From Symbiodinium sp. CCMP2592 (Eukaryota; Sar; Dinophyceae; Suessiales; Symbiodiniaceae), in contig CAJNDT010000146.1 in the NCBI GenBank assembly GCA_905221615.1, positions 137,001-201,000 on the forward strand: a DNA stretch of 64,000 nt. Reading direction: 5' to 3'. Below the pieces are notes generated by a model. It made no database searches. It was not told the origin of the DNA and worked only from the letters and a program-made list of their open reading frames with translations. Below, piece by piece: positions 1 to 64,000 of this stretch (the stretch's first letter is position 1; every line of letters begins with the position of its first letter). A program made the translations under genes and the position numbers.

Positions 1-88
1 GTCGGGTGGTCGGGTGGTCGGGTGGTCGGGTGGTCGGGTGGTCGGGTGGTCGGGTGGTCGGGTGGTCGGGTGGTCGGGTGGTCGGGTG
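1..88 (+). repeat. 8-bp tandem repeat (GTCGGGTG)x11
   Basis: Eleven perfect copies of GTCGGGTG start at base 1, so the array may extend beyond the window, and decay into a TTG-rich stretch near 92-125. Because 8 is not a multiple of 3, each forward frame reads the same cyclic octapeptide (VGWSGGRV). The array is therefore open in all forward frames and artificially extends the frame of the downstream gene. It is more likely intronic or 5'-flanking than coding. Confidence 0.95.
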
Positions 89-1831
89 GTCGTTGTTGTC
101 GGTGTTGTTGTTGTTGTTGTTGTCGGTGGCAGTGCTTGGTGGCTGGCAAGTAGATGCTGCTGTACATGTCGTAGCAGTACCACGTTGTGGCAGTGTAGGG
201 CCTACAGGGGTAGTGCATGTAGCAACAGCAGCAATAGGTGCTATGGCTGTTACAAGAGACCCCAGAAGACAGCAAGGATCGGCAAATACTCGAAGAAGGC
301 CGACTGCTTCGACCAGACAGACCTGAGAAGGCATGCAGCCCATGTCGCGTCCTGGATCACCTACGGCGAGCCGGACCAAATTCCGACAATGGACGAGATC
401 AAACTCTTGAAAAAGTTCATTGACAAGATGGATGGTGGGCGTCTGCCTCGTCGACTGAGAGATGTGTTATCGGACATGCAATCCGTGCTCCAGTCTCTCC
501 CGAAGCCTGCCCATGAGGCTTGGAATAAGGCGGAAAGGCAGCTGCAAAAGAGCCTTCGAAAGTTGCACCGGCGCGGTAATGAGTTAGTGGAAGACGCAGT
601 GGTGGTCGCTACACATGATGACTTCCCCAAGGCAGAACGCAAGGCCGATAAGCATGATTTCCTGCAAGTAACTGAAACGGATGATTTGGCCCCGGCATCT
701 CCTGGTACATCTGCCATCGCTGACCAACACTTGAGACTATTCAGGAAGAGGAATGAATGGAGCTTTCTGGATGACTCTCAGAAGCTGGAGCGCTTGAAGC
801 AGGCCGAAGAGGCAGCACGGCGTCCACGGAGCAGCCTCAGCCAAGCAGAGCTGACAGACATCATCAACACTGCCGCAGCTTGCCTCGCAGCTCCTCACAG
901 ACAAGCGAAGACACGAGATGATGATGTTGCTGCCTGCGAAGACGCCGGAACTGCTTCGGAATCGGAGGGTCCGAAAACGGCTCTACAGAAACGCGCACGG
1001 TCGTTGCTGCTGGTGGCCCTCCGTGTATGGCGGCTGAACCAGTTCGATTGTCATACCATCCAGCATGTCCTGGAATTTCTGCAAGAGAAGATCAAGAAAT
1101 TTGAGGACAATGTTGGACAGATTCAAGACGCTGCTGCCGGGAAGGCTTGGATCAAAATCAAACAGGCTGTCGATGTACTAATGCCTGGCGCAACGGCGCC
1201 GTCGAGCTCCGAAGCACAAGGTGCAGAGGCCCAAGCTCAAGCTGTTCGTGACCACAAGCCTTACAAAGCCGGAGTAAGATTGGAGCGCCAGAGCGGCATC
1301 CAGAACATCAGCTGGAGTGTGGTGGGTGCGGCATGGGAGTGCCGAGAGTACTCGAGAAAGGGCACAGGATGGAAAGCCAAAACTCGCACGTTTAAAATTA
1401 GCAAGTTCCTCGAGCAGGGGCTTGACAATGAGGCGGCCGTCGAGGCCGCACTGCAAGAAGCAAAGGCCTATCGCGAGGAGCTCGTTCGCCAGGGCAAGTT
1501 GAAGCCCCCGAAGCCGCGACCCCCACGCTCAACGGTCAGGGGCGTCACCTTTGACATAAGCAAGAAGAAGTGGCTGGTGCGGCTCTACCATCCTCTGCAC
1601 AAGAAGCATGTGCACATTGGCGTTTTCCGTGCTCAGGAGGAGGCCGAAGCCAAGGCCCGGGATACAGCTAAGCAGTTCGGGATTCGATCCGAATACGAGG
1701 TGCTGCAGGTGAAGAACAGTTCAGGGCGCGGAATGTCGAGGCTCAGGAGTGGCTCGCCCAACGCCGCATCGGAGCCCAAGAAAAGGCTTTCAGTGTTTAA
1801 GGGCTCTAGGTTTGGGGGACAGGGCTTATAG
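14..1831 (+). CDS. AP2-domain-like protein (start uncertain)
   Basis: An open frame of up to 605 codons ends at TAG 1829. Convincing protein sequence begins only around 245-300. Methionine 126 (base 389) is the first in-frame start past the low-complexity part, but good sequence precedes it, so the true start or first exon is unresolved. The middle is charged and helical. The C-terminal third holds two AP2-like segments, about residues 420-495 and 506-557; the second has the RGV...W.VR...HIG.F...EEA..A shape of AP2/ERF folds. Known family members bind DNA, and such proteins are common in alveolates; a DNA-binding role here is inference. No intron interrupts the frame. The protein ends in a basic, Ser/Gly-rich tail. 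Confidence 0.7.
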   Translation: MVGWSGGRVVGWSGGRVVGWSGGRVVVVVGVVVVVVVGGSAWWLASRCCCTCRSSTTLWQCRAYRGSACSNSSNRCYGCYKRPQKTARIGKYSKKADCFDQTDLRRHAAHVASWITYGEPDQIPTMDEIKLLKKFIDKMDGGRLPRRLRDVLSDMQSVLQSLPKPAHEAWNKAERQLQKSLRKLHRRGNELVEDAVVVATHDDFPKAERKADKHDFLQVTETDDLAPASPGTSAIADQHLRLFRKRNEWSFLDDSQKLERLKQAEEAARRPRSSLSQAELTDIINTAAACLAAPHRQAKTRDDDVAACEDAGTASESEGPKTALQKRARSLLLVALRVWRLNQFDCHTIQHVLEFLQEKIKKFEDNVGQIQDAAAGKAWIKIKQAVDVLMPGATAPSSSEAQGAEAQAQAVRDHKPYKAGVRLERQSGIQNISWSVVGAAWECREYSRKGTGWKAKTRTFKISKFLEQGLDNEAAVEAALQEAKAYREELVRQGKLKPPKPRPPRSTVRGVTFDISKKKWLVRLYHPLHKKHVHIGVFRAQEEAEAKARDTAKQFGIRSEYEVLQVKNSSGRGMSRLRSGSPNAASEPKKRLSVFKGSRFGGQGL

Positions 1832-2086
1832 GGTTCCAGAACCAAGCAACTCACGGCAATACAGGGTCCTTAACAATTACCATTACGGGGGGTTCCTTGT
1901 TATATTTATAGTATATGATAATATATAATAAACCCCAGAACCCTATTGTAAACATTCAGGCCCCTTTCTTACGCGTCTCAACCCAGTTAGCAGAGAAGGC
2001 CCTGGGATGAGGCATCGCCTTGGCGTCGGTTCTGGTTTCAAGGGTGTCGGATTTAGGGCTCATGGGGTTTATGGTTTCGAATGCCT

Positions 2087-2087
<1 letters not shown>

Positions 2088-2129
<42 letters not shown>
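2088..2129 (+). repeat. (GA)n microsatellite
   Basis: A nearly pure GA run of about 40 bases between two copies of a GGTTTATGGTTT-like word, which suggests expansion inside a telomere-like neighbourhood. Confidence 0.95.
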
Positions 2130-2133
<4 letters not shown>

Positions 2134-2820
2134 TTATGGTTTGGTTCATAGAGTAAAATTCGAGTTGAACGTGCCGATTCTAGACTCAAAACATTGACCT
2201 TTCTGTGCTTGAGAAGGGCATCCCCCGAACAAATCGACTGCTTTCGAAACGCGTAATAAACGCAAGACCTTGACGTCTACAGCCGCTGGAAACCGAACTT
2301 ACCAGGCTTGCAATCTTGTGGAAATGTTTTCGCGGCCTATAATGGCTTTTGAGCATAACCCGATGACAACGTGAAGAGCAACAAAGGATGACACTAAACG
2401 AGAGTAGTGCTGATACAAACGATAAAAATTCGATTATAGCTAACTTTTGAGATGTTTGGTGCAGCATAATTATAGTCGTGACCCCAGTATATCCCGAGCA
2501 GGTGAAGGAAGCTGGACGTGTAATTTCAGGAACATCGTTAGTCATCAGCCGAGCAGGAAGTCGCGCACCACGTGAGGGACCAGAAGCAGGAGGAGAAGGC
2601 CGAAAGGGTACGGCATCAGAACTACCCACAGCAAACAACATACAATAGTTTCTCGCAGAGGCTGACCAGGTACCTTTAAGGCCTAGAGTGACAGCAACAT
2701 GCAACTACCACATCGGTTAGAGTCTCAGGGTATAGGGCTTGGGACCTAAGCCAAGGTGTAGGATAGCACAGGGCTATACGGCTTCAGTTTGCAAAGTCAT
2801 TAGAGAGCCTTCAAACCCTC

Positions 2821-2886
2821 TAATCAAGGAATATAGCTTAAATCAGAATATGAATCCCTTTATAACTTAAGGTATATTCCTTTATT
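2821..2886. repeat. Short imperfect inverted repeat
   Basis: Arms around 2824-2843 and 2865-2884 pair as AAGGAATATAGCTTAA with TTAAGGTATATTCCTT (15 of 16 matches), with weaker pairing outside and a loop of about 20 bases. It is MITE-like in shape, but no target duplication was found. Confidence 0.55.
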
Positions 2887-3595
2887 AAGGGATATTGGGC
2901 TCTCTGGGGTCATCGAACAATCGGAGGTTCCATTTCAGTTATAAGTCTGTGTCTTCGTCGGACGGGTTTCCATAGGCCATAGACCTGGGGTTTCAGATTC
3001 GTATTGTCCGGTCCCAATACCCTACGTCCGAAACCCTGCATCCTGGCACCAGAATTCTGATCCCAATGCCCAAGCGGCACTAAAACTCAGTCGTCTCGTT
3101 TGAGTGACTAAGAGCCAGGCAGTCTTAGACGGAAACCCTGTGCTGCAAAAGTCTCGAAGCCTGAAGCTCAAACCTTAAAGCTTCCAGCCGCCTCGAACCT
3201 CATGATTAGGGCTCCTACATGAAATGCTATTGAGAACGTCTCGTTTACCCAGCCCCAAAAGAACCCCAGAGATCAAGAGCCTTTCAGTTTCATTCTTGTC
3301 CGGGATCATCTTCATCCAAAACATCATGTTTTAGGGCTACAGGTCCAGGGTTCAGGCTGTTGGAGCTACTGGTCCAGGCCCACCTCAAGTCGAAATCTAC
3401 CCTGACATTTGCAGTATCTTGGGGGAACTGAAAAAGATGTACAGTAAGCCGAAATATGTTGAGTTTCACTAATTAACCTACTCTCTTCACATCTCCGCAA
3501 GCTCCTAATTGTACTTGCAGTCCAATGGATCCCAGGACTTGTTCCAACTATTAAGGCTCCTATATTAAGACAAGCTGATTGCGATCTCCCAACAG

Positions 3596-3646
3596 GTGAA
3601 CCAGAGGCTCTCCAAAGGCAACATCGCCCTGGCTGTTATCCTGGAG
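3596..3646 (+). CDS. Candidate internal exon, 17 codons
   Basis: A segment preceded by CCCAACAG and followed by GC reads VNQRLSKGNIALAVILE in phase 0. Composition and boundary signals (AG before, GC donor after) look like a real small exon inside long non-coding DNA. The parent gene is unknown, and the segment is too short to identify. Confidence 0.4.
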
Positions 3647-4397
3647 GCCAAAACAATCACGAATTTCGTGGTCGGTTGTCTTGTAGCCAGTAAAGGCTGA
3701 AGCCGATGATTTTGGGCTTAGGGTTTAGAGCCGCTTGAGGGTTGAGGGACTCTGGGTCAGCGCTTGAGGCTTCCACGGCAGAGAAAAGAGTGACTGCTGT
3801 AGGATCAGCAAGCAAGTAGATCAGACGATCGAAGCTAGTGACTAGTGGCTTCTTTGGTTTTGATTCGGCTTTCATGGCGACCGTTCGGGACAAGTTTAGG
3901 GATGCCTGGAAAAAAGAGAGGCCCCAAGGCCGGATCCAACCCTATGCTATTCGGTATTCCTGCGCGCTGACAAACCATGCCGTGCACGACCAAACCCTAC
4001 CAACTCCCAATGCAAGTGGCTTGTCAGGACAGGCACATGAAGCGCCTCAGCTCGACAAGGATTGAGGCCTTTGTTTCGTCTTGGCGGAGTTTGGCTCCTC
4101 CCGTCTACATACAGGATTTTGTCGATATGTTGATCCCACCAGCAAGCTTTTGTCGATACCTTGATGGTGGAAGCCCTGGGCGTCGTAGAGTGTCTTGGAA
4201 TCAGCAGGAACTGGATGCCTCAGGGTTTGCAAGGCATTGGATGCGGAGCTGAAAGAACTTCGGGCACTTTCTTACTTTGGCTTTAGAACACCGTATGACT
4301 GCGCTACTCTTTGAGGTTGTTCGGTCAACGGAGATCTATCTGCAGACCAACATCCCCCAGTTCTCGTGATCCCCGCGCACATACCCACACAAACGCA

Positions 4398-4398
<1 letters not shown>

Positions 4399-4430
<32 letters not shown>

Positions 4431-4539
4431 ACGCACACACACACACACACACACGCAGACAGATGCTGACTGACTGTCTCGCCATCTCTCTCTCTCTCTC
4501 TCTCTCTCTCCCTCCCTCTCTCTCTCTCTCTCTCTCTCG

Positions 4540-4585
<46 letters not shown>

Positions 4586-4614
4586 ATCTCTCTATCTCTC
4601 TCTCTCTCTCTCTC
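4399..4614 (+). repeat. Adjacent (CA)n and (CT)n tracts
   Basis: A CA run (about 4399-4456) is followed after a short spacer by an interrupted CT run (about 4477-4614) with occasional CC, G and A interruptions. All frames are open through it, giving Ser-Leu or Arg-Glu repeats that are not credible proteins. Confidence 0.95.
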
Positions 4615-6971
4615 TTGCCTAAGTAAGTCCTCGGCCTGCCCAGCATGTGGTGCAAATTGCTTCACAGCCGAGGAACAGACATGGTGCAGGCCACCAGCTG
4701 TGCGTGGACTCCTCGGTTGAGGGTTTCAGTTGCAGGCTGTAGCAGTCTTAGAGTCTCAATTGGGATATAAGCAAAGCCTGTTTGGATGGAGTAGAAATCA
4801 GTGATGTCCGAAATTGCCTGGGTGGAATCCTTGTGTTTCTTTTCTGATGCTGGAGACATCCTGGGCTGCCACATCGGAGTGATGCTAATGGACTCTGCAC
4901 ACTGCATGTTGGGGCTTGCTCATTCCCCGCAAGCCTCCGATATGACTGTGTGTGTGTGTGTGTCCTGTCTGCCATCGTTCTGTCAGCACATTTGCATCCT
5001 GCTCCTGCGGAATAGCAAAGCATTGTGAAAACCAGATGCGGTGTTGCCGCCACGTTTCCGTGTGACCTGAGGCATCCATGATGCCCTGAGCACGACCCAC
5101 CACCATCTAGATATTGGCGAGACGAGAGTTCACAGATTGCGAGAGCAAGTATTTCACATCGCTCAGGTGGTGAACACCCACATTCTTTGTGATCCGGCTG
5201 CGGCGGACGTGAAGCTGTGGCAGTCCCATCTGCTGATCAAGGCCTGCCGTTTTTTTGCGAAGGCTCAAGGCATAGAACTTTAACGATTAGAGCAGATCCT
5301 GAACGAGTAGTCGCGTTCATCCTTGGGTTCCCTTTTTGCTTTGATATACTGCACAAACGTACATATGACATATGCACAAGTATTTATTCGTGTATGTGTA
5401 TGTGCTATATTTACATATTTGTATACATGTGTGGGATGTGTATGCTATATGTCAAGATAACATCGTTCAGAACCCTATTGAAATTCGAACTATAGGTCCC
5501 ATGAGTAAACAGTTTAAGCAAAGAAGCACCTCAGCGTCCACGTGCCCCGGAAAGTTGACCCTAAAACCCCTAAAAGGATCTGTCAGCCAGTGCCTGCGCC
5601 AGTCCATCCAAACCACGACGCGCGGCAACATGCCCACCCTGGTTTGTGGCATCTTGGACAGCTTAGGTGGGGAGTGAGAAGGAGGTTATGGTGTTTCATA
5701 TGGCTACCAGGGTTACTAGGATTTGGTTTTGGTTCAAGTCATGTTGTTCCTGGGGTTTTGGGGCTCAAGAATGAGGAGTTCGGGGTTTAAGGCCAAGGTT
5801 TCTACAGGTATCACGGGCTTCGAAGTTGAGAGGACTCTGTGCTTCCATGTTTATTGCAATTCGGGGTTTCTTGCCGAGTTGAATGTCGTGTTTCAAGTGT
5901 CAGGGAGATGCAAGACGAGTTTGATGAATCGGTTTCTAGCATCAACGAAATGTCTTGCAACACAGCCTCACCTTCGCGAGCCTAGGCCCTAAGCAGCACT
6001 TTGTTGTACGGCTATGAATAGTAACTCTCGGTAGTCTTTACATGGATAACATTACAAGGAACATGTACCCAGAGCCCCATTGTAATTCTTAGAGTCCCAG
6101 CCTTCAATGCAACGGCGACTAAATTCGCAACGTCTAGGTGATTTCAACAGTACGCCCGACTCCGCCGTGTACGACTACTTCCGCCGGGGACAGGCAAGGC
6201 CCCGAGGATGTCGAGCTTCTGTTCAGGGTTACGTTTTGGGGTTTAGTCCTTAAGACAGGGTATCCAGCACGCGGATCATCATGGCAATCATGAGGACCCC
6301 CTCGCCATAAGTACTGTCGTAAACCTCCATGTTTTCCATCATCGTTGTTATCATCATAGGACCCACTTGCACCATGACCATCTTCGCCATCATTTGCAAC
6401 AAAGTCAACTTCATGACGACGATCACATTCGGTTATTAAAGTTAGTACCTCCAGCAGATTCCAGCAGCATCATGATTGCTACGATCATTATATACCAATT
6501 ATCCACACCGCCGCCATCCAAGTCACAGCGACTGAGCCTTCAGGCCCGAATTCCAACTTAAGCTTAAGACGCTAAGTCCGAAAACCTTGGAATGCTCAAG
6601 CACAAGCCCTAAGACTCCCTCTCGGACTTCCTGAAGCCTCAACCTGTGCAGGTGCGAGAGAACCATGAGGACCTGAAGAAAGACCCATGCGGTCTGATCA
6701 GGCCCTTTATGGTTCAGCGTCTAGAGTTCATGGGGTCTAAGACCGCTAAGGAGTTAGGGTTTCTTTTTTCGGCTTACTGTTCAGGGCTTAGGGTCTCCGG
6801 TTGACAGGATTTTGGGATTTGGGTTTACATGAGCAGCCTGGTAAAGCAGGCATTCTCGGACCGTTGTGTGGTAGGCCTGGTAGGATTTTGTAAACGAAAG
6901 CAGGCCCCTGAAGTTCCAAATCGTACCCTCCATATCAAATCCACTGCAGCCGAAGGCAGCTGACCTTGCAG

Positions 6972-7019
6972 CACAACGTCGCGCTGGCCACTGCCTACGA
7001 GACCTGCACGATGAAGGAG
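6972..7019 (+). CDS. Candidate internal exon, 16 codons
   Basis: Preceded by CTTGCAG and followed by a GC dinucleotide, this segment reads HNVALATAYETCTMKE in phase 0. It resembles a genuine small exon with AG acceptor and GC donor, isolated in telomere-like non-coding sequence. Product unknown. Confidence 0.4.
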
Positions 7020-9309
7020 GCATCGGCCATTATGTGAATGCTTTCATCGACCCTGGCAGCTAAGGGGTTTCAGCAAGGCTATCCACTGCAGATTTAGAGG
7101 GTTCAGGACCACGTCGTGTTCGCATGTCGCGTGCTGGAGACAGCACATCAGCCGCCCCCTGGATCCTAAGGGCCCGTAGAGAACCCTGTGTGATCCTATC
7201 ATGGAACCCCGAACCTCAAGCCAGCCGGAGCATGAGCACTGAAACCCTAAACCCTAGACGCCCAAATCCTAAGGCCCTAAACCTCCAAGCCTGCACTAAG
7301 ACTTAAGCGCAAGCTCATAGCTCAAGCCTCGGATTTCAGGTTCAGCAGGCATTGCCCTTGTCACAACAATACAGCCCCTAGGGTTTGAAACCATATGTAC
7401 TGTCGGTGTTTAGGGTTTTTGGCGCACAACTCGAAGCCCTGTAGAGCCCTAACCCCTAGACCCCGGCTACGGAAGATCTTTCAATTTCCGAATCTCGGGC
7501 AGTTAGCCGCCCACACCCTAACTCTCGAACGCAGTCGAATCCAAACCGCCGGCCTTATATCCTATAGATCCTGAGCTCTGCACTCTAAATCCTAGGGTTG
7601 AGGGTCTCGAGCTTGAAAACCAACACCCTGAACTTGCCAACTAAGCTGAGCTCCCCTAAGCTTTAACACCTCCAACCCTGTGCTGAGGCCACGTTTACGA
7701 ATTACACAGAGGATTTTAAGGGTACGCTGGACTATATTTGGCATCTCGGCCGGCTTTGGGAAGATAAGGCCCCCCGTAGTCACTTAGCAGTAACTGGTTA
7801 TTTTCCCAAGCCCCACTCTAATTCCACTAGTTCAGTCCCTTGCATTACTACAAATGTGATTTGTGTATCCGCATTCATTTGTACATGTAGTCATCTCAAT
7901 ACATCATGTTCCATGTGCGCGTGTGTCTTTGCACATACATGCATGTAAGTCACATACATATAGGTGACTGTACATCTACGTACATCTACATATATATATA
8001 TATGTATACACAAACATAGAGGGAGTTATGACAGTTTTAGTCCTGGTCACAGCGTTTATATTCAAAGTGTTGCTGATTTCGTGTTGTAGCGGTCGTGGTC
8101 ATTGCACGGATCGGGCATAGTGAACAGTGTGCAAAGGAATTGCTGGTCAGGTTTTTAAGTCTTTTGCGAAACAGATTGTGAAGGCTGCCATGTGTAAACA
8201 GCATTCGGCTTGTAGGTTTTAGTGCTGAGTCGGGCTTGGTGTGTCGCTACCAGTAGGGTGGAACGGCATACTGCCAGTCTGCCATCCCCGAAGGTGCCGA
8301 CAGTCAAGGATTTTTGAGCACTTGCGTACCGGGAACACGCTGCAGATCGTAGAAGCTGCATGTAGTACTCGTCACCCACATCCCGCTTGCGCATGATTTT
8401 GGAATAGCATGAGGAGCAAGGAGCAGCCCAGAAGTGGCAGCACGAGCTATAACAGTTTTCGTCCACATCGCACTCATTGTAAGTTTGAAACTCCAGCTTC
8501 AACATCCCGCATCATCGTCGGCAAGTCCTTTAACCCAAAGGGTTGTGCATGCCCAATGCGGCATGAATCTCCACTAGGCTGCAGCCACTTCCAATTGTTC
8601 AAGGTTTCAAGTCTGCAGGCCCAGCGAGTCTCAGTTTCGCTCAGGGTTTGGTTACAGCGATTTAGGGCTTAGGCGTCGCCCGTCACCGAGGTTCACCCCA
8701 GACAACATCTCTGTCCTGGCCATCTCTCAAGTAGATGACGAAGCAGAGCTGTCCAAGGCAAGCGATGTCTCAGGGGTGACACTCCGGAGATGAGACACCG
8801 CTTGCACTTGCTCGGCTTTTGGCACTTAAAGTTGAGGGCCATTGAGTGCAGAGTCCAGTTGATTGTCAGATTCAGTCTTGTCTGCTGAGGAGTGTTAAGT
8901 TATATACGCGTTCAGTGGTTTTCAGTAAACTGTTTTGTAGATCGAGGAGCCTGGCCCCAAGCACATCAGGCCCAGCAGACACGTGAGGTTGGGAATTGGC
9001 GTAGATCAATCACAGAGGAGGAACACTTTTCCTGGCTAACTCCGACACTGGCTACGGGCAGAGGGGTTAGGGTCACGGGGTTCCATGTTGAGGCGTGGAA
9101 ATTTAATGTCACACTTCCTTGAAGCCTCAAGCCTGTGGCTCCCGATGTTCATCGTACATGACTACTCTGCTTGCCGGCAGTACGCTTGACCTCTCTTCTT
9201 GCTTATTCTCCAATCCGACACCCTGAACCCCTCAAACCTATGCCCAGAAGTAACCATAAATCCTATAAATCCTAAGGCCAGAACCATAAGTCCTAAGCCA
9301 TGCACCCTG

Positions 9310-9357
9310 AACCATAAATCCTAAACCCTCAACCCCTAAACCCTAAACCCTAAACCT
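9310..9357 (-). repeat. Telomere-like CCCTAAA array
   Basis: Several consecutive CCCTAAA units (purest around 9331-9356) surrounded by diverged copies. The unit is the plant/alveolate-type telomere heptamer read on the C-rich strand. No chromosome end is evident, so it is interstitial. Confidence 0.7.
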
Positions 9358-12053
9358 CCGTATCGCAGGAGACGGCGCTTCCTTCCAGCACGCGGCCGTC
9401 GGACCACGTCTCACTGGTTGCCACTTTCATGCTGCCGGGCCGTCCATTATGGCTGTTGCTTTGTGCCAGGTCGAAACTATAGAGGCCTTCAATATTTCGA
9501 ATCGGGTGCTGGTGCACATTATGGTATCCTGCTGATAAGGAGTCTTAGCGATATTATTGAGGGGCATCAGTGAGCTTGAAAGCTCATTGCGATTTGTTTG
9601 CAGGCATCCAAACCAATGAGCTTGAGGAAGTTGGTCTCGGCATGCCAGGACGAGGTATTTCAGTCGCCCCTTCGCCTTGGTCTTGGGACACTGCTTTGAG
9701 CATTTCGGTGCTGTCATTTCTGCAAACCCATTGTCCTCACAGGATATCGAGGGAGAGGCTTGACAGACGGATTAAAGGTGTAGTGAATACTTAGCAAAAG
9801 TGCATTTTCTCCCTGTGAATTTAAAGCATGCCATGACTCACCCCACCACCCCGTTCTTGCCGCCCTTGCATCCAGTAGGGCTGAGCGCGAAGATGCCTCA
9901 GGTTCCAGGACCCTACACCTGAGCAGGAGCAGCAACAGGCCGATTGACAGCCAGGGTTTGAGCTCTGGGGCTTAGGGTTCAAGGGGGGGTGTCTTCTTGC
10001 AGCAAGAGGCTGGGGAGGTACGATCAAGTCTTGCGGCAAGCTGCCGCAGTTCTGCGGCAGCTCCCACAGCCTTAAATCGGAAAGCCCCTGAAAGACCAAA
10101 CCCCAATCTCCAAATTCTTGCTGAACCCTAAACCCTAAGACCTTAAATAACCTTGAGCCTAAAGCCTACAGCCCGAACCCTGAAGCCCGCAGTCCTGCAA
10201 CAAAAAAATGTCCCCTCCACTCTCCAACAGATGGGCCCGCTCTCGCGAATGATTGCGCAAACCGGTCACGGTCACCGTGGACGCTTGGCGCAAGAGGTCT
10301 CAGGGCTCCTGCAAGCTGCAAGGGGTTCCTAGACGTGCTCCCAGAGGCGGCTCGTATGAGAGGCACTGTCAGGAGCTTTCTCGGGTGCTAGTAAATGTTC
10401 TAGAGAGCTTCATTGGTTCATGAAGTAGTATAGGGGTGATGTAGAGTTGGAAGAACGTAGGTGCTTTAGGGTTTCGGGTGCTTGAGGCGTTCCAACCCTA
10501 GCAACATTGAGGGTTCAGGATTGTGGGATTGAGGATATTCTGGTTTTCGACCAGGCCCCCCTCTTGCAAAGCTCAAGCCATAAACCCGCGGAGCCCTTTT
10601 GTGCGTGAAACTGCGTTCCAATCGATCCAGCCCTTAGCCGCTTTGGCTTCATGCAGGGCTGTTCTGGCTTTTTCATTCTTTGCAGTGGGGTTTACGATGA
10701 GGCTTGCAATAATAATGGCATCGGCATCCAGAGCCATGCTCCGTGGTAGTTTTGGAAAGTCTGGGTGTCGGTAGTACTTCCTGTGAGTCTTGTTGGGATT
10801 AGTGTGCCCGGAGTCTGTGCAACACGGAACCCCTGCCTGGAAATCCTGATCCCAAAAGCCCTCCAATCCTCCAACCCCTAAGCCCTTATGTGCTCAAGGG
10901 TTTCGGCAGGCTCAGCAGACCTGGATGCAAGAAACGATTTCAGAATTTTGAATGATTTAAGCCTTTTGGAATCTTCTACTGAAGTTCTGTATCAAGCTAC
11001 CCAGGTCATGTCCGGACCCCAGACCCTGAACCTTGAGCCCTCAACCGTAGCTCCGCTCATGTGAGGAATGGGACACCATCTGGGCCCACACTATGGCCAC
11101 CACGGACCCTCGGCTTGGTTGTGGATCTCGCATGGCTACTCAAGAGGTAAATGGAAGTAGTCAGCCCGCCTTCTAAGTCAGACGATTGTAGCTTCAGCTT
11201 CTGAAAGCTGCAACTCGGGCGCTTTGGGGCCCTATCCAAAAGCTACCCATATGCATCCAAGCTTTTGAGTTAGGGTTGCGAGGCTTCGGAGTAAAGAATG
11301 AAGCGAGGGCATTGCAATCATGTAGGTCGGCGGATGGGGGCCTCTGCTGAACATAAACCTGATAATGACAAGAGCAATCCTATGAGGTAGAGTAGGGGCC
11401 CATGAGCTTATAATAACATTTGTAGTGGGGACTTATAAGTTTGTGTAGGGTTTCTAGTTTCTGCTATGACGGCCTCTATGAGGGTTTGCAGTGGGCCGAG
11501 GTATGCACCCCGGCACCGGACCTGGTGGTGGCTCGGCTGGATGAGAACCGGGCAGAGCGGAGTGACCCTCACGGGCTTACTTTGTCAATCTGTGTTGGGT
11601 GGCGGATCGGGTTCCGAAAGTATTGGGCTAGGGAGTTTCGAAAGGTATCACGGAAGGTGGTTTTCCATTCGTAGCATCAACTTCATGAGAAAGCTGGAAA
11701 TCTGTGTCATTCGTATAGCGACCTGCCGTGCCGTTTCATCGCGATGTGTTTAGTTGCCAGCCTTGCCCCAGCCTCTGACCGGGCAAGATGCGGTATCTAC
11801 ATACAGAAGTCCCTCAGCACGTTGCACTGCGTTGTATTCGGACGTATTGCAAGTAGCAACTGTGTTGTCGGCATCCTGCGATGCTACACTGTGCATCGTG
11901 ATTGTCAGCGGTTCCCACTCGTGAAAAGCTGTTCAGAAGCCCCTAGAAATGACTGCCAGTGATCATGGAGTTATCTCGCTACCAGCCTTCGAGAGGCAAC
12001 GCTCAAAATCTCGCCGGCCCGCCCTAAGAGTCAATGCCGAAGCCTCGACCAAG

Positions 12054-12106
12054 GTGGTGACGGCATGTACATGGGAGGCATGCCCTACCCGCAGAATTAT
12101 CTCTAG
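12054..12106 (+). CDS. Candidate terminal exon, Gly/Met/Tyr-rich
   Basis: After CCAAG the sequence reads GDGMYMGGMPYPQNYL and stops at TAG 12104. The even codon quality and the AG boundary suggest a last exon. Upstream exons were not identified, and no family can be named. Confidence 0.35.
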
Positions 12107-14871
12107 GACATCACCGCTTCCTGGCTGCGAGAGATTGTGGATGAATGGACCCTAACTGATTCTTGCTGAGGTTTGCATAGGGCTTAGATGAGCTCCTGGT
12201 AGAGCAGCCACCTGTTTGGAAGATCTCGGGACAAAGTTTGGCATTCTTCTCTTTTTCGGAGTTTGGAGTGGGAGGTAAGGGCAAGGGCATGCACGATGCA
12301 AGGCTTCAAGCGGAGTGGTTAGTGTCTTCTTGCATCGAAGACGCCTGCGAAACCGGCAAACTCAAACTCTGAGTGGATGTTAGCCTCCAAATTTGTCGCA
12401 AGGTCCAGGGCATCAGCACCTTTTTATTTGTTGTTGTTATCTCCCTCGCTCTCTTTCTTCGCTGCTGTATCTGTCCTTCTGCCTGTCCATGTCATTATTT
12501 CTGGAGTGTCGCTCATGCGTAGGACGTAAACATCCTGGGATGCTTGCCGGTCCTAGTCTCTCGAAAGGCGCGACAGCACTTCCCCCATTTCAACCTGGAT
12601 TCTTGCATTAATGGTGTTCGGATTGAGAGCCACTCCCATGCTGCATCCTAAACCGGATGGATGCAAAATCCCATACGCTGTCGCGAGGCTGAATGATCAA
12701 TCTGTTCCTTTTTTGACAAGAAGAAAGCAGGCCTTGTGTCGCTGTGGGATATATGGAAGCTCGTGGGACTTGCTGAGTACCAGCGATTCTGATAAAGGAA
12801 AAATACCAATGCACACCCTGGTTTCGGAAGAATGATGGAGGTTTCTTCTCGTTATCATTGTTGTTAACGACTTGTTGAAGCTACGGCTACGATCTGGTCT
12901 ACTACTCTTGAGATTCCTACCGTGGAGTGTTTGGGATGCCGTGAGTTGCAAAGCAGAGCAGTGAAGCACCGCCAGTTCCATGCATCGGAATGCAGTAATA
13001 GATTGTGTGTGCGTTGAAGGCAGGCTGCGACATTGAGAGGAGAGGTGTGTCCTCGAAAGTATAAAACGGAGAATGTGTGTCCAAGCCGCAACACACCGGA
13101 CGAATCGACACCAGAAATTCCAGACGAATGCAGAAGGATTGTTGTCGGATTCGTGACTAGTTCCGTTTGAGGTGACCCTGCCCGAACTGAAATCGAAAGC
13201 TGTCCGTCTGATGTCAGGATTTCAGAGCTCAACTGAGGGCTGGCATGCGAACCTGTGCCAGGACCGTGGAGTTCAAGATGTCACCACCAAAGCAAACGAT
13301 CCTCGATCTATAACTGCACCAATAAAGATTGAACGATCGCGCCTGCAGCATGGTCCTTAGCCCGGCCAGAAGCACTGAGATTTGACAGGGTTGCAGCAGA
13401 GTCAACAACGTTAGTCTTCTGGGGTTGAGAGAACGGTGAAGCCCGTAAAGCCTACAAGCCCCTAATCTTACAGGTTGTAAAGCCATCTAGAATCCGAAAA
13501 CCCCAAGCCTCAAGAAAGGTCCGGCCTCTTTCCCCCTTGACGGTTGGAAGGAGCAGGTTTTCGTGCCATTCCCTAGAGCAAGTTGCACGGTCCCTGGGGA
13601 TCCGCATGGCACGGTGCACAAGAGCGCTGTGCCAAGAGCACGTGTTGTCATTGTGAGCAGTATGGCCAGAGACCTCTAGCCCCAAAGGCAACAAAAGGCA
13701 GCAACAATAAATGAGCAGTTGCGTGCACGACCGCAGCCGATGCTTGAAGTCAAGCACGGCCGCTTGCCTGTCGGTCCACATTTTAAGCTGGACAGCGGAC
13801 CCCTGCGGTTAAAATTATAAGCCCAGCCGAGCCGGCGCAACTTAAAAACAGGAAGGTCGTTTTCATCAATAGACCTCAGACATAGATGAACGGGTTTAGG
13901 TACCTTATATGAACCCTATACCTATACCCCAAATCGTTTAGGTACCCTAAACCCTATATACCCAAACCATCAGCATGGATCTTCGATTGCCGGGCTCGGC
14001 TCTGGGAGTAGCGAGCGCTAGGACCTCCCGAGACCCGCCGAGGACTTCGGGATTGATAAAGGTTTGTACAAGGTCAGACAAAAGGATGCCTGCAATTTTT
14101 GACAAGCAATGTGTAGAAGGGTAATTACTACAGAAATCTCACTTAATGGAGCGGTTTAGGGCTCTTAAGCTTCAGGTAGGGGTCCTAAGCGGGCTCCGGT
14201 TTTGGGTGGAGGACTTCAGGGCTTTAGCCCGAGAGACTACGCGACTCTTGCAGGCTTTAGCAAGACAGAGCGTTCAGAGCTGAGAACCTCGTCGACTATT
14301 CTTCGTAGTATACCTTGTCCCATGCATGTCGAAGCATTGAGGTTCCCCGTCCCTGAGGCCTAAAGGTGGGTTGCCTGTCATGCGCAGAGACCGGCGGCGG
14401 GCGCGCAAACGAAATGTCGGATGCAGTGGAGCTCGTGAAACCACTATTTCGTACAGCTAGTGCCTGTAAGCCCTTGCTGTCTAAATCCCAAGAACCAGAC
14501 TCCCACCAGATCATAACGGTGGCGGACCTAAGCCCACAAGTTAAATCTGCAACTTTGCGTTCACTCCCTGGCTTTGTACATTGGCTTGAGGCAAGTCTAA
14601 GACTTACGATCGAAGGCCTTCAGGGACTCTCCTTCAAGTCTGGGTTCCAAGGTTCATGAGGCCTCGGGAATCAAGAAGGTCGGGAAGTTGAAGTTGAAGA
14701 TACCCTCGAAAGATTAGTGCAGAGTGGAACACAGCTTCCAAGGCGCCAGAAGCCACAACAGCATAGACTTCTAAATGCCTCGCCGCCGGCGCAGTCACAG
14801 CCGAGGATAGGGCTGTCCGCGTCTCCTCAACAGCTGGAGAAGCCGTCAAAACAGAGCGAGCGTGCAGTGAC

Positions 14872-14914
14872 TTGGGATTTCATAGACAAACAATTGGGAT
14901 TTCATAGACAAACA
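14872..14914 (+). repeat. 22-bp tandem duplication
   Basis: The segment TTGGGATTTCATAGACAAAC occurs twice head to tail, sharing flanking AA. A local duplication with no evident function. Confidence 0.8.
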
Positions 14915-16484
14915 AAAGCCCTTGCAGTGGGGGTTTGTTGGCGGGTTTTGCAAGTGTTTTACAACCTAAATCGACAGTGGAACCTATTGACGTGCTGCAG
15001 GTCTTTGTGGCGGTTTGCCTTCGTTGAATTGTATCATGATCTGCAGCATGCTGATGCCTCTAGCTGGTCTTTTTCTTGAAATTCGTATGACTTGGTAGAT
15101 GTCCGGTTTAAGGACTTGCTTCATAAGAATTCCACCCAATGCCTTGGGCCTAGACCCTCAACCGTCACATCTATACTTCTCATGAACTTCAGCACCGGTT
15201 TCATGGCAAAGTGAAAGGGTTCAGGGGTTTTGGGCTTCTGGGCTCTTTCTTTTGATTTCGGGTCTGGACCTGTGCATCCTCCAGGACGGGTGCAAAGTGG
15301 CAAAGTGAGCCGGCACTTGGGCAAGGTCCGTCCAAAGATCTTGCCGCAGTTGGCTTTGGAATTCACGGCTTCAGTTTGTTTGGACGTTAAGTACTCTGGA
15401 CAGACAAGCATTTGCGACTTGGATCTTTGGACCTTACGGCTAGACAGGAACTTCTGCAGTCCAGGACCTTGCCCTTCTGAGCATCCAAAGTTTGATGCGC
15501 AGCGCAGAGCGAGAGAACCACAGCTTGAGCCGATACACAAGCCTTCCGTCAAAGCTAAACCCTTCGCCCAAAAACATCACAGCGGGGCCTGTGATGTTGG
15601 GTAATTAGAGGGCCTGTGCAAGACCAGTCACAGGGTTCCGATAGAAGAGCCTCAAGTTTTAGCTGATGTGGGGGCTTCGGAACGGTAGGATAGCAAGGGC
15701 CCAAGCAGAGTATGGCGCCTTCGGCCGGACATACAAAGCGCGACTTCGATCACGGCAGTTACGTGCAGTTCTGACTGGTTTGGTCCTATATAATAATCTA
15801 GAAGCCAGTAGTCTTCCTCTGAGTTTCTTATCTCATTGTCCATTTACCCCCGCCGCCCTGGGTCCCATTCTTATTTGGAGTGTCGAGTCTCCAACATCTA
15901 TTGGGATTGGAGCACAAAGGTCCTAAACAGTTTAGCTCGCTTACAAGAAGTCGTCTAGCATCTCCGAGTCGGGCCTTGCAGCAAGCTTCAGCAAAGCTGA
16001 CAACCCCTGGAAACCCTAGTTCCGAACGTCGCAATCCATCCTGAAGGCCGGGGACACCCCTTCCGTAATCATAAGTCGCAGTGACCCAAAGCTCTCATTT
16101 CCGAAAGCTCCTAGCCTGAACACCAGTGGTGCAAGTACCTCCGCAATACTTACTCATGTGAGACATGTTGTTGCCAAGTTGTATGACCTACCTTTTCTTT
16201 TGTTGCACGTAGCCAGAGCCACCGGCCTACTTATCGCGCCCTTTGGATTGAAAGCTTAAATGCCACCCCGAGCCCGTGCTGAGGATCTTCCACCCAGCTT
16301 GGCGGTCCTGAGCCAGAACGCTGGGGACGGAGAGCTGGACAACGACGATGCCAAGGAGCCAGGGCTAAAGGCCTTTTGTATGCGGAAAGCTGTTTTCGTG
16401 GATTAATTGGTCTTTTCAGTGATGCTGCAGTGGTATAGAGGGGTTTCGAAGCTGTGCCAGATGGTGTTTCCACACAAAGTAGGC

Positions 16485-16486
<2 letters not shown>

Positions 16487-16519
<33 letters not shown>
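16487..16519 (+). repeat. (CAG)11 microsatellite
   Basis: Eleven perfect CAG triplets, polyglutamine in one frame, but the surrounding open frame is short and not convincing as coding. Confidence 0.95.
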
Positions 16520-16520
<1 letters not shown>

Positions 16521-16547
16521 GTCAACAGTTGGAAGGACCATCTATCA

Positions 16548-16690
16548 GATGGTTGTTTCGGACTTTCGGGTTTTTAAGGCATGCCGTAGTGACCGCGGTG
16601 CGGGCCCAAACCTTGTGTGATGGTTGTTTCGGACTTTCAGGTTTTAACGCATGCCGTAGTGGCCGCGGTGCTTAGGGCCCAAACTGTGTG
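16548..16690 (+). repeat. 71-bp tandem duplication
   Basis: Two adjacent units (16548-16618 and 16619-about 16690) share GATGGTTGTTTCGGACTTTC and GCATGCCGTAGTG, with scattered substitutions and small indels. It lies just downstream of the CAG repeat. Confidence 0.85.
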
Positions 16691-17837
16691 TTTCACATGC
16701 TTTTGGAAATCGGAGCTCGTCACTAAACAAAAGTTCCTTTAAGGGTTCTATTTCAAAGGCCTCCAGTTTAGGAGGATGCGTGCACATGTGCATGGAGTCT
16801 CGGAGCTCATTTGCCATCTCCGACCCATCATCTCGCCCGAGAACAAGTCCTTCAAAGTAACAAGGCTGTTAGGAAACCTTCTGCTTCCTCCATGGAGGAC
16901 GACGAGGGCGAGGTCCCGACAAAGGCTCCGCTTCTTCCGCGCATGCTTCCCTAATGCTGTCCCCTGCATCTCTCGGAGCATAGGTTCTCAATTCGATGGT
17001 TGAGGGTATTGAACAAAGGGTTCCAGAACCCGAACATCGACACATTCTAGGTTGCGTAGGGCTAGCAGATCGTTCTGGGACTGCCAAAGATGTGGATTTA
17101 TTGCGGACGTGCCATGGTGGCACATGAAGTTGATGTGGTCCAGACCCTACTTGTACTTCGTATGCGAATCGGCTTCCCTGTTCGAGGACTGATTAATTTG
17201 TATTTGTTTCAGTAGAAGACTGTCGCCATGAAACAGTAACCTGATTGAATTTGGCTTTGGGCTGCTCATGTTCGCCAGGCCGCTAAGAAGAAACGGCGCG
17301 AGTGAGTGGATTGGCGGGGATCGACGTGTCGGGCACTCATGCAATCGCAGCGGAGCTTCATCCAGCTTTTCGCAACCTTTAATATATTCCGGACAATATC
17401 ATTTGAAGGGTTCTCGGCTGGCTACTGCACCTGAAGTGGCACGGAGAGAATTGGGAGGTTAGAGGAGCATGGACCGCCCCCAAGTGGTTTGGGGGATGTG
17501 GCTCCACCGGGTAGCTGCTAATGGGCAGAACATGTCTGGAATGTGCGTCGTCGGAGAAAAGTCATCATCCGACACAAGGTTTCGAAATCCCAAGTGTCAG
17601 AAACGGTTTTCCCCGAGAGCCATAAAGTTTCACAGAACCTTTTAGGCCTAGATCAAACACTTCAACTTCGAAGTCCTGCTGCTAGACGCCTGGCATTGCT
17701 GCTCCTCGAAAAGTGACAGTAGATGGTGTCTGGATGCTTTTAAGGTTCAGTAGGACCTGCCGTGGAGTTCACTGATGCAGCTTCAACCAAATCAAGACCT
17801 ACAAGGGTGTCCGAAACTACGGGACTCCAATATATAG

Positions 17838-17948
17838 TACCCTAAATACTAGGATCCTTATTATAAGGACCCCCAAAATAAGGTCCTGATTATGAGGACC
17901 CCCAAGATAAGGTCCTTATTATAAGGACCCCCCAAATAAGGTACCCCT
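17838..17948. repeat. Tandem short palindromes (about 33-bp unit)
   Basis: Three successive units each contain a hairpin-forming core of the type GGTCCTTATTATAAGGACC (9-bp arms, 1-base centre) followed by a C run and AAATA. Flanking words (GTACCCTAAATA...GGTACCCC) resemble the interior of the inverted-repeat element at 39756-39863, suggesting a related family. Confidence 0.75.
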
Positions 17949-18019
17949 AACAGGATCCCAATCACAGGGAGCCCGATCTGGGATACCCTGGTTTCATTGC
18001 TGGGACTCACAGGCCTTGG

Positions 18020-18117
18020 ACTACCCCAAGGCTCCAAAGTAGTTCCTTTTTGGGGTTCATATATAGAATCCTATAAGGTAATCCCAAAAAGGAACTACTA
18101 TGGAGCCTCTGGGTAGT
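18020..18117. mobile_element. 98-bp imperfect inverted-repeat element
   Basis: The arms (18020-18054 and 18083-18117) pair over about 35 positions with few mismatches. The inner 17 bases AGTAGTTCCTTTTTGGG pair perfectly with CCCAAAAAGGAACTACT, and GGCTCCA pairs with TGGAGCC beyond. The loop is about 28 bases. It is shaped like a small MITE; no target duplication is obvious. It follows the tandem palindromes by only 70 bases. Confidence 0.65.
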
Positions 18118-19216
18118 GACAGAATCACGGCATCAAGATAAAATTGGGTCTAAATTCGGACTTATTACATGTAATCTGTGATCATTGACCCCTTCAGATC
18201 TCACAATCGAAGACCCAACGGACATTGGATTGGGTAATGATGACACGCTAAGTGTTGGCAAGCATGATGTGGTTTAAGACTCTACTCACGGACACCAGGC
18301 ACTCTGCACACTGGTTGGCCAGAAGTTACATGTGTACCGAATGCCTTCTAGACCCAAGTCTTTGACCCCACTATTGCATCGCTTTCACGGTGGTTTCTGT
18401 TCACGACTTCCACCAAAAAATCCCTCCGATTCTGAACTTAGTACGGCTACGAAGGAGTGTGGTGCACGCAGTCCGCCTGTCACGATCTCGTCCACAACAT
18501 CCAATATCCAGCCTGCCATTGGTTGAACTCTTTTCCAGTTGCAAGGCCTGACCTCTGAGTACTCCGGCCTCTGAGTAACCGAGCCATGCCAGGCCTGAAC
18601 CCGAGCACTCCCTAAATCGCCGTGCTTGCCGCACCAGCCTCTAGCAGGTTCAAATCTTACCTATATAGTCATATACCGTCATATACCTACAGTTTCCGGC
18701 CTGTAGACTTGATGCTGCTCTTGCCAGGGCCCTAGAGGAATCCGGAGTCGCCAGCGCATGGAAATGGTTTTGGTAGGAGTTTCGGTGAGCCGCTGGCATG
18801 CCTTGTCAGATCCTTGGCAAAAAGCTTGGGGTACTAGTACTTGCCCAGTTTCAACAGATGCTCCTACACGTCCAGATTTAGAGACGCATCAAAGCAAGTT
18901 CTTGTTCAAAACAGCATGACTCTCGAACTGCAGAACTTTGCTGAGGCTCGGGCCCTTTGGGGTAGTCTTCCCGCCCACAAGGCTTCCTCCAAAGTTCTTC
19001 TCCATCGCCGTAAGATCGCTCCTGGAGCCTATAATAGGATAAAGCGCGCAGCTACGTATGAGTCCGTAAACATGAATGAAGCCTGAGCCCCAATTACCTA
19101 AACGCGAAAACCTGAACCCCATACAACCTCACTATCCGACAAGGCTTAACGCGCCAATCGCTAGACCCTAACCACCGGCTGAGGTGTGCCAGAGGCCCTT
19201 GCAGCGTGCTCAGCCA

Positions 19217-19239
19217 TCCGTGGCTCAATTGGGCTCAAG
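19217..19239 (+). other. Possible relict spliced-leader sequence
   Basis: The segment begins TCCGT and ends GGCTCAAG. Compared with the 22-nt dinoflagellate spliced leader (known consensus DCCGTAGCCATTTTGGCTCAAG written as two parts, DCCGTAGCCAT and TTTGGCTCAAG), I count 19 matches with one inserted base and three substitutions. It lies 404 bases upstream of the intronless gene at 19643. Relict leaders mark genes re-inserted from mRNA, but chance cannot be excluded. Confidence 0.25.
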
Positions 19240-19642
19240 GGTTTGGGTTTATTGCTTCAGGGATGTATTTAGAGTGTTGAGTGTTGAGTTTGCCGGACAC
19301 TGGGCCTGCTGAGGGTTTGGACTTAAGGCTCCTTGAAGGTTTGTGGGTGTCACGGTGGTGAGCTACAGCGGTTCGAGGTTTCGGGCGAGTTTTCCGGTGT
19401 GGTGTAGTGTAGTGTTGCTTGGGGAATGATAGAGCCCCTGCCATGCTTATGTGCAGTTCAGCACTTTGATATCTGTAAAACGGTCAATCGGACATTTCTT
19501 CGCCTTGCCAACACAATCCGAAAGAGCCCAACATGTTATTTAGCCTGGTTTCGGGAGCATGGCGCCATATCGAGTCTTGCATAATCTGCAGCTTGGCCTT
19601 TCAGTGTAGTGGCCCAGCAGTCAGCAACCAGAGTCCGGCTCC

Positions 19643-20548
19643 ATGGAAATAACCGCAGCCCGCGGGGCTTCAAGGAGCGACCTTGGGAACGGCAGGGGAG
19701 CTCTGTGGCTCTTCCTGGCTGTAGTGGGGCTGCTCCAGCCTGTAGCCGGGAAGCCCGAGGTGTGCCAGTGTGACTTTGGGAGCAGCGCTTGGGAAGATAA
19801 CATGACGGACATGATAGAGCACATCGGTAACTTCGGAGTTGATTTTCCCGACGGAAACCACATGGCAACACAGTTCATCCGAAACTATAAATGTCCGAAG
19901 GATGCACCTGAGACCGACTGGAAGTGCAGGCCCGAGCAGTCAGCAGTGTCTGTTGTCTGCAGCCTACAGGCCTTATGCGCAACCACGCGTCGGCTCATTG
20001 AGCCTGGAACGATATACAGGCGTGATCATTATTATGACGTGAACACTGCGCACTATCAGGCTGTTCGGCAAATCAGTCTGCGGTTTGCAGAGGCTGTAAA
20101 GTCCGAAACCTTGCAGCAGAGGAGGGTTTGTGAAGAGCAGCGCGTCTCCGCGGAGAAGGTGACGGCCCAGCAGAAGTTCGAGGCGCGAAGAGCAGAGGCT
20201 CAGGCCAGGGAGGAAGCGAAGAAAGCCGAGGCCGAAGATGCGCAGAGGAGTCGCGAGGCGTGGCAGGCACGAGCCGAGGCCGCAGAGAACGAATTGAAGA
20301 GGGCCGAGGCATCTGCGAAGAGAGCGGAGCAGCTTCTCAAGGAGGCCCAGGCCAAAGAGGAAGCGAAGAAAGCCGAGACCGAAGGTGCGCAGAGGAGTCA
20401 CGAAGCATGGCAGGCACGAGCTGAGGCTGCAGAGGACGCGCTGCAGAGGGCCGAGGCATCTGCGAAGAGAGCGGAGCAGCTTATCAAAGAGGCCCAGGCC
20501 AAAGAGGGAGATGGCCAGCTCTCCGAAAGTCCAGTCCCGCACGTTTGA
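19643..20548 (+). CDS. Secreted or membrane-anchored coiled-coil protein
   Basis: 301 codons from ATG 19643 with no intron. Residues 20-36 form a hydrophobic segment typical of a signal peptide or anchor, followed by a Cys-containing region (residues about 41-120, with several cysteines and a KCP motif). From about residue 150 it is a long Ala/Glu/Lys/Arg coiled coil. The coiled coil ends in two tandem 49-residue (seven-heptad) units encoded at 20210-20356 and 20357-20503. The reading frame stops at 20546, just after the start of the methyltransferase frame, shifted by one base. Removing one G from the GGG at 20506-20508 would join both frames into a single protein (…AKEEMASSPK…). The locus is therefore either a fusion with a frameshift (real or sequencing error) or two overlapping genes. 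Confidence 0.6.
   Translation: MEITAARGASRSDLGNGRGALWLFLAVVGLLQPVAGKPEVCQCDFGSSAWEDNMTDMIEHIGNFGVDFPDGNHMATQFIRNYKCPKDAPETDWKCRPEQSAVSVVCSLQALCATTRRLIEPGTIYRRDHYYDVNTAHYQAVRQISLRFAEAVKSETLQQRRVCEEQRVSAEKVTAQQKFEARRAEAQAREEAKKAEAEDAQRSREAWQARAEAAENELKRAEASAKRAEQLLKEAQAKEEAKKAETEGAQRSHEAWQARAEAAEDALQRAEASAKRAEQLIKEAQAKEGDGQLSESPVPHV
20210..20503 (+). repeat. Two 147-bp coding repeats
   Basis: Two head-to-tail copies encode EEAKKAE[AT]E[DG]AQRS[RH]EAW... and differ at a few codons. At 49 residues, each is exactly seven heptads. A third unit would begin at 20504, precisely where the sequence switches to the methyltransferase module. Confidence 0.9.
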
Positions 20549-20600
20549 CGAGGCCATCATGACAGAATGGGTGCAGAAGGCAACCGCAACTAATCCAAAT
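20508..20600 (+). repeat. Direct repeat flanking methyltransferase, copy 1
   Basis: About 93 bases starting GAGATGGCCAGCTCTCCGAA recur at 21351-21443 with a handful of substitutions. The offset is 843 bases (281 codons), so both copies encode the same peptide (MASSPKVQSRTFDEAIMTEW...) in frame. Confidence 0.95.
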
Positions 20601-21455
20601 GCGTCTCAATTTCCGATTGTTCGCACTCAACAAGGTTTGCAAGAATGTGCGTGCCCCGGCTGCCCAGCGTCCGGAGCGACCAGGGCTCCAAATGTTCTTG
20701 AGGCCATGGCCAATACGGGCACCGACAAGGGCCCCTCCCGACACCAGTATCAGCGCTACTACGACAAGTGGCTTGCCCCTTTTCAGTTCAAGCAGGGCTT
20801 GAAGCTTGTGGAGATCGGTGCTGAGCGTGGGGGCTCGTTGCACATGTGGAGCAAGTATTTCCAAAATGCATCGCTGATTGCTGGCCTGGCATACGGTGCC
20901 TCTACCGAACATGTAGAGGAAAGTGCGCAGGCGTGGGACAAAGTTGACGTGTACTGGGGTGACCAATCCAAGAAGGAGACGATGCAACTCCTTGCTGACA
21001 AGGGCCCTTGGGATGTAGTCATCGACGACGGGTCCCATTATCCGGCGCACCAGATCTTCAGCTTTTTCTCGCTGTGGAATTCCGTAAATCCAGGTGGTCT
21101 TTATGTCGTTGAAGACCTGGAAACGAATTATTGGGCAGCCGGCAAATCGATCTATGGCTACACCCTGCAAGGACATGGGATTAGCAACGGACCTGACCAG
21201 TCGGCGGTGGCGAAGTTCAAGCAGTTCATCGACATCCTGATGCGCAATGACATTGGAGCCCCAGATCTCAGCATCATGAGTGGTGATCACCAGATATGCT
21301 CCATCGAGTGGGGCATGAACCTCGTGGCCTTCAAGAAGTGCACCGCTGCAGAGATGGCCAGCTCTCCGAAAGTCCAGTCCCGCACGTTTGACGAAGCCAT
21401 CATGACAGAATGGGTGCAGCAGGCAACCGGAACCAATCCCAATCCAACCGCATAG
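20511..21455 (+). CDS. SAM-dependent O-methyltransferase, macrocin-type
   Basis: 314 residues from ATG 20511 (context GAGATGG); the same frame is open from 20385 within the coiled-coil gene. Landmarks match the class I methyltransferases annotated as demethylmacrocin/mycinamicin O-methyltransferase-like: TDKGPSRHQYQRYYDKWL (71-88), the SAM loop LVEIGAERGGSLHMW (99-113), DVVIDDGSHYPAH with acidic metal-type residues (168-180), and VVEDLETNYW (199-208). In most relatives an acidic residue follows the second beta strand (GLD); here the sequence reads GLAYG, so this ligand appears lost. The N-terminal 32 residues are repeated at the C-terminus. No intron. The enzyme class is well supported; the substrate is unknown. 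Confidence 0.75.
   Translation: MASSPKVQSRTFDEAIMTEWVQKATATNPNASQFPIVRTQQGLQECACPGCPASGATRAPNVLEAMANTGTDKGPSRHQYQRYYDKWLAPFQFKQGLKLVEIGAERGGSLHMWSKYFQNASLIAGLAYGASTEHVEESAQAWDKVDVYWGDQSKKETMQLLADKGPWDVVIDDGSHYPAHQIFSFFSLWNSVNPGGLYVVEDLETNYWAAGKSIYGYTLQGHGISNGPDQSAVAKFKQFIDILMRNDIGAPDLSIMSGDHQICSIEWGMNLVAFKKCTAAEMASSPKVQSRTFDEAIMTEWVQQATGTNPNPTA
21351..21443 (+). repeat. Direct repeat flanking methyltransferase, copy 2
   Basis: Second copy of the element at 20508-20600, encoding the last 33 or so residues of the methyltransferase frame. It ends shortly before the TAG at 21453. Confidence 0.95.
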
Positions 21456-21859
21456 GTTCTGTGATCTAGAATTGCCTGCGTGCTGATAAAAGTCTTATAG
21501 ACGCGCATGGAGCTCCACAGGCTGGGTGTCCATCCATTTGCGCCGTAAAGTTTGCATGTGTGTTCTGGTCGGTCGTGCTTGTTGGTGATAGCAGTGTCCC
21601 AGTTGGTGTGCTGATCTGCTTTGCATGGCGCGTCCGTCATTGAGATGATTTACCCGTTTTGGTGGTGCAGCTCGGTGGCTCGCTTGCTGCGGGACAACCA
21701 CTTCCTGAGTTTCAACACAACGTTTAACATGTGCGCCGCCACTGCCACCAGAACCACCACCGCCGCCGCCACTGCCTCCCGGTCCCGCTACCACCAGCAC
21801 TACCACTTTCACAGCGGCAGTCGCCACCACGACCACCAGCAACACTGCCAGCACTACCG

Positions 21860-21957
21860 CCACCACCACCACCACCACCACCACCACCACCACCACCACC
21901 ACCACCACCACCACCACCACCACCACCACCACCACCACCACCACCACCACCACCACC
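21860..21957 (+). repeat. (CAC)n microsatellite, about 33 triplets
   Basis: A pure CAC run preceded by diverged CAC/CGC triplets from about 21735. It gives polyHis or polyPro on this strand and polyTrp/polyVal on the other, none credible as protein. Confidence 0.95.
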
Positions 21958-21989
21958 TCAAAGTCAAAGAACGAACCGCAGGCCTTATT

Positions 21990-24900
21990 GAAGTTCCCTT
22001 GGAACCACACCATGCCTCCCGAGTGGTTTCTTTTCTGCAATGGCCGAAGTGTGATTTTGATGTTGCAAAGGGGAGAAGGGTCTTTTGGTCTTTCAGTCCT
22101 GCTGGAGGCTCCTTTCTCGTGTGACTGTCCACTCCGTGCAGGCCGGCTCCTTTCAGAGTGGAGTTCGTCCACCCAGAGGCATGCGGCAAAAAGATGCAGC
22201 AGCTACTCTCTTTCGTTGTATCAGGGTCTCGACCCTGGCACCCTCACTTTACCGGTGTCGCTAGACAAGCTGCTTCGCTGACATACAAGAGATTCGTGGA
22301 ATGGCATCTCACCTTTCCGAATCTGAGTCTGCGCATCGTGCCTAAGCTAGGCCTTCTAGAAGCGGAAACCCTGCACCTCCAGGCGGTCGTAACGTTCCTG
22401 TTTGTCCGGATTGGTCTGTGTGCAGGGGATGACTGCAGTCGTGGACTGTATGGCTGACCTCTCAGCATGCTGTATCACTGTGTGCAGGAAGGTTAAGCGG
22501 CAGACCTGAAATGCTTGCGTGTTGATCATCCTTGAAGACGAAGCACATGGGTTTACGCTTTGGGTCTCACGGGCTACACTCCAAAAATCGCCCCGAACCA
22601 AGACCCAAGACCAATCAGACACCTTTTGCACCCATAGGCCGAGGTCAATCCCTACGTCTAAAAGTCTGCGGGTTGAGGGCGGCGGGTAGCAGTTGTTCTT
22701 ATCAATGCTTCACTTCACTCTAGCTAAGACACTGTATGTCAACCTCTGTGGCACAGAGGCTCCTAAACGAAGTGAGAGAGCGCAATACCAGACCCTTCGC
22801 TGAACCCGAGGACCCAACCACTATAAAGCCGTTCTTGTCTGTTGGTTATGTCATTGAGCAGCATGCCCAATTCGCTGCGACTCCCGACAAACTTACAGAC
22901 CCCACGAGCAGCATGCCCAATTCGCTGTGCCACTTTCTAGTATTAGAAAATGTGCTGCTAAACGAACAGCATGCCCCCTTTGGCTGCGGGGGCTCTTGTT
23001 CTCGTTAGGTGTGATGCCCGGAGTGTTATGGAATCGCACAGGGTATGGCAGGGTTGCTTTGTACAACTTTACGGACACATAAGGACACTATAACTAGAGT
23101 GCAGACCCACGGATCAGGGATATTGCTATAACTCCATCCGTTGAAGCACTGCAGCAGCATGTTTCTTTTTTGCACATCCCTTGCCATATCAATGTGAATT
23201 GTAGATTGGCTGACACAGGTGCGAAAGGTCCCTGAACTCCACCGCGTGGAGAGGACCTTGATTCTGCGTGCTGGCATCGCCGTCCTGCCGGTAACGCCGG
23301 ATCACCGCATTTCACTGCCGACGGGTGATACGGCAACTCGTCTCTTGTTTCAGGCTTTGAGCGGTTTACAGAATTCAAGTGGCTATAGGTATTGGTGATA
23401 AACGCGCTCAGAACCTGCAAGCATGCGACCATTGTCCCGCAGTTGTGATTTAGCGGGTAGCATGCAAGTAGCACCAGGTAGTTTCGTGGAAGCTTGATGC
23501 TGCTTTCAGGTGCCGGCTGACACGCTTCGCGTCGGTCAGGAGGTCATGGTGCAAAACACGCGAACCCAACTGACCAGCATTGAGCTGAGCTCTGTGCCTG
23601 TCAACGTCTTGAAGCTGGCCTTCGCCCCTTGACCGGTATGGTCAGTGTGCACCTGAGGGCTGATCTGAATTTGTTGACCATGATTTGGACAAACCGTTGT
23701 AGTATCATGGTAGCATTCATTCAGGTAATCACCCGCACCTTTAGCGGGACCCGAATCGTGAACCCGCCTAGTAGGAGTATGGTTGCACTTGCACTGTTTG
23801 TTCAGCATTTTCAGTTTGGCTGAACCCAGCGGACCCAGCGCCGGGATCTCTTCCAACAATGATTTTGTGTGCGTACAGACCCAATATGCCCCAATTACCT
23901 GCCTCAATCCGTAACCAAACGCCAATGCTAAGACAAGCAGCCCCCTGGACCATTCGTCATGATTCCGCGCCTGGCTGTGCGAGAGCGAGTCGTAACCCAT
24001 AATAGCAAAAGATCCTACAGAACCCTACACAGCCCCACTGATGCTTTTGAAAACCCCTCGGGATCTCTCTCGCGCGCTCAGGATCCGGACTTGCCTGTGG
24101 AGGTCTTGGTGCCCCCGCCCGCCATCCAGTCTAAGGGAGCTGCGAAGAAGGCCGTTATCCCCCAACCTTATAAACTTTGAGCATCAGAGTCCGTGGTTTC
24201 AATGACTGTAGCAACAATCTGAACAACTATATTCATAGCAAAAGTGCATACAGTCATACATTTCAAAAACATACGTTAACCATCGGTAGTTGCAACACCT
24301 GCCAGAATGTGTCCGCCCTAGCATGTCGAGGCTTATGTTGTGGGTGTTGAAGGCTTGGGTTTCGGCAGCCTTGGGAGGCCCTGCGTCGCAGCCTGGTGGG
24401 GCGTCGTGGAAGTTCGGAGGAGCCCAGCATCCCCGACACGGAGGCGGAATACCAGGACTAGGTCTCTTGAACTGAGGGGATCCCCCAAAAGGAGGCGAAA
24501 CTGGGGGGGGTGGGGGGTGAACGATCACTATCCATATCCCCTTAGAGTCCCTCAACTTATACTTAAAGTTAGGCCAAGCTCTGAAATTGGTAGACCGGAA
24601 ACGTAAGTGGGCCTCTATATTGCTCTTCTTTCCGGTGCTGTTTCTTGTTGTTTGTTCTTTGCAAAATTTCGGGCGAAGTCTATAATGCGTTGTTTAGCTC
24701 AAAGATTTATTTTTGGTTTGCAGTGGCCCTTTCTGCTAATGGCCAATCTTAAGTAAGTAAAGGATGAGGAACCTAGACTCTCAACCCCAAGACCGTGGAG
24801 GGTACCCATACAAGAAACTTGGAACCCTATCCCCCCAAACCTTAAACCCAAACTTCATAAACCCTTCTCTAAATTGGTCAATCTCACCCAGACTCCGAAA

Positions 24901-27900
24901 ATCCCAGAGGCCAAACCAAGCTTGCGAGGGTCAGGGGGGTCGGACAACGTACTTTTCAGGTCACCGGCGAATTACCCCCAATACCCTGGTGCCATTGGTA
25001 AGGCCCCTGAAGTACAGGATTGAGGGTTTGTTTCGATGGCTTCAAGGCTTCAAGTGTTGAGCTTTGCGCTTTGGAAGAGCCGGATCAAGGCTTGCAAGGG
25101 TACATCTCCTGCAGAGAATCAAAGGTAGATGGGTCGTTGTTTAGCAAAGACGCTGTGGGTGCCGAATGGTTTTGAGAACGGAGGGTTGTCTTTGTTGAAT
25201 GCTGAATTTGCAGCAGCTGTGACTCGAATTTATTGAATCACGTGAAATGGGTGTTCAGCAGAACGGAGGGACATGGGGCACAATAAGCATAATACTTGAT
25301 GAGATTTGATCCTAACCGATGCCTCTGGGGGAAGTCCCCATAATTCAGCTCTGGGCTGTCGCCAGAACGGCTGCATCATTTCAACAATTTCAGTCGAACG
25401 ATTCTGCTGGCTTTTCTCTCTCTGCCTTGACCAATCTGGCTGAAAACCTTGTCGCGAGACGTACTATAAACCTTTACATACGCGAACCGGTGAAGCCTCA
25501 GATCCTTAATAAAATGTGCAGCAACAAGAACTCGACCGCAGAGAATCCCTAAAGTTGCCGAGCCAGTAAAGGGAGAACGGCCAAGTGTGCACAGATGACG
25601 CATACTAGTTGCATCCGACGATCTTCCGTGTCATCTTGTGCCCGAGCCAGGACATTCGAAGTTTTGAAAAGGACTTGCAGCGCACGCCGCCCGCTTTATG
25701 TCTCGCAAGGGTCCGAAGACCACGGTGTAGGAATAATTCTTTCTGCCTTGCTGGACCCAATGCTGGGCTGTTGTGCCTCTTATCCGCCTTAGATGCCAGG
25801 CGTCCACCTGAGCTGCTTGCATGCTCCTGTACAGTACAATTGCTGGACGCGGCGCAGAAGGCGCCGCTTCTCTAGCCTCTCTCCACCCGAGGACCTGTGT
25901 GGATCGTGAAGAGTTTGTAGGACTCCATGACAATGAAGGTCGCAAGTGTGCCGGGGAGCAGAGGCTGCGGCTGGCAAGGAGGTTTAATATCCTTTGTGCC
26001 AGAAAAGTTGTGTCCAAGACCTCGAGGAGTCCCCAACTTGCCCCAGTCATCCTGCAGACAGTGTGCAGATTGAAGACCGCATCGCTGAGGTACTGCTCCG
26101 AGATGAGGCCTTGCTGATCTGCTGAGACGGTACTATGCCGACGTAGGAGTTGCTCCAACGTGGCATCTCTTACGAGAGACTTATTAATGCAAGCTCAGAG
26201 ATGTCCCTACATCAAGGGGCAGAGAGTTTAGTATGGAACATCAACGACCATCAGCTTCCTGCAAATGTTTGAAGAATTTGATTTCCACTGCTGCTTACTA
26301 CTTACTTGAGATGAAACCTGAAACCGGACAAAACCTACCCTACGCTTGTAAAGGCCCGAGCAACCCTGAGCCCCAAGTCCAAAGGTATGCGCTATGCCTA
26401 AGCTTGCTTTCCGAAATCGGAATCCTTGTACAGGAGTCTCCGACGGCCAGTTTCGATGCAGGGTAGCGCAGGGCATGACCAGGAGGGCCTGCCTGAGGAA
26501 ACATGTGCATGTCATCGCCTAGCCTGCTACAGTCACGAGCGAGATACTTCAGGAGCGCTTATCGTCTTTTGAACTTCCCAAATCTTGCCGTGCTTGTGCA
26601 TAGTTTTTGGCCCAAACCGTCTAACACGGGCGCACCGGGCCCATCGCCGGGCACGACATCCTGCTCCTCTGGCTTTTGTTGTCAGGTTTCGGTCGGCTGA
26701 AATCAGAATTGGCGCCCCCACAGCAAGAAGTATAGAGCGTCGCTAGGTGACTGATGGACCGGCTCCGCCCGCATGAGCTATTTGAGCTTGCACCAGACAA
26801 GTGCTGTAGGTGCTGCTTAGGACCGTACCAGGTGCAGGTGGTTCAGCACCTCGTTTTGAGCACGCAGGTGGGACCGTAAACCCATCTCCGCAAAAGCTCG
26901 TCCATTGGAATCCATACAGGTGGGGGCCTAAAGTCTGTAGGAGGGTGGAGTGTTTCGGATAGGAAAAAGTTAGGAAAAAGTGTCGAGATGCTTCTTGATG
27001 CGTCAGATGTTTCTGTCAGATCCGGAGGCGTTGCCGACGATCGCAGATTGAGCAAAATTTGATGCAAACTTCCTGTACATTAGGCGACGCAGTTCGCCTC
27101 CAGACTTGCAGTCGCTTGGTCTCGCTTCCAACAATCCTTCTGCCATTGTCGTCATGCTCCTGCTTCCTTTCTCGGCACAGTCATGCGAAAGGCGATGATA
27201 AAGCTATTGGTGTAGAGAAGCACAAGAACAGCTTTTGCGAACGTGGTTCACAGCCTGAGCCTGACTTCAACTAGTACCTGATGCGAGGCCGAAGCCATCA
27301 ACACAGATGATTCAGGCCTTCTTTTCAGAAGGAACACGAACAGAGCGCTGCTGGGGCGAGTTGCGTTGGACCAGTCGTCCCACATCCGTGCGGCCACAGC
27401 GCAGTCCCTGCTTGACTTGTCGCATTCGTTGCAGTCGATGTTCACGCCTTTCTGTGTTTACGATTTGGGGAAACCAGCCCAAGTGCATGCTGGCAACTGT
27501 TCGAAATGCCCATTCCAAGCGCCAAAGATACATGCTTGATCCGGTACAAAGGATGAGATGAAGCTCGGAATCTGCTTTCACTTCGAAGCCTTCGATGAGA
27601 TATCTTGAAAACGGCCGAATACGCAGGCAGTGTGCATTTGGGGAGTATTTGGGGCCTTTGCCGCATCTGCACGGCCGCAATTGAGCATGCAGTTACCTGC
27701 AGTAAGACTGCCCTTGTTTGAATGCTTGACATTGGGCCTTCGCTGCAGTCCCTTCTCCAGCTTTCTTTCGCCTACTTGGCAAAACTGCTCCCCGGCACCC
27801 AAAAGATCCATGATCAAGGACGCTCACCTACAGGGCCATGGCTCGCAGGTTCGCCCTGCACCACAGATGACTTGACAAGCTTGTAGTGGCCATTTCTCAG

Positions 27901-30470
27901 CGGTCGGTGCACTGTAGCTCCAACGTGTACTGTGCCGGAGGCCGGGCCTAAGCATTGTGGTGGCTTTCTTTGGTAAGCCTGCATGCGAGAAAGCAGCCAA
28001 AGCTTGGCAGTCGCATCGTGGCAGTTGCGCAACCAGCTGACGCTGCGACACTGTGCCCTGAAGCCTCAGGCCTTGATTTTTGTTGCAGAGTTGGGCCATG
28101 GGCCTTGTAGGAAAGCCTTGACCGAGAGCAGTTGCTCGCAGGTGCACCGCTCACAAGAGTCGCTTGACAAGCTGTACGCATGCTTAATCCGGTTCATATC
28201 TTCAGACACTGCCATGAGGCTTGTCACGCATTACTTGACTGCCCTCTCGCAGCATTTTGTCACGAATATACGGGCAAGGGCGTGCGTGTGTCCGAGGAGG
28301 CGTGCGCCAGTTCCGCGTGAAGGTAGCGGCAAGGAGCACCTGGTCATACCGTCTCCAACATGCCCGGAATTCGCTACTCCTGATCTCCGGAATCTCAGTT
28401 GACAGCTTCGTCGGGGCTTGATGGCGACTGTGTGAGAGCTGCCACGCAAAACGGAAACATCGCCAAGGTGCGGTTTGAGCCCCAATGTCGTTCACCGTGA
28501 CTAGCAGCAACATGCAGCCCAGCAACATGTCTGGCAAGGCCAGCTGAAACAAAGTCCGCGACAATCCTACAAAGTTTGATCGAGACCATGTTCGTCCCTG
28601 CCGAGGCCGAACTCAACAGAGGACAGCCTACATTCCGGCCTTGAGCAAAGTGGTGGCGCAATCCATGCTACGAAGCTCTGGGCTGCGTGGAAAGTCTGCG
28701 CTGCTGGCGGACAGTCGCAGATTTCTAGTCCGGCATCACGAGCAGAAGGAGAAGTGCCGCCCAGCTCAGGGGTGCTTTTCTATCGTCTCGCTTCCTTCCG
28801 GGAGCTTGCGAGGCCACCACGGCTCTGAAGCGGCCGAATGGGGGTCTGGGTTCTTCCGTGATCTTGATGTTCTAGGGAATCATGTCCGAGAGTTGTAGAC
28901 GCCCCGGTGGCGGGGAATGGCCATGTTGCGAGGGAGGGGAAGCTTGTAAGGTGGTTCGGAAAGCCCTTATAAGGGTGAGGGCAGCCTTTCAGCCCTGAAT
29001 CTGAACTTGCTTGGCCTCAGGGTTGGCATGGGAAGGGTTAAATTCGGACCTCTCTCTTTGCATTCGGGATCGTGTCTTCTCGTGTCTCAGTCCCAGATTG
29101 ACTCTGTTAGCAATACCAAAGTAATTACTCAGCCAGTGCCGGCTCAGTCTGAGTCTGGACTTCGACGCCGCGATGACTGCCAACATGCCGGCAAAGCTCC
29201 TATTTCCGGCACGGTGCGCTGCACACCACGCATTTTCGGACAGAAGATCTGTGCTCGTGTCTCTGCTGGGTGCGCTTTGGGAACGGAAGTGTTGCAGACG
29301 GTTACGCCCAACGAAGCCTTGCCTCGCAGAACGCCCTCGTGACCTCTGCGTAGTGGCCATGTATTGGTCTCAGCAGCCTGGTACTGCGCCACATCTTCCC
29401 ACAGAGGCAGGGTACCGACTGCAAACCGTAAAGTAGAGGCTGCGCAGGTGGAGGTTCAGCGGTTGCTTATAACACGACTGCATAATGCAATAATGCATGT
29501 GTGTATAGATGTATACACATGCATCTGCATGAACCTGCTTGAAGATACCATTCGCATTTTCTGGATAGTCTATGGAGCTGTTTGAAGTGCGAGTTGCTCG
29601 TAGTCTCACGGCGACCTGACCCGTTCGAACAGGCATGGTTTGCTTTCCTTCGGGCTCTATGGTTTTGAGCTGTGACCTTTAAATCTTGCGATACGAGATG
29701 CCATGTTCCCAACTTCAACACAGCAGGAAAGCACTGTTCTTTGGCCTCCAAATGTACTGTCCCTTCTCAAACATCTATCGAATCATTCTGGCTGTGGTGT
29801 TCGATCCTGACTGCTGCAGGCTTGGGACATCTACCGCGGCCTTGAAGGGCTGCGAGAGCTCGGTATAGAAGTGAGAGCTGGTTTTAAGCCCAAGGCGGCG
29901 CGCTTGTGACAAAAGAAGCGAAGGTAGCTTCCCACAAAGTCACAAAGTCTCTCTGCCTCCCTTTCCGCTTGTCTCCGTGTGCACGCGTGTCCGTGTATCC
30001 GTCTGAGTATGAGTTTATATTCAGTATAAGTGTATCCACAATGTGAATCGTAATTAGGCATGTGGACACTTACCCGATATACCTGATAAGCCCGATAAAC
30101 CCTGAACACCCGAGAAGGCCGCTAAACCAAGAAATCCATACCAGCCCGACAAACCCGATAAACCCGCAAGCAACATAACCCAGAAATCCCGACCGAAGGA
30201 CAGCCCAGGGGTTGAGGAGTCATTGCTTGAAATTCGCAGGCGCCTTCTCAACCCTCGCATGCCCCCAATCAGCCCAGCAGTCAGCTCTGTTGGCGAAGGC
30301 ATCTCAACCCGCCACCTCCGGAGCTTCTGGCCTGCCGACTGAGACCCTTTGATCCTTTCAACTGGACATGGGACATTGTACCCTATTTCGGCTCGGTTGA
30401 AGCGTGTTTGGTTCTTGCACTGCGCGGGCTGCTGACGCCTTCCTCCGCCAGAGGCGCCGGGTCCTCGTCT
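21990..30470. other. Gene-poor block
   Basis: No convincing gene was found on either strand. It contains a short direct repeat (GAGCAGCATGCCCAATTCGC at 22857 and 22907), a G8TG6 run near 24503-24518 that could form a quadruplex, and scattered telomere-like words, thinner than in 1832-19216. Several frames of 100-175 codons (for example minus 25631-26158) lack domain features and overlap each other in opposite directions. Confidence 0.5.
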
Positions 30471-30477
30471 TGCGGCT

Positions 30478-30492
30478 CTCTCTCTCTCTCTA

Positions 30493-30545
<53 letters not shown>

Positions 30546-30571
30546 ATCTCTCTATCTCTCTCTCTCTCTCT

Positions 30572-30611
<40 letters not shown>
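30478..30611 (+). repeat. Long (CT)n tract
   Basis: About 130 bases of CT with rare TATC, CGC and TTT interruptions, similar in make-up to the tracts at 4477 and 35281. Confidence 0.95.
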
Positions 30612-30612
<1 letters not shown>

Positions 30613-33600
30613 ATCTCTCTAACTATGTCTCATTCTCGTCTGAAAGTTTCATGAAGATGCAAAAGTGAGAATGCATTTCAGGGCACTACTTTTCGTTGGA
30701 TGAAAGGTCTTCTTTCGTCACACATTTTAAGCCGGAAAGCGGTTCTGCGGCTCAGGCCATGGGGCTTCAGGCCTAAATTTCTTTAGGCCTCGAGATCCGA
30801 GGGTTTGGGGCTTTTGAGGGTTCTTCAGGCTTTTGAGTTTTTGTTCGGTTGCTTAGGCTTCTTGCGGTTTGGGTTTTCTTGGATTAGGCGTTGCGCTCTC
30901 AAAGGCTCGGGAAGCCGGGAAGCTTTCATTCTTGAAGTTCTCCGTTCTACCTTTAGCTCTGGCTAAATCTGGTTAAAACCATGCCAATCTGACTTATCAA
31001 TACCTGTGGCTTTGCAGGCGGGCACGACACCGAGCACTAAACCCTTTTGATTTGCAAAAAGATATTTGTCAACTTACAGTTAGCAATACATAGACGTACA
31101 TCCGAAAGCCGTCCGCCCTCCCAAGTCACCCTAGAGCTTGGAGATGCAGAGTTCAGAAGGCGAGGGCTGCTGGGTGTGCAGGGTATTGGATTCCCTGCAG
31201 GACCAGACTTTCAACTTGCAAGTGCACCTGGCAACCCAATCCTACCGTAAAGTGTGCTTTTCGGGTTTCTCATGGTTTCTCTAGAGCGCTGCGCAGGAAG
31301 CACTCATGGGTTGGTAGACGTATACAGAAACTGCGATGCCACCTTAGCTATGTCCGTAAGTACAAAGTTGCCTGATCCCGCAAGTAGATCTTGAGGCATT
31401 TGCTGTGGGAGTTGTTGGGGATGCTGTATGTACCCTCAAGCCTTGTTTCCTCGTCAAATCTAAAGCTGCAAGACGCTGACTTCTTTTCATCCTTTGATCA
31501 CTAATTCTGAAGTGTTGTCTGCAAAAGCCGCCAAGGTCGGCCTGTGCCCAGCCATGGCCCGAACCTCGACCATAGGGCAAAACCGTGAGAGTTTGCATTT
31601 CGGGCTGTTTGATGATGACGGTGCCGTCGATTATGAAGCTGATGATCGCGCTGCTGATGATGACGACGATGATGACAATGATGACGTGGGCAGAGGTTTT
31701 GGGTGCTTAGATTTCATGGCGCTCGCAGAAGGTATAGGCCCGAGGGATTCTCCGGCTCCAAGACTTGGCATTCCACGCTGCAGAGGCTCTGTGCTGTGGG
31801 CTTAGGCTGAATCTCTGAATATGCCGAGCACTGAGAGCTTCAACTCTGCTTGCGAAGGTGAAGAAGCTCCGCAAGAGGGAAAACAGAAAGCGCGGACGCC
31901 AGGAAAGACTTTCGTTTGGACCAGTAACCTGATGGGTCTTTCGCCAGAATTCACGAGGGCGGGATTTGGTTGCGGTTACATGTGCCAACTGCAGGGGGCA
32001 AATAGGGCTTCAGCATTCGGACGTTGTATTCGATCGTCTTTTGCGTGTGCGTTTCGATTCCCGCTCTCCCCGCCCTAAGCCTGAAGCTTTCCTCCCACTA
32101 TTTGGCGGCAGTTTTACTATACATATCAAAATCCCATGCCTATCTGCGCTCACATGCCCGGCATGACTTACTACATGCCCACTACACTTGAACCTCGATA
32201 CTGCGCCCCACAAGGCTCGCCATTGTGCAGCAGGAGAAGATCAAAAAGAGGCCACAGAAGGGGCAAGTTTGTCTGCGGAAGTGAGGAGTTGGCAAGCAGT
32301 TTCACAGTTTCAATGTGAATGTTGTAGCAAACTTGAAAACTTCAGTTCACGTGTGCTTGGTTTGCATGCTTTCGGTGTAGCCTTATTGCAATGTGTTTGG
32401 CAGTGTGCTTGGGTCCTTGGCCGCTTTGCCTGTCACATCACGCATTGTTTCTCGTGGCATGTGCGTTCGAAATGGTAGCTGAGTTCGTGGACCCCAAGCA
32501 ACCTCAGCGAGACTCCGGAACCCCTCACTCCAGAATCCTGTATGTATCCAGGAACTGATCAGATTTCAATAATACACTTGATGCTATGGAACACCATGCA
32601 TGCATACGGGCATGCAGGCACGCATTTCGACATCGACATAATATAGACAAACACATGCACACCTACGTACCTCGTATACTACATACTTAAGCGCGTAGTT
32701 ACATGCATACTGCATACTCATACATACATGCTCAGTTACATGCTGACATCCCTGCACACACATACATACTGATTTGGAAGACCCCTACCACAACCCCACT
32801 GCGCAGGTTGCGGGACAAGCGTGAGGAGCATGGTCTGTCCGCACCATCAGCCGGGCACTCATTGGAGCTTAGACATGCGCATGGCTTACATTCCCGACAT
32901 CTTTGCTGAAAACCCCTAACCTCAAATCTGAGGCGACACGCCACGACAGTGAAGCATGCTTTTTCCCCCTGTTCCGGCTTCGTTGATCATGTCTCCAGGA
33001 TGAATGGTTTTCGCGGAGTCGAGAAATTTCTGTTGAGGCCGGGCAGAGCTTCGCACACATCAAGAACAAGCTCGGTGCTGAGCTTGCCAGAGACAGATAT
33101 TTAGTTGAATCGGTTCATTGACTTTCACTTGTACATTGACAATATATGATAGTCGTTAGTGTCGTTGTTCAGTTCGTGTCCACCATCTTGCCTAACTTGC
33201 CTATACATACCCACTGCCACCATGCCCGGCTGCTCGGTTTCCATGGCTTTACTGTGCCATCTCAAACTGTGTGCTGCCACGGTTATGTTTTGCTGGCTCG
33301 TTTTTTCGATAGGATACCCGACGAATGACTCTGCAAGACCGCAGGCTGAGGTCGAGGAAATCTCCAGGGCTTTAAGTACTAGTTAGACTGTTAGACGAGT
33401 GTTTCCGGTTTATTACAATATGTCTCTATGGGCACTATACAGGTATATGATTACTACTTTTTCTCATCCCTTCAGCACCAGAGTCGTTTAAACCAAAACA
33501 ACCAACAGCTCGCAGCCGATGCTTAAGGCAGAAGCGATCTCAGATGGTCTCCCTGATGAGACAGGACTGTCTGGGAGTCAAGAGGTCTACGGGTCGTTGA

Positions 33601-33745
33601 TTCACAGCTCGGCGAAACTAACCATCGTTGTCTTGTTCTGCAGACTTCGGACGAACCTTCGCCAGAATGCTGCCGCAGGATAAGAAGAAGCAGAAGGCTA
33701 AGGCGCGGTGGTGATGCCAAATGACCGTCGGACTTACCCACGAAG

Positions 33746-33785
33746 GTAGGGTTTAGGGTTTAGGGTTAAACCCTATAAACCCTAG
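33746..33785. repeat. Inverted telomere-like junction
   Basis: Two and a half G-strand units (AGGGTTTAGGGTTTAGGGTT) are followed directly by C-strand units (AAACCCTATAAACCCTAG). This is the same relative orientation as a head-to-head telomere fusion, in miniature. Confidence 0.75.
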
Positions 33786-34234
33786 TTCTTGCACGTAAGG
33801 TGACATCAAGGTAGGCTAGTTGTTCAGGCTCGGCCATGGAGTTGTCTCGAGGGCATAGGGCAGGAGTGAAGTTGCTCTTCAGGATGCGCCAGAGCACAGG
33901 TCCGGGATCCTCACAAGTGAAGCAGAAGAAGCCCTGAAGGAACCTTATAGATCATTATAGCAAAGTAGGCAGAAGTTCTCACAACAGGAAGAGTACACAT
34001 CAAGTTCAAAAACGATCCTTAGATCCTTGTATTTGAGTCGTCCAAACCTACACACCCCAGGTCGCCCCATCAACACAGGGGCCGCAACCCTAAAAAGGTC
34101 GGTACCAGACTTGAAGACTTAACGGCAGTAATTAACTAGAATTGTCGGTATAAGTACTCATAACTTCAATAAGAAGGGACGACCTCTAACACTTCTTACT
34201 ATAAGTCCCTTTAGGGCCCAGGAAAGCCCTACAG

Positions 34235-34324
34235 TCTCGCGTGGATGGCAAGGTGCGGCGTGCCCGCAAGGAAGCCGAAGCCAGAGGTGAAGAGGCCACC
34301 TGCGGCTCCGGTGCCTACTTCTAG
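34235..34324 (+). CDS. Candidate terminal exon, Arg/Glu/Ala-rich
   Basis: After CCCTACAG the phase-0 reading is SRVDGKVRRARKEAEARGEE followed by ATCGSGAYF and TAG. The charged-helix composition and AG boundary fit a last exon. Upstream exons were not found. Product unknown. Confidence 0.4.
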   Translation, partial: SRVDGKVRRARKEAEARGEEATCGSGAYF

Positions 34325-34589
34325 GCTTCAGGCCACATTCTATAGTTAAGCGATCTTTAAATTACGGGTCGTAGCCTCCAGATAAGTGGTATCTTTAAGT
34401 GTTATATCCTATAATCAGGGGTACTGCGACGATTAAAAACAAAGAGGTTGAAGGGCTTTAACACACTTGTTCGTATGGCTTGGGGTTACAGGCACTTCGC
34501 TGGTTCTATGCGAGGAGAATGAGGGCTACAGGTGCAGGGTCTTCGAGCAGGTCGGGTTTCGGTTGTGGGTTGTATACAGGGTCTATGAG

Positions 34590-34618
34590 TTTATTAGGGT
34601 TTAGGGTTTAGGGTTTAG
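34590..34618 (+). repeat. Telomere-like TTTAGGG array
   Basis: Four near-perfect TTTAGGG units on the G-rich strand, interstitial. Confidence 0.85.
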
Positions 34619-35280
34619 GCAGAGTGTAGGGTAGACATACGAATTAGTTTGGCAGGTTGATTTTAGGTCGATTGGGGTTTGCCCCGAGGCTTGTGGGCCC
34701 AGGCCCCGTCACTGGACCCTGAAGGATCAAATCCAAAGCCACACTGCCACACAGCACACATAATGCCGAAACAAAAGCATCAGAAGAATGCGCAGGGTGC
34801 GGTTTCATTTTGCAAAGGGAGGGAGAGGGAGAGGGAGAGGGAAACAGAGCGAGAGGTAGAGGTTGTGCAGCCAGCCAGGTCCAGCGGCAAGAGCCCAGAA
34901 GCATCGACAAGATGCGGGAGTGCGGCACCCGTGGCGTTAGCAGGTTTAGTGTAGGTTTCGGATTGCTGAAGCAAAGCGGGATTTCCTTGGGGAGGAGGGC
35001 ATACTTCAATTGGAAGAGGTGCATAGACCGGGGTGCTTGCCTGGGAAGCAATTCAGAAAGCCTGAAACTTAAACTCTCGCCGGGATTGTCCGGATGTGAG
35101 CGCCGAAAACCTAAACCCTGAACGTCCGAGAAATCCTTAGCCTGCTTAAGGGCCGATGAGACCATCGTCCCAGCGGAGGACAGCGAGGCGCAGTGCTGGT
35201 GATGAGCGTTTCTATTCTGACGGCTCAGGCCTCATTCAGCTAAACCCCGTCCTGAATTAAGTATGAGTAACGGTGTTCCG

Positions 35281-35306
35281 TCTCTCTCTCTCTCTCTTCT
35301 CTCTCT

Positions 35307-35402
<96 letters not shown>
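35281..35402 (+). repeat. Long (TC)n tract
   Basis: About 120 bases of TC with two early TTC interruptions. Frames through it give meaningless SerLeu/ArgGlu polymers. Confidence 0.95.
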
Positions 35403-35404
<2 letters not shown>

Positions 35405-36756
35405 TCAGTCGCACAGAGCAAGTCCACAAGTGAGACTACTCGTCAGCAGCCCTTTAACGGTGTTCCGTAGGGTTCCGTATTCGAGATAATTAATCAGCAT
35501 AACGCCCTCCGAAGCCCTACTCTGAGCAATTCGACCCCTGATGTTTCTCTGGGGATTTGGGCTGAGCTGCAGTCCTTAAAGCTTCTTGTTTGCAAGACAA
35601 GAATTGAGCTCTTGGGGTTCGGAGGCCAGGCTTTCAAATCTGGAAGCTTGTCCCACAAACTGGAGAAAGCGCAATGCTTAGCTGCCTAGCTAAGTATACA
35701 CTCACTCTAAGTGGTTCCCTGACCTGAGCTTCTGGACTGGAGTTCTGTGCACGCTGGCCGGGCACACAGGTGGAAGAAGATGAGGCTATGGATGAGTTTG
35801 AGAGCCTTGACTGACATTGGCTTGGACTGAGCCCATGAGATGTTGACTAAGCCTTAGCTGGAAATTTCACTCTGCGCAGGACCCGCTTACTCCTGAGCTG
35901 CGTACCACGAAGGGCATGTTCCTTCGGATCTGTTTCGCAGGTTTCTGGCACAAATCGACGTTATAGTTTTGCCTCGATCTCTCACATGGCATGTCGTACG
36001 TTGGCGGTATGTTGAACTTGCCGATATGTCTGTCATATCCTGATAAGTGTAAGGGGCAGGTTCAGAAGCAACGCTCAGCACATGTCTTTGCTGAGAGCCT
36101 TTTTGCGCAAGCTTCCGGCAATCCTGATCCGAAGAAAGATCGATTCGGATCCGGTTTGCTTGCTACATTGCTCACCCTGCCTTCTTCAGTGTCCAGCACT
36201 GGGTTCTGGGTAACGTAAAAAGTTTCAATATAGGTCACTAGGTTCGACAGAGCTTTGCACTCATGTTTCACGTTTTTCGAAATTCCTTCACCCCATGCTG
36301 AGCCAAGGAAGTATTTCCAAAATGGAAAGAAACCGCCAGGGACCCGGTGAACCTCCGCCATCGGGGATGCAGCATTCTTCTCAATCTTGATTTCTTTCCA
36401 AGCTCGCTACCACCGTTAAGGGTTTCGGAGGTTGATAGTCTTTTTCTGTTGAAGAATGTGCTGTACGGGGTTTCATGCGAAGGAGACGTCATTCAGAACA
36501 CTGCGGATTCCACCAAGCCTTGTGTCGTTCTTCGGAAGGTGGTTGCTGAAGTCCAAGTAGCTGAGACATCGAACTAACTTTCTGCAGGCTAACGAACAGC
36601 AAGAACCTGACAGGCTTGTAACGCGAGAGTCAATCATCAACCACAGCTTTGGAAGGTACATCGTCGAGTAACGGTCCCCTTTGATACTTTGCCCCGAACC
36701 TGCGCTCGGCCTTGAACCTGGACATCGGAGTGCTTCGTTGATACTTAGCATTCCAG

Positions 36757-36838
36757 GAAGATCCTCGTCACGACGCAGCAGAAGCCCTCAAAGAAGTGCT
36801 TCGACTTCCTCAAGGAGCTATTCTGTGCAGAGATGTGA
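36757..36838 (+). CDS. Candidate terminal exon
   Basis: After CATTCCAG the sequence reads KILVTTQQKPSKKCFDFLKE then LFCAEM and TGA. Amino-acid make-up and the CAG|G boundary are convincing for a small exon. The parent gene is not visible. Confidence 0.45.
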
Positions 36839-37015
36839 TGGTGGAACTTAGATCCGACTTCCGATTTCACAGTGTAGAGCTTTAGTAGAAGTTTCGGTTT
36901 AACAAAACCTGGAGAACAAGCAAGTTGTCAGAAAGCACAAGTTCAAGCGGAGAGTCGAAGCTTTTAGTTCGCTCGCCGCTTATGCATGCTGTCTTGAAGC
37001 ATCTCCGCGCCCCGC

Positions 37016-37030
37016 CCCCCCCCCCCCCCC
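37016..37030 (+). repeat. C15 homopolymer
   Basis: Fifteen consecutive C, a likely assembly or sequencing weak point. Confidence 0.95.
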
Positions 37031-38059
37031 TTCAATAGATATGTGGCTTGTCCGGTGAACAAACAGGCTAATTACATGAGGTAGAGTAAGCCGGGAAAAT
37101 CCCAACCTGCACGCCTGATACTCTTCATAAGCTCACGGCAAGGAGCTCGTGAATGTCATTCCCAATGCTTTCTACTACCCCCGCGGCTCGACGATGGGCT
37201 TTCCATTTCCAGACCAGGCTGAGGTGTATTGGGTTTTCTTCTCAGCTATGGGTAAGCATGGGTTTTTGGCGGCATGGCGACGGTGCGGGGATCTTGGATT
37301 GGGACACCAGATGAAGGCTGCGGTTTTCTGAATGTGGAAGTGGGAAGATGTAGAAGGACTGTTGGACATCAATACCCAGTGTCACCACGTGTTGTAGCAA
37401 TTCTCGGTTTGGGGTCTCCTGTTTGTACTGCTCGTGAGCAGTAATCAAGACTGTTTAGATGCCTCGTGGCCTGCCGAATCTGGCTGGATTTTCGCAAGGC
37501 CTCGTCAACTTTTTTTGCAAGTGAGAAATCAACTGGTCCTGGAATTTTGCAGAACAAAGTCCTACTTGCCTCAGGCTCGCGGCTCGTGCATTCAGAAGGT
37601 ATTTTGCACAGACCCGGCAATATGTTGCCAAGGTCGAGACTTTCCCTTTAAGAAAATCTGCGAGTACGCCAGCAACAAGGCGCAACATTGCTTCCGAAAG
37701 CTTTGACATGCTTCAGTGCTGTCTGGGAGTCGGGGTTTAGAGAGAACAGCCGCAACCATGCCCAAGCTCTGTACGCTTCGGAAGCGCGGCGGCTTGTTCC
37801 TTGTCTCCGGGTCTCAGGGTTCAGGAATCCACAGCCGAAGCCAGCAAAGCCGAATGAATGTGCATGCTTGCCTGTAGAAACAGATTTCAGCCCGAGAATA
37901 CATATTTCTGGAATGAACGTTGCTACAAGACTCCAAGAATTCTGTAGACTAGCCATGTCGCCCCTACAGCCCTGCGTACCAGACAGCCTTGCACTTCCTG
38001 ATCCGACCACCTACCGCCTCCGCCGTGAGCCCTTAATTCAATCAGTCGGGACACAGCAG

Positions 38060-38139
38060 CGGAGCGGATGGTGCAGGACTTCACCGACGTCATGCTCTTC
38101 CACGAGAAGGCGAAGGTCCTGCGAGGAGCTCAGAACAAG
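38060..38139 (+). CDS. Candidate internal exon
   Basis: Following ACACAGCAG, the frame through ATG 38068 reads MVQDFTDVMLFHEKAKVLRG and AQNK. This helix-like peptide has good codon quality. The 3' boundary is uncertain. It could also be a first exon, because the ATG context (GCGGATGG) is acceptable. Confidence 0.4.
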
Positions 38140-39755
38140 AGCTTGATCTGCGGAAGTGCGCATGAAAGAGATGTTTCAGCCTGTGCTTGGGCATCATCCG
38201 AGTTTTTAAATCGGAGTAGCGAAAGCCAGAAATCGTGCTTTGGCAACTTCCCTCGCCTATCAAAACGTTTCAGGCGCTTGATTGATGCCTTCGCTATGAA
38301 GCTAAGCACAAACACCCGCAGACCGTAGTCAGCCAGGCCCGGTAGGTTCCTTGAGCCCCATCTGCTGCGTGGCTCCCAGGCAGGGCGTGTATATTAGCCA
38401 TCTCCCGAAAGGACGGGCTTCCTGCAGTGAAGCTCTGGGACTCTGGGACAGAGATAGTTGGATGTCGAAGCGCTTCGAACCTATACTGTGTCGTTATATG
38501 ATTATATAGTGGTTAGAGTCGGTTAGAGCTTAGGTTCAGCTGGGCTTGAGCTGAGATCTTAGTAGTACCGGCACCTGGAGCCCAAGCTCGGTATTTAGCA
38601 GCTTTTTCGTGGAAACAGCTCCGTTCCAGGACCCACGTCCTACTGGCGTAGGAGTCTCAGACAATGGGATTCCCTGACTGCTTGCTTTTATGCCGCGGCT
38701 TTCTTGCGAAACCACTCGGACTTGAGACCGACAGAACTGTCGCGATGAGCTACCACCCATTCTAAACCTTGATCGAATGACCACCCTGGCTGTGAAAGTT
38801 GCGGGGTCATGCGATGGATTTACCTTATTGCGAAGCTTCCTTCTTGAATTAAATGCTGAACCGACGGGACAACGCAAGCCTGGAAGCTTCGGCCTCGCAT
38901 TTCAGGCATCACGCGGCTAAAGCTGGGCCAGGAGCAGCTGCCAGGGATTGTTGGGATGTTGCTGAGGATTTCGGACACAAGACTCCAACCTGGACGGTTT
39001 TGGCCTAACCTGGGCCTTCTAGCCACGGAACCCTAACCCAATCCGATAGTAGGCCCTAGGGACCTTTTGGCTCAACGGCTTGCTGATGGGACATCGGGCA
39101 GAAGAGAAGTTGCCCACTTCCGGGCGACCTCAGACCTAATTCTTCCTTAAACTTCAAAAACCCTCACACGGAGAGACAACAAGGGCTCTCAGCTGTTGAG
39201 GACATGAAGGGCGGGGCAACCTGCAACGCTAGCCGTTGACCCAGCAAGTCCACGACGGTTTGGGGGTCAGCCATACCCTGACACACACTGGTGTCTCCAG
39301 CACGAAGCCTTCACCTCTACGTAGTTAGGCAGGTTACGTCTCGAGGCAGGATACTCCGTGGGACGCCATTGGTATGTTCCATATATCTTAGGGGGTTAGT
39401 TCCGTTTTGGGTACCAGCAACCTCAAATTGAAATACTTGGACCCTTTGAGCCCCAGGGTATCCCCCCCTTACTCCAACACGAAACCGAAGACCCGATCCG
39501 GAAGTTTTCTCGTGGTGGCAAGCGTTTTTTGTACCACAACAAGATCGACCCACAAGGCCCTGTAGCCATGGAAAGCCTTCAGCTTCAATGTCTGTTGCAT
39601 TGCAACACCCCTGCTACAGGTACCGTTTTGCGAGGGTCGTGGCAGTGTTGGGGAGTGCCGGTCAAGAAACTCCAAGCTATTCCACAAGGTCACAACCCGG
39701 AGCTCATCCTCAATGGCTTCGTGACACGATTAGGCCTTTCCCGTGGCTCTATGTG

Positions 39756-39863
39756 GGAGTTTCCGAAAATAGGGGAACCTAATATGGTACCCTAAATGCC
39801 CTAAATAGTAGGATACTTATTATAAGTACCCCAGAATATGGTACCCCTATTTTCGGAAACTCC
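39756..39863. mobile_element. 108-bp MITE with 20-bp TIRs and 6-bp TSD
   Basis: The left end GGAGTTTCCGAAAATAGGGG and the right end CCCCTATTTTCGGAAACTCC are perfect 20-bp inverted repeats. The hexamer TATGTG directly flanks both sides (39750-39755 and 39864-39869), as expected for a target-site duplication. The interior is AT-rich with two AATATGGTACCC words and no coding capacity. This is a non-autonomous DNA transposon by structure; the superfamily is unassigned. Confidence 0.85.
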
Positions 39864-40226
39864 TATGTGCAGATTTGGGTTCGGGAGTTGTTGATTACAC
39901 GCTTTAGGGTTTGAGCAGGGCGAAGCAGCACCAGGGAGTAAACTGTGTAGGGTTCCAGGCTTGAAGAATTTCGGTATACGGATCGGCGTTTCGGGTGTAG
40001 GCTATCACGGGCTTTGATGATTGTGGGTTTCCGGGGGTGTGGTTTAATTATGGGTGGGATATATGCATTTCGGGCTGAATCTAGTGAAACCGGTATATGT
40101 TCTGTCTGCATGACATATTGCAAGTTTCAGTTCCAAAACCTATAATTACTTGGTTTGAAAAAAGTCTTTCGCGAATCCATGCCTAAGGTGATCTGCAAGA
40201 GCTCAGGTTTTTGCTGTTTTTGGCAC

Positions 40227-40247
40227 TTTTTTTTTTTAAAAAAAAAA
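40227..40247. repeat. T11A10 palindrome
   Basis: An uninterrupted T run passes directly into an A run, self-complementary over about 20 bases. Confidence 0.9.
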
Positions 40248-40344
40248 TTCTGGCCTCAGGTAATTTCCGCCAGTGGAGACACACACACACACACACACTC
40301 AGCGGGCCCTGGGGCTCCTGGCTCCTAGCTTTAGCTCCTTACGG

Positions 40345-40497
40345 CAATAGTAGTACTATGGTAGTAATATGATAGTAATATGGTAGTAATATGGTAGTAA
40401 TATGATAGTAATATGATAGTAGTATGGTACTGTAGTAATATTTAATATGGTCGTAATATGGTAGTAGTATGGTGGTGATATGGTAGTAATAGTAAGT
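40345..40497 (+). repeat. 11-bp minisatellite (TAGTAATATGG)
   Basis: About thirteen units of TAGTAATATGR with small deviations, on the + strand. The reverse strand reads as Tyr/Ile/Leu-rich frames that are not credible. Confidence 0.9.
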
Positions 40498-42433
40498 ATC
40501 TTGACCTGTGGAGGTCACTCGGCAGTGGTCGTGCCAGCTCAAGTCCTGCAAGATCTTGCAAGGAACCTGCCTGAAGGAAGTAAACCACACAGGCTGTGTT
40601 TCTCCTGACCAGGCCGGCGCCTCGCGAGGCAGTTCGCGGCTCTTTTTCCACAGAGGCCGCAGTCTCAGAGATCCCATCCCGAAGCCGCGAAGCCCAACAT
40701 CGGCATGTCAATGCTCAAGGTTTTCGAAGTTTTGAGCTGAGCAATTGGGAGTCCGGGGATGGCCAGTTCGCAATCGGCCAGCGATGAGCGGAACGTGGCC
40801 CTAGTCTTCTGGTGCCCTACCGTGAGAGCCGAACCTTCCCAGCATTGCCGTCGTGCACATTGCCACACCCCTCCGCTCACCACCACCACCGTCGCCAACC
40901 GCCATAGAAGGCATCCTACTCTGCAGGCCGATAACCATCGCTGCAAGCTTACCCTTGGCAACTGCAACTGGAAATCTTCCAGGCGCTGTAACCCTGTGTG
41001 GCCACGTTCGCTCTGCTTGGTCGGCACTCTCACCCGAAATTCAGAAAAACGGAAAACCTTAACCAAGACCTGCAAGCCCCAGACCAACAAGGCCAGATTT
41101 CGAAGGCCGAAGGACCGGCTCATATGTTGCTGAGTTTAGGATTTAGGGTTAGGGACTGTGCCTTTGAATTTTGTTCTATTGGCCCAGGGTCTGTGGAGGT
41201 TCCGAGCTTCATCCGCGGAGGCTTTCACTTAATTAGAAGCGATGGTGCCTGACTTCTAGGCGGGCTTTGTCCCGATCCTAGGCGAAGACTAGTGCGCAGG
41301 CTCTTGCAGGGTCTGAGTCTCGGGCGGCGGTGCTAGAAGAGTCTGCGCGGGGTAGCAGCTTCTCGTCAAATTTTGGAAGCCCTTCCTTTGTCGAAACGGA
41401 CCCTCCTCTTCCTTGCTAACCGGTTTCATAACACAACAGCAAGTTTAAGAGCCTTTGTCGGGGCCCCTTTTCGTTGAGAATTAGTGGGGCTGAGTTTTTC
41501 TGAAGATGCTCATGTAAACACATACCCGCGTAGACTATCATGTCGGAAGCACGTGCATGCCTCCAACCTTGCAGGATCCTGCCGTCATCCCCAGATTTCA
41601 GGCGGAAGGTCCATGCTTTGAGAGGGAAGACTTCCAAGAGCCCCGAAGCTTAACGGCTTAACCTTGAGCCCCTTAACCCTGAAACCACAAAAACCTGCAA
41701 CTCTTGAAGCCCACAGCATGAGAGGACCGTGACCTTCCACAACCAGCGAGATTTCATATTCTTCCGGCACTACAGGCTGGCACTTTCGGGTTTAGTAGTC
41801 CAGGATTTCCTTGGGATCGTTTCTATCACGGCTGGAACTTGCAGGACACGCCGGACTGCACTTGAACTGGCGCGTCAGTCAACATCATATACACACACAC
41901 ACACACACTAAAACCCCAAAGTCCGAGACCCTAAACCACAAGCAAATCAATCCGTGCAACAGAATCGTCGCCTTGCAAATCCCACGGTTGCATATGGTCT
42001 CATGTATGTCTAGCCATTGCGAAGCAGCAAGACTAATCACAGCGGGAACGGCCCGCATGATGTGCCGAGCACTCAGAGTAACCTGGCAGTCTTCAACTTC
42101 AATTGAGGCGAGCTGAGCAGAAGCTGGTGACTGACAGGTACCTATGCAGGTCTTCTTAGGGTATGAGCTCACTTGCCCTGGGGCGTGGCTTTTCGGACCC
42201 ATCATCATCTAAGCCCAGTATACTTCCACGTCAGTCCCAAACTGAAACTACAAACACGATCTCTGAAGCATACCGCCCTCACACCGAAACCGCAGCAGGT
42301 TAAGGGGTGGCGAGCCCTTGTGTACATCAAAGGCATCATCAAACCACAGACAGCACAGCCCATTGCTTTGAAAACCAGATCCCAGCATCAAAAGAAGCTA
42401 CATAGGCTCCAGAAAGTCCCCTAGCGGTGGGAG

Positions 42434-42491
42434 GTACGTCTTCAAGGAGGACGGCACGAAGTGCAAGCTCCAGGAGATTGGGCCCAGGTTC
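42434..42491 (+). CDS. Candidate internal exon
   Basis: After GGGAG the sequence reads YVFKEDGTKCKLQEIGPR. It looks like coding DNA amid telomere-like sequence. The next exon-like island (42954) begins with the same GAG|GTAC boundary, so the two may be consecutive exons of one gene. Confidence 0.4.
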
Positions 42492-42953
42492 ACTCTAAAG
42501 TGCAGGCCGGGCTCCGGGGATCGGCCGGTTGGAGGTGTTTTTCAAGCAGAAGCTTCTTGGAGGGGACTCTTTAAGGGACCCGGATCCGCAGGCGTTAAAG
42601 CGGGCGGGGGTGTACCGAGGGTCTAAGTTACATGTGTGCTTTGTGTGTGTATTTCTTCGTTTGATCATCCATGCATGTATGTGTGTATGCACGCATGGGC
42701 TTGTATAGCATGGCATTCTCTAGCACAGCGTGTTAGCATGTGATGATCGTTATTCTCATTTGTGCGTTCCTGATCGTTTGCACTAGCTTGCCAAGGTAGT
42801 ATTAGTATCAGTATCAATCAAAGGCCACAGTAGTCTTCGTTTTCGAATCCCGACATCCGCCAAAACGACAAACCACCGACCCCAACACTCCCGTGACATC
42901 CGGAGATGCCAGAAACCCTAAAGCTGCTACGAAGCCTCGGCTGGATATCCGAG

Positions 42954-43010
42954 GTACCTGCAGCACGGCACCTTTGATGCCAAGGAGGGCGAGTACGAGT
43001 TTATCTGGAG
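42954..43010 (+). CDS. Candidate internal exon
   Basis: After TCCGAG the sequence reads YLQHGTFDAKEGEYEFIW. The quality is high, and the position 460 bases after a similar island suggests adjacent exons. Product unknown. Confidence 0.45.
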
Positions 43011-43287
43011 ACCAGACTCTCAGGCCCCTGGCCCTGGCCCCTGGCTACCACAGGGGGGTTGGGATTGTCGCGCTTGAGGGTTTCTAGGGTTCAGGATTTA
43101 CGAGAGGGTCACGGCTTTAGATCGAGGTTCCGAGCGGTTCAGGTTTTGGGCCTGACGAAGATTTGGACGGGGTTCGTAGTTTTAAGTTGCAGAAGGGAGC
43201 GTGTAATTATTCTGAGAGGTTTGCAACGAGTCCTGGCCAGCTGGCGGTTGAGCCCTTGGGCCCTAAGCCGAAACCTTGGACTTGAAG

Positions 43288-43317
43288 CTAAGCCAGGTCC
43301 TATAGGACCTGGCTTAG
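43288..43317. repeat. 30-bp perfect palindrome
   Basis: CTAAGCCAGGTCCTA is followed immediately by its exact reverse complement. A further GCCCTAAGCC just upstream (43259) also pairs with the right arm. It is strong enough to form a cruciform or a hairpin without a loop. Confidence 0.95.
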
Positions 43318-46150
43318 GGCTCATAAGCCCCCAAATTCTCGCTCAGAATTGAGAGGCCAAAGCCTGCCTACAAGTCAGAACTCGAGATTTGAGGGGGGGT
43401 TGAATGTACTAGGCACGATACGGCATGTTTAGGCTGTGGAGTTTGGAGTTTTAGGGACTGGGGCTTGTAAGGTGTGGGGTCCAGAGTGTGATGTAGATTC
43501 AGCTAATGATCTATCGCACCCTTTATCCCCACCTCGAATGAGTGCACACCTTGCCATAAACCCCGTCCCTTCGACCAAAGCCGGGCCGACAGGTAAGCCG
43601 GAAGAAGTTCTTCGTCGCGAGCTCGGGACCGGCTCCTTGGGGGTGGCTTTAGGCTTTGGGGTTCAACGGTGCGGTGCAGGGTTCACAGATTCCGTAAAGC
43701 CTTTATGTTTTCAGGAAGGGACGCTGAATGGACGGCTGGCTTGACATGAAACACGAAGAAGGGAGCCCACCGCCTGGTTCCCAAACTCAAACTCCGAAAC
43801 GACAACGCTTGGGCGCTAAAGCACAGACCTGCCTATTCTAGTCTTTACGGGGGGCTTGCCCTAGCCCCCATGTCGCAAAAGCCTACAAAGTGCTACAAGA
43901 TCCTACAAGCTTCACAAGTCCTAAGGTCTGATCCACAGTGCTTCGAGAGGTGCGGTCGCAGATGCTTGAGCCCTTTTACCCTTGCAGTCTCTCAGAATAT
44001 CATGTATAGGATTCAAGACTTTGGGTTTGGTGCTTGGGGCTTGGGGTTTCGGGACGTTTAGACTTAGACTATAAGCACTAAGCCGTATAGTCGGCCTTTA
44101 GTAGGGAGCTGCGGCTACGAGCGAGATCCCTGAACCCTGAATCGGCAACCCGACGTCAAGGTCAGAAAAGACTGTGCTTGGGCAGATGGGTACCTGGTTC
44201 CGAGGTTTAGGGCGCTGCTGTGGCCGGAAGTAGCTGAAGTGAAGTCTCCAAGCAGGGTGATCACATGATTCATGAATGATCTGTCGTGCTGTGCAAGTTT
44301 TTGTGCATTTGCAAATTCCCGACCTGCATGTTCATACAAACTTCGTGAGCTGACGGAGGGTGGAGTGTCATGCACGCATGCTGTTCTGCTGTTGGAGGTC
44401 AAGGTTGAGGGTGCAGCCCTCTCCTTGTCGCTGAAATGCAGGACATCCACAAATTCAAACCTCCATCCCTCCATCCAGACAATCCATCACAGTTCCTATA
44501 CACCCCTGCCGCACCCCGTGAGCCTGAAACAGTTGGGAGTGCCTTCCCGAAGCCGCAGAGCCGCAACCCGGGACAGGGCTTCCCTAGTTCTACAGAAGCC
44601 GAAGAATTAGCAAGACCCAATAACCTTCAAAGAACCCTTAACAAAACCTACAAAGCTCTCTTCGACTCTTCGAATTGTTAGTGCCTCTGCGTTCGGTTGT
44701 TGAAAAGTTATTCCGCGGCCCTTGCTCGTTGTTGCCATGGCATCGAGCAGCGGATGGGTCCCTCCGGGCGACCGGGGACAAGGAGGCAGTGTGGCTTTGG
44801 AGTCAGTGTTTCGAAGCTTTAAACTTATATATAGCCGGTAATTGGGTTTTCTTGCAGCTTCGGCTGTCAACCTTGCAGCGTATGCCCTTCCGATTCGCCG
44901 AGTCTCTACATGAAACAAGATCTTCTCACCTTGAACACACGCTCCGAAACTCAAGTCTCCATTCCGAAGCTGCCAGGGGGAGTTCGGTGTTGGCAGACTT
45001 GGACTCAGAGAATGAGGCTGGAGACTTGCAGGTTGAGGGCTGCAAGGCGACGGGAGACTTAGGTTGTGGCTTGTCGTCTTCTCACTTGTGTTTATGTAGG
45101 TAGCGTCAAGCGGGGTTTGATCGGCTTTCCATGCCTAGACGGCTTGGGGTTTCACGATTTCCATGTCGCCGTGGACTTGCTCCATGAGCCGAAGCAATCT
45201 CAGTTTCTCGGGGCTTTGGCATCTCTTTCTCGGGAGAATCCAGATACTAATTCTGGGGCCAAAGGGGCTGCCCTGGACGGTTCCCAGGAGCTTTGGGTTT
45301 ATGTTCGGACTTCCGGCCGAGGTTGAAGCCTTCGGTGCTTCCCAAAGCAAAATCCTACACGCAGTAGCCTATAACTGCAGCATCCATGAGGTGAGAGAAG
45401 TGGTGGAGGGTGTCCTCCCCACCTGGCGACACGATGCAAAGGCGTATTTCGTGTATTCAGTTCATGGCTTGGAGTTAAGGGTTCACGGCTTAGACATGTT
45501 GGGGGTTCGGGGTTCAGAGTTTCAGGGTCGAGGGAGTAAGATTTGGGAATTAGGGCTTTAGCGGTTCAGGATACAGGCATGAGGAGTTTTTGGGATACGA
45601 TAGAAGCTTGGCAGTTCAACCATAACTCTGATTAGCCGGCATTAAGGCAATCTGCGAACCGAAATTAACCAATAGTAACAGTCATGCAGCGGTGATTCCA
45701 CTGTTGCTGCTCCCACAGAGACAGGAGAGTCAACACCCAACGAAACAACAATCCCTGACTCTTCGAAGCTTGCAAGAAGGCTGCTACCGCGGCGCTGCGC
45801 CATGCTGCGCCAGCATGGGCCGCTGCAGCGCTTCGATGCATGGTCCAAGGCCGCTTGTCCGAGATTTCTGAGACTCAGCGATTGAACAATGTGTTGGTAA
45901 GGCCCTTCTTCAATGGCGTTTGCAGGAATCTTTCAGGGCGTGTTTTTGTGGGTTGCTCAGCCGAATACGAAACTGAGATTCAGAGGGCTGAGAAGCATCA
46001 GAGGTCGAGTAAGAGCGCGAAACCTTACCTCCATTCCTTTAGGTTTCAACAAGGCTCTTGATGTAAGGCAAACCTAAGCCGGAAACGAACAGGACACTGA
46101 CAATCGTGAATGTATCAGGCCGGGTACAACTTGCCTTTGATAGATGCTAG

Positions 46151-46185
46151 CCTTCGTTTGGCGCATCAAGGTCAAGGCCTTCCAC
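46151..46185 (+). CDS. Candidate internal exon
   Basis: Between GATGCTAG and a GTAACC donor the frame reads FVWRIKVKAFH; beyond the donor it stays open (GNPLDLNRFALVLEPDMS), so the donor is uncertain. A coding-like island without identified neighbours. Confidence 0.35.
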
Positions 46186-46945
46186 GGTAACCCTCTGGAC
46201 CTGAACCGCTTTGCTCTGGTCCTTGAGCCCGACATGTCATGCAGGAGCAGAAGAAACTAAAATTATCCCCAGTAGCCAAAAAAAGCACCGAACCCTTCCT
46301 TGCCCAGGGCGTCTGGAGGTGAATGCCTTTCACTGCAGCGCGGCTTTGGCCTCGATGGCTCCTCGGCGCTCCGTTTCATGCCGCCCTGGATGGCTTGGGG
46401 TCTCGGTTAAATATAGGGGGGGCCTTAACTTAGTGGCTGTAAAACAAACTTTTCAACTTTTGCCGGGAATGGGTTGTATGATGCCTAGGATAGCAATAAG
46501 AGAGGGTTGCTGGGGGGGTTAGAGAGGTAAAGAAGGGGATGGGAAACTAGTAGAGGTGATTCTCAAGGTCTTGTTTTGGGTTTTTAAATGGGGGTGTATG
46601 GGTTTGAAATAGGCCGCATAGCTGTAGTGCTCGAACGTAGTCTGACGACGTCACAACAAGCCTTGAACTTTACCCCTCCTCCCTAAACCCAAAATGTATA
46701 TCCTTACACCTTCAGACACCTAAACCCTGGAAAGCTGAAGCCCATCACCCTCAACCATGGCACCACCTTAAACCCTATCGTCCCAGATCCCTACTAACTA
46801 CAGACTCCCATCACCAGTGCCATAGGCCTTCAAGCTTCGTAGTCCACCCACCCTAAAGCCTAAAACCGTAACCTCGACCCTAATAATTTGAACCCAATGA
46901 CACTAGACCCGAGAGGCTAACAGCTGAATGCCACCACACTAATCC

Positions 46946-46997
46946 CCAACACCCTAAAACCCTAAACCCTAAAACCCTAAGCCCTAAACCCAAACCC
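46946..46997 (-). repeat. Telomere-like CCCTAAA array
   Basis: Five or six variants of CCCTAAAA/CCCTAAG/CCCAAA on the + strand, ending the telomere-word-rich left part of the window. Confidence 0.75.
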
Positions 46998-47007
46998 TTA
47001 AATCCTG

Positions 47008-47060
47008 CCCGCGACTTCATCGTCTTCTTCAACGACATGGGCCGGCCGCTGCCTGAGGGT
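47008..47060 (+). CDS. Candidate exon
   Basis: The frame reads ARDFIVFFNDMGRPLPEG, which looks like true protein, just upstream of a repeat field. No clear AG precedes it, so the 5' boundary is undefined. Confidence 0.35.
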
Positions 47061-47152
47061 TTTTTAGTTTTAGGTAGGACCCTAAGACCCGGTTGGTTTC
47101 CCTCCCTAACCCCGCATGACTTGTGCTTGAGTTGTTGGCAGCTCAGTCAGGC

Positions 47153-47520
47153 GGTGCCGGTTCTTCGTGAGCCGGGCACCAGCCGATTGAGCTGCAGGGG
47201 GTCTTCGGTGCCGGTTCTTCGTGAGCCAGGCTCCGTTGCCCCCTCAGTCTGGCGGTGCCGGTTCTTCGTGAGCCGGGCACCAGCCGACTGCGCTGCGAGC
47301 CTTTGGTGCCGGCTCTTCGTGAGCCTGGCTCCATTGCGCTCCCGGTCAGGCGGGTGCCGGCTCTTCGTGAGCCAGGCTCCCATGCCGACCTTCGGTCAGG
47401 CTTGGTGCCGGTTCTCCGTGAGCCGGGCTCCGATGCCGACCGAAAGCTCTGAGGCCTCGCCTGAGCTTTGGAGTTTTGGTCAGGCACGGTGCCGGTTCTT
47501 CGTGAGCCGGGCTCCGATGC
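47153..47520 (+). repeat. Seven-copy interspersed repeat, about 28-bp core
   Basis: The core GGTGCCGGTTCTTCGTGAGC plus CGGGCTCC occurs at 47153, 47207, 47254, 47305, 47353, 47404 and 47488, spaced 47-54 bases (the last 84). Intervening pieces are short, unequal and related to each other. The core contains a near-palindrome (GAGCCGGGCTC). Several frames on both strands stay open because the array lacks stops; a 217-codon frame (47037-47690) is probably incidental. Confidence 0.9.
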
Positions 47521-47920
47521 CGATCAAAATCTTCACAGCCGGCATGATTGGCCCGAGCGTTTCGGTCAGCTCGGCCGATGCCTGGACTGGCCCATTGTGG
47601 TGTGCCGTCCGGCTGGGTTTTTTTCAGGGTGAGGCCCCAGAAACCCCCCCATTCGGATTTGGGATTGTGACCCCAGATTCACCCCCCTAAGTTTCAGGGT
47701 GTTGCGGTATTGATTCGGGTTCGGGGTGGCCTTCGAGCCTTTGGGGTTTGGTTTGGGCCTGGGGTCTAGGAGGGTGGTTTAACTTGGTGCGTCTGAGGCC
47801 TGACCATCACCGCCTGACCGTCGTGGCGCCTGGCCAGGCAGGTTTCGCAGTGAAGTCCGTTTCCAGCTTAAATTTGAAAACTGTATGGCCATTTCACTCA
47901 GGTCTGACCATTCGTAAAAC

Positions 47921-48620
47921 TGATGATGCCCGGCACCCGTTACTTCGCATGTTCTTTCTGACTGTTGTGTCACTGGCTTAGGTCTGACTTGGACAATGCT
48001 GGCTGACGAGGGGTGCCTGGTTCCTGGCACGGTACCGCACCACAGCATTGCATCCTGATTGACTGTCTCGTTGTGTGTCTGAGGCCTGACCTTGGCTGAT
48101 GTTGCGAGGTGCCCGGGGGCTTCGCCTGGGTCTGCCTCACAGTGTCGCTGGACTGAGGCCTGGCGTTGGGCATCTGATGACGAGGTGAGGTGCCCAGATT
48201 CTGATTCGCAAGCCCTTAGACTTTGCACTGTTGTTTTAAGGCCTGATCTCAGCCCTTGGGTTCGTCGGTTGATGATGCCAGGTGCCCGTTTCTGCTTCAC
48301 ATTGCAACATGTCATGGTGTTCCCTAGCCCGGTCTAAAATACGAGGAAGCACCATGAGACCCGCTCTAAGGCAACATCCAGGTTTCATGATGCGAGGTGC
48401 TTGGTCCTGTGTCTGATGCACTTGGGCTGGCCACACTGTTATTTGATTGAGGCCCGACCATGGCAATGGACGACGACGATGAGTTGCGTCAATATTTGGA
48501 TGCGGGGCGCCCGGTGCTCTTCAGGAGACTGGTCTTGGTTCGCCGGTTAAGTTCCCCCCCCATGCGACGGAGGTTTGACTTTGGATGACGACGTGCGGTG
48601 CCCGGTTCTTCTCATGTTCC
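47921..48620 (+). repeat. Old diverged tandem repeat, about 80-115 bp period
   Basis: A motif like GATGANGAGGTGCCCGGTTCT recurs at about 47933, 48012, 48109, 48189, 48281, 48396, 48505 and 48598. AGGCCTGACC-type words lie between many copies. The motif resembles the core of the adjacent array at 47153-47520, suggesting common origin. No gene is supported between 47700 and 49100. Confidence 0.6.
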
Positions 48621-49106
48621 TGCATGCACTTAGTGTTTATTGTTGCAGTCCGTTTGGTTTGTCGGCACGATTTGTCGAGGCTGGAGCCTGCTGCATCCTC
48701 TTCGACTTCCTCGTCTGAGGACCGTGTGCTCCGTGCCATTGAGATGTGAACATGGTTGGCATGGATGAAGCGTGGCTTGAGCATCGGCTGTGCATGCTGC
48801 TTCTTTCTTCTCAGACTCGTCATGAGTTCATGATTTAGCATTTCCGGTAGATGACTTAGGTGCAGTCACTTCTTCAATCGTCAAAAAAATCAGCGACTGC
48901 GGATCCTAACTTAAAGAAAGCTCCTTGGATGGAGCTTCCCATCACATGTGTCACATGTGGACAGACATCTGCCTGAAACTTACACAGACTTACACTGCAG
49001 CATTCCTTCGGTAGTACACCGGGACAGATCCCACTTTTGGAGCCCAAAACCGGGTCTGTAATTGGCCGACTTAGCACCCCGCTCCCAGCTTGGAGCCTCC
49101 GAAGCC

Positions 49107-50777
49107 ATGACATCGTCTTCGGGTTCCTCTTCTTCGTCATCGACAAGGTCATCCTCGTATTCAACCTCCTCGTCTGACAGTGACGTTCAGGAGCAGCCTG
49201 AGAGGCCTGAGTGTTAGCCGTCGTGTCGTTGACAATTGAATGATGTGTCCTGGCAGGCAGCAGCGAAAGAAGCCGAACGTTCGAAAGCGTCGGCAAAACC
49301 GCGAAAGGCTGGCCCGAGAAGCTGCCGGGAGCAGCAATGACCACCTGAGGTTGGTACCTGCTGCTGGGAGCAGCCTGAGGGAGGCTGAGAAGAAGGAGGA
49401 CAAGAAAGACGAGAAGAAGTCTGAAAAGAAGGACGACAAGAAGGAGGCGAAGCTGCCTGACAAGAAGGTGGAGAAGAAGGAGGACGAGAAGAAGCCTCCA
49501 AAGGCGGAGGATGAAAAGAAGGCAAAGGAAAAGAAGGATGACAAGAAGGCTGAGGAGGCGGCTAAGAAAAAGGAAAAGAAGGATGACAAGAAGGTCGAGG
49601 AGGCGGCTCAACAGAAGAAAAAGGAAAAAAAGGACGACAAGAAGGCTGAGGAGGCGGATGACAAGAAGAAAAAGGAAAAAAAGGATGACAAGAAGGCTGA
49701 GGAGGCGGATGAAAAGAAGAAAAAGGAAAAGAAGGACGACAAGAAGGCCGAGGAGGTGGAGGAAAAGAAGAACCAGGAAAAGAAGGAAGCGGCTGAGGAG
49801 TGGGCTTTGCACCGCCGCAAGGCTGAGGAAGCCGTGAGGAACCTGAAGAGGCCTTTGACGCCTGAGAAAGGGCACGGCAAGGGCAAGAAGGGCCGGAAGG
49901 GGACGGGGAAGGGGAAAGGAGAAGAGAAGAAGGAAAAGAAGAAGAAGGATAAGAAAAAGAAAGATAAGAAGAAGTCCAAAAAGGACAAGAAAGACAAGAA
50001 GAAAAAAAAGGAGAAAAAGGAAAAGGATGAAAAGAAGCATTTGTTGACTGATCCTGAGTCCAGAAGATATTGTGGCATGTCCTTTGAGGCTTCTTGGCTG
50101 ATTTAACTCCTCTGAGTTTTCGTGGCATGTGTGAGTTCGAGCGTCTGTCGGACAGCAAGGAGCTGCTGTCGATGTACGTCTCGCGTGCCTCGGTCCTGGT
50201 CTTTCTTCGAGACTCGGTGAAGGCCGGGCTTCGTGACCTTATTAAACCCTGTGCCTGAGAAGCCAGTTCATCAATGTGTCGGCAGGGAGCACCGGACCGC
50301 TTCACGGAGGGGACGTTCAACTGTCCGGTGCCTGAGAATGCCGACCACAAGGAGACCCTGAAGCAGGCGGGAGTCTGCACCTGGCATTCTGTTGTTTTTG
50401 AATTTGTCGCAGCGCACATCTGGGCCAGGTGTTGATACACAGGGTGATACACCAGAGGGCCTACCTGAGATGGTGGGCTCTCAACAGCCCTGCGGCATTC
50501 CACAATGCAATGAGGACGGCAGGCCTCCACGAGCCTTGGACTGCATCCACTCTTGCTCCATTTCGTCATTATGCTACATTTCGTGTTTTCCGTCATTGAC
50601 ATTGAACGTCATCTCACTGAGGTGCCTGACATCTATGACCTCTCAGCTCCTGGCAATGGGCCTCCTCCTCCTCCACCACCACCACCGCCTCCGCCAGCGA
50701 CTGACCCTCCGAAGGGAAAGGGCAAGGCCGGCAAGGCTAAGGGGCCTGAGCCCAAAAAAGGCGGCAAGTCCGGGTAG
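49107..50777 (+). CDS. Ser-rich/Lys-Glu-rich protein, six exons, ultrashort introns
   Basis: Proposed exons are 49107-49210, 49257-50078, 50117-50252, 50286-50428, 50458-50584 and 50622-50777, joining to 496 codons including TAG. Introns are 46, 38, 33 (GC donor), 29 and 37 nt, all ending in AG. Retention of any one meets an in-frame stop within or just after it. The start ATG has context GAAGCCATGA. The protein has a Ser-rich acidic N-terminus (MTSSSGSSSSSSTRSSSYS), a basic patch (RKKPNVRKRRQNRERLAR) and about 200 residues of KKDDKKAEEAD-type repeats. A Gly-Lys linker and a globular-looking region (CEFERLSDSKELLSMYVS...) follow, then a Pro12 run and a basic tail. The composition suggests a nuclear or nucleolar protein (inference). 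No domain family recognised. Confidence 0.7.
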
Positions 50778-51474
50778 GCCAAACCCTAAATTCTAAACCC
50801 TATCTAAACCCTACATGTGTCAGCCTGATCTACCTGGCCATTCCGCCTGATTTTCATGCCTCCGTCTCCTGGGGTGCCCTCTAAATGGCGGGCCCACTGC
50901 AACAGCTTGATCTCCGGGGTGCGGCGGCAAAAAGAAGAGTCGAGTTCACTGCACAACTTTGCCAGTTTGTCTTTAAAAGTTTCGTGCACAGAGCCATGAC
51001 TGCTTTTGGGAAGGACTCCTCCTTCTGTTTCGTCTGGGCAGCTGCGGCCTGAGCATACCGGTGCCCCTGCAGTGCCTGGAATCGGAAATCCATGAACATC
51101 TGGTTCAGGTGCTTTCGTGATCATCTTTCACTTTGCCTTCGGTTCCTCTGGCTTTGGACTTAAATACCCTGCCTCCCATGACTGCCCACTTGCGACACGA
51201 CAGGTCTCGGATGCCTGACCGTGTGGACGAGCTGCCGTCGTTGCAGAGTCTGTGGGGGACCCGGTCAAGTGGATTCGCCAGCCTGGATTTGGGCATGTGT
51301 TTGATGCCATGCGTGCTGCCTTTAACTTTTTTCCTGTGTGCTGTGGATCAAGATCACTGTCACATGGCATGGCAAGCCAGGGTTGTGGCAGCTTGCAGGT
51401 CTGATTTATGAATGTTGGGTTAAACCCTTAGGGTAGGCCAAAACTTTTGGGGAGAAGGGCTGATCGTCGCCGCC

Positions 51475-51906
51475 ATGGCACTCTCGGAGCAGGAGAAGGA
51501 CCATGCTCTGTGGGCAAGCCTGATGCGGAGGCTTGCCATGGAGGACAGGATGAACATCAGTGCACTGCCTCGTCGCTCGGCTGAAGTGGGATGTCTGAAA
51601 TGTAAACTGACCATGGCCAATGACTTCCTGCCTTACTTAGGCAGACCACCGCGGCTTGACAACCAGGTCTTTGCTTTGTCCCAGTGGTACGACGAGCATG
51701 AGGCTGAGGCCGACCGGGCAGCAATCCGGCTGCATCTTTAGTGCCCTCTGGTCCGAGTCCGATGTGAAGCACCATGCTGAAAGGCAAGGGCGAATGCTAA
51801 GGTGCACTCTGTTTTGCATGACCGTGCGCCTGACCTCCTCTGGGTTTGCTGCAAGTGCGGCGTCGACATGGCAGCCAAAGCTGAGTCTCGGCTGCAGCTA
51901 CAATGA
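51475..51906 (+). CDS. Small CxxC-containing protein, probable two exons
   Basis: ATG 51475 sits in GCCGCCATGG, an excellent eukaryotic start. Exon 1 (to about 51717) reads MALSEQEKDHALWASLMRRL... and includes CLKC. A GC-AG intron of 66 nt (51718-51783; a donor at 51721 is equally in frame) joins to DRARANAKVHSVLHDRAPDL then LWVCCKCGVDMAAKAESRLQ and TGA 51904, about 121 residues. Two CxxC pairs could form a zinc site (inference). The frame inside the proposed intron also looks partly protein-like, so the splice model is uncertain. Confidence 0.5.
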
Positions 51907-51928
51907 CAATTAAATGTGATGTGCCAGC

Positions 51929-52228
51929 ATGCGAAAAGTTCCAGCGGTGCATGTTGCATCCAAGGGCCTGGTCTCATTGCTGCTGCACCCGCACCCGAAT
52001 GCCCCGGCGTATGCTCATCGAACCACCGTCCTTCTGACACGTGGCTCGTCTTTCAACTTTGGGGGGTATCTTTTCTGGAAGCTGTTCATTGCCTGAACTT
52101 CAGGCGAGTGGGTGTGGGACAGCAGCTTCACCAACGTCACCGCCTCCAAGTTGGTGATGAAGCACGTCAGGGAGAAACTTGTTGGCTGTATAGTAAACTT
52201 TTCCATTTTGGGGGTTCTTTATAACTAA
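51929..52228 (+). CDS. Hypothetical protein, two exons
   Basis: From ATG 51929, exon 1 reads MRKVPAVHVASKGLVSLLLH then PHPNAPAYAHRTTVLLT. A 63-nt GT-AG intron (52041-52103) containing an in-frame TGA joins to REWVWDSSFTNVTASKLVMK, HVREKLVGCIVNF, ending at TAA 52226 (78 residues). It may instead be a continuation of the preceding gene, 23 bases upstream. No family recognised. Confidence 0.45.
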
Positions 52229-52304
52229 TGTAGTCGATTCTGACACTTTCAACTTTTATTCCCTGACTGAGGAAGTCTGACTGGCTTCAAACCGAGCACA
52301 GCTC

Positions 52305-52674
52305 ATGGCGAAAAATTCGCCAGTCTGTTCGAGACCGTACAGCTGGAGAAGGCCCCCGTCCAGTGCCTGACCCCACAGACCCATGGTCTGACAATGACAA
52401 CAATGACGTGTCTGAGAACGACGACACGGGGACCTTGGGGACCGTGCCTGCTGACACGGGCAGCACCAGGGCATGGGCGTCTGAGCAGCAGCCGTCGTCT
52501 GACAATCAGGAGCGGCAGCAGTGGCGGTCGTCTGACAATCAGGAGCGGCAGCAGTGGGCGTGGTCGTCTGACAATCAGCAGTGGCACGGCTCGGGCTGGC
52601 GTTGGCGATCGTGGTCTGAGTGGCAGGAGGCGGCCGACGGAGACAGCGACGAAGATTCCAGGGCATGGGCCTGA
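52305..52674 (+). CDS. Asp/Ser/Gln/Trp-rich repeat protein, 5' structure unclear
   Basis: The last exon (frame from 52363) is an acidic, Trp/Gln-rich tail with repeats of SSDNQERQQW (about 33-bp units at 52497-52590) ending in DSDEDSRAWA and TGA. Upstream, a different frame from about 52310 reads EKFASLFETVQLEKAPVQ and looks coding, so an intron must lie between about 52323 and 52380. Several very short solutions keep the frame. Product unknown. Confidence 0.45.
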
Positions 52675-52679
52675 CTGAG

Positions 52680-54240
52680 TCTGAGGCTGCCTGATGACTG
52701 AGGGGTGAGTGGTCTTCCGCCTGAGATGAAAAATGCACTTTGCAGTGCGGGCGTGTACTGAGTCACTGAGTACTGCGTCTGACATGCATTGTGAGAGATT
52801 TGCCGTGCCCGAGGTTGGGTCGGATGTCATGCTCGGCGATGGCCTCTCGCTCAGACGGGCATGTCCACATGTGCAGCTGCCTGGCCTGATACTTTTGTTT
52901 TTGTCAGGGCACAGCACGACTTCCTGGTGGCATTGGGCAGGCGAGTCTTACTTATCTTGTTCTTGATTACAAGAAGCATTTTGCATCCGGAGGAGCTGGC
53001 CTGACATTGGATTGGGAGGGATACGTCGACTCAGACCAGGCCTTGAACTCAGATGCCTTATCACTGGTCGCACCTGTCCCACTGTCTAAATTGCTGTTGC
53101 TTCCGTACTTCTCGTCCAGTTGTCGATTGAAATGAATCCTTGTCAGTTGTGTCACATGCGGACTTTCTGGCACACGTGGTCTTGGCCGAAGTTGGAATCA
53201 TCTTTGCTCATGCAATGACTGCTGCTGCTGCTGCCGCCACTTGACTCCGGTGCTGTTACTGGTGCTGCTGCTTGGGGGGGCGGTCACCGGCGGACGGGGC
53301 CAAACCTTGGACCGGAAGAGGGGGCTGCACGGAACTAGTGAGAACAGCCTTTCAACTCAGACACTTGCCGCTGGTCGCACACTTGATGCTTCTGCACTTG
53401 TTGACTGAATTCAATTCCTGGACTCCTCGTTGTAACATGTTTCTGTACCGAAGCCTGATTCCGGACTTCGTGGCTCGTGCGGAATCATCTTTGCACATAG
53501 ACGACTGCTTCTGCTTCTGCTGCCGCCGCTTGACTCTGCTGCTGCTTGGGGCCGGGCGGAGGCAGTTCGGGTTCGGGGCTGCGTTTGTTCTTTGTGCTGA
53601 TTCGCTGACCCACCGTCACACCTGCAGGGCTACTAGCCTGCGGTCTGCCAATGGCGGCAGACAATGAGGGGGGGGGACCTGTCATTGTCCGGTGGAGTTA
53701 TTGCCGGAGCATACCAGGTCATCGGAAGCCATGAATCTGCAAGTATGGGATAAGCCTGCGGCGTGGCAGTGGCGGGACCCAGAAAGGCAGAAACTTCCGA
53801 CCCCCTTCATTTTGGCGGAACCCACCTTGGCCGAGTGGGGGTGAATCTGTCTGGCATTCTCGGGCAAACACCGGTGTTTGAAAAGACCATTGGGGAGGCC
53901 GCCTAGTCGTCTGTCTGATTGACTTGCTTGCTTTCGTGGCGTGTTTTTTGTGCTGTGGCCCTTGCGGTTGGAGGCGGAATTGAGCATGCCTGGCGGGTCT
54001 ACTCTTATGTATCAAACTCGATCCCAACATGTTGTAGCCATCAGGGCAGAAGCCTGCTGAGGTGAGGGGATTCTGCTTGATTGCGACCGTTTCATAATCT
54101 GCTGTCATGTCTTGCATCGTGGCCATGCATTGCTGCAATCGAACGAAATCCAGTGGCATGCAAACAAATCGAAAGCTAGAAAGATGGGTAATCGTCGCTG
54201 CAATCATTGGGTACCTTCAGTGCAGCACTTGTACGTGGAA
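52680..54240. other. Non-coding region with a diverged duplication
   Basis: No convincing gene. A segment at about 53042-53230 is repeated in diverged form at about 53349-53545. Shared landmarks are C.TTGAACTCAGA, CTGGTCGCAC, GGAATCATCTTTGC and a CTG/CCG triplet stretch ending CGCTTGACTC. The offset drifts from 307 to 287 bases. Confidence 0.6.
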
Positions 54241-54327
54241 TAATAGGGTTCTACTATGCAGTCGTTATTCATAAAGGAAAGAATTTAAAAATAGTAACTT
54301 GGTATTTCAGTCATAGTTTCTCTTAGA

Positions 54328-56090
54328 TTCAGTGCAATTACGGCTGTCTTCAGTGCGGCATTGTTGCACTGGAGACGAAGTATAATGCACCTGAAGTGTA
54401 ACTAGTGTAACATATTAATAGTAAATTTGTATTCAGTGCAATTACGGCTCTCTTCAGTGCAGCATTGTTGCACTTAAGACGAAGTGTAATGCACCTAATA
54501 CAGATTCCAATATGGAGTGCAATATTATTTTATTACTAGTCGATGTGTATTCAATGCAATTACGACAAAGCGGATCCCTATGCAACGACGGCTAGCAGCA
54601 CTTAGAAAAACAAAGTCCAGTATGGACATTAGCAATATATTATAACTGTTGGATTTGAATTCAGTGCAATCAGAGTTGTCTTCAGTGCAGCAGTATTGCA
54701 CTGAAGACGCACTATTATGCACCTAATAGAAACTCTAGCAGGGAGTGCAGTTATTCTAATATATTAATAGAGGATTTGTATTCAGTGCAATTACGGCTCT
54801 CTTCAGTGCAGCATTGGTGCACTGAAGACAAAGTATAATGCACCTAATACAGATTCCACTATGGAGTGTAACCAGTGTAGTATTTCAAAATGAATTTGTA
54901 TTCAGTGCAATTACAGCTGTCTTCAGTGCAGCATTGGTGCACTGAAAACAAAGTATAATGCATCTAATACAGATTCCATTATGGAATGCAATTAGTGCTT
55001 TATATTTGTTTATGGATTTCGAAGGCAATGGCGTGCATGGAACAAACACTCCAGTTGGACTGCAAAAAATGTAATTTTATTAGTATTTTAAAGACTACTA
55101 GCTTTGTATTCAATACAGCTATGGAATGCAATTAGCAATTTTCTAATATGGAATTTGTTTGTCTTCAGTGCAATTACAGTTGTTTTCAGTGCAACCTTGT
55201 TGCATTGAAAACAAAGTATTATGCACCTAATATAAATTCTATTATGGAATGTAATTAGGGAAATATATTAATAGTGGGTTTGTATTCAGTGCAATTACAG
55301 TTGTTTTCAGTGCAACATTGTTGCATTGAAGACAAAGTATTATGCACCTAATATAAATTCCATTATAGAATGTAATTAGGGAAATATATTAATAGTGGGT
55401 TTGTATTCAGTGCAATTACGGTTATCTTCGGTGCAGCATTGTTGCACTGAAAACGAATCATTATGCACCTAATACAAACTCTATTATGGATTGTAATTAT
55501 TGCAACAAAAAAGTTTAAAACAAAAGAACAAAGGCAATGGCAGCTTTCGTGCAATAAAAAGAATAATATGCATTTGATTCAAGCATCGAATAGAATTATT
55601 GTAATCCATTAGGAGTTGGTTGTATTCAGTGCAATTACAGCTGTCTTCAGTGCAGCATTGCTGCACTGAAAACAAAGTATAATGCACCTAATACAGATTC
55701 CATTATGGAGTGTAAAGATAGTTATACTGGATTTGTAATCAGTGCAATCACCGCTGTCTTCAGTGCAGTATTGGTGCACTGAAGACAAAGTGTAATGCAC
55801 CTAATACAGATTCCATTATGGAGTGTCATTAGCTATATACAAAAGGACTTTTGTTTTCAGTGCAATTACAGCTGTCTTCAGTGCAGCATTGGTGCACTGA
55901 AGACAAAGTATAATGCACCTAATACAGATTCCACTATGGAGTGTCATTAGCAATATACTCAAGGGCTTTTGTTTTCAGTGCAATTACAGCTGTCTTCAGT
56001 GCAGCACTGTTGCACTGAAGACAAAGTATAATGCACCTAATACAGATTCCACTATGGAGTGTAATTATTGCCGCATAAAAAAATTGCATC
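54328..56090. repeat. Hairpin satellite, about 15 units of 118-121 bp
   Basis: AT-rich units begin with TTCAGTGCAATTA. Recognisable starts are 54328, 54432, 54550, 54660, 54781, 54901, 55164, 55285, 55406, 55625, 55738, 55856 and 55975, with two eroded units in the gaps at 55020-55160 and 55500-55620. Nearly every unit carries GTCTTCAGTGCA, a 7-base loop, then TGCACTGAAGAC: a 12-bp stem (for example 55874-55904). After it comes a conserved tail, AAAGTATAATGCACCTAATA, and CAGATTCCATTATGGAGTG. Copies differ by point changes, several of which keep pairing. The base composition is strikingly different from the GC-rich genes on both sides. Confidence 0.95.
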
Positions 56091-56730
56091 TAATAGGGTT
56101 CCTATGAGTCAAGTGGATAGAAGATATGTCTTCAGTGCCATCGGGTTGTTTTTTTGTTGGCAGTTAACTGCGTTTTGTGAAGCAATTGTGTGTCCAAGAT
56201 GATTTGTCTGCAATGGTTTGGGCGTCGGTGTGTGTTTCAGTCAAAGGCCTTATGGCCGGAATTAGGACGGATGCAAGCTGTACACTCATGGAGGCTTTAC
56301 GTATATCTTGGTTCTTAAAATTTTGTGTGATGATGTTGACTGAAGCACGGAAATCAGAGTAATTAGGAATTCCTAATCTGTTTCAATCACTGCATACGAC
56401 TTTGCAAGTACACGGTATAGGCCAGGGTGCGAATATTTGCTGATGTTCTTCTGCCTCTGACCTGTGCTGGTGACTGTCTCTGAAGCAGTAGTGGCTGCAA
56501 AGTTTTTTTCGTGAATGCCTGCAAGCACCGCTCTTCTGAGGTATCTTTCACTTTCGACTTGCTGCTCCACCGTGTGATTGGGGAGTTGCGGCCTCAGACT
56601 GGCACTCCCCTTGCTTCCGTGGTTCTGCTTGAGCCTGAATGATTGTCATCGTTTGCCCGGCCTGATATTGCATCGGCCCCAGCTGCCTGAAATTCCTTGT
56701 GACGGATCGCGTGCTGTTTTGTCCTTCGCC

Positions 56731-56865
56731 ATGCTCGGCTTTGCCATTCGGGACGACGTCAAGGCGGCCCAGATGCAGCACTACGAGTTTTTTGACTCGC
56801 CCGAGGCGTGCTTTGTCGCAGCGGCAAGGCTTGAAGCCAGAAAGCGGCTTGATCGAAAAACGTGA
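56731..56865 (+). CDS. Exon or small gene fragment
   Basis: From ATG 56731 (TTCGCCATGC) the frame reads MLGFAIRDDVKAAQMQHYEF then FDSPEACFVAAARLEARKRLD and ends at TGA 56863. The coding quality is good. It may be the 3' exon of a gene starting upstream, or the first gene of the next block. Unrecognised. Confidence 0.4.
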   Translation: MLGFAIRDDVKAAQMQHYEFFDSPEACFVAAARLEARKRLDRKT

Positions 56866-56918
56866 TTCGGTCATGTAATTTCTTTAGTTTATTGGCAGTC
56901 TGGTAACTAAGGCTGGAC

Positions 56919-57341
56919 TTGAAAGTCAGCGATGCCCTTCCGCCGATGCCTGAGAAGAAGACGAGGAGGAAGACGAAGACTGCGGAGGCTGACGGTGTCA
57001 GTGTGTCGGCGGCCTCCGGCTCCAGCTCGTGGACTGGTTCCACAAACATCATGAAGTTCATGGGGTGCAGCACAAAGTTCCTTCGCCTGACGGTCCATGA
57101 CCCAACGTCGGCTATGACGGACAGGATCATCTCGCACGTGGCGACTGACGGACGAGCGACAGGAGCCCCTTTGTTCCGAGTTCCGGTTCAGACCATCTTG
57201 CGTCCGCCGCCGCCGAAAACAATGACCATGGATTTCTTCGAGGCCAAGCTGAACGTGCATGCGGGAGAGTACATCAAGACTGAGGATGATCGTGGGCCTG
57301 CCGAAGGACAGGGAGTTGTGGGGTTGCTGAAGCTGAAATAA
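56919..57341 (+). CDS. Hypothetical basic protein
   Basis: 140 codons from ATG 56919 to TAA 57339. A Lys/Arg-rich start (MPEKKTRRKTKT from residue 10) and a Ser/Gly linker precede a plausible folded part (IMKFMGCSTKFLRLTVHDPT ... FFEAKLNVHAGEYIKTEDD). A CTAAT...CACAG acceptor-like signal 25 bases past the stop suggests it may continue by splicing into the next exon, but I found no donor that keeps the frame. Function unknown. Confidence 0.5.
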   Translation: MKVSDALPPMPEKKTRRKTKTAEADGVSVSAASGSSSWTGSTNIMKFMGCSTKFLRLTVHDPTSAMTDRIISHVATDGRATGAPLFRVPVQTILRPPPPKTMTMDFFEAKLNVHAGEYIKTEDDRGPAEGQGVVGLLKLK

Positions 57342-57366
57342 TTGTGATCCCTAATTAAACGACACA

Positions 57367-58097
57367 GTGGCAGCCTCAGGGCCGTGGCATTTCTACCGCC
57401 TGGTGGACTCCAGCCTGAACATGTCCATGTCGAACGTCTTGTTTCGCAACACACCCGGGAATACACGGTCTGAGAAGCCCCACGTGTACTTCACCGGCTT
57501 CAGCGGGCCTGCCCTCCTTGCGTTTCTCATGAGTCGTGGGAAGAAGGCTGAGTGTCTTGGCCAAAAATTAAGGTCTAGGTCCTGCGGCCGCTTGCGGTCG
57601 CCCGAACCGCACAACGATCCAAGGGTTCTGCTGTATGAGATGTTCTTCAAGGAGCTGCCTGAGCAGCTGCAGCTGACTGACTGCCCCCTTGTCGCCGCCC
57701 GGCAGCACGAAGACACTCTCGTCGTATCGGGGCCGTTGTTTTTTTCCGCCACTTGCCACAGGACTACTGGATCAGCCCTGGTCAGATCGAGATGCAAAGC
57801 CTGAGGATGTTCAAGGCCGAGGTGAAGCTTGTGGTTTGGTCTGAGAAGAGCATGAAGGAGATGTTGGTCTCCAAGCTTGACGGGCAGATTTCGGCCACCA
57901 TGAGCCGCCTGAGAAGTCTGAAGCGGAAGAAGGTGGACCTCATCAAGGACGGTGCCCGCCTTAGTCAGACATTTGATTTGCGCCTTGGGCCATGACAGCG
58001 GGCTTTTCGGCTGAGTGGGACATTTGAAGGTTGCATCCCGGAGTTGGACGACGAGCCTGACAGCGACAACTCCAGCATGAATGATTCGGCTGAGTAG
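57367..58097 (+). CDS. Hypothetical protein, three exons with short introns
   Basis: Exon 57367-57720 (5' end uncertain; the first ATG in frame is internal) reads ASGPWHFYRLVDSSLNMSMS... to HEDTL. A 41-nt intron (57721-57761; a 38-nt alternative starts at 57724) with the tract TTGTTTTTTTCC before CCACAG joins to DYWISPGQIEMQSLRMFKAE VKLVVWSEKSMKE. A 66-nt intron (57964-58029) with an in-frame TGA joins to CIPELDDEPDSDNSSMNDSAE and TAG 58095. Frame is kept at both junctions. The middle is basic and helical and the tail acidic. The long minus-strand frame across this locus is a shadow. Family unknown. Confidence 0.6.
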
Positions 58098-58287
58098 TAG
58101 GCGAGGCTGTGCCGGCGTTTGATCTGAGACGGCAGAAGCACCCAAGATCAGTCTGGAGCTTCCGAGCTTGCGGTTTTTGACATTGAATGAGGGAGCCGAA
58201 GAAAATACTTGTGTTCGTGTGTGCAATTTTGGAATGCCGGCTGCACAGCCTGAGTGCCAGTCGCACCCAGGCCCATGTCCAGCAGAA

Positions 58288-58439
58288 GGCCTGGAGCCAA
58301 GATACCCGTTGGAGTTCCGACAGAACGACACTACTTGTTTGCGGCTGAGGCCAAGAAGTCCTGCTTCAAGCACGGGGATTCGACGTCCGAAGGCGGAAAG
58401 GGTCCACGTGCCCGGGTTGAAAAGTCAAGGGAAGTTTAA
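58288..58439 (+). CDS. Candidate last exon
   Basis: The frame reads PGAKIPVGVPTERHYLFAAE AKKSCFKHGDSTSEGGKGPR then ARVEKSREV and TAA. Good codon quality and no recognised family. The upstream join is unresolved. Confidence 0.35.
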
Positions 58440-58954
58440 GCCATGTAACCCCAGGGCAGGTTGTGTATGATTATCATAATGTCGCTGTCACCCTATCAAT
58501 ATTGTCAAAGTTGTCCAAATCGGTTGGGGATTTTTAACTTGCCAGTAGAGGATTACACCACGATATTCACGGCTGACCATGCTAGTCGTGCTCGCATTTC
58601 CAAAGCAACAGTGATTATCCATCTGATATGTCAAGCAAGAGCGTGCAGAGTGTTTTGGACAAACATCAGAAAATTGTCAATCTCGTAGCCCTTCGAACTG
58701 TGGTAGCTCCCGGAGCATTATCTCCTTACAAAATGGCCAACAGCAGAAGCTTCGGACATATCTTTCCGTCATGGGTGTGGTTGCCGTGGTTCCGTTAGCG
58801 TGCCGTTAGAGTCAGACCCGAGGTGCAAAGACTGAGTAAGCTTCTGCAAGCCAACCGCTCCCAAGTGGGGAAGGCCACTGGACCCAGAGAATTGACCTCT
58901 GCAGGTCTGAGACTGGACGTCATGGCGATGGGTCCACGAGGAGTGGCTGCCTAA

Positions 58955-59228
58955 GAACTTTCGACTGGCCGAATAAAAGTTTGTGAGATAGTCGTCGGGT
59001 CTGCCTAGCGTACAGAAATACACCTCGGCCCGGGGCCGAGGCGTATTCCTGCACACTTGGCTCGGCGTACATCAGATGGCCTTGTATTGTGTTATTATGA
59101 CCTGGTATAGATGTCATCTTGTCGCGGTGTACAAGAATACACCTCGGCCCCGGGCCGAGGCGTATTCCTGCACACTTGGTTTGGCGTGCAACTATCTCAC
59201 AAACTTTCTTTCAGCCAGTTAAAAGTTG
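58955..59228. mobile_element. 274-bp TIR element enclosing two GC hairpins
   Basis: The ends 58955-58992 and 59191-59228 are 38-bp inverted repeats (32 of 38 matches; the innermost 17 perfect, AAAGTTTGTGAGATAGT). Inside are two direct copies (59008-59070 and 59127-59189) of a unit ending CACACTTGG...GCGT. Each carries the palindrome CCTCGGCCC-N-GGGCCGAGG (59023-59041 and 59142-59160), extendable to AATAC...GTATT with one mismatch. The central base is G in one copy and C in the other. No coding capacity, so probably a non-autonomous transposon. Target duplication not clear. Confidence 0.8.
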
Positions 59229-59387
59229 AACGATTGACCCTCGCCTCAATCGCCCTGCATGCCTGAGGTACGTTCTCTGTTGGCCCTGGATTTCCGAACA
59301 GCCGATCTCTTCAGAAGGCCGGGACTGTCGGCTGAATCGTTTCAGAAGTCGGCTTGGCATGATGGGTTGACCACCTCCTCCCCGCAA

Positions 59388-59500
59388 GATTGCGGCTTTG
59401 AGAAGTCAGAGAAGACCGGGAGCTTGTTGAGGCGGCAGTGTGCCGCTCTGCCCCGGCTCTAGAGATTGCGGCTTTGAGGGCCGCTCTGCCCCGGCTCTAG
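59388..59500 (+). repeat. Short duplication with 38-bp spacing
   Basis: GCCGCTCTGCCCCGGCTCTAG occurs at 59442-59462 and 59480-59500, and GATTGCGGCTTTGAG at 59388 and 59464. The offsets (38 and 76) imply tandem duplication of a 38-bp unit with later loss. Each copy ends in a pyrimidine-rich ...CTCTAG, an acceptor-like signal, just before the ATG at 59509. Confidence 0.8.
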
Positions 59501-59508
59501 CGAAAGCC

Positions 59509-62284
59509 ATGGCTCCCAAAACTGGCCGGACGAGTGGGGCCAAGAAGGCGGCCAAGGCAACTGCCAAAGCTAAGGCTGAGGCCACGGCGGCTGAGGCTGC
59601 CGAGGTGGAGTCTGGGGACTTTGCCATGGAGACCGGGCGTGAAGCCGTGAAAGAGGCCCTGGACTTTTTGAAGAAGAAGAAGCTCTTTCCGGCTAAGGCG
59701 GAGAAGGTCGGCACTCACTCCATTCTTCCAGATGCCTGGCAGGGCTCGAGCCTGAAAGAGGCCGGCTGGCTTTAGATTGTTAAGAAGTAAGACTGACTTG
59801 AGATACCCTTTTGGCGGTTCGGTCTCGTCTGACAGGCCTCCACATTCTCAGCGAGCCTGAAGGACGTTTCTGTGGAGACCCTGGAGGTGCCACCGCCTGA
59901 GGTGCTGTCTGAAGCGGCCGAGTATTGGTTCGAAGGGAGGTCTGATCAGACCTCCCTTTTCGTGTCGGCGACGGTGACGTCTGATGAGACCAAGTCAGGC
60001 GAGATTGTGCTGTCGCCTGAGGACCATACGAAGGTCGCGGCTCTGGTATGGGCCTTCGGCAAGGCGGCGGCTTCGTCTGACAGCGACCTCTGTGAGAAGT
60101 ACCGCCGCCTGAGCAGCCGCATCGTGATCTCCATGGTGCGTGGCAAGGCGTCTGACCAGGCAGGGACCGTGGTCAGTCTGATCCAGGCATCTGAGGACAT
60201 CGGCAAGAAGGCTATGGAGTGTTCCAATGCGATGCCGTTCAACCTCGCCTCGCGTCTGACGAGGACCCCGGCCGGGGTTTAGTAGTGACTGTCCCATTGC
60301 CAGGATCCGTAGTAGTGACTGGCTTCTTGCCAGGATCCGGGCCGCCTTGTCAGCACAACACAAGGCCTCCACTCACGAGGAGGTGTTCTTGTTGTTGAAG
60401 AACATCCGCTGGAACGGCGAAGCCTACAAGGCCCGGGATTCCTGGCCTGAAACTCTTAAAACCGAAGCCCTGAACCCGACAGGTGAAGACATCTGACCAG
60501 GTGCAAAAGCTCACCACTATGCTTGACAAGACGAAGGCGGCCGGCATGACTGAGTCGATGAAGGCGTGCCAGTATGTGAATAATTCGACCACGTGGTTCG
60601 GCAAGTGGAGCATCGTCACTCGCGTGCACCTCGTCCTATGAGACAAGAATCTCAGCACACACACACACACACTGCATGCCGTCAGATACCAAGGGTCAAC
60701 AGCTTGAAGTCCAAAGAGGAGCAGCGTTTCGTCATGTCGCTCATCTGTCAGGTCCTTGCCTCAGCAGCCACTGTCGAACCTCAGATCTTCTTGGAAGTTC
60801 TGCCCAGGAGATGCGGGAGGACAGCAGCCTGAAGGACCATTTGGGTGTGTCCCTGTCGACCAACACCCACATGCGTGACTTGAACAGGGACCAGGCGATG
60901 CAAGCGACAGGGATGCTGCATCTTCGCTTCGTCGTGCTGGAGCGGCTGAGCCATCTGCCCATCCCGGACGATGCGGATGACAAGAAGACGGCCATGGATT
61001 TTCAGAAGTCTCTGCAGAGGTGTCTGAATCCGAAGGAGTGGGCTCAGCAAGGCGGCTTGGTATCCGTCGCGGCCTTCAGCGAGCCGCCGTACTGCAGTCT
61101 GAGTAAAAGGATTGCAGGAATGCTCCGTGGTGATGACGATGAGCTCTTCAGCACTGCTGTCACTTCCGGGCAGAAGGCGGGTCCGTGGTTGTGACAGTGA
61201 CATGGCTTTTGCAAGCCAGAAATGATCAGCTGCCAGGAGGAGTTTGGACCCATCCTGGAGCTGCTGACCAGGTACAGCGACGAGTGGAAGATGAAATTGG
61301 GCCGTGTGAAGCCTGAGCCGCCGCTTGAGACCAAGCCTTCGCGTGAGCTGCTGCCCGAGACGGATCCGACGACTGATACGTCTGGGACTGGGACGACTCG
61401 CACGGCTGAACAACTCCGCGAAGTGCAGCTCAAGCGGGCGGTGGAGGCTGGAGTCTGTGTACAGTGTTTGCAGCGAAGCTCGTGTCCTCCGTTTGCACGA
61501 CAGGAGGAAATGGCCTTCTACATTCACTTCTACCAAAGCGACATCAGGAATCCTTCCGCTGCCTGGGCTGATGCTCTGAAGCAACATCAGCTCCTTCAGA
61601 AGGACCGTGTCCGATGCATAGACCAGGCTCTTGTCAGATCTTCTTTGGTTGCTTGACAGGCTGAGCCGGTGTTATTCATCTTCGACTCCTCGCTGGTCGC
61701 TGAAAACGGAGGCTACAGCCGCGTGCACAACGTGTACCAGCGACCGGCCGTCTTCGAGCGTGGCCTGTACGACAACTGCTTCCGAGTGTTCGAGGCGGCT
61801 TCCAAGGACGAGGACAGAGACAGAAGCTTGGTGCTTGGATTCAATTGTTTTCCGTGCATGACAGGACCGCTGGCTGACCTTTGATAGCGGCGTGCAGAAG
61901 GCCTCGAACACCATCCTCAAGTCTTTCAGGAATCATGGCTCGACGCCCCAGAGCATTATTCTGATCGGAAGCGAAGAAAGTGTTCAAGGGCGGAAAGACT
62001 ACTTGCGGTCTGCGTGGCTTGGCCGCATGTTCTTGTGTTTGACTGCAGTTTCCTTTTTTGGCTTGGCCGCCTGTTCTTGTGTTGACTGCAGTTCATGCTT
62101 CCAGCCAAGGGAGGAGAGGAACTGCAAACGGCGGAAGACGGGAACCGCTGGAAGTCTCATCAGCATCGCCGGGGCCAGGGAGACAATGTACTTCGGGTGC
62201 AAGTCTGACCCCCTGCCTGCCAAAGAGCACAAATGGCTGGCGACTGATGGCGTGGTGAGCACCGCCTGTCCTGTCTCGGACTGA
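59509..62284 (+). CDS. Large hypothetical protein with many ultrashort introns
   Basis: ATG 59509 (AAAGCCATGG) opens MAPKTGRTSGAKKAAKATAK, an H1-like Ala/Lys stretch. Frame-keeping introns: 59761-59835 (75, GC donor) or 59707-59835 (129); 60277-60303 (27) plus 60309-60333 (25), or one of 82 nt from 60252 (GC); 60431-60482 (52, GC); one ending 60685 (53, 62 or 71); 60752-60807 (56); 61159-61215 (57); 61633-61659 (27) or 61609-61659 (51); 61831-61864 (34). Retaining them leads to stops. Exons read EEVFLLLKNIRWNGEAYK, EEFGPILELLTRYSDEWKMK and ENGGYSRVHNVYQRPAVFER, convincing protein without a recognised domain. A further 84-nt intron (62008-62091) is possible. The 3' end is uncertain: a GTGAGC donor at 62255 could continue to 62340. 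Confidence 0.6.
60280..60340 (+). repeat. 30-bp tandem duplication carrying intron ends
   Basis: TAGTAGTGACTG....TTGCCAGGATCCG occurs twice head to tail (from 60280 and 60310). Each copy ends in a pyrimidine-rich TTGCCAG|GATCC acceptor, and with an upstream GT each can be read as an intron of 27 or 25 nt. Confidence 0.85.
62017..62093 (+). repeat. 43-bp tandem duplication of an acceptor-like segment
   Basis: GGCTTGGCCGC.TGTTCTTGTG followed by TTGACTGCAGTT occurs at 62017-62050 and 62060-62093, the second copy one T shorter. Each ends in TTGACTGCAG, a typical branch/acceptor arrangement for this gene cluster. Confidence 0.85.
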
Positions 62285-62307
62285 GACACGTCTGGGAGCA
62301 AAGTTTA

Positions 62308-62451
62308 ATGACGGAGCTGGGGATAGGGAATCGTTGCTCTGAGGTGCTGCCGAACGTGCCCTTGCCTTCGCCTGAGAGCCTCATCCGGGTGACGGTGAGC
62401 CAGAAGAAGGAGGCCAGGAAGTCGGATATGTGCGAATTCATCCTGCTGTAA
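62308..62451 (+). CDS. Small open frame or terminal exon
   Basis: From ATG 62308 the frame reads MTELGIGNRCSEVLPNVPLP then SPESLIRVTVSQKKEARKSD MCEFILL and TAA. Protein-like, but a different frame (FNDGAGDRESLL, stop 62338) would follow from the GTGAGC donor at 62255. Whether this is a separate gene or a last exon is unresolved. Confidence 0.35.
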   Translation: MTELGIGNRCSEVLPNVPLPSPESLIRVTVSQKKEARKSDMCEFILL

Positions 62452-62557
62452 TAATCGGTCAGGTCATCCCTTTGGTGTGTGGAAAGGGTGTGACCGACAA
62501 CGGCGGCCAGGTGCAGGGCTGAGCATGTTGGGACGGCTCAGGCAGCACTAGTTATAG

Positions 62558-63119
62558 TTTCGGCCCCGGGAGGTGGCACCGGCTGAGCACGTGGAGGACA
62601 CCGACACAGTCCCTCTGGTGCACTTCGAGAGGAGCTGCTGGCTGTGTCGCAAGTTTGAGTCCATTGTCTGGGCCGGTGAATTGAATTGGCAGGAGCCCAC
62701 AGGTGTACCGGATGCTGCTGCACACGGTCTCGCCCATTGCCTGTGTCGTGAACTTTTCTCCGGGGTCGGGGTGCCTGAGCGTCGTCGCCGCAGAACAGCG
62801 GGTGCCCTGCATCAACGTGGTGAGGACGCCTGAACAACGGATGATGCTCCAGAGCATCATCCGGCAGGAGCTGGCTGGTCGCGTCAAGAATGCCAACGAC
62901 CAGCGATTCTACCGCGTGCCTGAGCCGCAGAGGGCTGAGCCTGAGATGCCGCCTGTCTCGACAGCGGTTGCCTCGCCCGCGGTTCCGGTTCCCCCGCCTG
63001 CGACAACGACGGTGCCACCGCCTCAGACAACGACGGTGCCACCGCCTGAGAAAACCACGGATGTCTCGTCACCGTCTGGTGAGTCTGACAGCAGCTCAGG
63101 CGAGGACGTAGAAAAGTAG
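62558..63119 (+). CDS. Hypothetical protein with Pro/Thr-rich tail, 37-nt intron
   Basis: Exon 62558-62665 (after TTATAG) reads EVAPAEHVEDTDTVPLVHFE RSCWLCRKFESI. A 37-nt GT-AG intron (62666-62702) joins in frame to VYRMLLHTVSPIACVVNFSP ... INVVRTPEQRMMLQSIIRQE LAGRVKNANDQRFYRVPEPQ. A low-complexity tail with PPPATTTVPPPQTTTVPPP follows, ending SSGEDVEK and TAG 63117. A possible first exon (MLGRLRQ at 62524) is not connected. Acidic Ser tail; family unknown. Confidence 0.55.
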
Positions 63120-63365
63120 AAGGCCATTTGGGTCCAGTCTGATGGAGCATTGCACTTTTAACCATGCAGCTGAAGCCTGAAGCACGTCCAGTTTGAGACG
63201 TGGACCCAGCAGATTGCACTTTTCGCCCTCAAGGATGGCAGACGAGGTAAAACACCCGAGGATTGCAGAAGTTAGTACGTGATCTGTCAAACAACATGGT
63301 GAAGGTGCGACTTGGTCAAATCTCTCAATATCCGCAATTTTTGTGCTCGGAGTCTGAGTGCCGCC

Positions 63366-64000
63366 ATGAAGCGGCCTGCCAAGAGGCAGGCGACCCAGCT
63401 GCAGAGAGCAGTCGCAGCTGGCGTCGTCAAGAAAGCCGTGAAGCCGTTCGCTTTATTTTGCCAGCAGCGTCGCCTGAGTCCACGAAAGGCGGCTAGTGCC
63501 TGGCGTGACTTGGGGGACAACGAACGAAAAGAATTCCTGGCGGCGTCCAGGCTTGGCTTCTCGAACCAACGGCAGGCAGCAGAGAAGGCAGGCGTTCGTC
63601 TGAGAAACTCTCAGCGAACCGACCCGCCTGTGGCACCTGAGCCTCTGTTGTCTGACCGTGCTCCGGACGACATCACCTTCGGCGACTACATCGTCTGTGG
63701 CTCTCAGGCCGGGGTTGGACAGGGCGGCTACGGCGGCATCATGAAAGTAAGGCACCGGGTTTCGCATCGCATCTATGCGGCCAAGGTCAGCAACACGAAT
63801 TTCCACCTGTCTGAGGAAGTCGCCTTGCTGAAGCAGCTGGCTCACGAGACCTTTCTGCCGTTGCTCGCAGAGTCGGTGGTGACTGAGGATGAGTTCGTTC
63901 CCGGCCAGATCTCCTTCATGATCATGCCTTACGTGGCCGCGGGCTCCGTCCTGCATTACTTGCACAACGTTGGAGCTTTTGATGCTGAGAAGCAGTTGGC
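63366..64000 (+). CDS. HMG-box-like/protein kinase fusion (3' truncated by window)
   Basis: ATG 63366 lies in GCCGCCATGA; 211 codons run to the window end without a stop or needed intron. Residues about 24-62 (AVKPFALFCQQRRLSPRKAA SAWRDLGDNERKEFLAAS) have the KPxxxF...W..L...E+..F pattern of an HMG box. From about 101 a protein kinase domain begins: glycine loop GVGQGGYGGIMKV (116-128), the ATP-binding Lys in YAAK (140), the alpha-C Glu in LSEEVALLKQL (150 or 151) and hinge-like IMPYVAAGSVLHYLH (186-200). The catalytic loop lies beyond the window, so activity cannot be judged. The kinase N-lobe is a clear match; the HMG assignment is from pattern only. Confidence 0.75.
   Translation, partial: MKRPAKRQATQLQRAVAAGVVKKAVKPFALFCQQRRLSPRKAASAWRDLGDNERKEFLAASRLGFSNQRQAAEKAGVRLRNSQRTDPPVAPEPLLSDRAPDDITFGDYIVCGSQAGVGQGGYGGIMKVRHRVSHRIYAAKVSNTNFHLSEEVALLKQLAHETFLPLLAESVVTEDEFVPGQISFMIMPYVAAGSVLHYLHNVGAFDAEKQL

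What the first reader, a model, noticed from the sequence alone, without database searches (positions are those of the whole stretch)
49107..50777. Five ultrashort introns (29-46 nt) in one gene
Joining six exons across introns of 46, 38, 33, 29 and 37 nt gives a single 496-codon frame with sensible protein on both sides of every junction. Every intron, if retained, leads to a stop inside or just after it, a pattern known for tiny introns under nonsense-decay selection in ciliates. Introns this short are near the lower limit for eukaryotic spliceosomes and unlike the long introns usual in dinoflagellates. Each carries a TGA(C/T)-type word that could serve as branch site.
Basis: partly seen in the sequence, partly recalled or inferred. 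Interest (0 to 1): 0.88.

Follow-up and report, generated by a model that had tools for sequence, protein, structure and literature searches.

The report
Real short introns, mostly misplaced
This dinoflagellate-like gene does seem to carry five short introns, but its relatives in the same genome show that most of them lie elsewhere and are longer (about 46 to 91 bases) with the unusual GC-type splice sites already known from these algae, so it is an ordinary member of a known kind.

Summary
The five segments lie where stated and their removal gives the stated 496-codon frame. That alone means little: under similar loose rules 16,879 models fit the 734-nt C-terminal part, and 105 of 200 shuffles also give at least one. 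Paralogs in the same 1.1-Gb genome decide. Intron 1 (46 nt) is supported. The 29-nt 'intron 4' is coding DNA, conserved as protein in the four loci compared. 'Intron 3' has the right acceptor but, judged by intronless relatives, a donor 30 nt too far downstream. 'Intron 2' and 'intron 5' are wholly or partly misplaced. The revised model has six exons, 445 residues and introns of 46, 71, 63, 62 and 91 nt, all ending AG|G, three with GC donors. Exons 1, 3, 4 and 5 have equal lengths in the paralog; no intron has. Exons 3-5 show pN/pS 0.38 in frame, 1.26 and 1.39 out of frame. This is the described Symbiodinium splice pattern. The introns are short beside published medians, but neighbouring kinesin exons here suggest 74-121 nt. 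No RNA was available; the intron 5 boundaries remain uncertain.

The parts
49107..49210 (+). Exon 1 (104 nt), Ser-rich start of the protein
   Evidence: 104 nt without gap in paralog L010; differences by codon position 15, 11, 25
49211..49256 (+). Intron 1 (46 nt), GT-AG followed by G
   Evidence: Same ends and kept frame in L010, 64 nt there; third of 800 junction pairs, 125 against 127
49257..50088 (+). Exon 2 (832 nt), Lys-rich repeats, ends in ...GMSFE
   Evidence: Ends in SFE or TFE before GC in window, L010, C4778 and C757
50089..50159 (+). Intron 2 (71 nt), GC-AG followed by G
   Evidence: 82, 62 and 70 nt in L010, C4778 and C757; second of 391 junction pairs, 97 against 99
50160..50222 (+). 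Exon 3 (63 nt)
   Evidence: 63 nt, ungapped in L010; fused with exon 4 in C4778, C757 and C5162
50223..50285 (+). Intron 3 (63 nt), GC-AG followed by G
   Evidence: Best of 44 placements against the intronless C4778 peptide; same in L010, best of 21. Window against L010 alone ranks it fourth
50286..50366 (+). Exon 4 (81 nt)
   Evidence: 81 nt in L010 and C1232
50367..50428 (+). Intron 4 (62 nt), GC-AG followed by G
   Evidence: 49 nt in L010, 76 nt in C1232; first of 2190 junction pairs against L010; open frame at this place in C4778 and C757
50429..50530 (+).
   Evidence: Conserved peptide with LRWW in window, L010, C1232 and C4778; 102 nt in L010
50531..50621 (+). Intron 5 (91 nt, tentative), GA-AG followed by G
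50622..50777 (+). Exon 6 (156 nt with stop), Pro-rich and basic end
   Evidence: Similar Pro-rich, Lys-rich end in L010

Best explanation
The locus is one plus-strand gene of a dinoflagellate-like nuclear genome with six exons and five short spliceosomal introns (about 46, 71, 63, 62 and 91 nt). It encodes a 445-residue protein with a Ser-rich start, long Lys-rich repeats, an unnamed domain of about 80 residues and a Pro-rich, basic end. The introns are most likely removed by the ordinary major spliceosome with the relaxed 5' sites known in Symbiodinium (GT, GC or GA) and a 3' site AG followed by G. Shown here: open frame, conserved junction places, equal exon lengths, unequal intron lengths, and purifying selection on exons 3-5 between two paralogs. 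Inferred: transcription, actual splicing, type of spliceosome, lineage, and any role of the protein.
For: Exons 1, 3, 4 and 5 have equal lengths in window and L010 while all five introns differ (46/64, 71/82, 63/79, 62/49, 91/104). No gap openings in exons 1, 3, 4, 5; 2, 4, 2, 1, 2 in introns 1-5 with the interim intron 5. pN/pS 0.38 in frame against 1.26 and 1.39 out of frame, with stops; 54 of 79 residues kept against at most 41 in 2000 random placements. Intron 2 has counterparts of 62 and 70 nt in C4778 and C757. Acceptors AG|G 5 of 5 in window and in L010. GT, GC and GA donors and G after the acceptor are described for Symbiodinium (passage of PMC4083563).
Against: No RNA. P0001 reads through intron 2 and into intron 3. 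Introns 1 and 2 are more alike between the paralogs (39/46, 54/68) than introns 3-5 or synonymous sites. C4778 and C757 are open through the place of intron 4. The distant relatives have weak E-values, 0.002 to 0.18. L010 breaks its frame in an A-rich run of exon 2.
Confidence: 0.78

Rival explanations
1. One reading: five ultrashort introns of 46, 38, 33, 29 and 37 nt, spliced near the lower size limit.
For: The joined frame is open. Segment 1 is supported. In window against L010 alone its junction 3 scores 163, above 160 for mine.
Against: 29-nt segment is coding in the four loci compared and L010 has no AG at its end. Best ranks 69 of 391 (intron 2), 107 of 2190 (intron 4), 30 of 666 (intron 5). 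Junction 3 scores 90-93 against 106-109 with intronless relatives. Such models are common by chance.
Confidence: 0.03
2. A degenerate copy: no splicing of the 3' part, the frame changes are indels of a decaying gene.
For: Seven near-identical copies and one split copy; L010 has a frame break in exon 2; no RNA.
Against: In exons 3-5 no indels and pN/pS 0.38; C757 and C4778 stay open when their own AG|GC or AG|GA to AG|G stretches are removed.
Confidence: 0.1
3. Intron 2 is sometimes coding (retained or alternative exon), so the gene has four constant introns.
For: P0001 is open through it for 26 codons; 54 of 68 aligned bases are identical in window and L010.
Against: Stops or frame breaks there in window and L010; sequence of other length and kind there in C4778 and C757.
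Confidence: 0.05

Closest known systems
Spliceosomal introns of Symbiodinium / Symbiodiniaceae
   Same: GT, GC or GA at the 5' end, AG followed by G at the 3' end (passages of PMC4083563, and PMC11453091)
   Different: Shorter than the medians of 231-501 bp in a table passage of PMC7789003 (species matched through the mean lengths quoted)
Tiny introns of ciliates
   Same: Stops on retention
   Different: 46-91 nt here; the 15-35 nt class is recalled, not looked up; only listings of ciliate papers were seen
Introner elements of dinoflagellates
   Same: Occur in the same group (passages)
   Different: Intron 1 with this spacing occurs only in eight copies of this gene; introns 2-5 not tested

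Membership tests
Symbiodiniaceae-type spliceosomal introns | Donor GT, GC or GA | tested here: met
   GT, GC, GC, GC, GA in window and in L010; donors GT, GC and GA were also the only ones allowed in the scans
Symbiodiniaceae-type spliceosomal introns | Acceptor AG followed by G | tested here: met
   5 of 5 in window, 5 of 5 in L010; G was not required in the scans
Symbiodiniaceae-type spliceosomal introns | Removed from the mature RNA | not testable with these tools
   No transcripts held
Symbiodiniaceae-type spliceosomal introns | Host genome belongs to this family | tested here: inconclusive
   Genome unnamed; 1.098 Gb; lineage inferred from splice pattern and gene content
   Only intron 1 (46 nt); others 62-91 nt by homology
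Introner elements | Near-identical copies in unrelated genes | tested here: not met
   Intron 1 only: 8 hits, all in copies of this gene, control 0; the pattern's spacing excludes the 64-nt L010 version

The most novel reading that the evidence does not exclude
A gene family in a gigabase dinoflagellate-like genome keeps its introns at about 46-104 nt, mostly with GC donors, with introns 1 and 2 more conserved than synonymous sites. Such compact introns could mark genes spliced by intron definition with weak non-GT donors, and intron 2 might double as coding sequence.
Probability: 0.15. Interest if true: 0.45.

Novelty: new member of a known kind. Interest (0 to 1): 0.28.

Why it matters
It corrects a gene model and shows how easily tiny-intron models arise by chance. 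If RNA confirms the short GC-AG introns, this family, with paralogs that have and lack intron 3, is a compact natural test of how dinoflagellate spliceosomes define short introns with weak 5' sites.

Tried and rejected
Viral contigs: two weak short matches (L031, L032), not pursued. Rfam: nothing at the gathering scores. Pfam: for the 434-residue interim model only SR-25 at E 0.018, below its cut-off; for the conserved 79 residues nothing.

Rejected: removal of intron 2 between the direct repeats GTGGCATGT, my first idea and a join in the query; C4778 and C757 point to another junction. Not preferred: intron 5 at 50523-50646 (223 against 228); still used it. The pair scoring favours short introns, because conserved intron ends add score; I give more weight to intronless relatives. 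The intron 4 scan used a C1232 reference that I had joined at the same kind of site, so it is partly circular. Folding the introns showed nothing that I could use.

One search's alignment of copies was spoilt by one reverse-oriented locus (L005); one search replaced it. The kinesin survey used 49 of 89 matches, those on a contig and strand with more than one match; of 28 neighbouring pairs 8 counted as adjacent exons. It can only see short introns well.

Papers: passages only, of PMC11453091, PMC5029490, PMC4083563, PMC7789003, PMC8045281 and PMC7245778; listings. I make no claim that anything is absent from print.

Full report
WHAT IS THERE. The translations show a Ser-rich start, a long Lys-rich frame to 50106, and then a stretch in which no single forward frame stays open.

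IS IT MORE THAN CHANCE? I counted spliced frames through 50041-50774 with GT or GC donors, AG acceptors, introns of 25-50 nt, later exons of at least 60 nt and up to five introns. The real sequence allows 16,879 models; 105 of 200 dinucleotide shuffles allow at least one. With GT only it is 578 models and 74 of 200 shuffles; with introns of 20-75 nt, 139 of 200 shuffles. An open joined frame is thus weak evidence. The branch-word claim holds for four of five segments. Stops on retention occur with the revised introns too.

RELATIVES. The window lies in an unnamed assembly of 1,098,105,373 bases in 5383 contigs (G000). It holds seven full-length copies of this stretch at 99-100% identity, the window included, and one copy on C293 split by an insertion of about 2.4 kb. 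These are too alike to test introns. Informative are a diverged paralog on C2502 (L010, 67% over its main piece) and distant relatives found with a protein query: C757, C4778, C1232 and C5162 (E-values 0.002 to 0.18, weak by themselves, supported by exon order and ungapped alignment). The protein database gave one relative, P0001, of 151 residues.

REVISED MODEL. Exons 49107-49210, 49257-50088, 50160-50222, 50286-50366, 50429-50530 and 50622-50777; introns of 46, 71, 63, 62 and 91 nt; 445 residues. L010 has exons of 104, 900, 63, 81, 102 and 132 nt and introns of 64, 82, 79, 49 and 104 nt. So exons 1, 3, 4 and 5 are equally long in both and no intron is. With the interim intron 5, exons 1, 3, 4 and 5 have no gap openings, introns 1-5 have 2, 4, 2, 1 and 2, and exons 2 and 6 have 7 and 4. 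In exons 3-5 (79 codons) dS is 1.40, dN 0.29, pN/pS 0.38; shifted by one or two bases pN/pS is 1.26 and 1.39, with stops. Donors are GT, GC, GC, GC, GA and acceptors AG|G in both.

INTRON BY INTRON. Intron 2: exon 2 ends in SFE or TFE directly before GC in window, L010, C4778 and C757, and exon 3 follows AG|G; lengths 71, 82, 62 and 70 nt. P0001 reads straight through; I take that for an unspliced prediction. It is the best of 44 placements in the window and of 21 in L010. The intron instead ends at 50428, where AG|G stands in all four. Its donor at 50367 matches AG|GC in L010 (49 nt) and C1232 (76 nt) and is first of 2190 pairs against L010, second of 1470 for L010 against C1232, but 183 against 201 for window against C1232. 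C4778 and C757 are open through this place, so they may lack the intron or have it without a stop.

HOW IT WORKS. Most likely by ordinary major-spliceosome splicing with the relaxed 5' sites described for Symbiodinium, where GC is nearly as frequent as GT, GA is used too, and the acceptor AG is frequently followed by G (passage of PMC4083563). A review gives GC or GA donors for 25-74% of introns in Symbiodiniaceae and mean lengths of 505, 517 and 893 bp for three species (passage of PMC11453091); a table passage gives medians of 231, 297 and 501 bp for columns with those means (PMC7789003). In this genome neighbouring kinesin-domain matches give eight rough intron estimates of 74, 77, 83, 106, 112, 113, 115 and 121 nt, and C757 and C4778, read the same way, have further introns of 46-52 nt. 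The introns here are short but have company. That splicing happens at all is inferred.

THE PROTEIN. Ser-rich, Lys-rich, a conserved stretch of about 80 residues, Pro-rich and basic. No Pfam family passes its cut-off for the interim model. A nuclear, RNA- or DNA-associated role would suit the composition but is a guess.

AGAINST THIS READING. Introns 1 and 2 are more alike between window and L010 (39 of 46 and 54 of 68 aligned bases) than introns 3-5 (40/63, 20/49, 52/121) or synonymous sites; selection on splice signals or gene conversion could explain it, neither was tested. L010 breaks its frame in an A-rich run of exon 2. No RNA was available.

VERDICT. The ultrashort claim fails for four of five. 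New member of a known kind.

Noticed in passing
window 46428 rightwards (L035, L037, L038, L040): A near-identical duplicated stretch starts at 46428 in three and at 46425 in one of six fetched copies; its right end was not reached. On C2024 a copy of 60978-64000 is followed within about 650 bases by a second copy from 48381 on, so units lie in tandem there.
   Followed up: partly
window 50948-54279 against L033: Downstream of the gene the C2502 paralog is 96-97% identical, while the gene body is only 51-73% identical by exon, a sharp mosaic.
   Followed up: no
C293 copy (L034), at window position about 50029-50043: Insertion of about 2.4 kb in the Lys-rich exon; 15 bases of the window sequence are present on both sides.
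   Followed up: no
L062 1150-1430 (C4778): Three tandem 97-base units, each an exon piece plus an intron-like stretch ending in TTGCAG|GAG; the joined frame is open.
   Followed up: partly
window 54653-56067: Three arrays of a 118-121-base tandem repeat with TTCAGTGCA words.
   Followed up: no
G000, e.g. C5125:109945-110889 and C5147:170112-171065: Several kinesin domains are covered by one open frame over nearly the whole profile, as expected of intronless or retroposed genes.
   Followed up: no
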